This document shows, in pieces, positions 1 to 55,178 of a DNA stretch of 55,178 nucleotides. The stretch lies in the NCBI GenBank assembly GCA_024278835.1, contig JAJRSK010000001.1, forward strand, positions 1 to 55,178, in the 5' to 3' direction. Source of the DNA: Campylobacterales bacterium (lineage in GTDB: Bacteria; Campylobacterota; Campylobacteria; Campylobacterales; QNZT01). Within the stretch, counting starts at the first letter, position 1, and each line of letters opens with the position of its first letter. Made by a program: the position numbers and the translations under genes. Under the pieces are notes generated by a model. That model was not told the DNA's origin, made no database searches, and worked only from the letters and a program-made list of their open reading frames with translations.

Positions 1-1
1 A

Positions 2-79
2 TGGGGTGGGATACGGGATTCGAACCCGCGACCCCCGGCACCACAAACCAGTGCTCTAACCAGCTGAGCTAATCCCACC
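2..79 (-). tRNA. tRNA-His (GTG anticodon)
   Basis: On the minus strand the sequence folds as a tRNA. It has a 7-bp acceptor stem GTGGGAT/ATCCCAC, the extra G at position -1 opposite a C73 discriminator that is diagnostic for tRNA-His, a GGTTCGAATCC T-arm, and an encoded CCA end. The anticodon loop TTGTGGT places GTG as the anticodon. It is followed at about 30 bases by tRNA-Pro on the same strand, so the two probably form one transcript. Confidence 0.96.
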
Positions 80-111
80 ATAAAGTCGTTAATATTTTTT
101 AAAATTGTACA

Positions 112-189
112 TGGTCGGAGTGAAAGGATTCGAACCTTCGACCCCCTGGTCCCAAACCAGGTGCGCTAACCAGGCTGCGCTACACTCCG
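112..189 (-). tRNA. tRNA-Pro (TGG anticodon)
   Basis: On the minus strand there is an acceptor stem CGGAGTG/CACTCCG, a T-arm with GGTTCGAATCC, an anticodon stem CCTGG/CCAGG around loop TTTGGGA (anticodon TGG), and an encoded CCA. The TGG anticodon reads all or most proline codons by wobble. It lies just upstream of tRNA-His in the transcription direction. Confidence 0.96.
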
Positions 190-366
190 AGGTTTTCAAA
201 AACTGTATCAAGCTTTTGAGAGATGAGATTTTACCCTATTATCCCTGATAAGTCAATAGATTTTACTATAAATTATTAAATTTGTCCTTTCAATAAAATA
301 TTTTCAAGAATTTAACAAAAAGATGCCTTAAATTGGCTACTATAAAAAGAAAACAAGGCGTAAGTC

Positions 367-846
367 ATGAAACAAAATCCATGGGAATTTATCGATACCA
401 TCCAAACGATGGCTATCTCTTCTATTAATGATAATGGTACGGCACATACTTCTTATGCGCCATTTATCAAAAATGAACAAAAGTTTTATATCTGTATATC
501 CGCGATGGCGAAACATACATACAATATCCTCAACAATGAAACGATTTCTATCATGATTATTGAAGATGAGTCAAAAAGCACCAATCTATTTGCCAGAAAA
601 CGTGTGACATTTGATGTACAAGTGACCAGTATCGAGCGAAATTCTCTCATATTTAATGGTGCTATGACGCTTTTTCGTGATAAGTTTGGCAATAGCGCGG
701 GGATTTACGAAAGTATGCAAGATTTTCAACTCTTTGAACTCAGCCCTGTTTCGGGTCGTGCTGTTTTTGGATTTGGTGAAGCGTATGACTTTATAGAGGG
801 TGATTTTGGTGGCAATGCTACGGGCATGGGTCATCAAAGTAAGTAG
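367..846 (+). CDS. HugZ-like / pyridoxamine-phosphate-oxidase-fold flavoprotein
   Basis: This is a 159-residue protein of the FMN-binding split-barrel (PNPOx-like) superfamily. It opens with a helix followed by 'MAISSINDNGTAHTSYAPF', the usual first strands of this fold. The C-terminal part 'AVFGFGEAYDF' and the terminal 'GMGHQ' resemble the end of the HugZ/ChuZ haem-degrading oxygenases of Helicobacter and Campylobacter, where a C-terminal histidine loop helps bind haem. Those proteins are about 250 residues, so this is a shorter relative, and haem breakdown is only a possibility. It stands alone, with a TATAAA-like -10 box shortly upstream and the DUF302 gene 40 bases downstream on the same strand. 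Confidence 0.75.
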   Translation: MKQNPWEFIDTIQTMAISSINDNGTAHTSYAPFIKNEQKFYICISAMAKHTYNILNNETISIMIIEDESKSTNLFARKRVTFDVQVTSIERNSLIFNGAMTLFRDKFGNSAGIYESMQDFQLFELSPVSGRAVFGFGEAYDFIEGDFGGNATGMGHQSK

Positions 847-852
847 TTTTGT

Positions 853-858
853 TATAAT
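853..858 (+). promoter_or_regulatory. -10 box upstream of the DUF302 gene
   Basis: A perfect TATAAT lies 28 bases before the start codon at 887, just after the stop of the preceding gene. No clear -35 box is seen, which is normal for the main sigma factor of Campylobacterota. The DUF302 gene can therefore be transcribed on its own. Confidence 0.55.
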
Positions 859-886
859 GCTTTAGAAGAAAATTTTAGGAGTCAGC

Positions 887-1330
887 ATGAAAAAAATAGT
901 TTTAGCTTTTACACTTTTAGTAGCCCCTCTATGGGTAAGTGCCAATAATCTCATCGTCAAAACAGGCACACTTAGTGTCAATGACACTATCGCAAAGATA
1001 GAAACCATCGTCAAAGGACACAAAGGAATGGGTGTTTTTACTATCATCGATCACCAAGCCGGTGCAAAAAAAGTTGGTTTAGAGATGCCACAAGAGAAAG
1101 TCATCCTTTTTGGAAATCCCAAGCTTGGCACCAAGCTCATGAGTAAAGACCCTCAGGCTGGACTTGATTTACCTCTTCGTGTATTGGTCTATCAAGATAA
1201 GGAAGGCAAAACTAAAATTGTCTATACCGATCCTACAAAATGGCAAGAAGGGTTTGCCCTTAAAGAGTGTAAACTTATCGATAAAATGGTTAAAGTACTA
1301 GACACAATCACAGACAAAGCACTACAATAA
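887..1330 (+). CDS. secreted DUF302 family protein
   Basis: The 147-residue product has a clear cleavable signal peptide (MKKIVLAFTLLVAPLWVSA, cut before NN), so it should be periplasmic. The rest is a DUF302 domain: 'FTIIDHQAGAKKVGLEM', 'VILFGNPKLGTKLM' and 'AGLDLPLRVLVYQD' are its hallmark stretches. The fold is known but the biochemical role is not; members are common in sulfur- and nitrogen-oxidising bacteria. AGGAG at 877-881 is a good ribosome site for this ATG. It ends 2 bases before the convergent purN stop. Confidence 0.88.
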   Translation: MKKIVLAFTLLVAPLWVSANNLIVKTGTLSVNDTIAKIETIVKGHKGMGVFTIIDHQAGAKKVGLEMPQEKVILFGNPKLGTKLMSKDPQAGLDLPLRVLVYQDKEGKTKIVYTDPTKWQEGFALKECKLIDKMVKVLDTITDKALQ

Positions 1331-1332
1331 TT

Positions 1333-1902
1333 TTATCCTAGTACCTCTATCACTGCCTTTGGGAAGAGTTCATGTTCACAAGCATGAATCTTCTCTTTAA
1401 ATGTTTCAAAGTCCATCCCAGATTTATCAAAACTTTTCTGCATGATGATTTCACCACCATCTACCTCTTCTACCACAAAGTGCGCTGTTACGCCTGCTAT
1501 CTTTTCAGCAGAGTCGAAACTTCTCTCTAGTGCATTTGCCCCTTTAAAGGCTGGAAGCAGGGAAGGGTGGATGTTGATAGAGCGTATCTGTTTCGTATAT
1601 ACAGGTGTAAGGATACGCATAAACCCAGCCAATACCATCAACTCAACATCCAAAGCTTTTATCTCAGCGACCAATGCTTCATCAAAAGCCTCCCTGCTCT
1701 CATACGCCCTATGGTCTATCATGATAACATCGATACCATGCTTTTGTGCGCGTTTTATGCCGTTTGCTTTGGGGTTGTTGGTGATAGCCGCGACGACTTT
1801 GACTTTGAAATCTCCAAATGTTTTTTGATGCAGAGACTCTATCAAAACTTCGAGATTACTCCCCTCTCCTGAAAAAGCGATAGCGATGCGTTTTATAGAC
1901 AT
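1333..1902 (-). CDS. purN: phosphoribosylglycinamide formyltransferase
   Basis: PurN transfers the formyl group of 10-formyl-tetrahydrofolate to GAR, the third step of purine synthesis. The 189-residue length is normal. The Rossmann phosphate loop 'FSGEGSNLEVLI', the catalytic Asn-His pair in 'INIHPSLLPAF', 'LAGFMRIL' and the late 'GVTAHFVVEEVDGGEII' with its catalytic aspartate region are all present. It overlaps the 3' end of nnr by 10 bases, so it is probably translationally coupled to it. It converges on the DUF302 gene. Confidence 0.95.
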   Translation of the reverse strand: MSIKRIAIAFSGEGSNLEVLIESLHQKTFGDFKVKVVAAITNNPKANGIKRAQKHGIDVIMIDHRAYESREAFDEALVAEIKALDVELMVLAGFMRILTPVYTKQIRSINIHPSLLPAFKGANALERSFDSAEKIAGVTAHFVVEEVDGGEIIMQKSFDKSGMDFETFKEKIHACEHELFPKAVIEVLG

Positions 1903-3284
1903 TTGACTCCTTCTATCAAGTCGTCTGGTGTAAGGGCATAAGAGTTTTTAGAGAAGTTTTTTGCAGAGAGGGCATGCGCCAAGGTACCTGTTATCGCTGC
2001 ATCTAGTGGCGCGTACCCTTGTGCTAAAAGCCCCGCTATCAAACCGCCCAATACATCGCCACTCCCTCCCTTGCTAAGAAGACTGCTTCCTAGAGCTTGG
2101 ATATAGGTCTTGTTTTGATGTGCGATGAGGGTATTTGCACCTTTTAAAAGCAGTACGACCTCTAGGTAATTTTTGGAAAATTCTCGTGCGTAAAAAAAGC
2201 GTCTTTGTTGCAACTCTTCTATGCTGATATCTGCAATGCCTGTTAATTTTAAGAGAGCCACAAACTCCTTGGGGTGAGGTGTGATAACCAACGATTTTCG
2301 CTTTAAAACATCTATCATGATAGCGTTATAAAAGAGATCTGCATCTACCAACATCGGCTTATCATGATAGGTTAAAAACTGTGCTAAATACTCATCATCA
2401 TAAGCATTTCCAAGTCCCATACCGATACAAAATGCACTTGTATTTTCAGGATGAGAAGAAGAGCTCATCAACTCTGGAGGAATCACATAAGGTTCATTTT
2501 CCACGACCGTCACCAATCCTGCACCAAATGCCAAAGCTGCTTTGGCTGCCAAGACAGCCGCTCCTTGCTTGAGACCAGCAATCACAGCAAGATGTCCAAA
2601 ATGCCCTTTATGCGTATTTTGTAAAAGTCGATAAGGGAGTTTCATATCACTTTTTTCCAATAAAAATGTATCACTCTCATCTTCATACAGCGCACTATCC
2701 ACCCCCAAATCCACACAGACTATCTCACCCACATAATCTTTCACATTGTCAGCAAATAGTGCCTCTTTTAGAGCACCCATTGTAACGGTTTTATGCGCTA
2801 AAAAAGGCGTTTTACTCATGATTTGACCCTCCAAATTGATACCGCTTGGGATATCGCAAGAGAGTTTATATGCTTGCATCTCATTGAGTATCATGATAAG
2901 CTCTTCAGAACTACTATCAAGCGGACGAGAGAGCCCTGAGCCAAAGAGTGCATCTACGATGACATCAAAGCTACCTTCTATCTTTTCAACGATGTTTACA
3001 CCTATAGCTTGCGCACGTTTTAGTTGAAGCTTCGCCATCTGGGATTTCACACCATCAGGGATATACAAGGCACTATCATGATAGGGGTGAATCAATCGAG
3101 CCAAAGCGATACCATCTGCACCATTATTGCCCACACCTGCCACGATGAGAATCCTTTTTCTCTCTTTGGGGAGTGCTGCTTTTAAACCAAGAGCCGCATG
3201 TTCCATCAACAAATCTTCACTCATATGGTACATTTCATAACACTTTTTATCTAAGGTGCCAACCTCTTTAAATACTCTTTGCAT
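1893..3284 (-). CDS. nnr: bifunctional NAD(P)H-hydrate epimerase/dehydratase
   Basis: This 463-residue metabolite-repair enzyme has two domains. The N-terminal YjeF_N/NnrE part (to about 200) epimerises damaged NADHX/NADPHX; 'VAGVGNNGADGIALARL' is its binding loop. The C-terminal NnrD part (about 215-463) is a ribokinase-like ADP-dependent dehydratase with 'GHFGHLAVIAG', 'VITPHPKEFVALL', 'VLLLKGANTLIA' and the catalytic 'SKGGSGDVLGGLIAGLL'. It leads a two-gene unit with purN. Copies of the TATCATGATA palindrome lie inside the gene at 2313, 2360, 2889 and 3074, encoding residues such as YHD or IMI. Confidence 0.94.
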   Translation of the reverse strand: MQRVFKEVGTLDKKCYEMYHMSEDLLMEHAALGLKAALPKERKRILIVAGVGNNGADGIALARLIHPYHDSALYIPDGVKSQMAKLQLKRAQAIGVNIVEKIEGSFDVIVDALFGSGLSRPLDSSSEELIMILNEMQAYKLSCDIPSGINLEGQIMSKTPFLAHKTVTMGALKEALFADNVKDYVGEIVCVDLGVDSALYEDESDTFLLEKSDMKLPYRLLQNTHKGHFGHLAVIAGLKQGAAVLAAKAALAFGAGLVTVVENEPYVIPPELMSSSSHPENTSAFCIGMGLGNAYDDEYLAQFLTYHDKPMLVDADLFYNAIMIDVLKRKSLVITPHPKEFVALLKLTGIADISIEELQQRRFFYAREFSKNYLEVVLLLKGANTLIAHQNKTYIQALGSSLLSKGGSGDVLGGLIAGLLAQGYAPLDAAITGTLAHALSAKNFSKNSYALTPDDLIEGVKCL

Positions 3285-3308
3285 ACATAAACCCTTTTTT
3301 TCTTGTGT

Positions 3309-3314
3309 TATAAT
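3309..3314 (+). promoter_or_regulatory. -10 box of the 3335 gene
   Basis: TATAAT within TGTTATAATAG lies 20 bases before the ATG at 3335 and is followed by a GAAGGAA ribosome site. It sits in the divergent gap with nnr, which starts at 3284 on the other strand. Confidence 0.55.
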
Positions 3315-3334
3315 AGCAAAAAGAAGGAAAGTGT

Positions 3335-4360
3335 ATGCGTATATTGATCAAGCTTTTGGCATTTATGGTGTTGATTTTTTCAGCCTTTGTCCTTTATGAT
3401 AGACAAGATATGCGTACACCTGTGGCCTTTGAAGCCCTAGAGAGGATAAATCCCATTCCAAAAACCCAAGAACTCATCCATACTAAGAAACTTGCTCAAG
3501 CGGAGGAATATCTCACATTTTTCATGCACTTTGACTATATGAAAAACAATCAAGAAGCCAAGGAGTTACTACAAACCATCCAAGAAAAAAGAGCTAGTCT
3601 AGGGTACAGAACCAACACTATCATGAAAGGAATTTGGACAGGCAAAAGTGATGAAATGGAAGGCATGATATCGGCTGGGGTGAGTGATTTTTTTCTCTTT
3701 GGGGATTTGCGGGACTTGACGATAGAGGGCTATCATCATCTAAAGGGTGAAGAGGTAGATAAAGTCTTGGTGGCACTCTCTTCTATCGGTGTGGTCGCTT
3801 CAGGGGCTACCCTTGCAAGTGCAGGTGCAAGTAGCCCAATCAAGGGATCCATCTCTTTTTTAAAATATGCAAAAAAAAGTGCTGCTCTGCCTACTTGGCT
3901 AAGTAAGTATCTCATCAAGATATCCAAAAATAAAAATTTTAAAAATATAAAACCACTTTTTCATCATATCTCTTCACTTGTCAAAGGGGCAGGTGTCGGT
4001 GGGGGATTGAAGCTTTTACGTGATACCAAAGGCTTGGACTCTTTAAAAGATACCGTAGCGTTTGCAAAAATTTATGGTAAAAATAGTGCTACTTTAGTCA
4101 CCATAGTGGGAAAAGATGTCATAAAGTATCAAAAATCTCTCAGTAAAAAAGCATTTTTGCTTGCTGCTACTTATGGTAAGGCAGGGGTAAAACGACTAGG
4201 AAAACTGGGAGAAAAAGGATTTTTAAAATCCTTGGTAAAGCCGATAAAAACCTCTAGAATTGTCAAACTATTTGATAAAAATAGTGCCCATATCATCAAA
4301 CAGATACCTGACAAAGTCTTTTATGTTCTGGGACTTTTAGCACTACTTATCGTTATTTGA
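3335..4360 (+). CDS. unknown membrane-anchored protein
   Basis: I do not recognise a family for this 341-residue protein. It begins with a signal-anchor (LIKLLAFMVLIFSAFVLYD), has a charged helical stretch to about residue 100, a small-residue hydrophobic segment around 138-160 ('SSIGVVASGATLASAGASS'), a long lysine-rich helical part with a glycine cluster ('GAGVGGGLKLL'), and ends in a short hydrophobic segment (YVLGLLALLIVI) that can be a second membrane anchor. The basic, glycine/alanine-rich centre suggests a membrane-associated protein. Its last 8 bases overlap the end of the convergent comM frame. Confidence 0.7.
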   Translation: MRILIKLLAFMVLIFSAFVLYDRQDMRTPVAFEALERINPIPKTQELIHTKKLAQAEEYLTFFMHFDYMKNNQEAKELLQTIQEKRASLGYRTNTIMKGIWTGKSDEMEGMISAGVSDFFLFGDLRDLTIEGYHHLKGEEVDKVLVALSSIGVVASGATLASAGASSPIKGSISFLKYAKKSAALPTWLSKYLIKISKNKNFKNIKPLFHHISSLVKGAGVGGGLKLLRDTKGLDSLKDTVAFAKIYGKNSATLVTIVGKDVIKYQKSLSKKAFLLAATYGKAGVKRLGKLGEKGFLKSLVKPIKTSRIVKLFDKNSAHIIKQIPDKVFYVLGLLALLIVI

Positions 4361-5240
4361 TACGGTAACTCAAAGACTCTAGTAGGTGTGCCTTTGATAT
4401 CTGCTCACTTTCATCCAAATCCGCTATCGTTCTAGCCACTTTGAGTGACTTCTTGATAGCTCGCTGAGAGAGGTCAAAACGCGTGGTGGCATTGTCCAAA
4501 ATCGTTTGACTCTCATCATCAAGTTGGCAAAACTTTTCGATATCTTTATCACTCATTTTGCCATTTAACTCACTTTGTCCTCGTCTTTTTTGTATATTAA
4601 ACGCTATTTTTACTTTTTCGTGCATCTGTGCTGAAGTGATGGTTGATTTATCTTTAGGTGTGATTTCATCCATCTGCACATAAAGGTCTATACGGTCAAG
4701 AAGTGGCGAAGATAGACGATTTTTATAGCGTTTTATCTCTAGGTCAGAACAGCGACACTCTTTTTTAGTGCTAAGAAGATTACCACAAGGGCAAGGATTC
4801 ATCGAAGCGACAAAGAGAAACTTGGTGGGATATTTTATCTTGGAGTTTACCCGAGATATCAACATACTATAATCCTCTAAAGGCTCACGAAGTGATTCTA
4901 ACACGGTTTTAGGAAAATGAGGAAATTCATCAAAATAGAGTATACCATTATGCGCCAAAGCCACCTCTCCTATCTTGGCACTTCTACTTCCACCACCAAA
5001 GATACTAGCCCGCGTAGAAGAGGGATGAGGAGAGCGAAAGGGAGGGGTAGGTTTAAAGTCTGGCTCCAAACCATCTAAGGCATCAAGCTTGGCTTTATAA
5101 AGCACCTCTTCTTTACTCATAGGTGGCAAGATATATTGCAAGCGTTTGGCGCTCATACTCTTACCACAACCCGGACTTCCTTCATAAAGGATATTGTGCA
5201 TGCCAGCTGCTGCGATAAGGGACGCACGCTTGGCTATCTC
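4353..5240 (-). pseudogene. comM: comM/yifB, 3' part (AAA ATPase half) after an in-frame stop
   Basis: This is the larger piece of a ComM/YifB Mg-chelatase-type AAA+ protein. Reading continues in the same frame directly after the TAA at 5241-5243. The piece holds Walker A 'GSPGCGKS', Walker B 'ILYFDEF', the zinc-type 'CPCGN', and the C-terminal 'RIDLYVQM' and 'RFDLSQRAIKKSLKVARTIA' of the family. The first ATG is at 5199-5201 with no ribosome site before it, and it would start immediately before Walker A, so independent expression is doubtful. ComM is a hexameric branch-migration helicase that helps integrate DNA during natural transformation. Without the stop the whole gene (4353-5831) would encode 492 residues, the usual length. 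Confidence 0.85.
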
Positions 5241-5831
5241 TTACCCTTTGATATCAAAAAAGTCTACAGGATAGCTATCATGATAGGCTTCTAAATGCTC
5301 TTTACTTGACTCTATCATGATAGCATCCTCAGGAGCCATAAAGATAGCAATGGCTTCTTGGAGATTTTCTGCTGGGTATATCTGAAGCGAAGGAATTTTA
5401 GAGATTTTTTCAACGCTCTCATTAGGGATGATGACTTTAGAAACCAATCCTGCTTCTGCTAGGGAGAGGATGATAGCAAAGAGAGTAGTCGTATCTTTGA
5501 GCGTACCGTCAAGTCCTAGTTCTCCAAATGCCATAAACCCATCAAAAGAAACTTTCTCTTTTTGTAAAACAATAAGTAACGCGATAGGCAAATCAAAATG
5601 GCTCCCCTCTTTCTTTAAATCAGAAGGAGAGAGATTGACGGTTACTTTTTGTGGGGGAAATTTAAACTCTATTGTAGAGAGTGCGGATTTTATCCGTTCT
5701 TTTGATTCTTGGATGGAAGTTTGTGCTAGTCCAACGATAGCAAAACTGGGGAGTGCTCTGACAAAGGCAACTTCTACATCAACAACTTTGGCATGAAAAC
5801 CATCCATAGTGGCACAATTGATGGTTTTCAT
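5241..5831 (-). pseudogene. comM: comM/yifB, 5' part ending at an in-frame TAA
   Basis: The 196-residue product is the N-terminal ChlI-like domain of ComM: 'VDVEVAFVRALPSFAIVGLAQTS' (split across the start), 'ESKERIKSALSTIEFKFPP', 'VTVNLSPSDLKKEG' and 'FDLPIALLI'. It stops after 'DIKG', exactly where family members continue 'DIKGQE..A.RA'. The next codons read EIAKRASLIAAAG in the same frame, so one change, CAA (Gln) to TAA, explains the break. The start at 5831 is 1 base from the end of def, so comM is the last gene of the tig-clpP-def run. Confidence 0.85.
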
Positions 5832-5832
5832 A

Positions 5833-6345
5833 CTATTTACCTTTTAGACGTTTTTTCCACTCTTTTTCAAACTTTTTTCTCTTTAAAAAGGAGAGTTTTT
5901 CGATAAATAGTTCACCTTTTAAATGATCCATCTCATGCTGAAGGGCTATCGCCATCAGGCCATCATACTCTTTTTCTATCAACTTTCCATTTCTATCATG
6001 ATAGGTGACACGTATCCATTCTGCGCGTTCTACATCTTCGTAAAATTCAGGGACGGAGAGACACCCTTCTGTATAAAGTGTAGAACCGCGATATTCTAAT
6101 ATACGTGGATTGATGATTTCTATGAGATCGTCTTTTTTCTGTTCATCTTCTTGGTTTGGAAGGTTAATGATGAGAACATTTTGGGCTTGGGCTATCTGGA
6201 TAGCTGCCAACCCTATACCGTTTTTGATTATCATCGTTTCATACATATCATCTAAAAGTGTATGCAAAGCCTCATCAAACAATTCTACTTCTTTTGACTT
6301 CTCTTTTAATATCTTATTAGGATACGTGATGATTTCTCTTATCAT
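5833..6345 (-). CDS. def: peptide deformylase
   Basis: Def removes the formyl group from the N-terminal methionine of new proteins. The 170 residues contain all three metal-site motifs: 'GIGLAAIQIA' (motif 1), 'EGCLSVP' (motif 2, metal-binding Cys) and 'QHEMDHLKGELF' (motif 3, two metal-binding His and the catalytic Glu). It lies between the degenerate GGDEF gene (6 bases upstream) and comM. Its start codon lies inside a copy of the palindrome TATCATGATA at 6340-6349. Confidence 0.95.
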   Translation of the reverse strand: MIREIITYPNKILKEKSKEVELFDEALHTLLDDMYETMIIKNGIGLAAIQIAQAQNVLIINLPNQEDEQKKDDLIEIINPRILEYRGSTLYTEGCLSVPEFYEDVERAEWIRVTYHDRNGKLIEKEYDGLMAIALQHEMDHLKGELFIEKLSFLKRKKFEKEWKKRLKGK

Positions 6346-6351
6346 GATAGC

Positions 6352-7335
6352 CTATAAACTGTCGATTGCTTCAACGAGAATTTCTTCTTTCGTTTTAGCA
6401 CTATTGATAGCTGAGATACCAAAACTGAGTTTCACATCTACGTTAGTAGAATCTACTATAAAGTTAGAAGCGTTAATCATATCAGTAATTCTATCTATCG
6501 CTATTTGCGCTTGTGATAAATCTGTATGCTTTAAAAGAATCATAAAAATACCCTCTTCATAATGCGCCACGACATCTGACCTTCTTGAACGCTTGAGTAA
6601 TAGTTTTGCCAAAGTGATATTTATCAATGTTTTATCTTTTTGGTGCTGGACATTGTGTAAAGATTCTGGTTTTATCTTGATGGCCAAAAGTGTATTGTCA
6701 TATTCAAAGTTATTGATACTTTTTAAGACCGCTTCAAGTGTCTTAAGCATATATTTTTTATTGTAGATACCATACTTTTTATCAAAAATACTATTTTGGT
6801 TGAAGTGTCTAATGAGCTCAGCCGTAGAGTTATAACGACTTTTGATAAAGTGCAACTCTTTATCGAGTATCGCTTCTAGCGTCTCTAAATCTTCTTCATA
6901 AGCTACCAATGCCAAACGACTTGGATTGACTTCAATCTCACGCTCTTTTTCTATCGTGATTTTCTTCATATGGCTGATTTTAGTATACGCTTTAGCGATG
7001 GATTCTGTCATGCTCTTGACATAGATAAAAGCATTTTGAATATCTCTTTCCAATAAAACCGTATGGTCAGCTTCAATTTCAGCTTCTAATTCTAAAATTT
7101 CACCAATATCTTTTTGTAATGCTTCTGTTTTTGTTTCAAGTTGTGCATCAAAATATATCTTGTAGTTTTCAGGTGTAGGAGGAACATCATCTTTGTTCAG
7201 CTTCCCCACTACTTGCTTAGAAAGTAAAGTCAAGTCTCTTAAAACTGTCTCATTTTTCCTCTCCTGCGATACACGTGCCTTTTCTACAGGTCTCTTTGTG
7301 GTTACCATCTCTTCATCATTTATCAATGTCAGCAT
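6352..7335 (-). CDS. GGDEF-type regulator with a degenerate active site
   Basis: The 327-residue protein has a charged, helical N-terminal two thirds (starting around 'PPTPENYKIYFDAQL'), then a domain with the layout of diguanylate cyclases. 'FDKKYGIYNKKYMLKTLE' matches the usual 'D.LTG.YNRRYF' entry. The GGDEF loop position reads 'YEEGIFMIL', so the catalytic signature is lost and cyclic-di-GMP synthesis is unlikely. It sits between clpP (9 bases) and def (6 bases). A cyclic-di-GMP binding or purely structural role is possible; its constant company with clpP and def is not explained. Confidence 0.75.
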   Translation of the reverse strand: MLTLINDEEMVTTKRPVEKARVSQERKNETVLRDLTLLSKQVVGKLNKDDVPPTPENYKIYFDAQLETKTEALQKDIGEILELEAEIEADHTVLLERDIQNAFIYVKSMTESIAKAYTKISHMKKITIEKEREIEVNPSRLALVAYEEDLETLEAILDKELHFIKSRYNSTAELIRHFNQNSIFDKKYGIYNKKYMLKTLEAVLKSINNFEYDNTLLAIKIKPESLHNVQHQKDKTLINITLAKLLLKRSRRSDVVAHYEEGIFMILLKHTDLSQAQIAIDRITDMINASNFIVDSTNVDVKLSFGISAINSAKTKEEILVEAIDSL

Positions 7336-7344
7336 ATCAGATTC

Positions 7345-7926
7345 TTAATGGTTCTCTAAAACTTTATCAACAAGACCATAGTCCATAGCTTCTTTTGCTG
7401 ACATAAAGTTGTCTCTCTCTGTATCCGCTTCTACTTTTTCTACACTCTGTCCAGTTTGTTCAGCGATAAGCGCATTGAGAGAGTCTTTCATACGCTGAAT
7501 TTCTTTGGCTTGAATCTGGATATCTGTTGATTGCCCTTGTGCCCCACCTGATGGTTGGTGTATCATGATACGTGCATTTGGTAGAGCAAAACGCTTGCCT
7601 TTTGCACCAGCTGAGAGTACAAAAGCTCCCATAGATGCTGCTTGACCGATACAGATAGTACTCACATCTGGTTTGATGTAGTTCATCGTATCATACATCG
7701 CCATACCAGAAGTGATAACACCACCCGGAGAGTTGATATAAAGGTAGATATCTTTATCTGGATCCTCTGCCTCAAGGAAAAGAAGTTGCGCTACAATAGT
7801 TGATGCCATGCCATCGTGTACTTCACCATTTAACATGATAATTCTATCTTTTAAAAGTCTTGAATAGATATCATAACTTCTCTCTCCACGACCTGTCTTT
7901 TCTATTACTATTGGAACATAACTCAT
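7345..7926 (-). CDS. clpP: ATP-dependent Clp protease proteolytic subunit
   Basis: ClpP is the barrel-shaped serine protease fed by ClpX/ClpA. The 193 residues carry the catalytic serine in '[14 protein letters not shown]' and the catalytic histidine in '[11 protein letters not shown]', followed by '[13 protein letters not shown]' and the late catalytic aspartate region '[18 protein letters not shown]'. It lies 62 bases after tig, the classical order, so chaperone and protease for new or damaged proteins are made together. Confidence 0.97.
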
Positions 7927-7988
7927 TAATTTTCCCTTTACCTATGTGTTTGACTTTTAACAGGGAAGCAAGCCCCCGCTAAAAGAAT

Positions 7989-9287
7989 TTATTTTGTTTT
8001 TTCGCTAAAAAGTTTTGTAAATAATTTATCTTCGATGATAGCCATCTTTACTGCTGGTAACAGACCTTGATCTTCGTACTGTTTCATATACGCTTGTGGG
8101 TCTTGACCGCTTTGAATCGCCTCAAAATAAATCGTTTGCATTACTTCTTGATCATCAACAATAATTTCTTCTTTTCTTGCTAATTCATCAACGATGAATG
8201 TCAATTTCACAGAATCTTCAGAATCTGCTCTATACTCTTCACGTTTTGCTTTGACAGCATCTTCATCAGCAGTATGCTTTTTAACTTCATCTTCTTTCAT
8301 CGTATTGAGTGCATTTCTAAACGCCATATCTATCTCTTGCTCTACAATGTTTTCAGGAAGATCGATTTTGAACTCTTTTACCAATGATTCAACAAACTTA
8401 GGTTTTGTCTCTTCTTGGTAAAGTTTAGCAAGTTTTTCGTTTACTAATTGTTCTTTAATCTTCTCTTTCAACATCGCTTCTGTAGGAGCATCTTCGCCAG
8501 GTAATAACTTCTTCAATGTCTCTTCATCTAAATCGGCAGGAACTACTTTTTCTTGAATCTCTAAAAGCTTCACTTTGAACATCACATCAGCACCTGCTAA
8601 ATCAGCTGCTTGGTACTCTGCTGGGAAAGTAACATTTATCTCTTTTTCTTCATCATACTTCATACCTTCAACTTGGTCTTCGAAACCTGGGATAAAGCTG
8701 TTGCTTCCTAGTTCAAGTGTGTACGCTTCTGCTTTTCCACCAGCAAATGGCTCACCATCTTTAAAACCTTCAAAATCAATTAACACATAGTCACCTGATT
8801 TTGCAGCTCTTTTTCTCTTAAGTTTTTGGAGTGTTGCTGTAGACTTTAACATCTCTTCAAGTCTTTCTTCTTCTTCTTTAGCTGTCACTTTTGGTTTTTT
8901 AACATCAGGGATAAAGTCTTTGTACCCCTCGATAACGATTTCTGGTCTTAAAGCGATTTTGATTTCCGCATCGATGTTGCCATCTTTTTCATCAAACTTA
9001 GTCACACGAGGCTCACCGATAATCGCTGATGTATCAAGATTCAACTCTTTTAATGCACCTTCATACGCTTCACGAATCGCTTCATTTTTTGCATCTTCTG
9101 CTAATTTCGCACCATATCTTGCTTTCACTACATGTGTAGGAACCTTACCTTTTCTAAATCCATCTACCTTCATATCTTTAGCAGCCACTTGTGCAATAGT
9201 GTTTTCTTTTGCATCGATAAACGCTTTTGGAATAGTTACTTCAACTGTAGCATTTGCTGTGTCAATCTTGTTTGTCTTTATGTTCAT
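7989..9287 (-). CDS. tig: trigger factor
   Basis: This ribosome-bound chaperone and prolyl isomerase has 432 residues, the normal length. It has the ribosome-binding N domain with signature 'VDGFRKGKVP', the FKBP-like isomerase domain 'AKSGDYVLIDFEGFKDGEPF' to 'FIPGFEDQVEGM', and the long helical C-terminal arms. It heads the leftward tig-clpP-GGDEF-def-comM run. The 108-base divergent gap to the 9395 lipoprotein gene must hold its promoter. Confidence 0.97.
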   Translation of the reverse strand: MNIKTNKIDTANATVEVTIPKAFIDAKENTIAQVAAKDMKVDGFRKGKVPTHVVKARYGAKLAEDAKNEAIREAYEGALKELNLDTSAIIGEPRVTKFDEKDGNIDAEIKIALRPEIVIEGYKDFIPDVKKPKVTAKEEEERLEEMLKSTATLQKLKRKRAAKSGDYVLIDFEGFKDGEPFAGGKAEAYTLELGSNSFIPGFEDQVEGMKYDEEKEINVTFPAEYQAADLAGADVMFKVKLLEIQEKVVPADLDEETLKKLLPGEDAPTEAMLKEKIKEQLVNEKLAKLYQEETKPKFVESLVKEFKIDLPENIVEQEIDMAFRNALNTMKEDEVKKHTADEDAVKAKREEYRADSEDSVKLTFIVDELARKEEIIVDDQEVMQTIYFEAIQSGQDPQAYMKQYEDQGLLPAVKMAIIEDKLFTKLFSEKTK

Positions 9288-9394
9288 TTGTATCCTTAAA
9301 GTAATTAAAATTTAGAGAATATATCTAACTTTTGCTTTTATATAACTAATTATATGCTAACATACTCCTCAAATGACTGTATAAAGGGAATTAT

Positions 9395-10012
9395 ATGCAC
9401 AAAAACATACTACTTTTTTCTGTTTTGTTATTATTGGCAGGATGTGGAACAAAACCTATCACGGTAAAGGTAAAGCCTCAACCTACTTATAAACCTATCA
9501 CTCCTACTAAAAAATTTCAAACACCGCTAGGGCAAAAGATACAAACATCTCAAGAAATTATTGATTTAACACCCACAGAAGCAGTTGACGACACACTCAA
9601 TAGATCCAACTCAAAATCTTACGTTACGACACTTAAAACTAAAAAATTCTCTTTTTCAGATGCTGGTTTCATGAAAAATGAAGATGGTATCATTGACTTG
9701 CAAATCCTTGCTCTTGGTAAACCTCTTTTAAAACTTAAAATTTCTGATGATGTCTGTGTAGATCACTTTTGTAGAACAAAACAAGAATTTAATGCCAACT
9801 ATCTGAGTGCCGATTATCCTTATGATTTAATCAACAACGTCTTAACCTCCCAACCAATCTTTGACGGTGAAAACATGAAAAAAACAAGCAATGGTTTTAT
9901 GCAACGCATCAAATCACCCCTTTATGACATCAAGTACAAAATCTCTCCAGGGAGTATCTACTTTAAAGACTTACAAAATAAAATCATCATCAAATTAAGA
10001 GAATTACATTAA
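9395..10012 (+). CDS. putative lipoprotein of unknown function
   Basis: The 205-residue protein starts with a lipoprotein signal peptide ending in the lipobox LLAGC (Cys16), so it should be lipid-anchored in the envelope. After a proline/lysine-rich linker there is a mixed domain of about 130 residues with a CxxxxC pair ('VCVDHFCRTKQEFNANYLS'), which could form a disulfide. I do not recognise the family. AAGGGAATTAT provides the ribosome site. Its stop codon overlaps the ATG of a micro-ORF (TAATG), and nfo follows. Confidence 0.8.
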   Translation: MHKNILLFSVLLLLAGCGTKPITVKVKPQPTYKPITPTKKFQTPLGQKIQTSQEIIDLTPTEAVDDTLNRSNSKSYVTTLKTKKFSFSDAGFMKNEDGIIDLQILALGKPLLKLKISDDVCVDHFCRTKQEFNANYLSADYPYDLINNVLTSQPIFDGENMKKTSNGFMQRIKSPLYDIKYKISPGSIYFKDLQNKIIIKLRELH

Positions 10013-10098
10013 TGAAAATCTTCTCAACGATAGTTGAAGCTTTAGCTGAGAGGAATTTTCAAGGAGCTTTGCTTCTTGAAAAGGAGACAATAATATGA
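10012..10098 (+). CDS. 28-codon micro-ORF coupled to nfo (tentative)
   Basis: An ATG overlaps the stop of the preceding lipoprotein gene (TAATG), and its own TGA overlaps the nfo ATG (ATGA). The peptide is [14 protein letters not shown] followed by a short hydrophobic/charged end ([14 protein letters not shown]). It has no obvious ribosome site of its own and would depend on re-initiation. The exact stop-start contacts at both ends make it a plausible coupling peptide, but a chance frame of this size cannot be excluded. Confidence 0.4.
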
Positions 10099-10937
10099 AA
10101 TATGTAGGAGCGCATGTTAGTGCAGCTGGTGGGGTTTTTAATGCTCCACTCAATGCAAAGGCTATAGGGGCAAAGGCTTTTGCACTCTTTACCAAAAATC
10201 AACGCCAATGGAAAGCCAAGCCACTTGATGAGGAGACTATTTCACTTTTTAAAAAAAATCTTGATGAAGCTGAGATTTTGCCCAAGCATGTTCTCCCTCA
10301 TGATAGCTACCTTATCAATCTAGGTCATCCAGAAATTGAAAAAAGAGAGAAATCTTTAGATGCCTTTATAGATGAGTTACAAAGATGTGAACAACTAGGT
10401 CTTGACCGCCTTAATTACCATCCAGGAAGTCATCTGAAAAAAATCTCTACAAAAGAGTGCTTAGAATATATTTCAAACTCTATGAATACTGCACTAAAAC
10501 AGACAAATGGTGTCAAACTTGTCATCGAAAATACAGCAGGTCAGGGTAGCAATCTAGGCTTTAAATTTGAACACTTAGCCTATCTCATTGAAAACTCTAT
10601 CGATAAAGATAGGGTAGGGGTTTGCATCGATACTTGTCATATGTTTACCGCAGGCTATGATATCCGAACACGCGAAGCCTATGATAAAACATGGCAGGAG
10701 TTTGATGATATTATCGGATTTCAGTATCTCATGGGTATGCATATCAATGACTCAAAGCCAGATCTTGGCTCTCACGTAGATCGCCATGATAGTTTGGGAG
10801 AAGGGAAGATTGGACTGGATGCTTTTAGATTTTTGATGAATGATGAGAGGATGGATGATATTCCTTTAGTACTTGAGACCATTGATGATAGCATCTGGGC
10901 AGAGGAGATAAAACTTTTATATAGTTTTGTGGCGTAA
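10095..10937 (+). CDS. nfo: endonuclease IV (AP endonuclease)
   Basis: Nfo cuts DNA 5' of abasic sites in base excision repair and uses three zinc ions. The 280 residues show the family signatures: 'GAHVSAAGG', '[11 protein letters not shown]', 'NYHPGSH', '[10 protein letters not shown]', '[15 protein letters not shown]', '[20 protein letters not shown]' and 'PLVLET', which supply the zinc ligands. An AAGGAG ribosome site lies 8 bases before the ATG, so it need not rely on the upstream coding sequences. Confidence 0.96.
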
Positions 10938-10963
10938 AGATAGGCGTTTGCCTACCTTTACGC
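10932..10963. terminator. bidirectional hairpin between nfo and the 10969 lipoprotein gene
   Basis: GCGTAAAGATAGGC (10932-10945), loop GTTT, then GCCTACCTTTACGC form a 14-bp stem with one imperfect pair. It includes the nfo stop codon and lies 5 bases from the end of the convergent gene, so it can end transcription from both sides. The U-run is weak. Confidence 0.6.
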
Positions 10964-10968
10964 TATGA

Positions 10969-13476
10969 TTACTTCACACAAGTAACATAGTAGTTTTGTG
11001 TATTTGCTTGTAAACTTTTCTCATTTTGTGCTGGATCAAACCAAAAACCATAGTTACTTCCCATGCCTTGGACTCCATCTATCGTAGAAGATGACCATAC
11101 GATTGAGTTTTGTGCCTCATTCAGTAAAATTCCCGAAGTTCTTATAGTAGCAGGAGTCTCTTCTAACTCTTCGATTGTTGGCAATCTCCATCCAATGTTA
11201 TGACACATCGCCGCTGCTTCTGTTGCATTGACTCTTGTTGGTGCAACTTGCGTCCATGTTAAACCATTAAGCTCAAACACTTGTGCTATACCTGCGCTTG
11301 GAGTATCTGGTGTTGGTCTAACCGTCACAGGTTTTTCAAAAGGATTGGTTAATGTTCCATTTTCAAATGCATTTATAGTATCTGTTATCAGCGTATCCAT
11401 AGCTATTTTATTCATGGTCGCAAATGCAAATGTATTTCCTTTTTCTTGAAATTCACCTCTCCAAAGTTTACTACCACTTCCATCATCAAACATTGTGAAA
11501 AATGTTCTCTCTTTGTTATCATCACTATATCTATCATTATATGGCTTGACAACTAATGCTTGTTGATTTGTTTCTGGCAATGTGATGATTTCCCAAGAAC
11601 CGGCATCTTCTCTGACTTTAGTGCCATTACTAGTTGAAACCACTTCTGATAACTTACCTTCTGTTTTTGTTGGGTCACAGGTATACTGTCCATCTGTGCC
11701 ACGTTCACCAGCAAAGCTTAGTCCTCCAGTAAAATCTCCATTGTCAAAACTATCAAACCATTTATCACCACATTGACCAGTGATAAGTTCTCCTATAGAA
11801 TTAAAGTTTTCTATAGGTTCAGCTAACTCATAATTATCTTTAACTTGCTCTATCTTTACCATGTAGCCTTTTGCACCAGCCGGCATCACAACTCTATTTT
11901 CTAGGAATGTAGCAAAAAATGTCTCACGTGTTAAATCTTTTTCACGTGTTAGAGCTGCTGTTTGACCATATGAAGGCAGTGAAACGATACCTTTTTTATC
12001 TATAGATATGTCCATATCACCAGCTACATTTGTCCAAGTTCCTTCGATAAGTACATAGTCTGTATTTGGATTTTCATCTACATTTTCAACAAATGTTCCA
12101 CTTTCTGTATCAAATCTATACTCGTTGAAAGTTAGTTTATTGTCTGCTGTAAAAGTTACCTTTTCATAACCATTATCATGATGAGAAAGATTATAGATAC
12201 TCATCGGTGTTTCAATCTTCACTATATCATCGGAGTATTTTGCTTCTTCAGCCTCTTTTGCCTTCTCTGCTTTTTCTTTCAAAAAAAGGATTCTTGTGTA
12301 GATAGCTTTTAACTCAGCATCTGCATTATCTTTTAATCTTTCTGATTTTTCTAAAAGTACACCTGCTCTTACCTCATTTGTATAGACTGCTTTTAGTTTA
12401 TTAACTAATGCAACAGTTGGCTCTATACCTATAGCAAGTAAATCTTGCGTGATATATTTTTTTGTCCAATCAAATTCAGGTTTAAATCTATCATCCTCTG
12501 ATGAAAATACGATACCTTCGATAGCGGTACTTAAATCACCACCTTGAGCACCCTCTTCAATTTCATCCAAATTATCTTGTGTAATTGCTGCAATTTTTTC
12601 TAAATCACCATCTTCTATCTTTTCAAAAGCCAAGTCAAGATTATCGGATATTCTTTTTGCTATCAGCAACATATCTGCTGAAGACTGCCCTGGTAAAGTT
12701 GCTTGAAATAAATCTTTTTCTGCTGCTTTCTCAAAAAGTTTTTCAAGTCCTTTCTCTCCATTCATATCATCTAAACCATCTGCCAATGATGCATAGATAT
12801 CTTCCATTTTATCATTTGCATCTCTATCACTTACTTGCGCTGCAAGTAATAATGCTTCGATAGATTTTTGTACTTGAAGTGCTTTTCTGATGAGTCTGTC
12901 GTCCCCCGCAGCTTTTCTTGCCACTGGATCATGTCCTACTTCCTCTTCTTTTATCTCTAAAGCATCCGCTACTTTTTTTCTTGCATCTTTGATTTTTGCT
13001 TTGATTTGTTCTTTTGTTAAGTTTCTCTCTGCTTTTAGCGCTTTTTGAACATTTTTAGCAACGATAGTTGTAATAGGAGAGACATTTAAAAGTGCTGATC
13101 CATCATTTGGAGCCATGAGTTTACCTGTAAAGTCTTTACCTGTATCTACATCTACACCGCCAAATATAAGCAACATCGCTTCATCAAAATTTGCATTATC
13201 TCGTTGTGCTTGAGTGATTTCAAGTTTAAAAGAACCATCTGTAAGTGTTGTTGTAAGCGGTTCACTACTAGCTTGACAATATCCATCATTATTTAAATCT
13301 AAACAGACTACTGCATTTTTGAGATATCCATCGATTGCTTTACCAGAGATTGATGTTTGTTGTGTATCAACTGTGTTATCATTAGTATCATCACTTGCTG
13401 TGCTACCACAACCTGTTAACAGTGCACTAAGCACGGAAGAGACTACTATACTTTTTACTATAAGATTTCTTTTCAT
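10969..13476 (-). CDS. large surface lipoprotein with a C-terminal Lcl/DUF1566-like domain
   Basis: The 835-residue protein has a lipoprotein signal peptide with lipobox LLTGC and a Ser/Thr/Asp-rich linker. Next comes a compact domain beginning 'SGKAIDGYLKNAVVCLDLNNDGYC', typical of carboxypeptidase-regulatory-like or Ig-like beta domains in extracellular proteins. A long acidic, helical central part follows. The last 100 residues ('WTQVAPTRVNATEAAAMCHNIGWRLPTIEEL' spans this region) match the Lcl/DUF1566 C-lectin-like fold with conserved 'WRLPT'. An extracellular adhesion or binding role is likely but the ligand is unknown. It is a lone leftward gene. Confidence 0.75.
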   Translation of the reverse strand: MKRNLIVKSIVVSSVLSALLTGCGSTASDDTNDNTVDTQQTSISGKAIDGYLKNAVVCLDLNNDGYCQASSEPLTTTLTDGSFKLEITQAQRDNANFDEAMLLIFGGVDVDTGKDFTGKLMAPNDGSALLNVSPITTIVAKNVQKALKAERNLTKEQIKAKIKDARKKVADALEIKEEEVGHDPVARKAAGDDRLIRKALQVQKSIEALLLAAQVSDRDANDKMEDIYASLADGLDDMNGEKGLEKLFEKAAEKDLFQATLPGQSSADMLLIAKRISDNLDLAFEKIEDGDLEKIAAITQDNLDEIEEGAQGGDLSTAIEGIVFSSEDDRFKPEFDWTKKYITQDLLAIGIEPTVALVNKLKAVYTNEVRAGVLLEKSERLKDNADAELKAIYTRILFLKEKAEKAKEAEEAKYSDDIVKIETPMSIYNLSHHDNGYEKVTFTADNKLTFNEYRFDTESGTFVENVDENPNTDYVLIEGTWTNVAGDMDISIDKKGIVSLPSYGQTAALTREKDLTRETFFATFLENRVVMPAGAKGYMVKIEQVKDNYELAEPIENFNSIGELITGQCGDKWFDSFDNGDFTGGLSFAGERGTDGQYTCDPTKTEGKLSEVVSTSNGTKVREDAGSWEIITLPETNQQALVVKPYNDRYSDDNKERTFFTMFDDGSGSKLWRGEFQEKGNTFAFATMNKIAMDTLITDTINAFENGTLTNPFEKPVTVRPTPDTPSAGIAQVFELNGLTWTQVAPTRVNATEAAAMCHNIGWRLPTIEELEETPATIRTSGILLNEAQNSIVWSSSTIDGVQGMGSNYGFWFDPAQNEKSLQANTQNYYVTCVK

Positions 13477-13670
13477 TGGGGGAGGCTCCTTTTGCCTGGA
13501 ATTTGTTTTGTTGAATTGTCATCTTTTCAGTGAACAAAGTCCACATAAAATTCACACGCTACTAAAGCACAATACTTTGTATCGTTAGAATAAAAAGATT
13601 AATCAAATTCACAAACTAAATCGGCAAAAAGAGAGAAAAGTTTAATTATATTTTACTTTAGTTAGTTATT

Positions 13671-13946
13671 TTATACTTTACAGCCTCCACTCCCACATGA
13701 ACCACCACCGATATTGAAGCTATCATGATAGTCACAACTTCGACACTTAAACTCGACAAATGCCGTACCAGAACAGCCACCACCTTTTTGATCTACAACT
13801 TCTATCGTCTCTTGTTTGCAAGAAGGACAAATACCTTGGTTGATGAGATGTAACCTCTCACCTTTTTCACCTAAATAACGAAAATAAGCCCAAACTAAAC
13901 CACCAGCAATAAGGGTTATAAACAATAATACTAAAAACTCATACAT
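13671..13946 (-). CDS. small membrane protein with two CxxC zinc-ribbon motifs
   Basis: The 91-residue protein begins with one membrane helix (FLVLLFITLIAGGLVWAYF) and has a cytoplasmic-looking zinc ribbon made of 'CPSCKQ' and 'CRSCDYHD'. Between them lies a glycine/cysteine patch, and the C-terminus is a Gly/Ser/Cys-rich tail ('GGGSCGSGGCKV'). I do not recognise a named family. It lies 12 bases after the 13959 lipoprotein gene on the same strand, so the two probably share a transcript. Confidence 0.7.
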   Translation of the reverse strand: MYEFLVLLFITLIAGGLVWAYFRYLGEKGERLHLINQGICPSCKQETIEVVDQKGGGCSGTAFVEFKCRSCDYHDSFNIGGGSCGSGGCKV

Positions 13947-13958
13947 ACTCTATTTCCT

Positions 13959-14453
13959 CTATTTTTCTAATGCGTTTTTCAAACCATCAATCATCTCTTC
14001 AAAGATTCCTCGAAGCCCTTTTATCTTAGAAAAGATTTTCGAACCCAAACCTGTACTAAACTTTTTCGCTGTCTCGAAATAAAGTGCTTTTTTTGTCTCT
14101 CGTAGGTCTACTTTCCAGCCAGCATCTGTTTTTGTTAGCTTCGTATCAAAGTTTATCTCTATCTGATCTTTTTTATCTGTTGAAAGTAATCCCTCCAGAT
14201 ACATTGTCGTTGGCACCATGGCTTGATTTTCGTTCTCTTCTGCCTTGCCAAATGTAAATCGTCTTATTTTGATATGTTCTTGAAGTTTTACATTGTCTAT
14301 ATCTTCTAACACCACAAACTTCTTCGCATCTTCCAAGTCTTGGTTTTTTTCAGCAACCCAAAAATAATCACTAACATTCATAGGAGAGAGATGCTTAGTA
14401 GAACAGTTTGTAAAAAATAGTGCAATAAATAGTAGAGATATGATTCTTATCAT
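13959..14453 (-). CDS. putative lipoprotein of unknown function
   Basis: The 164-residue protein has a short signal peptide ending in a lipobox (FFTNC). The mature part is a mixed alpha/beta domain with 'IKIRRFTFGKAEENE' and 'INFDTKLTKTDAGWKVDLRETKKALYFE', and ends in an amphipathic, lysine-rich helix. No family is recognised. The start codon lies in a TATCATGATA palindrome at 14448-14457. The zinc-ribbon membrane gene follows on the same transcript. Confidence 0.75.
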   Translation of the reverse strand: MIRIISLLFIALFFTNCSTKHLSPMNVSDYFWVAEKNQDLEDAKKFVVLEDIDNVKLQEHIKIRRFTFGKAEENENQAMVPTTMYLEGLLSTDKKDQIEINFDTKLTKTDAGWKVDLRETKKALYFETAKKFSTGLGSKIFSKIKGLRGIFEEMIDGLKNALEK

Positions 14454-14520
14454 GATAGGTTCCTTATAGCATATTGTAGCAAAATTTTTAACAGTCTATA
14501 ATATATAGGTTAGGAAGCTA

Positions 14521-14608
14521 TGGCAGAGAGGAAGGGATTCGAACCCTCGGTGAGTTACCCCACACCCGCGTTCCAGGCGAGCGCCTTCGACCACTCGGCC
14601 ACCTCTCT
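14521..14608 (-). tRNA. tRNA-Ser (GGA anticodon)
   Basis: The minus strand gives acceptor stem AGAGAGG/CCTCTCT, D-arm, anticodon loop CTGGAAC with anticodon GGA, a long variable arm typical of serine tRNAs, T-arm GGTTCGAATCC and encoded CCA. It stands alone between the 13959 lipoprotein gene and the 14639 gene. Confidence 0.96.
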
Positions 14609-14638
14609 ATAAGGAAATGAGATTATATCATAAAAGCT

Positions 14639-15091
14639 TTAAATTAGTTTTTCTTGGCTTTCTTTAATCTCATTTTGTAGATATTCTAGGATTCTTGTTT
14701 GGGTAAGTTGTGTCTCTTCATCACCCTTAGAGCATTCTAAAAATCGACTTAATCGTTCTATATTAATCTTATCACAGAAGCGTTTTTCTTCTTTTAATTC
14801 TCTGTCGATGCTTTTTATCAGTTCATTGAGTTCCAGACCATTATGTTCGATGATTTTTTTCACATATTCTTGTGTGGTACGTGTTAAAACATCAACCCTT
14901 GCTTCATCATCTGCATATATTTCTTTTGCGATTTTATCAAGTAATTTTAATTCACACCCATCCATATGTTGATTAGCCCCTATCATAGCAGCCAATAATT
15001 TTGCACGAAATTCTAAAGAGGAGTTATGATAAACAAAGACTTCTCTAAAAAAAGAGAGAAACCATCCTTTTATTCTCCGTTTTGTTAGCAT
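14639..15091 (-). CDS. TerB-like helical protein (tentative)
   Basis: The 150-residue all-helical protein contains 'FRAKLLAAMIGANQHMDGCELKLL', followed by 'IAKEIYADDEARVDVLTR'. This arrangement resembles the TerB/TerB_C-like fold (helices with an acidic loop that can bind metal) found in envelope-stress and tellurite-resistance loci. No ter partners are nearby. It has a basic N-terminus (MLTKRRIKGWF) and no signal peptide. The family call is by pattern only. Confidence 0.55.
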   Translation of the reverse strand: MLTKRRIKGWFLSFFREVFVYHNSSLEFRAKLLAAMIGANQHMDGCELKLLDKIAKEIYADDEARVDVLTRTTQEYVKKIIEHNGLELNELIKSIDRELKEEKRFCDKINIERLSRFLECSKGDEETQLTQTRILEYLQNEIKESQEKLI

Positions 15092-15177
15092 CGTGATTCT
15101 CCTTTTATAGCTATTTAAGTTCTCTTGTTGTAAAATCCTTCTCTGATGAGAGCATTGAGGAAGTTACGGCTTTTTGA

Positions 15178-15286
15178 TTGCTCTCCTTAAGACCTATGCA
15201 ATGGTATTTTAAGATAATGCGTCAGGGTGGGAACACAGCAGCGCACCTTTTCTTATCATGTGCCGTGGGAACCTTGAGGGGGGTTT
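15178..15286 (+). ncRNA. ffs: signal recognition particle RNA (small, 4.5S type)
   Basis: The conserved SRP domain IV is visible: the apical hairpin GTG-GGAA-CAC is enclosed by the asymmetric loop CAGG/AGCAG and a TGCG/CGCA stem (about 15219-15244). Further outward the arms pair as GGTA/TGCC, CCTAT/GTGGG and CTCCTTAAG/CTTGAGGGG, giving one long rod of about 109 bases. The ends are estimated from pairing. A TGTTGTAAAAT -10-like box lies at about 15126-15136. The RNA guides Ffh to signal sequences on ribosomes. Its 3' arm overlaps the end of the convergent HD gene by about 30 bases. Confidence 0.8.
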
Positions 15287-16149
15287 AAATACCCTTCTAT
15301 CTCCATCACTAATGCATAAAAATCCACTCCACCGATATTTTTATTTTTTGACATACTTTCCATAATCTGTTTTTTACCGCTTATGAGCTCACGCGATTTC
15401 ACTCCATGAGCCAATGATAGAGATGCTTCTATATAAGCAGCAAGTTTATCACAGGCTTTAAGTGCTACACCATCAATAACATTAAACTTATCTTCATTGT
15501 AAGTATTTAAAGTATCTACTACTTTTATATTCTTTTGATAAATCTTATTTAAAAACTCATTTTTTTCACCATTACCGTATAAGCCTAAAAGATAAGAAAA
15601 CTCATTACGTATATGTTCTGGTATCAATGGTAAAATATCTTCTTCTATTTTTTGTATCTCTATGTCACCAATGATATCATCCATGCCATTTACTGAATAT
15701 TTTACAGGAGTAATGATATCTCTAGTCAATGCTTCAGGTAAATCATGGAAGAGTGCACAAAAGAAGTTATTTTCCAGTCGTGTTTTACAAGCCCCTATCT
15801 TTTTAGAGTAAAAGTATGAAAAGAGTGCTACGATGAGCATATGACCCAAAACAGATGTCTCAGGTACTCGTGGTGTCTGTGCCCAGCGTTTTTGAAATCT
15901 AAGACGTCCTGAGAGGTCTATAAAGCGTGAAAGTTTCTGCTTTAACGCTATCTTTCTCACACCTATGAGTTCATAATAGTCTTCCATCTCTTCATCGACC
16001 GCTTTTTTCACTTCATCGATGTCATTAAGAAATTGGCTTGTTTGATAGACGATAGAAAATTCCCATCGTGTAGAGATATAAGAGGCAGCTTTTAATATAA
16101 AACGCTCTTTTTTATACATCTCATCATCACGTAAAAATCTTGTGAATCT
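15256..16149 (-). pseudogene. HD-superfamily hydrolase, 3' part after an in-frame TAG
   Basis: This part holds the HD phosphohydrolase domain: 'PETSVLGHMLIVALFSYFYS' gives the first His, 'FFCALFHDLPEALTRDIITP' the HD pair, and 'ACDKLAAYIEA' the last Asp. The first ATG after the stop is at 16117-16119 (287 residues), but reading is open right up to the TAG at 16150-16152, with ten codons (RFTRFLRDDE) in between. Together with the upstream piece it would make one protein of about 408 residues following queF. The 287-residue piece could still fold as an HD domain if it is translated. Its 3' end lies inside the SRP RNA region on the opposite strand. Confidence 0.75.
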
Positions 16150-16482
16150 CTATACAAACGCCCCATCTTCAAGTTCTATAAGGCTATCATGAAGCTGTGC
16201 AATGACCCATTCATTGAGTTCTGTTTTTTTCTTTTGGAGCATCTTTCTAAACACATCAGGACGGATATCGGTCACTACAACGCGGCGTAAAAACTCAAAT
16301 ATCCCCGCTTCTACTAGTGCTGACATATCGATATCATCTTCCATTTTGGCTATAAAGTAAGCGATGATAAATTTGTGTGCTTGCTTGTCTAATTCAACCA
16401 AATCTACCATACGAGGGTAATCATTCCACCGCTGTATAGAAGCAGCGGTAAAGAAAGCTTCTATCAGTTTTGGGTTTATCAT
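16150..16482 (-). pseudogene. HD-superfamily hydrolase, 5' part ending at an in-frame TAG
   Basis: The 110-residue N-terminal piece ('IEAFFTAASIQRWNDYPR', 'ELDKQAHKFIIAYFI', 'GIFEFLRRVVVTDIRP') looks like the N-terminal domain of the HD hydrolases that follow gyrB/queF in this phylum. It ends after 'LEDGAFV' at TAG. The frame then continues without a shift into the HD domain, so a single CAG (Gln) to TAG change can explain the split. The gene starts with a 4-base overlap (ATGA) with queF, which indicates translational coupling. Confidence 0.72.
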
Positions 16483-16901
16483 GAGCGCGAAGCCTGCCCT
16501 TGGGGTATAATTAACTTGTCACTATCAATCTCTATAACCGTGTGTACATTACCTCTTGGATTAAAATCTGCTACGACTTTTAACCATTTTGGTTTTATTT
16601 TTGCTTCTATCACGTCATAGATTTCATTGGCTGAGTCTTCATGGGAAATGTTTCGTGTCATAAAAGAGTTGATATAAAGTTTAATAGCTTTGAGCTCTAC
16701 GACAAATTTATCAGGAATATACTCGATATAAATCGTCGCAAAGTCAGGATAACCAGAACGAGGGCATAGCGCCATAAATTCTGGTAAAGTTACTTTGATA
16801 ACATAGTTTTTATCATGCTTATTTGGCCAAATTTCCAAATCTTTTTCAACATCAAATTCAGAAATTTCTTGAGCGCCATATTTGAGTTCACCTGCTATCA
16901 T
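16479..16901 (-). CDS. queF: NADPH-dependent 7-cyano-7-deazaguanine reductase
   Basis: QueF reduces preQ0 to preQ1 in queuosine synthesis. This is the short unimodular form (140 residues). It has the nucleophilic Cys in 'ALCPRSGYPDFA', the NADPH-binding 'ELKAIKLYINSF' stretch with its Glu, and 'ISHEDSANEIYD'. It lies 6 bases after gyrB and overlaps the next gene by 4 bases. The start codon lies inside a TATCATGATA palindrome (16896-16905). Confidence 0.93.
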   Translation of the reverse strand: MIAGELKYGAQEISEFDVEKDLEIWPNKHDKNYVIKVTLPEFMALCPRSGYPDFATIYIEYIPDKFVVELKAIKLYINSFMTRNISHEDSANEIYDVIEAKIKPKWLKVVADFNPRGNVHTVIEIDSDKLIIPQGQASRS

Positions 16902-16907
16902 GATAAC

Positions 16908-20317
<3,410 letters not shown>

Positions 20318-20436
20318 AAATTAACCCTTTTATTATTAATAATTTATAGAAATAGTAGTAGTTTATGTTGAAAATGTGAAAACCTAAACTAAATGCCCAA
20401 ATCATAGTATATTTTAGCTTTGATAACTTTAGTATT

Positions 20437-20455
20437 CTATTCACATTTATTCACA
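20437..20455. promoter_or_regulatory. DnaA boxes in the dnaA-dnaN gap
   Basis: Two boxes in tandem, CTATTCACA (20437-20445) and TTATTCACA (20447-20455), match the epsilonproteobacterial DnaA box. The surrounding 240-base gap is AT-rich, with a T/A-rich stretch toward dnaN. It could serve as the downstream half of a bipartite oriC or as a regulatory site for dnaN. Confidence 0.7.
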
Positions 20456-20482
20456 TAATTTTACTAAACTATTTTATTTCTC

Positions 20483-20539
20483 CTTGCGTGAGAGCAAAGC
20501 TCCCATGCAAGTCCCTTCACTAAAGCTACGCCTTTGGCG
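20483..20539. repeat. twin hairpins in the dnaA-dnaN gap
   Basis: CTTGCGTG-A-GAGC, loop AAA, GCTC-C-CATGCAAG (20483-20511) forms a 12-bp stem with one mismatch. A second hairpin CGCC-TTT-GGCG lies at 20529-20539 and is followed on the plus strand by a T-rich run. The pair looks like a REP-type intergenic element or a terminator region. It lies just after the dnaA stop. Confidence 0.5.
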
Positions 20540-20557
20540 AGACTTTTTATTTTTTAA

Positions 20558-21877
20558 CTATTCTCTTTTAGTTGTTATGGTGTTTTTCAACTCTTCCACT
20601 TTTAGACGAAAGTTTTCATTTTCATTTATCATCTGGTTTATCTTTTTCATATTGTGTGAAACGGCTGTGTGATCTTTCATTCCAAAGTACTGTGCCAAGG
20701 CAGGCATAGAGTTTGGTGTTAAAGTTCGCGCGAGATAAATCCCGATACGGCGTGCTTCCACGATATTTTTAGACCTTTTTTTAGATTTGATATCACTAGG
20801 TTTGATATTGAGTTCTCGGGAGAGTACTTTGATAATCTCTTCTAAATCAATATTTTCTTTTTTCTCTTTTATCTGTTCTTTCATCACATCTTTAGCAAAA
20901 TCTATGGTGATGCTTTGATTCATCATAGAGGCATAACCGTTGAGTGTGATGATAGCAGACTCTATTTCACGTATATTGTCACCCATATTGGTAGCGATAT
21001 ACTGAACTATATCGTCATTTAAATCGATTCCATCAAGTTCACACTTCTTTTTTATGATAGAAATCTTGGTTTCAAGTTCTGGTGGTTGGATATCTATGAG
21101 CATACCCCACTCAAAACGGCTTCTTAGTCTATCTTCAAAACCAGCGATTTTTTTAGGTGGTTTATCTGAAGTAAGAATAATTTGTTTGTTATTGGAATGG
21201 AGTTCATTAAAGGTGTGAAAAAACTCTTTTTGTGTTTCCTCTTTTCCTGAAAAAAATTGGATATCATCGATGAGAAGAAAGTCACATTCTCGGTACTTTT
21301 GACGAAATCTATCTGGTGTATGGTTACGAAGATTGTAGGTGAAATCATTCATAAACTCTTCACTTGTGGCATAGATAACGGTAGCACCTTTTTCTAGTGC
21401 GTCATTGCCGATAGCGTGAAGCAAGTGTGTTTTTCCAAGACCAGAAAATCCATAGATAAAAAGTGGATTGTAAAGTTTACCGGGTTTTTCACTCACAGAA
21501 GCAGCGACAGAGTATGCCACTTGGTTGGAAGAACCTACGACAAAACTATCAAAGGTATAAGAAGGATTTAAGATGCTTGAATGTGCAGAGGAACTCTCTT
21601 TTTTGGGCTTCTCTTTCACTATTTGCTTGTTATGTGAATAACTTTTGGTGATGATTTCGACTTGAGGATTTTTTCCTGTTTTGACTTCAAAAAGATGCGC
21701 TATCTTTTGAGCGTACTTTGTTTTCACCCAGCGTGAGACGAGAGGATTTGGTGCTAAAAATACGGCTATATCGGACTTTGAACTAGCTTCATCATAGAGT
21801 AGCTTTGAAATATATTTTTTGTATTCACTCTCATTTACCTCTTCTTTTAGTAGCTCTAAAACCTCGTCATATAACAC
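20558..21877 (-). CDS. dnaA: chromosomal replication initiator DnaA
   Basis: The 439-residue initiator has the N-terminal helicase-interaction domain, a linker, the AAA+ domain with Walker A 'GFSGLGKTHLL' and Walker B 'LLIDDIQFF', and the DNA-binding domain IV with 'EARRIGIYLARTLT' and the signature 'DHTAVSHNMKKI'. It heads the leftward dnaA-dnaN-gyrB-queF block. DnaA boxes lie immediately upstream, so it is probably autoregulated. Confidence 0.98.
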   Translation of the reverse strand: MLYDEVLELLKEEVNESEYKKYISKLLYDEASSKSDIAVFLAPNPLVSRWVKTKYAQKIAHLFEVKTGKNPQVEIITKSYSHNKQIVKEKPKKESSSAHSSILNPSYTFDSFVVGSSNQVAYSVAASVSEKPGKLYNPLFIYGFSGLGKTHLLHAIGNDALEKGATVIYATSEEFMNDFTYNLRNHTPDRFRQKYRECDFLLIDDIQFFSGKEETQKEFFHTFNELHSNNKQIILTSDKPPKKIAGFEDRLRSRFEWGMLIDIQPPELETKISIIKKKCELDGIDLNDDIVQYIATNMGDNIREIESAIITLNGYASMMNQSITIDFAKDVMKEQIKEKKENIDLEEIIKVLSRELNIKPSDIKSKKRSKNIVEARRIGIYLARTLTPNSMPALAQYFGMKDHTAVSHNMKKINQMINENENFRLKVEELKNTITTKRE

Positions 21878-21900
21878 TTTAGTCCTTTTTTATACTTTTG

Positions 21901-21965
21901 TTATTCACATTTTTTGTTCACATGTGAATAAGTTTATCACATGTTGTTTTAAATGTTTATTCACT
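21901..21965. promoter_or_regulatory. DnaA-box cluster upstream of dnaA (candidate oriC)
   Basis: Five boxes are packed into 65 bases: TTATTCACA (21901-21909), TTGTTCACA (21914-21922), its near-inverse TGTGAATAA (21923-21931), TTTATCACA (21933-21941) and TTATTCACT (21957-21965). The last overlaps the stop codon of the helicase gene. This clustering is characteristic of an epsilonproteobacterial origin next to dnaA. An obvious long AT-rich unwinding element is less clear on the dnaA side. Confidence 0.75.
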
Positions 21966-24900
21966 TAGTAAACTCAATAAATCTTCAGCGTCAAGTTTTT
22001 CTGCCTTATCTTTACTTGTATCGTACATGCCCTCTTGCAAGTTTTTCTTTTTTTCTTGCAGTTGCAGTATCTTTTCTTCTATAGAATTTTCTACGATGAG
22101 TTTGTAGATAAAAACAGTTTTTGTTTGTCCTATCCTATGTGCTCTATCACTTGCTTGGTTTTCAACAGCAGGATTCCACCAAGGGTCATAGTGAATCACA
22201 GTATCGGCTTCTACGAGGTTTAAACCCACCCCTCCAGCTTTCAAACTTATCAAAAAGAGTGGGCAGTCAGATTTTTTAAACTTTTCTATCACTTCTTCGC
22301 GTTTTCGTGTGGCTCCTGTGAGCAGGGCATAATTGATACCTTTTTGTTCTATTTTTTCTTGGATGATTTTTAACATAGAGGTAAATTGAGAAAAAATCAA
22401 TATTTTTCTGCCCTCTGCTAACAACTCTTCTACTAACTCAAAAAGTGTTTCTAGCTTGGCAGATTCACCTAGTGTTGAAGCTTCTTTGATGGGTAAAAGA
22501 GAGGGGTCACAGCAGATTTGTCTCAGTTTTAAAAGGGCATCAAGCATCGTGATATGTGAACGAGATAAACCTTTATCCGCGATAGCATCCCTGACTTTTT
22601 TCTCCATAGTAAGTCGGATATTTTCATAAAGAAGGGCTTGCTTTTTTCCAAATGTGACATTTTGAATGATTTCTACTTTTTGTGGTAACTCTTCAAGTAC
22701 TGCATCTTTGGTTCTTCTTAGCATAAAAGGGGCAATCTTTCTTTTGAGTTTCTCTTGGATGAGAAAGTCATTCTCTTTTTCGATGGGGTTTTGATACTTC
22801 TTTTTAAAAAAAGTAAGATTACCCAAAAATCCAGGCATCAAAAAGTCAAATATCGACCAAAGTTCGCCTAAATGATTTTCCATAGGGGTTCCGCTAAGCG
22901 CCAACCTATGTTTTGCGCTAAAGGATTTTATCGCTAGTGTCATTTTCGCTTTTGGATTTTTTATTTTTTGGGCTTCATCTAAGATGATGTAGTCAAATAG
23001 TACTTTATCAAACTTCTCTTGATCGCGTAAAGAGAGTTGATAAGTAGTCAAAATGATATCAAACTCTTGAATGCTATCAAATAGTTTTGCCCTATCACTT
23101 CCATAAAGAGATAAAACACTAAGTGTATTTGTAAACTTTTTAATCTCACTTTTCCAGTTTCCTATGAGTGAAGTAGGCATAACGATAAGGGTTGGTTGTG
23201 TAAGTAGTCCTAACTCCTTTTGTCTTTGTAAAAACGAGAGCGTTTGTAAGGTTTTTCCAAGCCCCATATCATCTGCTAAAATCCCTCCAAATTGATACTC
23301 ATACAAAAAATTTATCCAGTTTAAACCCGTTTGCTGATACTCTCTGAGTGTGGCTGCTAATTTTTTAGACGCTTTTGCTTTTTTTATACCATCAAATGAC
23401 TGGAGTTTCTTGGAGAGTTCTGCTAATTCATCACTTCCTTTCCAGTGTATATTGTTGTCCTCAAAACCGCTTACTAGGTGAGCATCGTGTGCTTGTAGAG
23501 ATATTTTATCTCTATCTACATGTTCATAAAGTTCAAATATCGTTGTCAATATAGGCTTTATCTCATCAGCATCTATATGTAAAAATCTTCCATCTTCAAG
23601 TGCTAGGTTTAGTTTCTTTGGTAAGGCTTCCACGCTATCATATTCGCCAAGAAGAGAGACTATCAAGGGGAGTAGGGAGATGGTCGTATCTGCGAGGGTG
23701 ACTTCATAAGAGAGGTTAAACCAGCCATTTGTTTCACTTTTTTGACTCTCAATCACAAAATCTTGACCATACTCAAATTGAAAATCAAACTTTTCATCTA
23801 CTTTTACTACCCAATTAGCTTCTTTTAGAGTATCAACACCTTCTTTTAAAAATACTCTCCAGCGTTCAAGTGCTGTTTGCTTATCAGGAACTGCAAAACT
23901 AAAAAAGAGAGCCTCATCCTCACTTTTTTTCAGTTGAAATCCATAAGATTGTATGGTTTGTATCGCCTTATCTTCTTTGTCTGTATCTCTGATGATTTTG
24001 TAGCTTATATCTTCTTCTTGGTATCGAAAAAAACTTTTTTGAGGAAAAAGTGGAAGTTCCCTCTCTTTATATAAAAAGGAGAGTCGCATAAAGTGGATAA
24101 TCCCTCCCTCTTCATCTTTGCCACTATCTAGTAATAGTAAAGGTGTAGGAGAGACTTCTATCTCTTTATAGTCAAACTCTTTTGGCAGAGGAATATCTAT
24201 GTCAGGGATAAGATCAAAGGCTTTGTGCATAAATTGGTTTATATCTGCTATCTCAACAACAGGTGCATCGAGTAAGAGTATGATGGTTTGTACATCATAC
24301 TTGCTATTTATCTTATGTAAAGTGTGGTTTGTAGCATCTATATACATGGCAGGTACAGTGGGTATAAATGTACCATATTTTGGTAGGTTAGAAGTGATTT
24401 TACTTTTTTCCAAATCAATATTTTCCCAAAAAAATTCTACTTCTATGCTTTCTTCACTTAAAGTCAGTACTTGCAATGAATCACGATAATAACAGCGTTT
24501 AGTATCAATCATCTTTTTAAGTGCTATGGCTCCAAGTTCCCCCTCGAGTGTCACATCATCAGACCATTGATTGGTTGTTACAGAATTTAGTACTTGTATG
24601 ATTGCCTTGTCGTCCGTGTCAAGATAGCGGTATCGATGTGGCTCATGAATGACATTGTGTAGCTGTGTTCCTTTGCCAAGTTTGCCATTTTTAAGCCTTT
24701 TTGTTTTGATAAATTTGACATCTTGGATTTTATAATGACCATCTTCAAAAAGCCTATAAATCATAAATTCTTCTTGTTTTTCTTTTTTCTCTACTTGTGT
24801 TGTTCTAGAAAAGTCTTGTAGCCATTGGATACTTTTTCTTTGGGAAGCTGTTTCTTGATTGTCTTCATCCGCTAAGTATTGTAGTAAAGAGGCGACGATG

Positions 24901-25160
24901 TGTTTGCAGTTAAAACTGACAGGGCAAGTACATTCGCCATTGATATGTATAGCACCATTTTCAAGAGAGCTTATCAAGATATCTTGACGATACGTGCTAG
25001 TGCCAGAACCAAAAACACTAGATTTGATACTCATAGAATTTGGTGTATATCTTTTAAACTCTAGTTTATTGACAAAACCATTTTTAAAATAGTGAAATCC
25101 CCTTTCAAAGTAGATTGTGCTTGTGTTTCGTTTGATGTCATTGGTAGTGAGTGCAAACAT
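21957..25160 (-). CDS. SNF2-family DNA-dependent ATPase with SWIM zinc finger
   Basis: The 1067-residue protein starts with a SWIM zinc finger ('CTCPVSFNCKHIVASLL', near residue 95). It has a long middle part related to bacterial SNF2 N-terminal regions and a C-terminal helicase core: Walker A 'LADDMGLGKTLQTL', 'LDEAQKIKNP', 'ALSGTPMENHLGELWS', 'LISLKAGGVGLNL' and 'QASDRAHRIGQTKTV'. Such HepA/RapA-like enzymes translocate on DNA and remodel DNA-protein complexes. Here it lies between ruvC and dnaA, inside the origin region, and its end abuts the DnaA boxes. Confidence 0.92.
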   Translation of the reverse strand: MFALTTNDIKRNTSTIYFERGFHYFKNGFVNKLEFKRYTPNSMSIKSSVFGSGTSTYRQDILISSLENGAIHINGECTCPVSFNCKHIVASLLQYLADEDNQETASQRKSIQWLQDFSRTTQVEKKEKQEEFMIYRLFEDGHYKIQDVKFIKTKRLKNGKLGKGTQLHNVIHEPHRYRYLDTDDKAIIQVLNSVTTNQWSDDVTLEGELGAIALKKMIDTKRCYYRDSLQVLTLSEESIEVEFFWENIDLEKSKITSNLPKYGTFIPTVPAMYIDATNHTLHKINSKYDVQTIILLLDAPVVEIADINQFMHKAFDLIPDIDIPLPKEFDYKEIEVSPTPLLLLDSGKDEEGGIIHFMRLSFLYKERELPLFPQKSFFRYQEEDISYKIIRDTDKEDKAIQTIQSYGFQLKKSEDEALFFSFAVPDKQTALERWRVFLKEGVDTLKEANWVVKVDEKFDFQFEYGQDFVIESQKSETNGWFNLSYEVTLADTTISLLPLIVSLLGEYDSVEALPKKLNLALEDGRFLHIDADEIKPILTTIFELYEHVDRDKISLQAHDAHLVSGFEDNNIHWKGSDELAELSKKLQSFDGIKKAKASKKLAATLREYQQTGLNWINFLYEYQFGGILADDMGLGKTLQTLSFLQRQKELGLLTQPTLIVMPTSLIGNWKSEIKKFTNTLSVLSLYGSDRAKLFDSIQEFDIILTTYQLSLRDQEKFDKVLFDYIILDEAQKIKNPKAKMTLAIKSFSAKHRLALSGTPMENHLGELWSIFDFLMPGFLGNLTFFKKKYQNPIEKENDFLIQEKLKRKIAPFMLRRTKDAVLEELPQKVEIIQNVTFGKKQALLYENIRLTMEKKVRDAIADKGLSRSHITMLDALLKLRQICCDPSLLPIKEASTLGESAKLETLFELVEELLAEGRKILIFSQFTSMLKIIQEKIEQKGINYALLTGATRKREEVIEKFKKSDCPLFLISLKAGGVGLNLVEADTVIHYDPWWNPAVENQASDRAHRIGQTKTVFIYKLIVENSIEEKILQLQEKKKNLQEGMYDTSKDKAEKLDAEDLLSLLSE

Positions 25161-25209
25161 TGTCTGAAGAGTCCTTTTTATTTCTTATCATGATAGTATT
25201 ATAGTATAA

Positions 25210-25239
25210 TTATTCACAGTGTGAAAGTTATGTGAATAA
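25210..25239. promoter_or_regulatory. inverted pair of DnaA boxes upstream of ruvC
   Basis: TTATTCACA (25210-25218) and TGTGAATAA (25231-25239) face each other with 12 bases between, 21 bases before the ruvC start. In Helicobacter the origin lies between ruvC and dnaA. Here the 3.2-kb helicase gene separates this pair from the dnaA-proximal cluster. Confidence 0.65.
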
Positions 25240-25259
25240 GTTAATATTTTAGGATAAGA

Positions 25260-25727
25260 ATGATTATATTAGGAATCGACCCAGGTACGATAAACTGCGG
25301 GTATGCTATCATTAAGAAAGAAAAAAGTAAAGTTCAATTAGTTGAAGCAGGTTTGATAAAGATTAAGGAAAAAGTCTTACAACATCAAATTATGGAACTA
25401 GTTGAAGGACTTGATATAATCTTTTCACATCATGCCATCGATGAGGTTGCCATAGAAGATATCTTTTTTGCTTTTAATCCAAAAACAGTACTAAAACTAG
25501 CACAATTTAGGGGTGCGCTTAGTTTAAAGATACTCCAAACGCATGGAAACTTTAGTGAATATACCCCTTTACAAGTTAAAAAAGCAGTCACAGGAAATGG
25601 TAAAGCCCAAAAAGAACAAGTGGCTTTTATGGTAAAGCGGATATTGGGTATCAAAAAAGAGATAAAACCGTTAGATATCACCGATGCGATTGCTGTGGCG
25701 CTTACGCACGGGCAGAGGGTAAAGTAA
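25260..25727 (+). CDS. ruvC: crossover junction endodeoxyribonuclease RuvC
   Basis: RuvC cuts Holliday junctions after RuvAB branch migration. The 155 residues show the RNase H-like core: first Asp in '[16 protein letters not shown]', Glu in '[19 protein letters not shown]', 'LAQFRGAL', and the last acidic pair in '[15 protein letters not shown]'. It is transcribed divergently from the helicase gene, with DnaA boxes directly upstream. Confidence 0.96.
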
Positions 25728-25781
25728 AGTTTTCTTCTATATGGACGATATAGGTAAAACTATCATGATAAGGGATATAAA

Positions 25782-26516
25782 ATGACAAAAAAATTATTAA
25801 TAAGTTCATTATTGATAAGTGCACTTTTTAGTGTAAATGCTTCAGCGGAAGTAGTTTATCAAGGAACATCAGTGGGTGGACAAGCTGGATTGTTTGGAAT
25901 AGGTGCTAACCTCAAAGGAAAATTTACGGATACACTGGGTGTGAAAGTAGGATTTGATAAGTTTACTTATAATGATATCGAGATTGTAGATGATGAAGTA
26001 ACATATAATTTTGATGTGGAAACACAAGATTTTTTAGCGACAGTTGATTGGCACCCTTATGCAGGGAGTTTTAAAACGAGTGCTGGTGTGGTTGTCAATA
26101 ATAGTAATCTTGTTGGTACTATCAATCCTACAACGGCAACAACATTTACTTTTAATAATGTTACTTATTCTACAGACGATATAGCCAAAGTGGATACTAG
26201 CGCAGATTTTGACCCAGTAGCACCTTATGTGGGTATTGGTTGGGATACCTCGTGGACAAAGAAAAATGGTTGGGGATTTACTTTTGATTTGGGTCTGATT
26301 TATCAGGGGTCTGCAACGGTAGATTATACGGTGAAATACAAAGAAGTTCCATTAACTGGTAATGCCGCTGTTGATGCCGCTGCGCAAAGTGCAAGAGCAG
26401 ATTTGATACGTGAAATCGATGCGAACTTGGAAGCAGAGAAAAAATCACTTCAAACAGAGTTGGATAAATATGAATTTTTACCTTATATCGCCATAGGTGT
26501 AAATTACAAGTTTTAA
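25782..26516 (+). CDS. outer-membrane beta-barrel protein
   Basis: The 244-residue protein has a signal peptide (MTKKLLISSLLISALFSVNASA, cleaved before EVV) and a run of amphipathic beta strands. It ends in 'YIAIGVNYKF', the aromatic C-terminal residue recognised by the BAM complex. A predicted periplasmic or turn helix ('AVDAAAQSARADLIREIDANLEAEKKSLQTELD' region) precedes the last strands. It resembles small 8-10-strand OmpW/OprF-like barrels, but no specific family is certain. A TATCATGATA palindrome (25761-25770) lies just before its ribosome site. Confidence 0.75.
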   Translation: MTKKLLISSLLISALFSVNASAEVVYQGTSVGGQAGLFGIGANLKGKFTDTLGVKVGFDKFTYNDIEIVDDEVTYNFDVETQDFLATVDWHPYAGSFKTSAGVVVNNSNLVGTINPTTATTFTFNNVTYSTDDIAKVDTSADFDPVAPYVGIGWDTSWTKKNGWGFTFDLGLIYQGSATVDYTVKYKEVPLTGNAAVDAAAQSARADLIREIDANLEAEKKSLQTELDKYEFLPYIAIGVNYKF

Positions 26517-26545
26517 GATACTAAAATACTCCATAAGGAAAAAAT

Positions 26546-27814
26546 ATGTCAAAAATTATGGAGTATTTTCAACAACTCACTCAAATACCTCACTGCTCAC
26601 ACAAAGCAGACAAACTCAAAGATTTTCTCATAGATTTTGGAAAAAGTCGTGGATACGATATCCAAACAGATACAGTTGACAATATCTTAATAAAAAAATC
26701 AGGAGCCAAAATAGCTCTTCAAGCCCACTACGATATGGTCTGTGTCGGCAAAGCACCACAGATAGAAACCTATATAAAAGATGGTTGGATGTATGCCAAA
26801 GAGAGTACACTTGGTGCGGACAATGGTATGGCGATAGCGATGATGATGGCGTTGATGGATGAGGGGAAGGTGGCAGAATTTATCTTTACTAGTGATGAAG
26901 AGGTGGGTTTGATTGGGGCGGAGGCTTTGGCATTTGAGCTAGAGAGTGCATATATGCTCAATCTTGATAGCGAAGATGAAGCAGAAGTCTATATCGGTTG
27001 TGCAGGTGGTGTGGATATCAAAGCGCAAAAAGAGTATGACATAAGCTATCATGATAGGGATTTTTATGAGGTTACGATAGGTGGTCTGCCAGGGGGACAT
27101 TCGGGTGTGGAAATCCACAAAGGTATCCCCAACGCTATCAAACTTTTTGCCGATTTTTTAAAAGATAAAGAGGTGAAAATCGCCTCTTTAAAAGGGGGAG
27201 AGCGTATCAACTCTATCCCTGTTAATCTCAAAGCAATTATCGCTTGTCATGATAGGCTACATGCGCGTGAATTTATCGATGTAAAAAAGATAGAGGGTGG
27301 GTTTGATGTGATAGAAGGCAGAGAAGTTATCGCGGTGTTAGATGATTTTAAAAATGGGGTTTTGACTTTTAATGATGACTTAGATGTGCCAGATACAAGC
27401 ATCAACTTGGCACTTATCATGATGGAAAAAGGTGCTATCATGATAGAAGCATCAGCTAGAGCGATGGATATGGAAGGGTTAGCGTCTGTGAGAGATGCCG
27501 CAACTTCTCACTTTAAAAAGTATGACTACAGAGTAGAATACCACGGAAAATACCCTGCATGGAAACCAGAAATCAATGACTTTTCACATATAGTCAATGA
27601 CGCAATGAGAGAAGTTTTTGGCAAGAGTGAATTTAAGGCGATTCATGCGGGGCTAGAGTGTGCGATACTCTCACAAAACTATCCCGATATGAAAATCACT
27701 TCTATCGGACCAAATATACGCTCCCCACATTCGATACATGAAAAGGTAGAGATAGCGTCGGTGGAGAAGAGTTATGAAGTGGTACAAAAGGTTTTAAGTG
27801 CGTTATCTGAGTAA
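26546..27814 (+). CDS. pepD: aminoacyl-histidine dipeptidase (M20 family)
   Basis: PepD is a zinc peptidase acting on Xaa-His and other dipeptides. At 422 residues it is somewhat shorter than the E. coli enzyme (485). Metal and catalytic motifs are clear: 'ALQAHYDMVCVG' (His, Asp), 'TLGADNGMAIAMMMAL' (bridging Asp), 'FTSDEEVGLIGAEAL' (catalytic Glu pair), 'GGLPGGHSGVEIHKG' (dimerisation/His) and 'IHAGLECAIL'. It overlaps the next gene by 17 bases. Confidence 0.9.
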   Translation: MSKIMEYFQQLTQIPHCSHKADKLKDFLIDFGKSRGYDIQTDTVDNILIKKSGAKIALQAHYDMVCVGKAPQIETYIKDGWMYAKESTLGADNGMAIAMMMALMDEGKVAEFIFTSDEEVGLIGAEALAFELESAYMLNLDSEDEAEVYIGCAGGVDIKAQKEYDISYHDRDFYEVTIGGLPGGHSGVEIHKGIPNAIKLFADFLKDKEVKIASLKGGERINSIPVNLKAIIACHDRLHAREFIDVKKIEGGFDVIEGREVIAVLDDFKNGVLTFNDDLDVPDTSINLALIMMEKGAIMIEASARAMDMEGLASVRDAATSHFKKYDYRVEYHGKYPAWKPEINDFSHIVNDAMREVFGKSEFKAIHAGLECAILSQNYPDMKITSIGPNIRSPHSIHEKVEIASVEKSYEVVQKVLSALSE

Positions 27815-28682
27815 TTTATTTCTTATCATGATACTCTTGGGAGGGTGCAGCATGAAAAGAGCAGATACTTTGAAAAGTTGCTTAGATAATCCTCAAAAAG
27901 AAGATATAAAACTACACTTCATCACCAAAGGTGAGGGAGAGCCACTTATCATGATACACGGTTTTTCTTCTTCGCTACATACATTTTCGCATCTTATCGA
28001 ACCACTCTCAAAAAAGTATAAAGTTTATGCCCTTGACTTGAAAGGTTTTGGAAATTCTCCAAAGCCTAGAGATGAGAGATATTCTGTTTATGACCAGATG
28101 CTTTTGGTTAAAGCATTTATGCGTGAACACAATATCTCCAACCCTATCATGATAGGACATTCACTAGGTGGCGGTGTGGTACTCTCTTTGGCACTTACGG
28201 GGGTAAAGATAAAAAAGATGGTGCTCATAGACGCGGCAGCATACAGGCAAAATCTCCCAAAATTGCTTCGTTGGTTACAGTTTCCACTCCTTGGAAAAGT
28301 GGGTTTTTATCTCTTGCCTTCAGCGTATGAAATCAAAGAGGGCTATAAATATGCCTTTTATGATAATGATAAGATTCCACAAGAAGGTGTCGATATACTC
28401 ACAAAAAATCTTCAAAGTACAAACGGCAAATATGCCTTTGCCAAAGCGAGTGACTATCTCATCCCTGATGATATCGATGAGGTTTCAAAGCGTTATAGAG
28501 AGATAGACATATCAACCCTGATTATCTGGGGATACAATGATATCATCATTCGTAAGGATAAAGCGTATCGATTGCACAAGGATATCAAACATTCTATCTT
28601 ACGTTTTGTACCACTTTGCGGACATATGCCACAAGAAGAGTGCCCTGATGAAACCTTGCGGCATATAAAGGATTTTTTATAA
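27798..28682 (+). CDS. alpha/beta-hydrolase lipoprotein
   Basis: The 294-residue protein has a lipoprotein signal (LIMILLGGCS) and a complete alpha/beta-hydrolase fold. It has 'PLIMIHGFSSSLHTF' (oxyanion loop), the nucleophile elbow 'IGHSLGGGVV', a cap helix region, and the late catalytic 'WGYNDIIIRKD' Asp and 'LCGHMPQEEC' His. It is therefore probably an active esterase or C-C hydrolase attached to the envelope. The substrate cannot be told. It starts inside the end of pepD, so the two are co-translated. Confidence 0.87.
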   Translation: MRYLSNLFLIMILLGGCSMKRADTLKSCLDNPQKEDIKLHFITKGEGEPLIMIHGFSSSLHTFSHLIEPLSKKYKVYALDLKGFGNSPKPRDERYSVYDQMLLVKAFMREHNISNPIMIGHSLGGGVVLSLALTGVKIKKMVLIDAAAYRQNLPKLLRWLQFPLLGKVGFYLLPSAYEIKEGYKYAFYDNDKIPQEGVDILTKNLQSTNGKYAFAKASDYLIPDDIDEVSKRYREIDISTLIIWGYNDIIIRKDKAYRLHKDIKHSILRFVPLCGHMPQEECPDETLRHIKDFL

Positions 28683-28695
28683 GTTTTTATTATGA

Positions 28696-28701
28696 TATAA
28701 T
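28696..28701 (+). promoter_or_regulatory. -10 box upstream of the rhodanese gene
   Basis: TATAAT in GATATAATGC lies 23 bases before the preferred ATG at 28725, giving this gene its own likely promoter after the end of the hydrolase gene. Confidence 0.5.
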
Positions 28702-28724
28702 GCTTTTATAGGAAGGTGGATATT

Positions 28725-29399
28725 ATGAAATTATTTATTTTAATGGGCATTTTATATGCGACACTTCAATCAAATGATGATCTCAAAGTTTTACAGTTTG
28801 GTATCAGCACGAGTTATGAAGAGAAAGAGATCTATATAAAGAGGCTAAAACACCCCAACTGTTTAAAGGTAGGGGTGACTCTTGAGCATGTTTTTGGTGG
28901 AGATTTGGCGGGGAAAGATGTACCTAAAGAGTGTCAAAAGAGTTTTGTCACTTCTTTGGGTGTGATACAACCTATAAAACTTGATGATGAGATTCAAACA
29001 GTAGGTGAGTTAGAGGTCTTGAAGTTTTTACAAATGTTGGATTTTGAGCCAGAAAATTATGTTTTAGTGGATACAAGAAGAAAAGAGTGGTTTGATAAAA
29101 TCACTATCCCTCATGCAGTAAATATACAGAAAAATGATATGGTTTTGGATGTAGATTTTCCAGAAGATTTTGCAAAAAACTTGAAGCTTTTGCATGTGAC
29201 TCAGGATAAAAAAGGTAAATTAGATTTTTCAAATGCCAAGAATGCTATCTTGTTTTGTAATGGTTCTTGGTGTACACAATCAGCCAAAGCGATTAAAGAG
29301 TTGGTAAAACTTGGTTATCCAAAGAAAAAGCTTTTTTGGTATCGGGGTGGGTTACAGGATTGGGTAGGGTCTGGATTTACGGTAACGAGAGGAAAATAA
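28725..29399 (+). CDS. rhodanese-domain protein
   Basis: I choose the ATG at 28725, preceded by AGGAAGG at a good distance; a GTG at 28716 is in frame but lies inside that ribosome site. The protein (about 224 residues) has a short hydrophobic N-terminus that may be a signal peptide. The rhodanese domain follows: 'YVLVDTRRKEWFDKITIPHAVNI' then 'AILFCNGSWCTQSAKAI', where the first Cys is the sulfur-carrying position, and 'LFWYRGGLQDWVGSGF' at the end. A periplasmic sulfur-transfer role is plausible. Confidence 0.8.
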   Translation: MKLFILMGILYATLQSNDDLKVLQFGISTSYEEKEIYIKRLKHPNCLKVGVTLEHVFGGDLAGKDVPKECQKSFVTSLGVIQPIKLDDEIQTVGELEVLKFLQMLDFEPENYVLVDTRRKEWFDKITIPHAVNIQKNDMVLDVDFPEDFAKNLKLLHVTQDKKGKLDFSNAKNAILFCNGSWCTQSAKAIKELVKLGYPKKKLFWYRGGLQDWVGSGFTVTRGK

Positions 29400-29416
29400 G
29401 TATAAGCGTTTATCCC

Positions 29417-30040
29417 CTAATCATCATATCTTTTGATATAATCCTCATAAAGATAGCGATGATCTTCGGGGATGGTGTTGTATAGCATATTGGCAAGGTC
29501 GCGTATCTCCCAAAGGGCGGATTTGTCACTTCTTAGTCCGATGAAGTTTTGTAGGCTTCGTGCGTTGATAGTCCATGTGAGTTCTGTTTTGTAGCTCTCA
29601 GGTAGGCAAAATTTGGCTTTGTCGTTGGCGATGCCTGCCTTGAGGACGAGGCGGAGGTTTTCTAGGGCTTTGATGCTCATCTCATCGACCATTTCTATGC
29701 CTGTGAAAACGAGATATTTTCCTGCTCTTGTTTTGTCATCTATCGTGAACTCTTCTTCATTTTTTAGCTCTTTTAGTGTGTATCTTGTGGATTTTACGGA
29801 GAGAGACGCCATGCGGTGACGGGCGAGTTCTTGTAAAAGTGCGCGAGAGATACCTTCGAGATAAAAGGTATAAACCAAGTGTTCAAGCGTGGAAGCATGC
29901 TTGAACTTGTTACCTACACGGTCGATAAGTGCTTTATCTTTTTCACCACCATTATCACTTTTATCAAATGATTGCCAACAAGTTCTTATAGCGGTAGCGC
30001 AAACGACAAGTGGGGTATGATGGTGAAGGGTAACTTTCAT
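29417..30040 (-). CDS. thyX: flavin-dependent thymidylate synthase
   Basis: ThyX makes dTMP from dUMP using FAD and methylene-tetrahydrofolate. The signature RHRxxSxxxxSxR is present as 'RHRMASLSVKSTRY'. I place the start at 30040, giving about 207 residues (MKVTLHHHTP), because GGAG lies 6-7 bases before it; an in-frame upstream start at 30064 lacks this. Use of ThyX instead of ThyA is normal in Campylobacterota. It is divergent from the sensor kinase gene. Confidence 0.94.
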   Translation of the reverse strand: MKVTLHHHTPLVVCATAIRTCWQSFDKSDNGGEKDKALIDRVGNKFKHASTLEHLVYTFYLEGISRALLQELARHRMASLSVKSTRYTLKELKNEEEFTIDDKTRAGKYLVFTGIEMVDEMSIKALENLRLVLKAGIANDKAKFCLPESYKTELTWTINARSLQNFIGLRSDKSALWEIRDLANMLYNTIPEDHRYLYEDYIKRYDD

Positions 30041-30126
30041 AAAAATCTCCATGTTTTTCAACATCTTACAACAAATAAAATTAAATGCTAAATTGTCGAT
30101 ATAGTCATATAATAAGGAGCATTGTA

Positions 30127-33060
30127 ATGATAAAAGCGCTTATCATGATAGTAACATTTCTCACCCTGCCCAACACTATCTATGCGCAAAAACCTTTAGA
30201 GAAAGTTTCTTTACAACTGCAATATTTAGATCAATTTCAATTTGCTGGTTATTATATGGCAAAGGAGAAGGGGTTTTATAAGAGTGCTGGTGTTGAGGTA
30301 GAGATAAAGCCTTACAATCTCAATATCATACCTATCCAAGAAGTTTTATCAGGGCGTGCTGACTATAGTATAGGACGCTCCTCTATGATGGTGGATATCG
30401 CCAAAGGAAAAGAACTAGTACCCTTGGCTGCGATATTTCAATCCTCCCCACAAATTCTCTTAGCAACAGAAAAATCAGGCATTCATACCTTGCAAGACAT
30501 TATCGGGAAAAAGGTGATGATTACACATGATTCATTAGAGGGTGTGACATTGCAGGCGATGTTAAATTCGCAAGGGATTTATAACAAAAATTTTAAAACT
30601 ATAAAACATGACTATAATCTCCAGAATTTAATAGATGGCAAGGTCGATGTGATGTCTGCTTATATATCCAATGAACCTTTTAGTTTGAAAAAAAGAGGGA
30701 TTGGACCCGTTATATTTCATCCCAAAGCCTATGGGTTTGATTTTTATGAAGATATCCTTTTTACCTCTAAAAAAGAAGTAGCATCTCACCCCAAGAGGGT
30801 ATCAGCTGTATTGCAGGCAAGCTTGAGAGGATGGGAGTATGCTTTTTCTCATATAGAAGAGAGTGTGGATGTTATCTTGGAAAAATACAACACCCAGCAC
30901 AAAACAAAAGAAGCCCTACTCTATGAAGCGAGGATGTTGAAAAAACTTGCTTTAGAGGGTAGCGTGCATATAGGAGAGATGCGCAAGGAAAAGTGGCGTA
31001 GGATATATGATATCTATAAGGTTTTGGGAGCTATAAAAGAAGAGTTAGATATAGAAAACATGATTTATAAAGCTAAAAATACAAAATTTTTCCTAAGCGA
31101 TGAAGAGAAGAGATATCTAAAAGAGAAAAAAAGTATCAAGATATGCGTTGACCCTGACTGGATGCCTTATGAGGGGATAATAGATGGTAGACATGCAGGA
31201 ATTTCTGCAGACATCATGCATAGTGTAGAGAAGAAGATAGGTGTGCCTTTGGCACTTGTTACAACAAAAAGCTGGGATAAAAGTATAGAATTTGCTAAAA
31301 AACATGTTTGTGATGTGCTCCCACTTATCACCGATACACCAAGTAGAAGAGAGTTTCTTCATTTTACAAAACCTTATATAGAATCCGCTTATGTAGTGGC
31401 TACAAATATGAATAGAACTTTTATAGATAATGAAGATGCCCTAAAGGGTAAAAAAATAGCGATGGTAAAAAACTATGGTGTGGGGGAATTACTTCAGAAA
31501 AATTACAAAGATATTATATATGTGGAAGTGGACTCTATACAAGAGGCATTAGAATTGGTCAAACAAGGAGAGGTTTTTGGATACATAGATAGTGCTGTCA
31601 CCATTCGTAGTGCCATAGAAAAATATAACTATCATGATAGCATCAAAATATCGGGGAAACTCGATGAAAAGTTAAAGCTTGCTATGGGGATAAGAAAAGA
31701 TGATAATTTCCTTTTTAACATTATGTCAAAAGCTCTTGCTAGTATATCTGAAAAGGAAAAAGAAACTATTATCAATGCAAAGATAAGTGATTTACATAAT
31801 AAAAGTATTGACTATGGTATGGTATGGAAGATGTTGCTTTTGTTTGGGGTAATCATCTCTACTATGATGATGGCGTATAAAAAGCTTTCTGATACGAAAG
31901 AAAAGTTAGAAGAGTCACTTAATAACTTTGAAGTTTTGCTTGATAGTACAAGGGATATTGTCGTTGTTTATGATAGAGAATTAAATATTTTACTGGTTAA
32001 TCAAGCAGGTATTGATAATTTTGGTTATCAAAGAGAGGAAGTAGCAGGTTTAAGAGTAAGCGATTTTTTGGAAAGTGATAGTGAAAAAATTATCAAAATG
32101 ATACAAGAAAATAATACAAATGTCTCTTTTGAAGTGGAACTAAAAAAGAAAGATGGAAGCTTGATACCTTGCTTGGCAAGTGGTAAAAACATCACCTACA
32201 ATGGCAAACCTGCACGCGTGTCTACCCTCACAAATCTGATGGAGGTAAAAGAGGCACAGCAAACACTTTTGGATATGAACCATTCTCTTGAAGAGCGGGT
32301 GATGCAAGAGGTAGAAAACTCTCGTCAAAAAGACCAGCAGATGATAGAACAGTCTCGTTTGGCACAGATGGGAGAGATGATATCGATGATAGCGCACCAG
32401 TGGAGACAGCCTCTGGCTGCTATCGCGGCAACGGGAATTGATATGAAGATGTCCTTGATGCTTGATAAGTATAATCTCTCTGATGAAAAAGAGAGAGAAG
32501 CATATAAAGTGTATACAGATGATCAATTAGACAACATCGAAAAGTTTGTCCAAAATCTCACAGAAACGATAGATGATTTTAGAAATTTTTATAAACCAAA
32601 TAAAGAGAGAGAAGTGTTGACCATCAACGCGCCATTTGAGAAATCATTGGCTATTTTAAAAGGTAGCTTAGATGCCAATGGTGTGGAAGTTCAACTATCC
32701 TTAAAAAGCCAAAAAGTGTTGCCTATGTTTAACAATGAGTTGATGCAAGTCTTTTTAAATATCCTCAAAAATGCCTTGGATAACTTCAAAGAAAAAGGGA
32801 TAAAAAATCCTACTATCATGATAGAGAGTAAAGATAGTGATAGTGGTGTCATGATAAGCCTATGTGACAATGGTGGCGGTATACCTCAAGAGGTGATAAA
32901 GAAGATATTTGATCCTTACTTTTCCACTAAAGATGAAAAAAATGGTACGGGTTTGGGGCTGTATATGTCAAAAACGATTGTAGAGGAACATCATGATGGA
33001 AAACTTAGTGCCCAAAATAGAGATGATGGGGTTTGTTTTGTCATTGAGATTTATGGATAA
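30127..33060 (+). CDS. histidine kinase with two periplasmic binding-protein domains
   Basis: I place the start at 30127, 7 bases after AAGGAG, giving 977 residues; in-frame codons upstream to 30085 lack a ribosome site. Order of parts: signal peptide; an NMT1/THI5-like substrate-binding domain ('LQLQYLDQFQFAGYYMAKEK'); a second, SBP_bac_3-type domain ('IKICVDPDWMPYEG', 'LPLITDTPSRREFLHFTKPY'); one membrane helix near residue 580; a PAS domain ('LLDSTRDIVVVYDRELNIL'); a HisKA-type helix with the phospho-acceptor in 'MIAHQWRQPLAAIAATG'; and HATPase boxes 'NALDNF', 'DNGGGIP' and 'NGTGLGLYMSK'. No response regulator is encoded beside it. The ligand is unknown. Confidence 0.88.
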   Translation: MIKALIMIVTFLTLPNTIYAQKPLEKVSLQLQYLDQFQFAGYYMAKEKGFYKSAGVEVEIKPYNLNIIPIQEVLSGRADYSIGRSSMMVDIAKGKELVPLAAIFQSSPQILLATEKSGIHTLQDIIGKKVMITHDSLEGVTLQAMLNSQGIYNKNFKTIKHDYNLQNLIDGKVDVMSAYISNEPFSLKKRGIGPVIFHPKAYGFDFYEDILFTSKKEVASHPKRVSAVLQASLRGWEYAFSHIEESVDVILEKYNTQHKTKEALLYEARMLKKLALEGSVHIGEMRKEKWRRIYDIYKVLGAIKEELDIENMIYKAKNTKFFLSDEEKRYLKEKKSIKICVDPDWMPYEGIIDGRHAGISADIMHSVEKKIGVPLALVTTKSWDKSIEFAKKHVCDVLPLITDTPSRREFLHFTKPYIESAYVVATNMNRTFIDNEDALKGKKIAMVKNYGVGELLQKNYKDIIYVEVDSIQEALELVKQGEVFGYIDSAVTIRSAIEKYNYHDSIKISGKLDEKLKLAMGIRKDDNFLFNIMSKALASISEKEKETIINAKISDLHNKSIDYGMVWKMLLLFGVIISTMMMAYKKLSDTKEKLEESLNNFEVLLDSTRDIVVVYDRELNILLVNQAGIDNFGYQREEVAGLRVSDFLESDSEKIIKMIQENNTNVSFEVELKKKDGSLIPCLASGKNITYNGKPARVSTLTNLMEVKEAQQTLLDMNHSLEERVMQEVENSRQKDQQMIEQSRLAQMGEMISMIAHQWRQPLAAIAATGIDMKMSLMLDKYNLSDEKEREAYKVYTDDQLDNIEKFVQNLTETIDDFRNFYKPNKEREVLTINAPFEKSLAILKGSLDANGVEVQLSLKSQKVLPMFNNELMQVFLNILKNALDNFKEKGIKNPTIMIESKDSDSGVMISLCDNGGGIPQEVIKKIFDPYFSTKDEKNGTGLGLYMSKTIVEEHHDGKLSAQNRDDGVCFVIEIYG

Positions 33061-33079
33061 AAGTCATGATAAGCCCATT

Positions 33080-33210
33080 AATGCCATTAAGTTAATGATA
33101 AAAGAAGTAAATTCTTTTGTCTACGCTAACGCTAAGTTCTCTTCAGCAGAGGGCTCACGTGCAGATGAACCGCACTTAATTTTTTTCAAAACTCTTAACT
33201 TAATGGCATT
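33080..33210. repeat. 131-bp element bounded by perfect 16-bp inverted repeats
   Basis: AATGCCATTAAGTTAA (33080-33095) returns as its exact reverse complement at 33195-33210. The 99 bases between have no convincing gene but contain a small hairpin GTGC/GCAC and an AAAAGAA/TTCTTTT dyad. Size and ends fit a miniature inverted-repeat element, or a structured RNA. No target duplication is visible. Confidence 0.5.
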
Positions 33211-33259
33211 GGAAGTGCCCATATGTTTTTTTGAAAGAAGATGTTTCTAGATTTTGGTC

Positions 33260-33290
33260 ATCATGATAGTCAAAGAACGACTATCATGAT
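33260..33290. repeat. head-to-head palindromes forming a 12-bp hairpin
   Basis: ATCATGATAGTC, loop AAAGAAC, GACTATCATGAT forms a perfect 12-bp stem just after the end of flgE (minus strand). It combines two copies of the recurrent ATCATGATAG motif. It may act as a flgE terminator, although no T-run follows on the minus strand. Confidence 0.6.
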
Positions 33291-33297
33291 AGGAAAA

Positions 33298-35091
33298 TTA
33301 CTGTTTAAGTTGTAGGAGTGTATTTAACATCTGATCAGATGTTGTAATCGTTTTTGAGTTGGCTTGGTAACCTCTTTGTATGACGATGAGTTGTGTGAGT
33401 GAACGACTCAGATCAACATTTGACATCTCTAGTGCAGAAGCTTGGATAAAACCACGACCACCAACCGCTGCTTGACCGATGACAGGATCACCGGAGTTGG
33501 CTGTCTGTACAAATACATTCCCACCATCACTCTCTAATCCGACATCATTAGTAAATTTTGCCATGGCTATTTGTCCGAGTCCAAAACTTCTACCATTGGT
33601 GAAACTTCCCACAAGTGTCCCAGATGAATCGATACGAATACCATCCAAATCACCACCGGTAAAACCATCTTGAGAGATACCTGAAGTGTTGGAATCACTA
33701 TCAAAAGAGGTAACACCATCAAATCCATTAGCTGTTCCTAAGTCTAGCTGTATTGTTTGATTTGGTGCCGAACCGTTATTTGCTGTATAGGTGATACTCG
33801 CAGGTGTATAAGAGGCAAGAGAACCATCTGAATTAAAGACGATTTGCCCTTCTACCATATTTTCTCTTGTTTGTCCACCGATGTCCCCTGGTTCTGGTAC
33901 GGTGATAGTCATATGCCAGGCTGAACCTGTTTTTACACCATTGTTGTCATAGACATATCCCTCTTTTCGATATTCTGTTCTTACCGTGTGCTTTGTCCCA
34001 AGGGAGTCAAAAACATCGATACTAGCTGCGTGTGTGGCTGCGTTGATGGATTGGGTGATTTTGATACCATTGGAGCCTGCTGAGAGTTGTCCTGAAAAAG
34101 ACTTCATGGCAGTCGTTAGTTTTTCATTTTCATCTGTGGTATCATTACTGATACCTCCTACTTGGATGAGTAGGTCAGTTCCTGCTGGATCAGCGTTAGA
34201 AATTTCATATTTTCCTTGTTCGTTGACTGTGACTTCTGCTGTATTGGAAGTCTGTTTTAGTGCATGTTGTAAAGCAGCTCTTAAATCTTCAGTTGAATTA
34301 AAGATATAATCTCCACTTGCAGCAGTTAAATCTTTGTTTGCAGAGTTTCCTGTATATTTAAATCGATGTTTTGTACCACCTCCATCAAAAGAGATTTCTA
34401 CCCCTTGTCCCTCTTTGATGTTAAAAGAGTCTCCTTCTGCGTTGAAAAGGACATTAAAATCATCGACTCGTTCAGGGTCTCTTCCTGCTTTTAAGCCATC
34501 GGTTGCATCTAGTGCTCTAATAGGTGACATATTGTTGATATGGTCACCAGTGTTGAGGTTTGCTTTGATATTGACAACAGATGAAGGACGCGCTGGTGTA
34601 GTGAGCCCTGGTGGAATCACGATATCTTGGATGGGTGCGGTGTTATCAATTTCACCTGTTTTTCTATCTCTTACCCACCCTTGTGCGATAAGCCCTTGAT
34701 TATTGGTAAAGTTTCCTTTGGCATCAAAGACAAAGTCACCATTTCTGGTATATTTATAGGTTTTACCAGCATCATCACTTACCACAAAAAAGCCATTTCC
34801 TTGGATAGCAAGATCGGTATTTTTGTCAGTTGTTTGTACTGAACCTTGTGAAAATATTTTGGTGATAGAGTTTACCTGTGTACCTAGTCCCACTTGTTGT
34901 GGATTTTTACCACCTGAATTTCCTTGTGGCGCTGTGGCTATCTTTGTAGTTTGGCTGAGCATATCTGAAAAGTTTGCACGCGAGTATTTAAATCCTGTTG
35001 TGTTGACATTGGCGATATTGTTACCCTCGACATCCATAGCAATTTGGTGTGCTTGTAAGCCAGAAACTCCAGCCCATAATGATCTCATCAT
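33298..35091 (-). CDS. flgE: flagellar hook protein FlgE (long form)
   Basis: The 597-residue axial protein begins with the rod/hook N-terminal helix 'LWAGVSGLQAHQIAMDVEGN' and 'NIANVNTTGFKYSRANFSD', and ends with 'SNVDLSRSLTQLIVIQRGYQ' and 'TTSDQMLNTLLQLKQ', the two halves of the hook coiled coil. The central part ('DIVIPPGLTTP' onward) is the variable surface domain. It has its own sigma-54 promoter and is separate from the fliK-flgD-flgE unit. Two FlgE-type proteins are usual in this phylum, and this longer one should be the main hook subunit. Confidence 0.93.
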   Translation of the reverse strand: MMRSLWAGVSGLQAHQIAMDVEGNNIANVNTTGFKYSRANFSDMLSQTTKIATAPQGNSGGKNPQQVGLGTQVNSITKIFSQGSVQTTDKNTDLAIQGNGFFVVSDDAGKTYKYTRNGDFVFDAKGNFTNNQGLIAQGWVRDRKTGEIDNTAPIQDIVIPPGLTTPARPSSVVNIKANLNTGDHINNMSPIRALDATDGLKAGRDPERVDDFNVLFNAEGDSFNIKEGQGVEISFDGGGTKHRFKYTGNSANKDLTAASGDYIFNSTEDLRAALQHALKQTSNTAEVTVNEQGKYEISNADPAGTDLLIQVGGISNDTTDENEKLTTAMKSFSGQLSAGSNGIKITQSINAATHAASIDVFDSLGTKHTVRTEYRKEGYVYDNNGVKTGSAWHMTITVPEPGDIGGQTRENMVEGQIVFNSDGSLASYTPASITYTANNGSAPNQTIQLDLGTANGFDGVTSFDSDSNTSGISQDGFTGGDLDGIRIDSSGTLVGSFTNGRSFGLGQIAMAKFTNDVGLESDGGNVFVQTANSGDPVIGQAAVGGRGFIQASALEMSNVDLSRSLTQLIVIQRGYQANSKTITTSDQMLNTLLQLKQ

Positions 35092-35127
35092 GATAGTATC
35101 CTTTATATTTTATTCTTGCAAGTAGTG

Positions 35128-35143
35128 AAGCAAGTACTGTTCC
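35128..35143 (-). promoter_or_regulatory. sigma-54 (RpoN) promoter of the long flgE
   Basis: On the minus strand GGAAC-AGTAC-TTGCTT matches the epsilonproteobacterial RpoN consensus (GGAAC, 5 bases, TTGCTT). It lies about 37 bases before the flgE ATG. Hook genes are class 2, RpoN/FlgR-driven in this phylum. Confidence 0.85.
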
Positions 35144-35172
35144 CGAAAAATGGGCATTTAAACTATTTGTAT

Positions 35173-36498
35173 TTATCTTTTCATATTGATTGCATTTTGT
35201 ATCATCTGGTCACTTGTTGTGATACTTTTAGAAGAAGCATCATAGGCTTTTTGCATCACGATGAGGTCTGTAAGTGCTGTAGTGATGTTAAGATTTGATA
35301 TCTCTATTTTTCTATTTTTGACATTTGATATTTGCAGTGTATTGCCCTCTTTGTCTTTAAAGAATTTTGCTTCCCCGCTATTTGCAGTAGGTTTATAAGA
35401 GGTATTTCCTATCTTTTCTAAACCCTCTTGATTGCTAAAATGATAGATGGCTACTTTTGAGATAGGAACGGTTTTCCCATTTGAAAAGGAGGCTTGAATA
35501 TTTCCAAGGTTATCTATACCATAATCTTGCAGAGTTCCTGAAGGATTACCATCTTTTTCTATATCTCTACTGCTATTAAGACCAGCGAGTGAGACAAGTC
35601 CATCATACCCAGAGTTGGGCTTATTTTCATCATATAGCGTTCCAAAAGATAGTGATAAAGGATCACCGTTGTTGTCTATGCTTGTCAAAGTGTTTCCTAC
35701 AAGTGCGCCTTTCCCATTAAAATCCAACACGCCTTCTTCGCTACTTAGTATGTTTCCATTGGGATCTTTGATGGTGGCTTTGGCGAACCATCTTGTGCTT
35801 GTTGGCGCTTGTGGCACCTCTTTTTCGAAGGTGATATCTAATTTATTGATATTGCCTTTGCTATCAAAAACATCTGCGCGATAGACTTCAGTATTTGGGA
35901 TTTCTACTTTTTTTCCATCATCCCCTACTTCTTCTATACGCTTAGGGTCAAGGGGACCTTTAAAATTAATATAAGTACTTGCAGTGGCTGGAATAGTAAG
36001 GGTGTCTGGAATTTGGATTGGTGTTTGTGCTGAAACATCTGTAAGGTTGATAGTTTTAGCTGGGTTTTTAATGATGTTTCCGTCGATAACATTATTGGCA
36101 GAAGTTCCCAAGACATGATTGCCACTAGCATCGACTAAAAATCCATTAGCATCTCGACTAAATTGCCCTGCTCTTGTGTAGCTTATCTCATTATTTCCAT
36201 CTTTGACACCAAACCATCCATCTCCCTCTATAATCATATCGTACTTATTTTCACTATCTACAAGTGAGCCTGATGAGAAATCGGTTCTAGTTCCTTTATG
36301 TGTAGCACCTACACCGATATCATTGCCGGTTGGATCAAAAAGAGAACCAGTCAGCTGTTGCGAATAAATAGTTGAAAAATCTACCGTTGTAGATTTGTAT
36401 CCTGAAGTATTAGCATTGGCAATATTATCAGAGAGTACATCTATGCCAAATTGTTGGGTTTTCATTCCTGCTACACCCGTGTAAAATGAAGTATTCAT
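35173..36498 (-). CDS. flgE: flagellar hook-basal-body protein, FlgE type (short form)
   Basis: The 441-residue protein has the same axial ends: 'FYTGVAGMKTQQFGIDVLSDN' with 'IANANTSGYKSTTVDFS' at the N-terminus and 'IEISNLNITTALTDLIVMQKAYD', 'TTSDQMIQNAINMKR' at the C-terminus. It follows flgD with a 1-base overlap, matching the fliK-flgD-flgE2 order known from Helicobacter. It may be a second hook or a distal-rod/hook-junction protein. Numbering of the two flgE copies varies between genomes. Confidence 0.9.
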   Translation of the reverse strand: MNTSFYTGVAGMKTQQFGIDVLSDNIANANTSGYKSTTVDFSTIYSQQLTGSLFDPTGNDIGVGATHKGTRTDFSSGSLVDSENKYDMIIEGDGWFGVKDGNNEISYTRAGQFSRDANGFLVDASGNHVLGTSANNVIDGNIIKNPAKTINLTDVSAQTPIQIPDTLTIPATASTYINFKGPLDPKRIEEVGDDGKKVEIPNTEVYRADVFDSKGNINKLDITFEKEVPQAPTSTRWFAKATIKDPNGNILSSEEGVLDFNGKGALVGNTLTSIDNNGDPLSLSFGTLYDENKPNSGYDGLVSLAGLNSSRDIEKDGNPSGTLQDYGIDNLGNIQASFSNGKTVPISKVAIYHFSNQEGLEKIGNTSYKPTANSGEAKFFKDKEGNTLQISNVKNRKIEISNLNITTALTDLIVMQKAYDASSKSITTSDQMIQNAINMKR

Positions 36499-37169
36499 TA
36501 TTTCTCCTCATAAATCTCTGAAACTTGCTCAAAGTCGATAAAGTTACCGTTGAGTTTGACATAGGTTTTATCATTGTCAAATTTAACGGATTCTATTTTA
36601 TATGATCCACCAGTAGCATCCATAGTAAGTCCATCTTCATTTTGATAAGTGGCTTTGATATAGTATTTTCCACCTTGAGCGTCTGTGCCTGCATTGGTTT
36701 TTCCGTCCCAATTAAATGAGTGTTGTCCTGCTGTATCTTCTTCGAGAGCGATACTTTTTACAAGGGCACCCTCTTCACTATAGATATTGATAGAACCACT
36801 TTTTATATCTTCATCAAAGTTGAGATTGAAGTTGACTGGGGATGGAGAGCCATTTTCTTGTGTTTTTAGGTTTACCGAATTTTCAAGTCTTGCCATTTTC
36901 CCGATGGCTGAAACGGCTGAAAAGTTTTTATTGTTTGTGAAACTCGCTGTTAATTCTTCTAGTGCTTTATTTGTATTATCTTGAGATTCTAGCTGTGCGA
37001 GTTGAGCAGTTTGGCTCAGAATCTTGTCCGAATCCGTAGGAGAAGTTGGGTCTTGATATTGAAGCTCTGTTAAAAGGAGTTTCATAAAATCATCTTTTCC
37101 TAAAACCGATTTTGGGTTTGTTGCTGTTGTTGTTGCTGTTGCTTGTGTTACGCTTGATATTTCTGCCAT
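36498..37169 (-). CDS. flgD: flagellar hook-capping protein
   Basis: FlgD caps the growing hook. The 223-residue protein has the conserved N-terminal 'LGKDDFMKLLLTELQYQDPTSPTDSD' region with 'QTAQLAQLESQ', followed by the FlgD Ig-like and tudor-like part ('VNFNLNFDEDIKSGSINIYS', 'HSFNWDGKTNAGTDAQGGKYYI'). It lies 10 bases after fliK and overlaps the next gene by one base. Confidence 0.94.
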   Translation of the reverse strand: MAEISSVTQATATTTATNPKSVLGKDDFMKLLLTELQYQDPTSPTDSDKILSQTAQLAQLESQDNTNKALEELTASFTNNKNFSAVSAIGKMARLENSVNLKTQENGSPSPVNFNLNFDEDIKSGSINIYSEEGALVKSIALEEDTAGQHSFNWDGKTNAGTDAQGGKYYIKATYQNEDGLTMDATGGSYKIESVKFDNDKTYVKLNGNFIDFEQVSEIYEEK

Positions 37170-37179
37170 TTCTTATCCT

Positions 37180-38595
37180 TTATACATAGTGAGGGAGTAT
37201 CATAGAGATTCCCTCTTCGTCATTTTCTAAACTATCATGATAGTCACTTGAACTCTCTTCTTTTTGCTGTTTTTGTTGGTTTTTCTCTTCACCTCGCTTG
37301 TCTCCAAAGTTCATTTGCAAGTCTGAAAATCCCATATTGACTAGGGAATTTTTGAATTCGGCTTGATTTTGGACAAAGAGCGCCAAGGTGTTTTGGGAAT
37401 TTGAGTTGATATTGACTTGCAAATTATTTCCTCTTGTGATGAGTGTCACATCTACATCACCTAAATTTTTAGGGCTTAGTTGCATATTGACTTTCATCAT
37501 AGGGGGTTTGTAGGCTTCTACTTTCTCTTTAAATTCCATAGCAAAGGTGTTAAATGTCTTTTTCACATCATGAGGTTCTTTTGCTTTGTGTACGGTTTCT
37601 GTTTTTATCTCACCTACTTGGGTAGTTTTTTCACTCGGTGTTTCTTTGACTTCACTTTCAGGTTTCACAAGACCATCTTCTTTGGTAGTAGCTTGTATTT
37701 GCTGAGGTTTTAACTCTTTAGAGGGTGTTTCATTTTTAAGAAGGGTTGCGAGGGTATTTGTTTGTGCTTTTTCAGGTTTCTTTGTTTTAAATGTTTCAAC
37801 TTCTACCTCTAGTGTAGGTGCTTCGCTTTTGAGTACTTTTTCAGCACTTTTAGTAATTACCTTTTTTACTTCCCCTTCAACAGTAGTGATGACTTTGTCT
37901 GCCTTGACTTCCTCTTTACTGTTTTTAGAGAGTAGGGAAGTGAGGGTTGTTTGCTGTTCCCCTTTGACTGTTTTATCTTTTTGTATCTCTTGCTTGATGA
38001 TTTTAGTAAGGAGACTTGGTGTGAGTGGCGCCTCTTTATTTGTCTGTTTTTGGTCAACCATGGTAAAGATGTCTTCACTTGTTATCTTTTGAACCATCTT
38101 TTTATCATTGGGGTTAAGTGCCGACTGGGGCATGAAAAATTCAAAGTTTTTGACTTTGATACCATTTTTATCAGCGATTTTTAACAGTTCTTTGATGTTG
38201 GTAGCTTCTTTAAACTGGGTAATGACACTTTTGTCTTCTAGGGCTACTTTTAGTGTTGGAGATTCTGTTGAAAAACTCTCTCCATTTTTAAGGGAAAGTG
38301 CTACTTTAAACAAATCCTCCAATGAAACAACTGCTACCTCTTCGTCCACAGATAAGAGATCATCTTTGGAAAATTCTGAGATACTTTTTCCTTTATTGGT
38401 AAAATCACTAGAGAGGTTGAGTAGTTTTCCTAGAAGAAAGTTAGAGTTTTTACTTTCCCCCTCTTCATCGACCAATGAAGCTATCAGGTTTTCAAAAATA
38501 TTTTCCCCTTCTTGGGATTTAGTATCTGCATTTTTTTTAGTAGAAAGTTTAATATCTTTACTTTCAGTGGGTGTTTGCAATATCATTCCGTTCAT
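37180..38595 (-). CDS. fliK: flagellar hook-length control protein
   Basis: FliK is the secreted ruler that sets hook length and switches export specificity. I place the start at 38595 (MNGMILQTPT), which has AAAGGAG in front; this gives 471 residues. An upstream in-frame start at 38649 would lie over the sigma-54 promoter. The sequence is long, polar and Thr/Lys/Glu-rich, as expected of a ruler. The conserved C-terminal domain is seen in 'MKVNMQLSPKNLGDVDVTLI', 'LQVNINSNSQNTLALF' and 'LVNMGFSDLQMNFG'. It is the first gene of the unit with flgD and flgE. Confidence 0.9.
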   Translation of the reverse strand: MNGMILQTPTESKDIKLSTKKNADTKSQEGENIFENLIASLVDEEGESKNSNFLLGKLLNLSSDFTNKGKSISEFSKDDLLSVDEEVAVVSLEDLFKVALSLKNGESFSTESPTLKVALEDKSVITQFKEATNIKELLKIADKNGIKVKNFEFFMPQSALNPNDKKMVQKITSEDIFTMVDQKQTNKEAPLTPSLLTKIIKQEIQKDKTVKGEQQTTLTSLLSKNSKEEVKADKVITTVEGEVKKVITKSAEKVLKSEAPTLEVEVETFKTKKPEKAQTNTLATLLKNETPSKELKPQQIQATTKEDGLVKPESEVKETPSEKTTQVGEIKTETVHKAKEPHDVKKTFNTFAMEFKEKVEAYKPPMMKVNMQLSPKNLGDVDVTLITRGNNLQVNINSNSQNTLALFVQNQAEFKNSLVNMGFSDLQMNFGDKRGEEKNQQKQQKEESSSDYHDSLENDEEGISMILPHYV

Positions 38596-38632
38596 AGAAA
38601 CTCCTTTATTTAGGCTTTTATAAGAAGAATAG

Positions 38633-38649
38633 AGCAATATGTGTGCCAA
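38633..38649 (-). promoter_or_regulatory. sigma-54 (RpoN) promoter of fliK-flgD-flgE
   Basis: On the minus strand TTGGCAC-ACATA-TTGCT has the invariant GG and GC spaced by ten bases, 38 bases before the preferred fliK start. This supports the downstream fliK start and shows the unit belongs to the RpoN regulon. Confidence 0.85.
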
Positions 38650-38686
38650 AAAAGGTTAAATACTAGGATAATTTTAAAAAATTAGT

Positions 38687-38692
38687 TATAAT
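38687..38692 (+). promoter_or_regulatory. -10 box of typA
   Basis: TATAAT in GTTATAATCG lies 31 bases before the typA ATG. It is divergent from, and about 40 bases away from, the RpoN promoter of fliK. Confidence 0.6.
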
Positions 38693-38723
38693 CGCGACAA
38701 AATATATAAATAATAGGAAAATC

Positions 38724-40535
38724 ATGCAAAAGATTAGAAATATCGCCGTTATCGCGCACGTTGATCATGGTAAAACAACACTAGTAGATGAATTATTAAA
38801 ACAATCAGGGACATTTGACTCTCACCAGCAAGTAGATGAGAGGGTGATGGATAGTAATGATATCGAAAAAGAGAGAGGGATTACAATCCTCGCGAAAAAC
38901 ACTGCTATCAGATATGAAGGGTACAAGATTAACATCATTGATACTCCGGGTCACGCTGATTTTGGTGGTGAAGTTGAGCGCGTGCTTAAGATGGTTGATG
39001 GGGTTTTATTACTCGTTGATGCACAAGAGGGTGTTATGCCTCAAACTAAGTTTGTGGTGAAAAAAGCACTAGAACTTGGAATCCGTCCTATCGTGGTTAT
39101 CAACAAGATTGATAAGCCAGCGGGCGAGCCTGACCGTGTGGTTGATGAAATCTTTGACCTGTTTGACGCACTTGGTGCCAATGAAGATCAACTTGACTTT
39201 CCAGTGGTATATGCCGCGGCGAAAAATGGTTTTGCCAAGATGAACCTTGAAGATCCAGACAAAGATATCCTTCCTATCCTAGATACTATCATCAAAGAAG
39301 TACCAGCATCAGAAGGATCTGCGGATAATCCTCTTCAACTACAAGTTTTCACACTTGATTATGATAACTTTGTAGGGAAAATAGGCATCGCAAGAATCTT
39401 TAACGGTCGTGTGAAGAAAAATGAAAATGTAACACTAGTAAAAGCTTGTGGAGAAAAAATCAATGGTCGTATCTCTAAACTTATCGGTTTTCTTGGACTT
39501 GAGAGAATAGACATCGATGAAGCAGAGAGTGGTGATATCGTGGCTATCGCTGGATTTGAGGCACTAGATGTGGGTGATACTATCGCTGACAGTAAAAACC
39601 CAGTAGGACTTGATCCCCTTCATATAGAAGAGCCAACACTTTCAGTTGTCATGTCGGTAAATAACTCACCACTAGCAGGAACAGAAGGTAAGTTTGTCAC
39701 CTCCAACAAAATCGCAGAGCGTTTAGAAGCTGAGATGCAGACAAATATCGCGATGAAGTATGAGAGTACGGGTGAGGGTGCATTTAAAGTATCAGGTCGT
39801 GGTGAACTTCAAATCACTATTCTTGCTGAGAACATGAGAAGAGAAGGTTTTGAATTTTCTCTAGGTCGTCCTGAAGTTATCATCAAAGAAATTGATGGTG
39901 TACAGATGGAACCATTTGAGCACTTAGTTATCGATGCTCCAGATGATTGTACGGGTACGGTTATTGAGAAACTTGGTAAGAAAAAAGGTGAGATGACGAG
40001 TATGGTACCTACGGGTGATGGTCAAACAAGACTAGAGTTTGAAATCCCAGCGCGTGGACTTATCGGATTTAGATCTCAGTTTTTAACGGATACTAAAGGT
40101 GAGGGTGTGATGAACCATTCCTTTTTAGATTATCGTCCTGTTTCATCGGGTGTTGAATCTCGTATGAATGGTGCGCTTGTTTCTATGGAGAATGGTGTAG
40201 CCGTTGGTTTTTCTATTTTTAACTTGCAAGATAGAGGGGTGATGTTTATCGCTCCACAGGATAAAGTATATGGTGGTATGGTTATCGGTGAACATGCAAG
40301 AGCCAATGATCTTGATGTGAACCCTATTAAAGGAAAACAACTTTCAAATGTCCGTTCTTCTGGTGCTGATGAAGCTATCAAACTTGTTCCGCCTCGTACA
40401 CCTACACTAGAACGTGCGTTAGAGTGGATTGAAGAAGATGAGTTGGTAGAAGTGACACCTATCTCTATTCGTATCAGAAAGAAACACCTTGATCCAACAG
40501 TAAGAAAAAGAATGACTAAAAAAGCTAAGGGGTAA
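38724..40535 (+). CDS. typA: ribosome-associated translational GTPase TypA/BipA
   Basis: The 603-residue GTPase shows all G motifs: '[15 protein letters not shown]' (G1), 'RGITI' (G2), '[16 protein letters not shown]' (G3), 'NKIDKP' (G4). It then has the EF-G-like domains and the BipA-specific C-terminal domain ('[20 protein letters not shown]', '[20 protein letters not shown]'). It acts in ribosome assembly and stress adaptation. It contains no TATCATGATA copies. A small hydrophobic frame follows 3 bases after its stop. Confidence 0.97.
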
Positions 40536-40538
40536 ATC

Positions 40539-40610
40539 GTGGGAAAATTAATGAAATTACTTAGATATCTTCCTATGATATTGATGGTACTTAGAAAATT
40601 TAAAAAATAG
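40539..40610 (+). CDS. 23-residue hydrophobic basic micro-ORF after typA (tentative)
   Basis: A GTG start with AAGGGG 6 bases upstream opens a frame reading MGKLMKLLRYLPMILMVLRKFKK. An internal ATG at 40551 would give 19 residues. The peptide is a single amphipathic or membrane-spanning helix with a basic tail. The ribosome site overlaps the end of typA, so it could be co-expressed. Its small size keeps confidence low. Confidence 0.4.
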   Translation: MGKLMKLLRYLPMILMVLRKFKK

Positions 40611-40621
40611 AAATATCTCTA

Positions 40622-40649
40622 TCATGATAGTAGGCAGCTACTATCATGA
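40622..40649. repeat. head-to-head palindromes forming an 11-bp hairpin
   Basis: TCATGATAGTA, loop GGCAGC, TACTATCATGA forms a perfect 11-bp stem in the gap after typA. Like the element at 33260 it joins two copies of the recurrent motif in opposite orientation. A second small hairpin (TCTACCC-TTG-GGGTAGA) follows at about 40657-40673. Together they may end the typA transcript. Confidence 0.55.
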
Positions 40650-40736
40650 ATACTGAGTCTACCCTTGGGGTAGAGCCTCCTAAAACCCTTCAAAATATCT
40701 ATTTACTAAAACTTATAACTCTTTGCTATAATGAAA

Positions 40737-40742
40737 TTCAAA
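40737..40742 (+). promoter_or_regulatory. -10 box of the YidB-like gene
   Basis: TATAAT in GCTATAATGA lies 21 bases before the ATG at 40764, with AAGGAG in between as ribosome site. Confidence 0.55.
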
Positions 40743-40763
40743 TCAAAATTTTAAGGAGTAAAG

Positions 40764-41213
40764 ATGGATTTAGGTGATATCGTAAACATGGGTACAGAGT
40801 TGTTTAACAACAAGTTAGGTGATACAGCTGAGGGGATAGATAATAGTGCAATACAAGATGCACTTTCTGGTCTATTGTCAAATGAAGAAGGTGGATTTGA
40901 CTTGAGTAATATCATGTCATCATTGACAGGTGATAGTGAAGGAGGGCTTGCTTCTGTGGTTTCTTCTTGGATTGGTGGTGGAGAAAATGAAGCCATCGAT
41001 AGTTCTGCACTTACGAATCTTTTAGGAAGTGACGCTATTGCTTCTTTTGCAGATAAATTAGGAATAGATGTGGATACAGCACTCAGCGGTTTAACTGATA
41101 CTTTACCAAATATGGTAGATCAAGCTACACCAGAGGGTTCTTCTTTACTTGATTCTGTAGGTGGACTTGATGGATTGATGGGTATGGCTGGAAAACTTTT
41201 CGGTAAATCATAA
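40764..41213 (+). CDS. YidB-like / DUF937 family protein
   Basis: The 149-residue acidic, glycine- and leucine-rich protein has no signal peptide. It resembles the DUF937/YidB family in its 'LSGLLSNEEGG' and 'VSSWIGGGENEAIDSSALTNLLGSDAIASFA' layout and in the repeated small helices 'LGIDVDTALSGLTDTLPNMVD', 'LDGLMGMAGKLFG'. The function is unknown. It has its own promoter and is followed by a good terminator, so it is monocistronic. Confidence 0.8.
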   Translation: MDLGDIVNMGTELFNNKLGDTAEGIDNSAIQDALSGLLSNEEGGFDLSNIMSSLTGDSEGGLASVVSSWIGGGENEAIDSSALTNLLGSDAIASFADKLGIDVDTALSGLTDTLPNMVDQATPEGSSLLDSVGGLDGLMGMAGKLFGKS

Positions 41214-41220
41214 GCATTTA

Positions 41221-41262
41221 GATATAGGGGTTGCTACTCCTATATCAACCTTTCTTTAATTT
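41221..41262 (+). terminator. terminator after the YidB-like gene
   Basis: GATATAGGGG, loop TTGCTA, CTCCTATATC forms a 10-bp stem with one G-T pair. It is followed on the plus strand by AACCTTTCTTTAATTTTT, a T-rich tail. Confidence 0.7.
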
Positions 41263-41290
41263 TTATTAATTATTTTTTCAAATTTTACGA

Positions 41291-41296
41291 TATAAT
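41291..41296 (+). promoter_or_regulatory. -10 box of the Bax1-I family gene
   Basis: TATAAT in GATATAATATA lies about 53 bases before the ATG at 41350, and GGAGAAAC forms the ribosome site. A second AT-rich match, TATAATATAGG, lies closer to the gene at about 41333. Confidence 0.45.
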
Positions 41297-41349
41297 ATAT
41301 CTATGCTAGAAGTAGCAGATTTATTTGTATATATAATATAGGAGAAACA

Positions 41350-42060
41350 ATGGGATTATATGATAGAGATTATGTAAAGAACAATACTACCGTTCAAGAC
41401 AGTGGCTATGCTCACGTAGAAGAAGAGGGAAGTAGAGATCTTGCAACATTTATAAAAGAGACATATCAGCTTTTTGCAGGGAGCCTTTTAGTAGGTGCTG
41501 CGGGTGCGTATGTAGGTATGGGTATGCCGGTGATTCGTGAATATTACTGGGCATTTGTTATCTTAGAATTTGCGCTTATCTTTGGTATCGGTTTTGCAAA
41601 ACAAAAACCAGGTCTTAACTTGGCGATGCTTTTTGCCTTTGCACTAGTGTCTGGTTTGACAATGTCTGTGATGGTAGGTCACTTTGTGAACGCAGGTGCA
41701 GGTGGAATAGTGGCAAATGCACTAATCCTTACAACAGTAGCCTTTGGTGGACTTTCGATGTTTGCCATGAATACGACTAGAGACTTTACAAGTATGGGAA
41801 AATTCCTCTTTATCACGCTTATCGTGGTAGTGGTAGCTAGCTTGTTAAATGTGTTTTGGTTGCATCTTTCGTGGATGTCTGTAGGGATTTCAGCGATAAG
41901 TGCGATACTATTTTCAGCGTTTATCCTTTATGATACGCAAAATATCATTCAAGGAAATTATGGTCATCCAGTAGATGGTGCTTTGGCACTCTACCTTGAC
42001 TTCATCAACTTGTTTACTTCATTGTTACACCTTTTAGGTATCTTTGGAAGCGACGACTAA
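41350..42060 (+). CDS. Bax1-I/YccA family inner-membrane protein
   Basis: The 236-residue protein has a cytoplasmic N-terminus ('GLYDRDYVKNN') and seven hydrophobic helices, in the pattern of the Bax inhibitor-1/YccA family ('FIKETYQLFAGSLLVGAAGAY' start; 'FSAFILYDTQNIIQGNYGH' near the end, with the conserved Asp-Thr pair; 'ALALYLDFINLFTSLLHLLG'). In bacteria such proteins modulate the FtsH protease or leak calcium. Which applies here cannot be told. Confidence 0.9.
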   Translation: MGLYDRDYVKNNTTVQDSGYAHVEEEGSRDLATFIKETYQLFAGSLLVGAAGAYVGMGMPVIREYYWAFVILEFALIFGIGFAKQKPGLNLAMLFAFALVSGLTMSVMVGHFVNAGAGGIVANALILTTVAFGGLSMFAMNTTRDFTSMGKFLFITLIVVVVASLLNVFWLHLSWMSVGISAISAILFSAFILYDTQNIIQGNYGHPVDGALALYLDFINLFTSLLHLLGIFGSDD

Positions 42061-42076
42061 AAATGAGGGAGGGCTT

Positions 42077-42765
42077 TTAGCTCTTCTTCTTTCCCCAAAC
42101 GAATAACACTTCAAATTCTAGATAACTTAAGGGATACTCAGCAATCAACTTCTTGGTATCCGAAAAGCTCAATTGTCGATTCCCACCACTTACCCCTGAA
42201 TTTTTAATATAACGAAATTTTGAGAGATTATCTTCAAATTTTAATTTATACTCTTCCCTATCATGATAGATATCATAGTACTGCGATATGAGCGTTAGTA
42301 AATCATCATGATAGGGTAAAAAAGAGGGCAGTTTTGTTATCTCATAGATACTTTTAAACGTGCCATCACAAAAGATTGCAAAGGCGATTTCATCGCTATG
42401 TTGTGAAATATTTTCAATGGTTTTATCTAACTTTTTTGCCCACTGTAAGGAGGAGGCTGCGATGGTGATGTCAACAGTTTTTATATCATGATAGAGTTCA
42501 GGGTTCTCAAAATCCATGTTGTGTAAAGCTACCCTAGCAGACATAGGGTGAAGCGTACACATATTTTCTGCTTTATCCACACCGATGAAGCGCATAAATT
42601 CCCAGTCAATCTCTTTAAAAACCGCCCCTTCTCCACATCCTAGATCAAGGATAATTTTTGGTTTGCTTTTTATCCCTCTGATGAGTTTTTTAGCAACCTT
42701 TTTTGGATGATATTTGTCTCTTGGTAGCTTTGGGCTCGTTTGGAAAATTCATCTGTATGTGGCAT
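42077..42765 (-). pseudogene. BioC-like SAM methyltransferase broken by a frameshift in an A6 run
   Basis: Frame 1 begins at 42765 (or at an in-frame ATG at 42777) with 'MPHTDEFSKRAQSYQ' and 'ETNIIQK', a typical BioC N-terminus. It meets a stop after 'LLKNSSEG'. The frame that continues the protein, with motif I 'IILDLGCGEGAVF' and then 'FIGVDKAENM', is reached by adding one A to the six-A run at 42699-42704 (T6 on the plus strand). Corrected, the gene is about 229 residues, normal for malonyl-ACP O-methyltransferase of biotin synthesis. As written only a 172-residue piece from ATG 42595 is open, lacking the SAM loop. It converges on the Bax1-I gene. Confidence 0.75.
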
Positions 42766-42803
42766 ATTGTGGGGCATTTAACATTACTTTCAATCTTTTT
42801 AGG

Positions 42804-42809
42804 TATAAT
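42804..42809 (+). promoter_or_regulatory. -10 box of secG-frr-pyrE
   Basis: TATAAT in GGTATAATCG lies 43 bases before the secG ATG. It can serve the secG-frr-pyrE run, which has short gaps throughout. Confidence 0.55.
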
Positions 42810-42852
42810 CGCACAATTATATCTAAAATATTTCAATTAATAAAGGTTTTTT

Positions 42853-43218
42853 ATGACTTCAGTCATGTTAATACTACAATTTGTTTTGGCAGTTGTTTTG
42901 ACAATCGTGGTTCTTTTACAGAAAAGTTCATCTATCGGTTTGGGTGCGTATAGTGGGAGTAATGAGTCAGTTTTTGGGGCAAAAGGTCCCGCTGGATTTT
43001 TAACGAAGCTTACATTTGTCCTTGGGTTTGCATTTATCCTTAACACGCTGGCTCTTGGTTACTTTTATAATGAAGATAAAAAGGGAACATTGGTTGATCA
43101 GATAGACACAAGTTCATTGGTACCAACGTCACCTATTGAAAAAACAGCACCAGTATCTTCTGCACCAGCGGCTCCAAAAGAGACAGCAGTTCCAGCTGCA
43201 CCAACAGAAACAAAATAA
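42853..43218 (+). CDS. secG: preprotein translocase subunit SecG
   Basis: The 121-residue protein has two membrane helices ('VMLILQFVLAVVLTIVVLLQ' and 'LTKLTFVLGFAFILNTLALGYF') with the conserved loop 'SSSIGLGAYSGSNESVFGAKGP' between them (given here in parts). An Ala/Pro/Thr-rich tail follows, longer than in E. coli. It is part of the SecYEG channel. It is the first gene of the secG-frr-pyrE run. Confidence 0.94.
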   Translation: MTSVMLILQFVLAVVLTIVVLLQKSSSIGLGAYSGSNESVFGAKGPAGFLTKLTFVLGFAFILNTLALGYFYNEDKKGTLVDQIDTSSLVPTSPIEKTAPVSSAPAAPKETAVPAAPTETK

Positions 43219-43224
43219 GGAAAA

Positions 43225-43788
43225 ATGATGGCATTAAGTGAAATTTATAACAATCAAACAGAACTTCTTAAAAAGAGTATCGAAGCGTTAAAAAAAGATT
43301 TTATGACACTTAGAAGCGGTAAAGTTTCTACAGCAGTTGTGGAAAATGTCAGAATCAACTACTACGATACACCAACACCTTTGACACAAGTGGGTTCAGT
43401 ACTGGCTACTGATGCGACCACTATCACTATCTCTCCCTGGGAAAAAGGACTACTTGGTGATATCGAAAAAGCTATCCAAGAAGCAAACATCGGTGTCAAT
43501 CCAAACAACGACGGTGAAGTTATCAAGCTTTTCTTTCCTCCTATGACCGTAGAGCAGAGACAAGAGAGCGCCAAGGGTGCCAAAGCCATGGGTGAAAAAG
43601 CAAAGATTGCCATCAGAAATATCAGAAAAGATGCTAACAACAAGATAAAAACACTTGAAAAAGATAAAGAGATTTCTGAAGATGAGAGTAAAAAAGCACA
43701 TGATACAGTACAGAAAAATACTGATGATACTAGTGCTCAGATAGATGCGCTTGTGAAAGATAAAGAAACAGAGCTTTTAAAAGTATAA
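43225..43788 (+). CDS. frr: ribosome-recycling factor
   Basis: RRF splits post-termination ribosomes together with EF-G. It has the usual 185-187 residues. '[29 protein letters not shown]' (in parts), '[19 protein letters not shown]', '[18 protein letters not shown]' and '[18 protein letters not shown]' are the family hallmarks. Two ATG codons stand side by side (43225 and 43228); AAGGAAA suits either. It lies 6 bases after secG. Confidence 0.96.
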
Positions 43789-43828
43789 ATTTTTGCTGGG
43801 ATTTGCCTAGTAAAAAGGAGAAATTATA

Positions 43829-44440
43829 ATGATTAATTTAGAAGAAGTTTATAAAAAAGCAGGTGCTTTACTCGAAGGGCACTTTTTGCTCAGTAGTGGA
43901 AACCATTCTCAGTATTATCTTCAATCTGCTAAAGTTTTAGAAGATACAAAAGTCGCGGAGATGTTGGCTAAAGAGTTGGCTATCATGATACGTGAAGCTG
44001 GGATAAAAGTAGATACAGTATGCGCACCTGCACTCGGTGGGATCTTAGCTGGTTATGAACTTGCACGTGCACTTGATGCACGATTTATCTTTGCTGAGAG
44101 AGTGGATAAAGTGATGACGCTTCGTCGTGGCTTTGAAGTAAGAGAGGGTGAAAATGTCCTCATCTGTGAAGATATCATCACCACGGCGGGTTCCGCACTA
44201 GAAGCGGCAAAAACCGTAGAAGAACATGGCGCAAATATCGTGGCATTTGCAGCACTTGCAAACCGTGGTTTTTGTAAACGAAATGGAAGCGACAAAGAGG
44301 CAAAGCCTGAATGTAAACTTCCAAAAGATATGCCATTTTTTGCACTAGATGATTTTGATTTTGAGATTTACGAGAGTGAAAACTGTCCACTTTGTGTTGA
44401 CGGAAGTGAAGCTTATAAACCTGGAAGCAGAGGAAACTAA
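43829..44440 (+). CDS. pyrE: orotate phosphoribosyltransferase
   Basis: PyrE joins orotate and PRPP to give OMP in pyrimidine synthesis. The 203-residue protein has '[16 protein letters not shown]', '[18 protein letters not shown]' and the PRPP-binding loop '[21 protein letters not shown]'. The C-terminal CPLC motif near 'ENCPLCVDG' and the extra cysteine region are features of the longer form found in this phylum and in thermophiles. It lies 40 bases after frr. Confidence 0.95.
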
Positions 44441-44490
44441 GCTAAGCTTCAAATCGGTCGATATATACCTATCATGATAAAAGGAACTAT

Positions 44491-45546
44491 ATGAAGATAC
44501 TAGTAACTGGTACGGCTGGTTTTATCGGGCATAATTTAGCAAAAACATTACTCGAACGCGGTGATGAAGTCATCGGGCTTGACAACATCAATGACTATTA
44601 CGATGTCAACCTCAAATATGGCAGACTCCAAGACCTAGGCATCAAACGTGAAGATGTCAAAGAGGGTGCGTTTGCAAACTCAGAAACTTATCCAAAACAT
44701 AAATTTATCAAGCTTGACCTCTCTGATAGAGATGGGATGGAAAAGCTCTTTAAAGAAGAACAGTTTGACGCCGTATGTAACCTCGCAGCACAAGCAGGTG
44801 TACGCTACTCACTAGAAAATCCTCATGCGTATATCAACTCCAATGTTGTGGGCTTTATGAATATACTAGAGGGGTGCAGACATCATGGTGTGAGTAACCT
44901 TTGTTACGCATCTAGTTCATCCGTCTATGGACTGAACAAATCCCAACCATTTAAAACTTCAGACCATACAGACCACCCCGTGAGTCTCTACGCTGCGACT
45001 AAAAAATCAAATGAGATGATGGCACACACTTATGCACATTTATATGGCATAAGTACAACGGGACTACGTTTCTTTACAGTTTATGGGCCATGGGGTAGAC
45101 CAGATATGGCACCGATGCTTTTTACTGATGCGATACTGAGTGATAGAGCGATAAAAGTCTTTAACCATGGTGATATGAGTCGGGATTTTACCTATATCGA
45201 TGATATCGTAGAGGGCATCATCAATGTCATAGACAATCCTGCAAAAAGTGATGCTAACTGGGATGCATTGAATCCAGACCCAAGTAGCTCTTCAGCACCC
45301 TATAAGGTGTATAACATCGGAAACAATGAACCGGTAAAACTGATGGACTTTATCCAAGCTATAGAAGAGAAACTAGGAAAAGAAGCAGAGAAAAACTTCA
45401 TGGATATGCAACCAGGTGATGTACAAAGTACCTACGCAGATGTGAGAGGTTTGATAGAGGATATGAACTATAAACCAGATACTTCGATAGAGAGCGGTGT
45501 GAGTGCATTTGTGGATTGGTATAGAGAATTTTATAGTCTGTCATGA
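44491..45546 (+). CDS. UDP-glucuronate 4-epimerase (NAD-dependent SDR)
   Basis: The 351-residue extended SDR has the NAD-binding 'GTAGFIGHNLAKTLLERGD', 'LAAQAGVRYSLENPHAY', the catalytic 'YAATKKSNE' and 'LRFFTVYGPWGRPDMA', all typical of the enzyme that interconverts UDP-glucuronate and UDP-galacturonate (GalE-like Gae/LspL). With the UDP-glucose dehydrogenase downstream it forms a two-step route UDP-Glc to UDP-GlcA to UDP-GalA for surface sugars. Its end overlaps the next gene by 4 bases (ATGA). Confidence 0.92.
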   Translation: MKILVTGTAGFIGHNLAKTLLERGDEVIGLDNINDYYDVNLKYGRLQDLGIKREDVKEGAFANSETYPKHKFIKLDLSDRDGMEKLFKEEQFDAVCNLAAQAGVRYSLENPHAYINSNVVGFMNILEGCRHHGVSNLCYASSSSVYGLNKSQPFKTSDHTDHPVSLYAATKKSNEMMAHTYAHLYGISTTGLRFFTVYGPWGRPDMAPMLFTDAILSDRAIKVFNHGDMSRDFTYIDDIVEGIINVIDNPAKSDANWDALNPDPSSSSAPYKVYNIGNNEPVKLMDFIQAIEEKLGKEAEKNFMDMQPGDVQSTYADVRGLIEDMNYKPDTSIESGVSAFVDWYREFYSLS

Positions 45547-46892
45547 TAAAAAAGGAACTTTTATCTCTACTAGCGGATGAAGAGTCTGCCAATGTAGAGT
45601 ATAAGACAAACTATCATAAAGAGACTATAGAGACGATTGTATCTTTTGCTAACGCTAAAGGTGGTAAGATCATCATAGGTATCGGGCCAGATAAGAAGAT
45701 AGTAGGAACTCAGATATCTAGTGAGAGTGTACAAAGATGGCTCAATGAGATCAAGTCTTCTACGGCTCCTTCGGTTATCCCAGATATAGATATCGTGGAA
45801 ATAGAGGGTAAGAGTATCGTTGTCATATCTGTAGCAGAGTACCCTATAAAACCAGTTAGTTATAAAGGTAGATACTATAAAAGAGTTGTAAACTCAAATC
45901 ATCTACTAAACATGGAAGAGATAGCAAACGAATACCTAAAGACACGAAATAGTAGTTGGGATTTTTATGCTGATGCGACTACAGCTATGGATGTCATATC
46001 ATGGGAAAAAGTGACAAAGTTTATAGGCACTATAGAAAAACATCAAAATAAAAAGTTTCAAGAGAGAGAAGAAGAGGTCTTAGCAAAGTATGGTGTCATA
46101 AAAGATGGTCATATCACGTATGGTGGTGAGCTACTTTTTGTGAAAGAGTTTTCTCCTTGGAGTGGTATACAGGCTGGGAGGTTTAAAACAGAGATTGATA
46201 TCATCGATAGTATTTCGTTAAATAGTGACCTTTTTACAGAGGTTGATGAATTGATGATATTTTTGCGTAAACATATGATGGTAGAGTTTATCTTTACGGG
46301 AGAACCTCAAAGAGAAGAGAGGTATGACTATCCTATAGAGGCTTTGCGTGAGATAGTGTTAAACATGATAGTGCATCGAGACTATCGATCTAGTAATGAT
46401 AGCATCATCAAGATATATGATGACAGAATAGAGTTTTATAATCCCGGTGCTTTATGGGACGATCTAACTATCGAAAAACTTTTATCGAACAACTATGAGT
46501 CAAAAGCGAGAAATAAACTCATCGCGTTGATGTTTAAAGAGTGTGGATTGATAGAAAAGTATGGTTCAGGTATCCGAAGAATAAAAACGATGTTTAGAGA
46601 GTATGGACTCATCGAGCCACTATTTGAAGAGAGAGGTAGTGGGTTTAAGGTAACCGCTTACAAAGAAAAACTTGATGAGGGAGTAAATGAGGGAGTAAAT
46701 GAGGGTGTAAATGAGGGTGTAAATAATCTATTTATCATGATAAAAAATCATCCCAATAAAAAAACACCATTTTTTGCGAAAGAGCTGGATACTTCTGTGA
46801 AAAATATAGAGCGATGGATAAAACAACTCAAAGATGAAGAAAAGATAGAGTTTCGTGGTGCTCCTAAAAGTGGTGGATACTATGCAAAATAA
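45543..46892 (+). CDS. AlbA_2/Schlafen-type ATP-binding transcriptional regulator
   Basis: The 449-residue protein starts with an AlbA_2 (Schlafen AAA_4) domain: 'ESANVEYKTNYHKETIETIVSFANAKGG', here in parts, and 'IIIGIGPDKKIVG'. It continues with a GHKL-like ATPase region ('EALREIVLNMIVHRDYR', 'IEFYNPGALWDD', 'LIEKYGSGIRRIKTMF') and ends with a winged-helix (from 'KTPFFAKELDTSVKNIERWI'). Between ATPase and winged helix lies a four-copy EGVN repeat. Such proteins are accessory regulators of unknown target, often in variable islands. Here it is inserted between two UDP-sugar genes and overlaps the first by 4 bases, so it may control that locus. Confidence 0.85.
   Translation: MIKKELLSLLADEESANVEYKTNYHKETIETIVSFANAKGGKIIIGIGPDKKIVGTQISSESVQRWLNEIKSSTAPSVIPDIDIVEIEGKSIVVISVAEYPIKPVSYKGRYYKRVVNSNHLLNMEEIANEYLKTRNSSWDFYADATTAMDVISWEKVTKFIGTIEKHQNKKFQEREEEVLAKYGVIKDGHITYGGELLFVKEFSPWSGIQAGRFKTEIDIIDSISLNSDLFTEVDELMIFLRKHMMVEFIFTGEPQREERYDYPIEALREIVLNMIVHRDYRSSNDSIIKIYDDRIEFYNPGALWDDLTIEKLLSNNYESKARNKLIALMFKECGLIEKYGSGIRRIKTMFREYGLIEPLFEERGSGFKVTAYKEKLDEGVNEGVNEGVNEGVNNLFIMIKNHPNKKTPFFAKELDTSVKNIERWIKQLKDEEKIEFRGAPKSGGYYAK
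46677..46724 (+). repeat. four 12-bp in-frame tandem repeats (EGVN)
   Basis: The unit GAGGGWGTAAAT occurs four times without gaps, encoding EGVN x4 as a linker before the winged helix. The units differ only at one third-codon base (two GGA then two GGT). Slippage would change linker length without a frameshift. Confidence 0.9.
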
Positions 46893-46916
46893 AATAAATA
46901 ATAAGGAATTAATAAA

Positions 46917-48239
46917 ATGAATATTTCAGTGATAGGAACAGGATACGTAGGCTTAGTAACAGGCACATGTTTTGCAGAGATGGGGAACAGTGTGATATGT
47001 GTGGATATCGATGAGAAGAAGGTGGAAGACCTTAAACAAGGAATCATCCCTATCTATGAGCCCGGTCTTGAAAAGATGGTACTTCAAAATCATGAAAATA
47101 GTACGCTTAACTTTACTACGGATTTAAAGTCTGCACTTGATGGTACGGATATCTGTTTTATCGCGGTAGGTACACCGATGGGTGAAGATGGATCTGCAGA
47201 CTTGCAGTATGTGTTAGCTGTAGCAGAAGGTATCGGTGAAAATATGTCTCATCACATGTATATCATCGATAAGTCTACAGTACCCGTAGGCACAGCAGAT
47301 AAAGTACGCGCCAAAGTACAAGAAACACTTGATAAAAGAGGGAGTGATTTGACTTTTGATGTTATCTCTAACCCTGAGTTCTTAAAAGAAGGTGCGGCGG
47401 TGAGTGACTTTATGAAGCCAGATCGTGTTGTCATCGGTGCGGACAACGATGGGGCATTTGATATGATGCGTGAACTTTATGCACCATTTACACACTCGCA
47501 TGAGCGCTTTGTAGGGATGGATATCAAGTCAGCAGAGATGACAAAGTACGCGGCAAATGCTATGCTAGCCACAAAGATATCATTTATGAATGAGATAGCC
47601 AATATCTGTGAAAGAGTAGGCGCTGATGTCAACCAAGTGCGACATGGTATAGGAAGTGATAGTCGTATCGGATATAGCTTTATCTATCCCGGTTGTGGAT
47701 ATGGCGGGTCTTGTTTCCCAAAAGACGTGCAAGCACTTGCCAAGACCAGTAAAGACTATGGTTACGAGCTAAAACTTCTCGACGCAGTAGAAGCGGTAAA
47801 CTACGCACAAAAAAGAGTCGTTAGTGATAAAGTTATCAAAAAATTTGGTGAAGATTTGAGTGGCAAAACTTTTGCGGTGTGGGGTCTAGCGTTCAAGCCA
47901 GATACCGATGATATGAGAGAAGCCAGTGCGACGACTATCATCACAGAACTCACAAAAAGAGGTGCAAAGATAAAAGCCTATGATCCAAAAGCAGAACACG
48001 AAGCTAGAACACACTACCTTAAAGGCAACGAAAGTGTAGAGTATGTTTCTTCAAAATATGATGCTTTAGTGGACGCAGATGCGATGCTACTTGTGACAGA
48101 ATGGAAAGAGTTTAGAGCACCTGACTTTGACGAGATGGCAAAAAGACTCAACAACAAAGTCATCTTTGATGGAAGAAATCAGTACAACAGAAAAAGACTT
48201 GAAGAGAGTGGTTGGGAATACTTTGAGATAGGGGTGTAG
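46917..48239 (+). CDS. ugd: UDP-glucose 6-dehydrogenase
   Basis: The 440-residue enzyme oxidises UDP-glucose to UDP-glucuronate in two NAD-dependent steps. It has the NAD-binding 'GTGYVGLVTGTCFAEMG', 'GTPMGEDGSADLQYV', 'EFLKEGAAVSDFMKPDR', the catalytic Cys in 'YPGCGYGGSCFPKDVQAL' and 'FKPDTDDMREAS' in the UDP-binding domain. It is the last intact chromosomal gene before the accessory scrapyard. Confidence 0.96.
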   Translation: MNISVIGTGYVGLVTGTCFAEMGNSVICVDIDEKKVEDLKQGIIPIYEPGLEKMVLQNHENSTLNFTTDLKSALDGTDICFIAVGTPMGEDGSADLQYVLAVAEGIGENMSHHMYIIDKSTVPVGTADKVRAKVQETLDKRGSDLTFDVISNPEFLKEGAAVSDFMKPDRVVIGADNDGAFDMMRELYAPFTHSHERFVGMDIKSAEMTKYAANAMLATKISFMNEIANICERVGADVNQVRHGIGSDSRIGYSFIYPGCGYGGSCFPKDVQALAKTSKDYGYELKLLDAVEAVNYAQKRVVSDKVIKKFGEDLSGKTFAVWGLAFKPDTDDMREASATTIITELTKRGAKIKAYDPKAEHEARTHYLKGNESVEYVSSKYDALVDADAMLLVTEWKEFRAPDFDEMAKRLNNKVIFDGRNQYNRKRLEESGWEYFEIGV

Positions 48240-48308
48240 CCTCTATCAGCATCCGTAATGTTTAACTATATCATACAAATAGTATACACAAAGGTTTATG
48301 ATGCATAG

Positions 48309-48499
48309 TTTAAAGAGTTAGAAAAGCAACAAGTTGGTTTGAGACTGCCAAAGTACTTAGTGGGGATTTAGAGTGATTTATTATTATCTAGATACAAAAG
48401 AAGATATCTATTTGATGTGTATGTACTCAAAAAACTGAACTTGACAATATCAGTGATGAAAAGATACTAGAGATACTTAGAGTAAATGGACTTACCTAA
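48309..48499 (+). pseudogene. decayed toxin-antitoxin pair (ribbon-helix-helix-like plus RelE-like)
   Basis: 48309-48371 encodes 'FKELEKQQVGLRLPKYLVGI', a ribbon-helix-helix-like antitoxin beginning without a start codon. From 48373 the frame reads 'VIYYYLDTKEDIYLMCMYSK', then needs one A fewer in an A6 run (about 48430-48435) to continue 'TELDNISDEKILEIL' to the stop at 48499. This is the C-terminal half of a RelE/HigB-like toxin. A sister remnant lies at 52523-52648 ('IYLMSIYSKTDLENISDEK'). The end overlaps the stop of the convergent Uma2 gene. Confidence 0.6.
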
Positions 48500-49040
48500 A
48501 GCGCCTAAAGACTTTTTCAAAGTCAAGTTCTATATCACACACAAGGTTATCAAAGTGACAAACTTCTTTGAAAAAATCCCCTTGTTTGTCGTAGTTTGAT
48601 CCTTTTAGTTTAAATACTTTTGCTTTTAAGTCATCGGGGTAGACGATGATATAGTAGGGTGCTTTTTCGCTCTCATAGAGGTCAAACTTGTACTTTTCAT
48701 CTCGTCTTGCTGAAGATTTTGAGATGATTTCTACGATGATTTGCGGTGCTTTTGTGAGATAAGCTTCACCGGTTTCGCCACATGTGAGGACGACATCGGG
48801 ACGGAGAATGGTATCTTCATTGATTTTATAGTCTACTTCTCCAAGTACTTCACACTCTAGGCACTCCTCAAGTTGATTTCCCAGATACCGGATAATCTCA
48901 GATGCCAAGCCTTGATGCTTGCGCATAGGAGCAGGTGCCATCGCAAAAGGGATACCATCTATTAACTCCCAGTCACCTTTCCAGTGGATATAGTCTTCAT
49001 ATGTGTAGTGTGGAAAATACTCTTTTTTGATAGCGCCCAT
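48492..49040 (-). CDS. Uma2 family (DUF820) endonuclease-like protein
   Basis: The 182-residue protein has the Uma2/DUF820 layout: 'YTYEDYIHWKGDWELIDGIPFAMAPAP' (in parts), 'HQGLASEIIRYLGNQLEE', 'TILRPDVVLTCGE' with the PD-(D/E)xK aspartate, and 'APQIIVEIISKSSARRDEKYKFDLYE' with the ExI motif. The fold is a restriction-endonuclease-like nuclease, but the biological role is unknown. The family is frequently mobile and multicopy. It starts 23 bases before the IS21 remnant. Confidence 0.85.
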   Translation of the reverse strand: MGAIKKEYFPHYTYEDYIHWKGDWELIDGIPFAMAPAPMRKHQGLASEIIRYLGNQLEECLECEVLGEVDYKINEDTILRPDVVLTCGETGEAYLTKAPQIIVEIISKSSARRDEKYKFDLYESEKAPYYIIVYPDDLKAKVFKLKGSNYDKQGDFFKEVCHFDNLVCDIELDFEKVFRRFR

Positions 49041-49062
49041 CGTTTAGCCCTTTTTCTGTGTA

Positions 49063-49515
49063 TCATGTTGTATGTTGGAAGTATAACATAATTTGTGGGA
49101 TAGCTGATGGAGGTATAAAAGATTTTATCATGATATACTGTTCCCCTAATTTTAATCGTTTCATCTTTTTATTGCGGTAAAGGGGCATCAATTTATTGAT
49201 AGCGCTATTTAATTGTGCAATAGAGTAAAAAGTAGTATGGCGAAGCCTTGCTAGTATCCATCGTTGCATTAGTTTGACACCATTTTCTACCAAACTCTTG
49301 TCTTGAGGTTTATATCCCCGTGCTGGCATAATAGCTGTGCCATAATGTTCTGCTAATTTGACATAATCTGGGTTTAAATCAGGTTCATAACGATCTGCTC
49401 TAGTCACCGCACTTTTTAAGTTATCAGGTACTAGTAGTTCTGGTACACCACCAAAGGCTTTAAACATCTCATTATGCGCATAGATGAAGTCTTCTTTTTT
49501 CTGAGAAGCAACAGC
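49063..49515 (-). pseudogene. IS21-type transposase (IstA) C-terminal fragment
   Basis: The remnant reads 'SQKKEDFIYAHNEMFKAFGGVPE', 'LLVPDNLKSAVTRADRYEPDL', 'YGTAIMPARGYKPQDKSLVENG' and 'RWILARLRHTTFYSIAQLN' (in parts), which is the C-terminal half of the IS21 transposase including the last catalytic Glu. Its 5' part is missing: the sequence is cut at 49515, where the ISL3-type terminal repeat begins. The expected IstB partner is absent. A TATCATGATA copy lies near its 3' end (49126). Confidence 0.82.
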
Positions 49516-49542
49516 GGCTCTTCGTAAAGTAGTGGACTTTTC
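49516..49542 (+). repeat. left terminal inverted repeat of the ISL3-type element
   Basis: It starts GGCTCTTCGTA and ends GACTTTTC. It matches the right end at 21 of 27 positions when that end is read on the minus strand. Confidence 0.8.
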
Positions 49543-49547
49543 TGTTT

Positions 49548-49583
49548 AAGTCTATTAATTACTATTCGTATTTTAATAGACTT
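49548..49583. promoter_or_regulatory. palindromic operator before the Fic gene
   Basis: AAGTCTATTAA (49548-49558) and TTAATAGACTT (49573-49583) are perfect 11-bp inverted repeats, 14 bases apart. They lie just inside the left terminal repeat and upstream of the -10 box TATAAT at 49600-49605, a typical place for a dimeric repressor. No repressor gene is recognisable in the element, so the Fic protein, the small protein or a host factor would have to bind. Confidence 0.6.
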
Positions 49584-49631
49584 TTAAGCTACTTTATCCT
49601 ATAATTATCTTAACAATAAAAAGGTAAATCT

Positions 49632-50351
49632 ATGAAACTAAACAGTCAAGAAATTAATCAGATTGATACAAGTAAACTTTCAATCTTTAAATCTAATGAA
49701 GAGTTGGCTTTTTATCTCGCAAAAAAAGATAAAATTGATTTTGTTTATAATACCTCTGCACTAGAGGGTAATGCCATGACATACCCTGAAGTACAAACTC
49801 TTTTAGAGGGTGTAACAGTAGGTGGACATAAACTAAGTGATGAACAACAAGTACTTAATCAGAATAAAAGTGTTGATTACCTATTTGAACTTATAGAAAA
49901 TAAATCATTTAATCTTGATATAAATATATTTACTGCATTACACGCTTATGTAGCCAAGGAAGAAGCCTTAAAATGGGGAGTATTTAGAGAGGGTTCAGTA
50001 AACATAGGAGGTACTGATTATGAAGTACCTCATGCAGATACACTTAAAGATATTTTTATTGCAGGGATAGAAGAGATTAAAAAGATACATCATCCAATAG
50101 TAAGAGCTATCACTATGTTTCTTTTTGGTGCAAAATGTCAATTCTTTTATGATGGCAATAAAAGAACATCAAGACTTATGATGAATGGTATTCTTATTGA
50201 GGGAGGTTATCCTATTTTAAATATCAAAGCTAAGGACAGATTGGAATTTAACAATATGATGGTTAAATTTTATGATAGGGATGATATTACACCAAGCATT
50301 GAGTATTTGATAGAATATTATGTTATGCAGAATATGAAGTTTGGGATGTAA
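49632..50351 (+). CDS. Fic-domain protein with Gln at the catalytic His position
   Basis: Fic enzymes transfer AMP or related groups to proteins. The 239-residue product has an N-terminal inhibitory-type motif 'TSALEGN' (residues 41-47, the S/TxxxEG/N pattern) and a Fic core at 170-178 reading QFFYDGNKR, where canonical active sites read HPFxxGNxR. The catalytic His is thus Gln170, while the phosphate-binding GNKR loop is intact. It may be a nucleotide-binding protein without AMPylation activity, or belong to a Fic subfamily with altered chemistry. It lies directly inside the left end of the ISL3-type element and has its own promoter. Confidence 0.85.
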   Translation: MKLNSQEINQIDTSKLSIFKSNEELAFYLAKKDKIDFVYNTSALEGNAMTYPEVQTLLEGVTVGGHKLSDEQQVLNQNKSVDYLFELIENKSFNLDINIFTALHAYVAKEEALKWGVFREGSVNIGGTDYEVPHADTLKDIFIAGIEEIKKIHHPIVRAITMFLFGAKCQFFYDGNKRTSRLMMNGILIEGGYPILNIKAKDRLEFNNMMVKFYDRDDITPSIEYLIEYYVMQNMKFGM

Positions 50352-50352
50352 A

Positions 50353-50580
50353 ATGAATATTTGTCAAATAGATAAAAATTGCATACATGAGATAAATACA
50401 GTTTCTAAAAGGGTTTCAATTTTCCCATGTAATCCTAATTCTGATGATTTTAAACAGATGAAAGAAATAGTGCGGATTGTACTAATAGGCATAGCCCTTA
50501 TTGTGTTGATGAAAATAATGTTTAAAACAACTGTGCCAATAATGCAAAACGAAGTCAAGACTATCTTAAAGAATAAATAA
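50353..50580 (+). CDS. small membrane protein carried by the ISL3-type element
   Basis: The preferred start is ATG 50353, 1 base after the Fic stop; a TTG at 50341 is also in frame. The 75-residue protein has a Cys-containing polar N-terminus (MNICQIDKNCIHE), then one clear membrane helix ('IVRIVLIGIALIVLMKIMF') and a basic tail. Its stop codon touches the transposase ATG. No family is recognised. The spacing suggests Fic, this protein and the transposase are one operon. Confidence 0.65.
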   Translation: MNICQIDKNCIHEINTVSKRVSIFPCNPNSDDFKQMKEIVRIVLIGIALIVLMKIMFKTTVPIMQNEVKTILKNK

Positions 50581-51924
50581 ATGCCCCTAAACCTACCCTA
50601 CAAACTCCTTAAACAAGAAGAAACAGATTACGATATCTTTTTCCATCTTGAAAGCCTAAAAAAACCAACTCATTGCCTACTATGCAATAGTGAAAATATC
50701 CGAAAAAAAGATAAATTAAAAAACTTCTATTTCGATATCCCCAGTAGAGGTAAAAGAGTAGGACTTACTATCCATGCACAGAGGTACTTCTGTAAATCGT
50801 GTAAAAAGTCCTTTAGAGAAGTACTTCCACAAATCCACACCAAGCACAATATGACAGAAAGACTTGTTAAGTACATCGAGGAGAAATCCCTACAACGTCC
50901 ATTCACACATCTTGCAGAAGAAATTGGATACACAGAGGGAACTATCCGAAAGATATTCAAGTCTCATATTGAGAGTTTGGCTGCACAAAATAAGTTTGAG
51001 ACTCCAACGGTCATGGGGATAGACGAAATCCATCTAGCCAAACGTGCAAGAGCCGTGATAACAAACATTAGTGAAAAAACAATTATAGAAATGTTTAAAG
51101 ACAGGAATAAAACAACCATTGTAAAGTACTTACAAGGCTTAGAGAATAGCCATATTGTGCTAAACGTAGCAATAGATATGTGGAAGCCTTACAAAGATGC
51201 AGTAAACACAATTATGCCTCATTCTGTTGTAGTAATTGATAAGTTTCATGTGGTGAAGTTAGCAAACTCTGCTTTGGAGAAATATCGTAAAGAGTTAAGA
51301 GCTTCACTTAGCAATAAACAAAGAGTTGATTTAAAGAATGATAGATTTTTATTACTCAAGAGAAAGAGTACTTTATCAGATAAAGAGAATTTTATCGTTT
51401 CGTATTGGGAAAATAACTATCCAATTCTAGCTAAGATGTATCTACTCAAAGAAAAGCTCTTTGAGATTTACGAAGCAGACTCAAAAGAAGATGCTTATAC
51501 CAGGTACTCTGAATTTGAAAATCAACTCACGCAAGAAGTAAAACATTATTGGCATGATGTGATTAGAGCAGTAGGGAATTGGCATACAGAAATCTTTGCT
51601 TACTTTGATTATCCTGTAACAAACGCATACACGGAAGCTATGAACAGCGTAATTAGACACGTTGATAGAATGGGTAGGTCTTATTCGTTTGAGACAATAC
51701 GAGCCAAAATGCTTTACACTAAAAGCATTCATAAAACGCAACGTCCTAAAATCAATAAAAGATATGATTTAGGTACTCCAGCTTTTTGTAGAAAAGAAGT
51801 ACCTACTATTGGAAGATCTTTACCTCCTCAAATTGTAGAGGAAAATAAAGTAATTAACTATGGTGTGGATATGGAAAAGTTAGTAAAAGAGATACAAAAA
51901 GGTGCTTTAAGGTTTGATGACTGA
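50581..51924 (+). CDS. ISL3-family transposase
   Basis: The 447-residue DDE transposase has an N-terminal zinc finger ('HCLLCNSENI', 'YFCKSCKKSF') and a helix-turn-helix ('LAEEIGYTEGTIRKIFKSH'). The catalytic core has Asp in 'TPTVMGIDEIHLAKR', Asp in 'SVVVIDKFHVVKLAN' and Glu in 'TNAYTEAMNSVIRHVDRMGR'. The length is normal and no frame break is seen, so it is probably active. The right terminal repeat ends 34 bases after its stop. Confidence 0.94.
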   Translation: MPLNLPYKLLKQEETDYDIFFHLESLKKPTHCLLCNSENIRKKDKLKNFYFDIPSRGKRVGLTIHAQRYFCKSCKKSFREVLPQIHTKHNMTERLVKYIEEKSLQRPFTHLAEEIGYTEGTIRKIFKSHIESLAAQNKFETPTVMGIDEIHLAKRARAVITNISEKTIIEMFKDRNKTTIVKYLQGLENSHIVLNVAIDMWKPYKDAVNTIMPHSVVVIDKFHVVKLANSALEKYRKELRASLSNKQRVDLKNDRFLLLKRKSTLSDKENFIVSYWENNYPILAKMYLLKEKLFEIYEADSKEDAYTRYSEFENQLTQEVKHYWHDVIRAVGNWHTEIFAYFDYPVTNAYTEAMNSVIRHVDRMGRSYSFETIRAKMLYTKSIHKTQRPKINKRYDLGTPAFCRKEVPTIGRSLPPQIVEENKVINYGVDMEKLVKEIQKGALRFDD

Positions 51925-51931
51925 TTTATAC

Positions 51932-51958
51932 GAAAAGTCTATGATAATACGAAGAGCC
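51932..51958 (-). repeat. right terminal inverted repeat of the ISL3-type element
   Basis: Read on the minus strand it starts GGCTCTTCGTA and has GACTTTTC at its inner end, like the left repeat. It overlaps the last codons of the truncated Rpn-type gene. Confidence 0.8.
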
Positions 51959-52451
51959 AAATTTTGTTTATATCTGGTCTAAGTCTTAACAGATAGAAAA
52001 GCTTTCTCAGATAATCTTCTCTTTTTTGGTTATCTAAATTTAAAAGTTTCTCTCTAAGTCTCTTAAAAAACTTATCTATATTTTTTATGTTACATAAAAC
52101 TGCTATGATATTATCAGCTATATCATCACTCTCTATGAGGATAGAACAGTCAAACTCTCTTATGTCTCTAACTTCATAATTATATCGTAAATTTTGCTCT
52201 TTTATAAAAGATGGAATTTTTATATCTCTATCTCCGACATATAACACCATCTGTTTTGGAAATTCATCATAACTTTCATATATAAGTGATGCGTATTTTA
52301 ACATTCTCTTTGGCATAAGAGAATCATTTATAGATTGTATCTCCAAGTGAAAAAGTGTATCATCTTCTAAACGAGTAAGCAAATCAACTCTTCTCTCTTC
52401 TACTTTTGGAAAACTGGTTTCCAAAACCTCTTTTAACCGTGACACAAACAC
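51939..52451 (-). pseudogene. Rpn-family PD-(D/E)xK nuclease fragment
   Basis: The open frame of 170 residues has 'KVEERRVDLLTRLEDDTLFHLEIQSINDSLMPKRMLKYA' (in parts), whose D...ExQ spacing is the nuclease motif of the recombination-promoting Rpn/PDDEXK family. The N-terminus (GTG start, 'MFVSRLKEVLETSFP') begins in mid-domain compared with family members. The C-terminus runs into the right end of the ISL3-type element, where 'RPDINKIWLFVLS' includes element-derived codons. It is therefore probably truncated at both ends. Confidence 0.65.
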
Positions 52452-52474
52452 AATGATATTGGAATAGGCGTAGC

Positions 52475-52520
52475 TCGGACTTTCAGTCCGAAAAGGAACC
52501 TATGCACTTTCAGTGCATAG
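52475..52520. repeat. twin hairpins sharing the apex ACTTTCAGT
   Basis: TCGGACT-TTC-AGTCCGA (52475-52491) and CTATGCACT-TTC-AGTGCATAG (52500-52520) are adjacent perfect hairpins with the same loop and apical bases. The arrangement resembles REP-type paired repeats. They separate the truncated Rpn gene from a toxin remnant. Confidence 0.6.
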
Positions 52521-52522
52521 TG

Positions 52523-52648
52523 GTTGAGTATCATCTCGATAAAAATGATAATATTTACTTGATGAGTATCTATTCAAAAACAGATCTTGAAAATATAAGT
52601 GATGAAAAAATAGTAGAGATACTTAAATCAAATGGATTTAAAACATAA
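52523..52648 (+). pseudogene. RelE-like toxin C-terminal fragment
   Basis: The frame reads 'EYHLDKNDNIYLMSIYSKTD' then 'LENISDEKIVEILKSNG' to a TAA at 52646-52648, with no start codon or N-terminal half. It is a paralogue of the remnant at 48373-48499. The next 150 bases hold only a short open stretch ending 'YLDYVVKALGKLR', which parallels the remnant near 54150-54226. Confidence 0.6.
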
Positions 52649-52811
52649 GTAGCTTATGCAAGAGATGTCTATAGTGTTAACAGACAAATTTAGATGATTG
52701 ATGCCTTTATGGAAGATAATCACTATTTAGATTATGTAGTAAAAGCCTTGGGGAAATTGAGATAAATTACAGTACCGACACAGAGGAAAAATCTCCTCTA
52801 TATCTTCAAAA

Positions 52812-52868
52812 TTATTCCGCTTCAGCTTTAATCACAGCAACGATTTTATTGCCAATACCTTTTACATT
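52812..52868 (-). pseudogene. duplicate 3' end of the ComEA-like gene
   Basis: On the minus strand it reads NVKGIGNKIVAVIKAEAE and stop, nearly identical to the end of the intact gene at 54276. The similarity continues beyond the stop, so 52741-52868 is a diverged direct copy of about 54209-54336. It is cut off at 52868, where epimerase sequence begins. Confidence 0.75.
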
Positions 52869-52871
52869 ACC

Positions 52872-53000
52872 AAAGATGGAATATGCGTGAGGGATTATAT
52901 CCATGTAAATGATTTGTCACGAGTACATTTACAAGGTGTTGAGTATCTTATGAGTGGAGATGTTGACTCAAAGGTTTATAACCTTGGAAATGGCGAGGGT
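52872..53000 (+). pseudogene. GalE-type UDP-glucose 4-epimerase internal/C-terminal fragment
   Basis: The codons read 'KDGICVRDYIHVNDLSRVHL', 'QGVEYLMSGDVDSKVYNLGNGEG', here in parts, matching the conserved 'CVRDYIHV.DL' and 'NLGNG.G' segments of GalE. There is no start, and the frame runs into unrelated codons at 53001. It is a leftover from a former sugar gene. Confidence 0.78.
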
Positions 53001-53022
53001 TTAGAGCGGCATACTTGTTTTG

Positions 53023-53052
53023 AAACTTATGTTATAATCACAGCATAAGTTT
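53023..53052. promoter_or_regulatory. palindrome around the -10 box of the AbiE-like pair
   Basis: AAACTTATG (53023-53031) and CATAAGTTT (53044-53052) are perfect inverted repeats, with TATAAT (53033-53038) in the 12-base centre. The first start codon follows at 53066. A repressor bound here would block the promoter, as expected for autoregulated toxin-antitoxin operons. Confidence 0.7.
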
Positions 53053-53065
53053 TTAGGGGAAATCT

Positions 53066-53374
53066 ATGATAAATTTTGAACGAATTAAAAAAGATTGTTT
53101 TTGGGATTATACTTTTAGTGATGAAGAGATTGCTGCATTGGCAGTCAGTGAAAATGACAAAGAGAAATCATTTTTATTTCAAAAGATTTTACTAAATAGC
53201 ACAAGTCTTTTTAATGATTTGAAGATTTTTAAAAGAGATGTTTTGCTTGATTTACTTTCAAACTACAAAGTACCTACTTTTAATCATGACTACATCTTTA
53301 GAAGAAAAAATATTGCGGAAGTCTATTTTTTTGATAAGCCACTGTTGGTAGAAGAGTTGAAATGGGTGGCATAA
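53066..53374 (+). CDS. probable antitoxin of an AbiE-like pair
   Basis: The 102-residue protein ('MINFERIKKDCFWDYTFSDEE', 'IFKRDVLLDLLSNYKVPTFN') is not from a family I recognise. It overlaps the nucleotidyltransferase gene by 13 bases and is preceded by an operator-like palindrome, which argues for the antitoxin role. It lacks the usual AbiEi winged-helix size (about 200 residues). GGGGAAATCT supplies a weak ribosome site. Confidence 0.7.
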   Translation: MINFERIKKDCFWDYTFSDEEIAALAVSENDKEKSFLFQKILLNSTSLFNDLKIFKRDVLLDLLSNYKVPTFNHDYIFRRKNIAEVYFFDKPLLVEELKWVA

Positions 53375-54021
53375 ACTATCAAAAACTTTATGATTTGCAA
53401 GACAAGGTGCTTGATATCGTTTTTTCTGTTGAAGATATATTTTATCTTACAGGCGGTACTTGTATCAGTAGATTTTATCATGAAAAGAGATACTCAGATG
53501 ATTTAGATTTTTTTGCAGATAACGAACCAAGGTTTAAAGCTGGGATAAAAAATATAAAGAGCATTTTAAAAGAGCAGCTTGAAGTAAGAGAAGATACGGT
53601 AAGTAAAGATTTTGTCAGGTTAATAATTGATGAGTTTTTGCAAGTAGATTTTATCAATGATAGAGTTTATAAACATGGTAAATCAGTTGTTTTAGAAAAT
53701 GGTTATCTTATAGATAATATAGAAAACATACTAAGCAACAAACTAAATACGGTGATAGATAGAGATGAAGAGAAAGATATCTTTGATATTTATCTTATTT
53801 GTAAGTTTTATGATTTTGACTGGATTGATGTTCTAGAAATTGCACATAAAAAGGCTTCGTTTGCACATGAGGATTTGATAATAAGGCTGAAAAGTTTTCC
53901 CGCAGAATTGTTGAAAAATATAAACATAATTGATAAAAACTTTTTAAATAATTTTGAAAAAGAGTTTGAAATGATTATAGAAGAGATAAATAGTAAAAAA
54001 ATACACAAGAGAAATGAATAA
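53362..54021 (+). CDS. AbiEii/AbiGii-type nucleotidyltransferase toxin
   Basis: The 219-residue protein has the nucleotidyltransferase signature 'YLTGGTCISRFYHEKRYSDDLDFF': the GG motif followed by the DxD metal pair (given with its spacing at residues 29-51). The downstream 'VDFINDRVYKHGK' Asp and 'LSNKLNTVIDRDEEKDIFDIYLI' (in parts) match the AbiEii fold. Such toxins modify RNA, often tRNA, and give type IV-like toxin-antitoxin systems or phage abortive infection. It is complete and co-translated with the 53066 gene. Confidence 0.87.
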   Translation: MGGINYQKLYDLQDKVLDIVFSVEDIFYLTGGTCISRFYHEKRYSDDLDFFADNEPRFKAGIKNIKSILKEQLEVREDTVSKDFVRLIIDEFLQVDFINDRVYKHGKSVVLENGYLIDNIENILSNKLNTVIDRDEEKDIFDIYLICKFYDFDWIDVLEIAHKKASFAHEDLIIRLKSFPAELLKNINIIDKNFLNNFEKEFEMIIEEINSKKIHKRNE

Positions 54022-54275
54022 CATGATAGAAAACTATGAAGCTATTTAGTTGGTGGAGTAATAATGAAAATGCTATTTTTGATATAGTTCAGCAGTGGCT
54101 TGATGAGAGAGGGTTGAGATTGCAATTTTATTTCATTTTGAAATGTTATTAGTAGTGTGGCGAAGGAAATTAATATTTGTGATGGTGATGTGGATAAATC
54201 TATGAAAGCCTTGGAAAAATTGAGATAAAATGACGCTACCGACACAGAGGAAAAACCTCCCCTATATCTTAAAAA
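54022..54275. other. decayed sequence between toxin and ComEA-like genes
   Basis: No intact gene is seen. About 54150-54226 holds a short frame ending 'DGDVDKSMKALEKLR', paralogous to the end seen near 52764. From about 54209 the sequence is the second copy of the direct repeat described at 52741. The rest shows no feature. Confidence 0.5.
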
Positions 54276-54509
54276 CTACTCCGCTTCTGCCTTAATAACA
54301 GCGACGATTTTACTACCAATCCCCTTAACATTTTTAAGCTCTTCAACAGAGTTAAATTTCCCATGTTCTTCACGGTACGAGATAATGCGCTCCGCTTTTT
54401 TGGCACCGATACCTTTGACCTTGACGAACTCATCGGCAGTCGCCGTGTTGATGTCGAGTGCAAATGCAGAGATAGCAAGGGCGAAAAGTGAGAGAACTAT
54501 TTTTTTCAT
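54276..54509 (-). CDS. ComEA-like secreted helix-hairpin-helix protein
   Basis: The 77-residue product has a signal peptide (MKKIVLSLFALAISAFA) and a single tandem helix-hairpin-helix unit, 'INTATADEFVKVKGIGAKKA' and 'FNSVEELKNVKGIGSKIVAVI' (in parts), as in ComEA. Secreted ComEA-like proteins bind incoming DNA in the periplasm during natural transformation. The genome thus keeps this part of the uptake route although comM is interrupted. A diverged partial copy lies at 52812-52868. Confidence 0.88.
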   Translation of the reverse strand: MKKIVLSLFALAISAFALDINTATADEFVKVKGIGAKKAERIISYREEHGKFNSVEELKNVKGIGSKIVAVIKAEAE

Positions 54510-54631
54510 GATAACATCCTTTGTAAAGTTTTTGTTTTGTTACAAGTATATAATCGGCATAAAGTTAAAAAACTTTACCTTTATTATGTATCATTTACCA
54601 CAAAATTGTGTAAAATAGACACCTTGTGTTA

Positions 54632-54640
54632 CCCCCCCCC
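54632..54640. repeat. C9 homopolymer tract
   Basis: Nine consecutive C bases (G9 on the minus strand) stand in very AT-rich DNA between the ComEA-like gene and the epimerase fragment. In Campylobacter and Helicobacter such tracts are hypermutable phase-variation switches. Here it is in a non-coding stretch, about 120 bases upstream of the ComEA-like start on the minus strand and about 50 bases upstream of a TATAAT (54690-54695). Confidence 0.9.
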
Positions 54641-54746
54641 ATTTTTACAAAATTATTAGCTATATTCAACAAACTTTAATTGTTGCTTATATAATATAGT
54701 TAATTATTTTAGTAGAATATAACTATTTTTAGATTTAGGAAGAATA

Positions 54747-54938
54747 TTGCACAATACTTTTGAAAAGACAAAACAACAACTTTTACAAAATCCAAAAACA
54801 TGGTTAGTCACAGGTGTAGCTGGTTTTATCGGCTCAAGCCTTGCGGAGGAGCTTTTAAAGTTAAATCAGAAAGTCATCTCACTTGATAACTTTGCAACTG
54901 GTCATTCTTCTGAAGAAAGACTTATAAAGCTAAACTAA
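54747..54938 (+). pseudogene. NAD-dependent sugar epimerase N-terminal fragment
   Basis: The 63 residues are the start of a WbpP-type extended SDR: a leading helix ('[15 protein letters not shown]'), the NAD-binding '[20 protein letters not shown]' and '[14 protein letters not shown]'. It stops at 'LIKLN', far short of the roughly 340 residues of a complete enzyme, and lacks the YxxxK active site. Together with the GalE piece at 52872 it points to a lost surface-sugar cluster. Confidence 0.8.
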
Positions 54939-54997
54939 ATAGCCATTGAACAGTTGCAACTTCTTTTGAAATATACTGCTAAAACAGGAAAGTTAAA

Positions 54998-55178
54998 ATG
55001 AAAAAAGAGATAGAACAATCAAATGAAGAGTTTATCGCTTTTGTAAAAGATATAAAAAATAAAATATTATCTTCTCAATATGAAGCATTAAAAGCTGTCA
55101 ATAAAGAACTTATAGCACTTTATTGGGATATTGGAAAAAATATAGTTGAAAAACAAGAAAAATTTGGATGGGGAAAAT
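54998..55178 (+). CDS. DUF1016/YhcG-type nuclease, N-terminal part (runs off the window)
   Basis: An ATG preceded by AGGAAAG opens a frame that continues to the window end: 'MKKEIEQSNEEFIAFVKDIK', 'AVNKELIALYWDIGKNIVEK', 'FGWGK'. The 'LY..IG..I...Q...GWG' pattern is the DUF1016 N-terminal domain, which normally precedes a PD-(D/E)xK nuclease domain. Such genes are common in mobile islands next to restriction or sugar genes. Confidence 0.8.
   Translation, partial: MKKEIEQSNEEFIAFVKDIKNKILSSQYEALKAVNKELIALYWDIGKNIVEKQEKFGWGK

Follow-up and report, generated by a model that had tools for sequence, protein, structure and literature searches.

An ISL3 transposon with a captured, His-less fic gene behind a doubled left end in a Campylobacterales genome

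A cargo-carrying ISL3 transposon was identified in a 55,178-bp stretch of DNA from a Campylobacterales bacterium (hereafter the window). Its transposase gene is preceded by a captured fic gene and by a left end bearing two copies of the terminal inverted repeat (TIR). We consider it probable on balance that this account holds as a whole, comprising a complete transposon, a captured fic, a doubled left end, and the mechanism and Fic role proposed below. The element spans 2443 bp (49516-51958), is present once in its own 2.5-Mb genome, and has a G+C content of 32% versus 36.6% for the whole window (Table 1). Three genes run head to tail, encoding the Fic protein, a one-helix membrane protein, and a DDE transposase. 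The near absence of gaps between them had been predicted exactly: the fic stop codon (50349-50351) is followed by an ATG at 50353, and the stop codon of the small gene (50578-50580) by the transposase ATG at 50581. Pfam recovers both Fic (PF02661) and DDE_Tnp_ISL3 (PF01610, E=1e-54), with the transposase also scoring 252 bits against NF033550 (cutoff 180), and an ISL3-type TIR (GGCTCTT/GGGTATC) accompanies this ISL3-type transposase. The TIRs start with GGCTCTTCG, match at 21 of 27 positions with the outer 11 bp identical, and were found at 49516 and 51958, as anticipated. The original prediction of an ISL3 transposon with fic and membrane-protein cargo stood when tested from both ends; its toxin-like option, read as a classic Fic toxin-antitoxin pair, is unsupported, and its generalization about ISL3 cargo proved too narrow. 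Searches of two overlapping sets of Campylobacterota genomes (199 and 397) turned up no other ISL3 relative, so the element looks like a newcomer.

Table 1. Features of the ISL3 element and its flanks in the window
Feature	Coordinates	Strand	Details
Left flank, IS21 istA 3' part, interrupted by the element	49063..49515	-	open frame; intact relatives
Left TIR (outer)	49516..49542	+	GGCTCTTCGTAAAGTAGTGGACTTTTC; 21/27 to right TIR; abuts in-frame istA
11-bp inverted repeat (AAGTCTATTAA...TTAATAGACTT), the predicted operator	49548..49583	.	arms 49548-49558 and 49573-49583; right arm in inner TIR copy
Inner TIR copy, direct repeat, putative second transposase site	49560..49585	+	44 bp inside outer TIR; 19/21 to right TIR
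Predicted promoter TAGACT-17-TATAAT	49577..49605	+	10/12; -35 in inner TIR, -10 in captured fic segment
Captured fic segment	49593..50344	+	87% DNA identity to free-standing fic locus (G439/L243)
fic	49632..50351	+	239-aa class-II-like Fic-fold protein; motif QFFYDGNKRTSR; inhibitory motif TSALEGN; Pfam, AF2
75-aa protein gene	50353..50580	+	one predicted transmembrane helix, residues 39-57; hydropathy 2.66
ISL3 DDE transposase gene	50581..51924	+	447 aa; conserved D148, D220, E352
Right TIR (single copy)	51932..51958	-	21/27 to left TIR; no inner copy at right end
Right flank, fragment of an Rpn/PD-(D/E)XK-like gene interrupted by the element	51959..52451	-	relatives ~280 aa

The left boundary finds independent support in the gene that it interrupts. 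The IS21 istA frame is unbroken up to 49515, the last base before the left TIR, and intact istA relatives (525-528 aa), whose alignment with the fragment begins at its residue 1, extend upstream beyond the junction. An open frame to the last base, together with relatives that extend further, identifies the left TIR as a true junction and shows that the element cuts istA in frame. At the broken 5' side of the right-flanking Rpn-like fragment, two adjacent hairpins with a common ACTTTCAGT core (CGGACTTTCAGTCCG and TATGCACTTTCAGTGCATA) lie at 52470-52520 and are possibly a REP-like or IS200-type relic.

No 8-bp target duplication is present at the window copy, where the flanks GCAACAGC and AAATTTTG differ; such duplications, with at least 7 of 8 bases matching, were found at 67 relatives. 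A target duplication marks insertion at a site, not the make-up of the element itself. Because the two flanks share no duplication, at least one side of the original insertion site has been lost: either one flank was rearranged after insertion or this copy arose by recombination, and the origin of the flanks in two different genes makes later rearrangement likely. The lack of a duplication, and with it of any sign of recent mobility, was counted against the preferred explanation. It would also fit an accidental juxtaposition, with fic chromosomal and the left TIR a chance match. To this reading we assign almost no probability, as it is already contradicted by the 11 identical outer bases, by a junction located exactly at the broken istA frame, by an inner TIR copy that makes the left end typical of its clade, and by homology to a free-standing fic that stops inside the element. 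A chromosomal fic was rejected on these grounds. The arrangement named at the outset as speaking for it, a left end separating the small gene from that for the transposase, was found neither in the window, where no TIR-like sequence lies between these genes, nor in any related element.

The ends of relatives, which read GGGTATC/GGGTCTT, were located by unbiased pairing rather than with a GGCTCTT anchor. Matching ends and at least 7 of 8 duplicated target bases were found at 67 of 154 loci with a near-complete related transposase. In all 67, cargo of 379 bp to 6.7 kb separates the left end from the transposase gene, a proportion biased by the use of cargo-bearing elements as seeds, which favoured cargo finds. 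The cargo is usually codirectional with the transposase gene, often stopping within a few tens of bases of its start, and includes mercury-resistance-like, MNT-HepT, AbiEii-like, type I/IIG restriction, methylase, Lar, and Bro-N genes. The premise that an ISL3 element usually has one gene only or brings metal resistance is thus too narrow for this clade, in which restriction-modification (RM), methylase, MNT-HepT, AbiEii-type, and phage-type genes are frequent passengers. Nearly identical ISL3 elements with MerR-MerA-like cargo recur in many Firmicutes and in Haemophilus (L026-L059 and L052/L053). On viral contigs (L176-L213), the cargo of ISL3 elements is of phage type (methylases, Lar, Bro-N, and others), and in many cases its start codon lies almost directly after the inner TIR copy.

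The doubling of the left end is widespread among these elements. Within the 55-kb window, no position other than the TIRs and the inner copy reaches a 16/21 match to the right TIR. Counting the window's own, 41 of 46 nonredundant elements have an inner copy at the left end (at least 14/20 matches; 0.7% in shuffles), and none of the 46 has one at the right end. Spacings between outer and inner copies fall at 44-46, 55-57, 67, 101-102, and 112 bp, mostly in steps of about one helical turn (~11 bp). The palindromic operator predicted just inside the left end does exist as an inverted repeat, but since its right arm lies within the inner TIR copy, it is more simply explained as likely transposase-binding sites overlapping the promoter. 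The promoter itself appears to be composite, with a -35 box from the transposon and a -10 box from the captured segment. A single scan for promoter-like sites in this region alone does not exceed the shuffle background; across the 46 elements, nine, including both known to carry fic, show a promoter scoring 9/12 or better whose -35 falls within the inner TIR, against 1.25 expected. Overlap between the -35 and the inner TIR is limited to 9-17 of the 46 elements, and both promoter and autorepression are consensus-based assignments. In a partial survey of the literature, no description of a doubled left end in ISL3 was found.

The closest homologue of fic, from another Campylobacterales genome (G439/L243), is free-standing, without a transposon, and encodes a protein of 88% identity. 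DNA identity between the two loci runs from 49593, a short way upstream of the -10 box, to 50344, in the last codons of fic; outside these limits, no significant similarity to the G439/L243 locus was detected. These sequence limits mark fic as captured cargo of Campylobacterota origin, placed between the left-end module and the transposase gene. Comparison of the two copies gave a dN of 0.064, a dS of 0.639, and a dN/dS of 0.099 (~0.10), signifying purifying selection and hence a Fic protein kept functional since the copies split. More distant homologues in other Campylobacterales (64-69% identity) have no ISL3 transposase nearby, and several lie directly before hsdR. In four Campylobacterales type I RM loci (L021, L240, L241, and L242), a free-standing His-less fic precedes hsdR by 2-3 bp, in L021 following an AlbA_2/Schlafen-type gene. 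At L243, the promoter of fic is spanned by a separate palindrome (GGATAAAATATG...CACATTTTATCC), of which only the right half falls within the segment shared with the transposon.

The Fic protein retains the nucleotide-binding loop and the inhibitory Glu without the catalytic base. Its motif QFFYDGNKRTSR carries Gln at the position of the catalytic His and departs from the AMPylase signature HxFx(D/E)GNGRxxR. The same substitution occurs in all close homologues, which come from Campylobacterota, Proteobacteria, Actinobacteria, and viral contigs and mostly keep the inhibitory motif and the GNKRxxR loop. The N-terminal inhibitory motif (S/T)xxxE(G/N) is present as TSALEGN, and the AlphaFold (AF2) model (pLDDT 92) predicts a class II, FICD-like fold with FICD as the top structural match. 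Like this class II protein, the window Fic combines the fold with an N-terminal inhibitory motif and a GNxRxxR loop; unlike FICD, it has Gln for the catalytic His, Phe for the next Pro, and no TPR domain. Replacement of the His removed toxicity in Fic2 and Fic3 of Campylobacter fetus (PMC5651007), so with Gln in its place no AMPylation is expected, and the window Fic probably does not AMPylate.

These features bear on the idea that fic and the membrane-protein gene form an addiction (toxin-antitoxin, TA) module punishing loss of the element. The tight gene order is compatible with such a pair, relatives have MNT-HepT and AbiEii-like genes at the equivalent place, and C. fetus Fic proteins form TA networks in which the partly degenerate Fic2 is toxic (PMC5651007). 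We nevertheless find the module unlikely, given the His-to-Gln change in every close homologue, the loss of toxicity that His replacement caused in C. fetus, an inhibitory motif already within Fic, and the absence of the small gene beside fic in the relatives examined. The proposed toxin-like role, taken as a classic Fic TA pair, is accordingly unsupported. Nor does the membrane protein qualify as the antitoxin: the 75-aa neighbour has a transmembrane helix and no (S/T)xxxE(G/N) motif, in contrast to a class I FicTA partner, and no plasmid homologue was found at E<1 in the one collection searched.

A second possibility, that Fic serves in anti-phage defence and is carried along by the transposon, draws on the close homologues directly before hsdR in type I RM loci, on others in plasmid methylase/DndB-like neighbourhoods, and on the frequency of RM genes as ISL3 cargo. 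The protein also matches the PADLOC candidate PDC-S04 weakly (E=3e-13, 47.5 bits), but this model operates at the level of the Fic family and PDC-S04 is only a candidate system. With several homologues far from any defence gene, and members of the same subfamily on viral contigs making counter-defence equally possible, we regard defence as rather doubtful. Alternatively, Fic or the membrane protein might regulate transposition, as does TnpR of ISPpu12, the product of a regulatory passenger gene (cited in PMC4133298). Both genes precede tnpA in one apparent operon, and on Piscirickettsia plasmids (L113:3983-5240 and L112) a His-less fic of the same subfamily lies 4 bp before a serine recombinase gene. 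Relatives with entirely different cargo have nonetheless transposed, as their target duplications attest, and free-standing fic copies lack any transposase, which leaves such a regulator improbable.

Taken together, the neighbourhoods of Fic (type I RM, plasmid defence genes, a serine recombinase, and a zeta-toxin fusion) suggest a part in defence, in counter-defence, or in maintaining mobile DNA, and vary so much that no partner can be named. With less confidence than for the promoter scheme set out below, the window Fic would probably be a self-contained nucleotide-binding regulatory, defence, or maintenance protein benefiting mobile DNA. On an Acinetobacter plasmid (L217:280-1782), a single protein joins a zeta-toxin domain to a still more degenerate Fic of this subfamily (motif QFTFEGEKRTAH), and similar matches occur in 96 Acinetobacter plasmid records.

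Fic cargo is found in a second ISL3 lineage. Acidovorax pEP1 and Thauera pTX1 (L121, L124) carry a near-identical 4.4-kb ISL3 element whose 99.9% identity ends at the TIRs, and an element of this type also occurs in a metagenome contig of a viral collection. It resembles the window element in that a His-less Fic comes first and the transposase last, the left end is doubled, and the -35 box falls within the inner TIR; it differs in six further annotated cargo genes. Its Fic is 42% identical to the window Fic, with the same His-to-Gln change, and its transposase, 43% identical, falls in another part of the transposase tree. Starred branches of this tree, in which deeper branching is only partly resolved, force two origins of Fic cargo, and one origin is obtained in 0% of bootstrap trees. 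As the tree demands two captures, common descent of both Fic elements was rejected. An ISL3 element in Sulfuricystis (L122:4326-9422), flanked by a perfect 8-bp duplication, retains only a 48-residue remnant of that Fic behind the left end, and next to it a type IIG-like enzyme; here cargo exchange behind the left end is caught midway.

Passenger-carrying ISL3 elements are already known; Fic cargo and the doubled left end appear to be new. ISPst2 (PMC6305408), at ~3 kb, likewise belongs to ISL3 and bears two passenger genes, 8-bp duplications, and ends GGGTATCCGG...; its cargo is an ArsR regulator and a permease rather than Fic, and its outer bases are GGGTATC versus GGCTCTTC in the window. 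ISArsp7 starts GGCTCTTCGCGG (PMC6305408), for comparison with the window TIR start given above. ISPpu12 (PMC4133298, PMC4447125) is an ISL3 element with several passenger genes (lspA-like, czcD-like, and tnpR, a transposition regulator) and differs in cargo identity. TA-carrying Tn3-family transposons similarly place toxin-like genes in the transposition module, at the promoter region that the recombinase binds (Lima-Mendez 2020, PMC7157771); they use another transposase family, their genes lie beside tnpR/res and not behind a doubled TIR, and the window Fic is not an established toxin.

In the explanation that we prefer, the window element is a complete ISL3 transposon of the ISPst2/ISPpu12 kind, with captured fic set between the transposase gene and a left-end module made up of the outer TIR and its inner copy. 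A single promoter, formed by the -35 in the inner TIR and the -10 of the captured gene, would transcribe fic, the membrane-protein gene, and tnpA. Binding of transposase to the inner TIR would repress this promoter, tying cargo expression to the transposase level, and the asymmetric two-site left end may aid assembly of the transposition complex. Extending this to the family is a more tentative step, for which we hold somewhat less than even confidence: cargo-carrying ISL3 elements may share a hitherto unrecognised left-end module in which two TIR copies are set in helical phase and the inner one also forms part of the promoter, bringing any gene placed behind it under transposase autocontrol, and His-less Fic may represent a non-AMPylating mobile-element family recruited at least twice.

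Boundaries resolved to the base reveal how a simple transposon takes in a gene. They suggest a design rule, in which a second TIR copy would provide a regulated landing slot, that is testable in many bacteria and phages, and they draw attention to a widespread His-less Fic subfamily under purifying selection.
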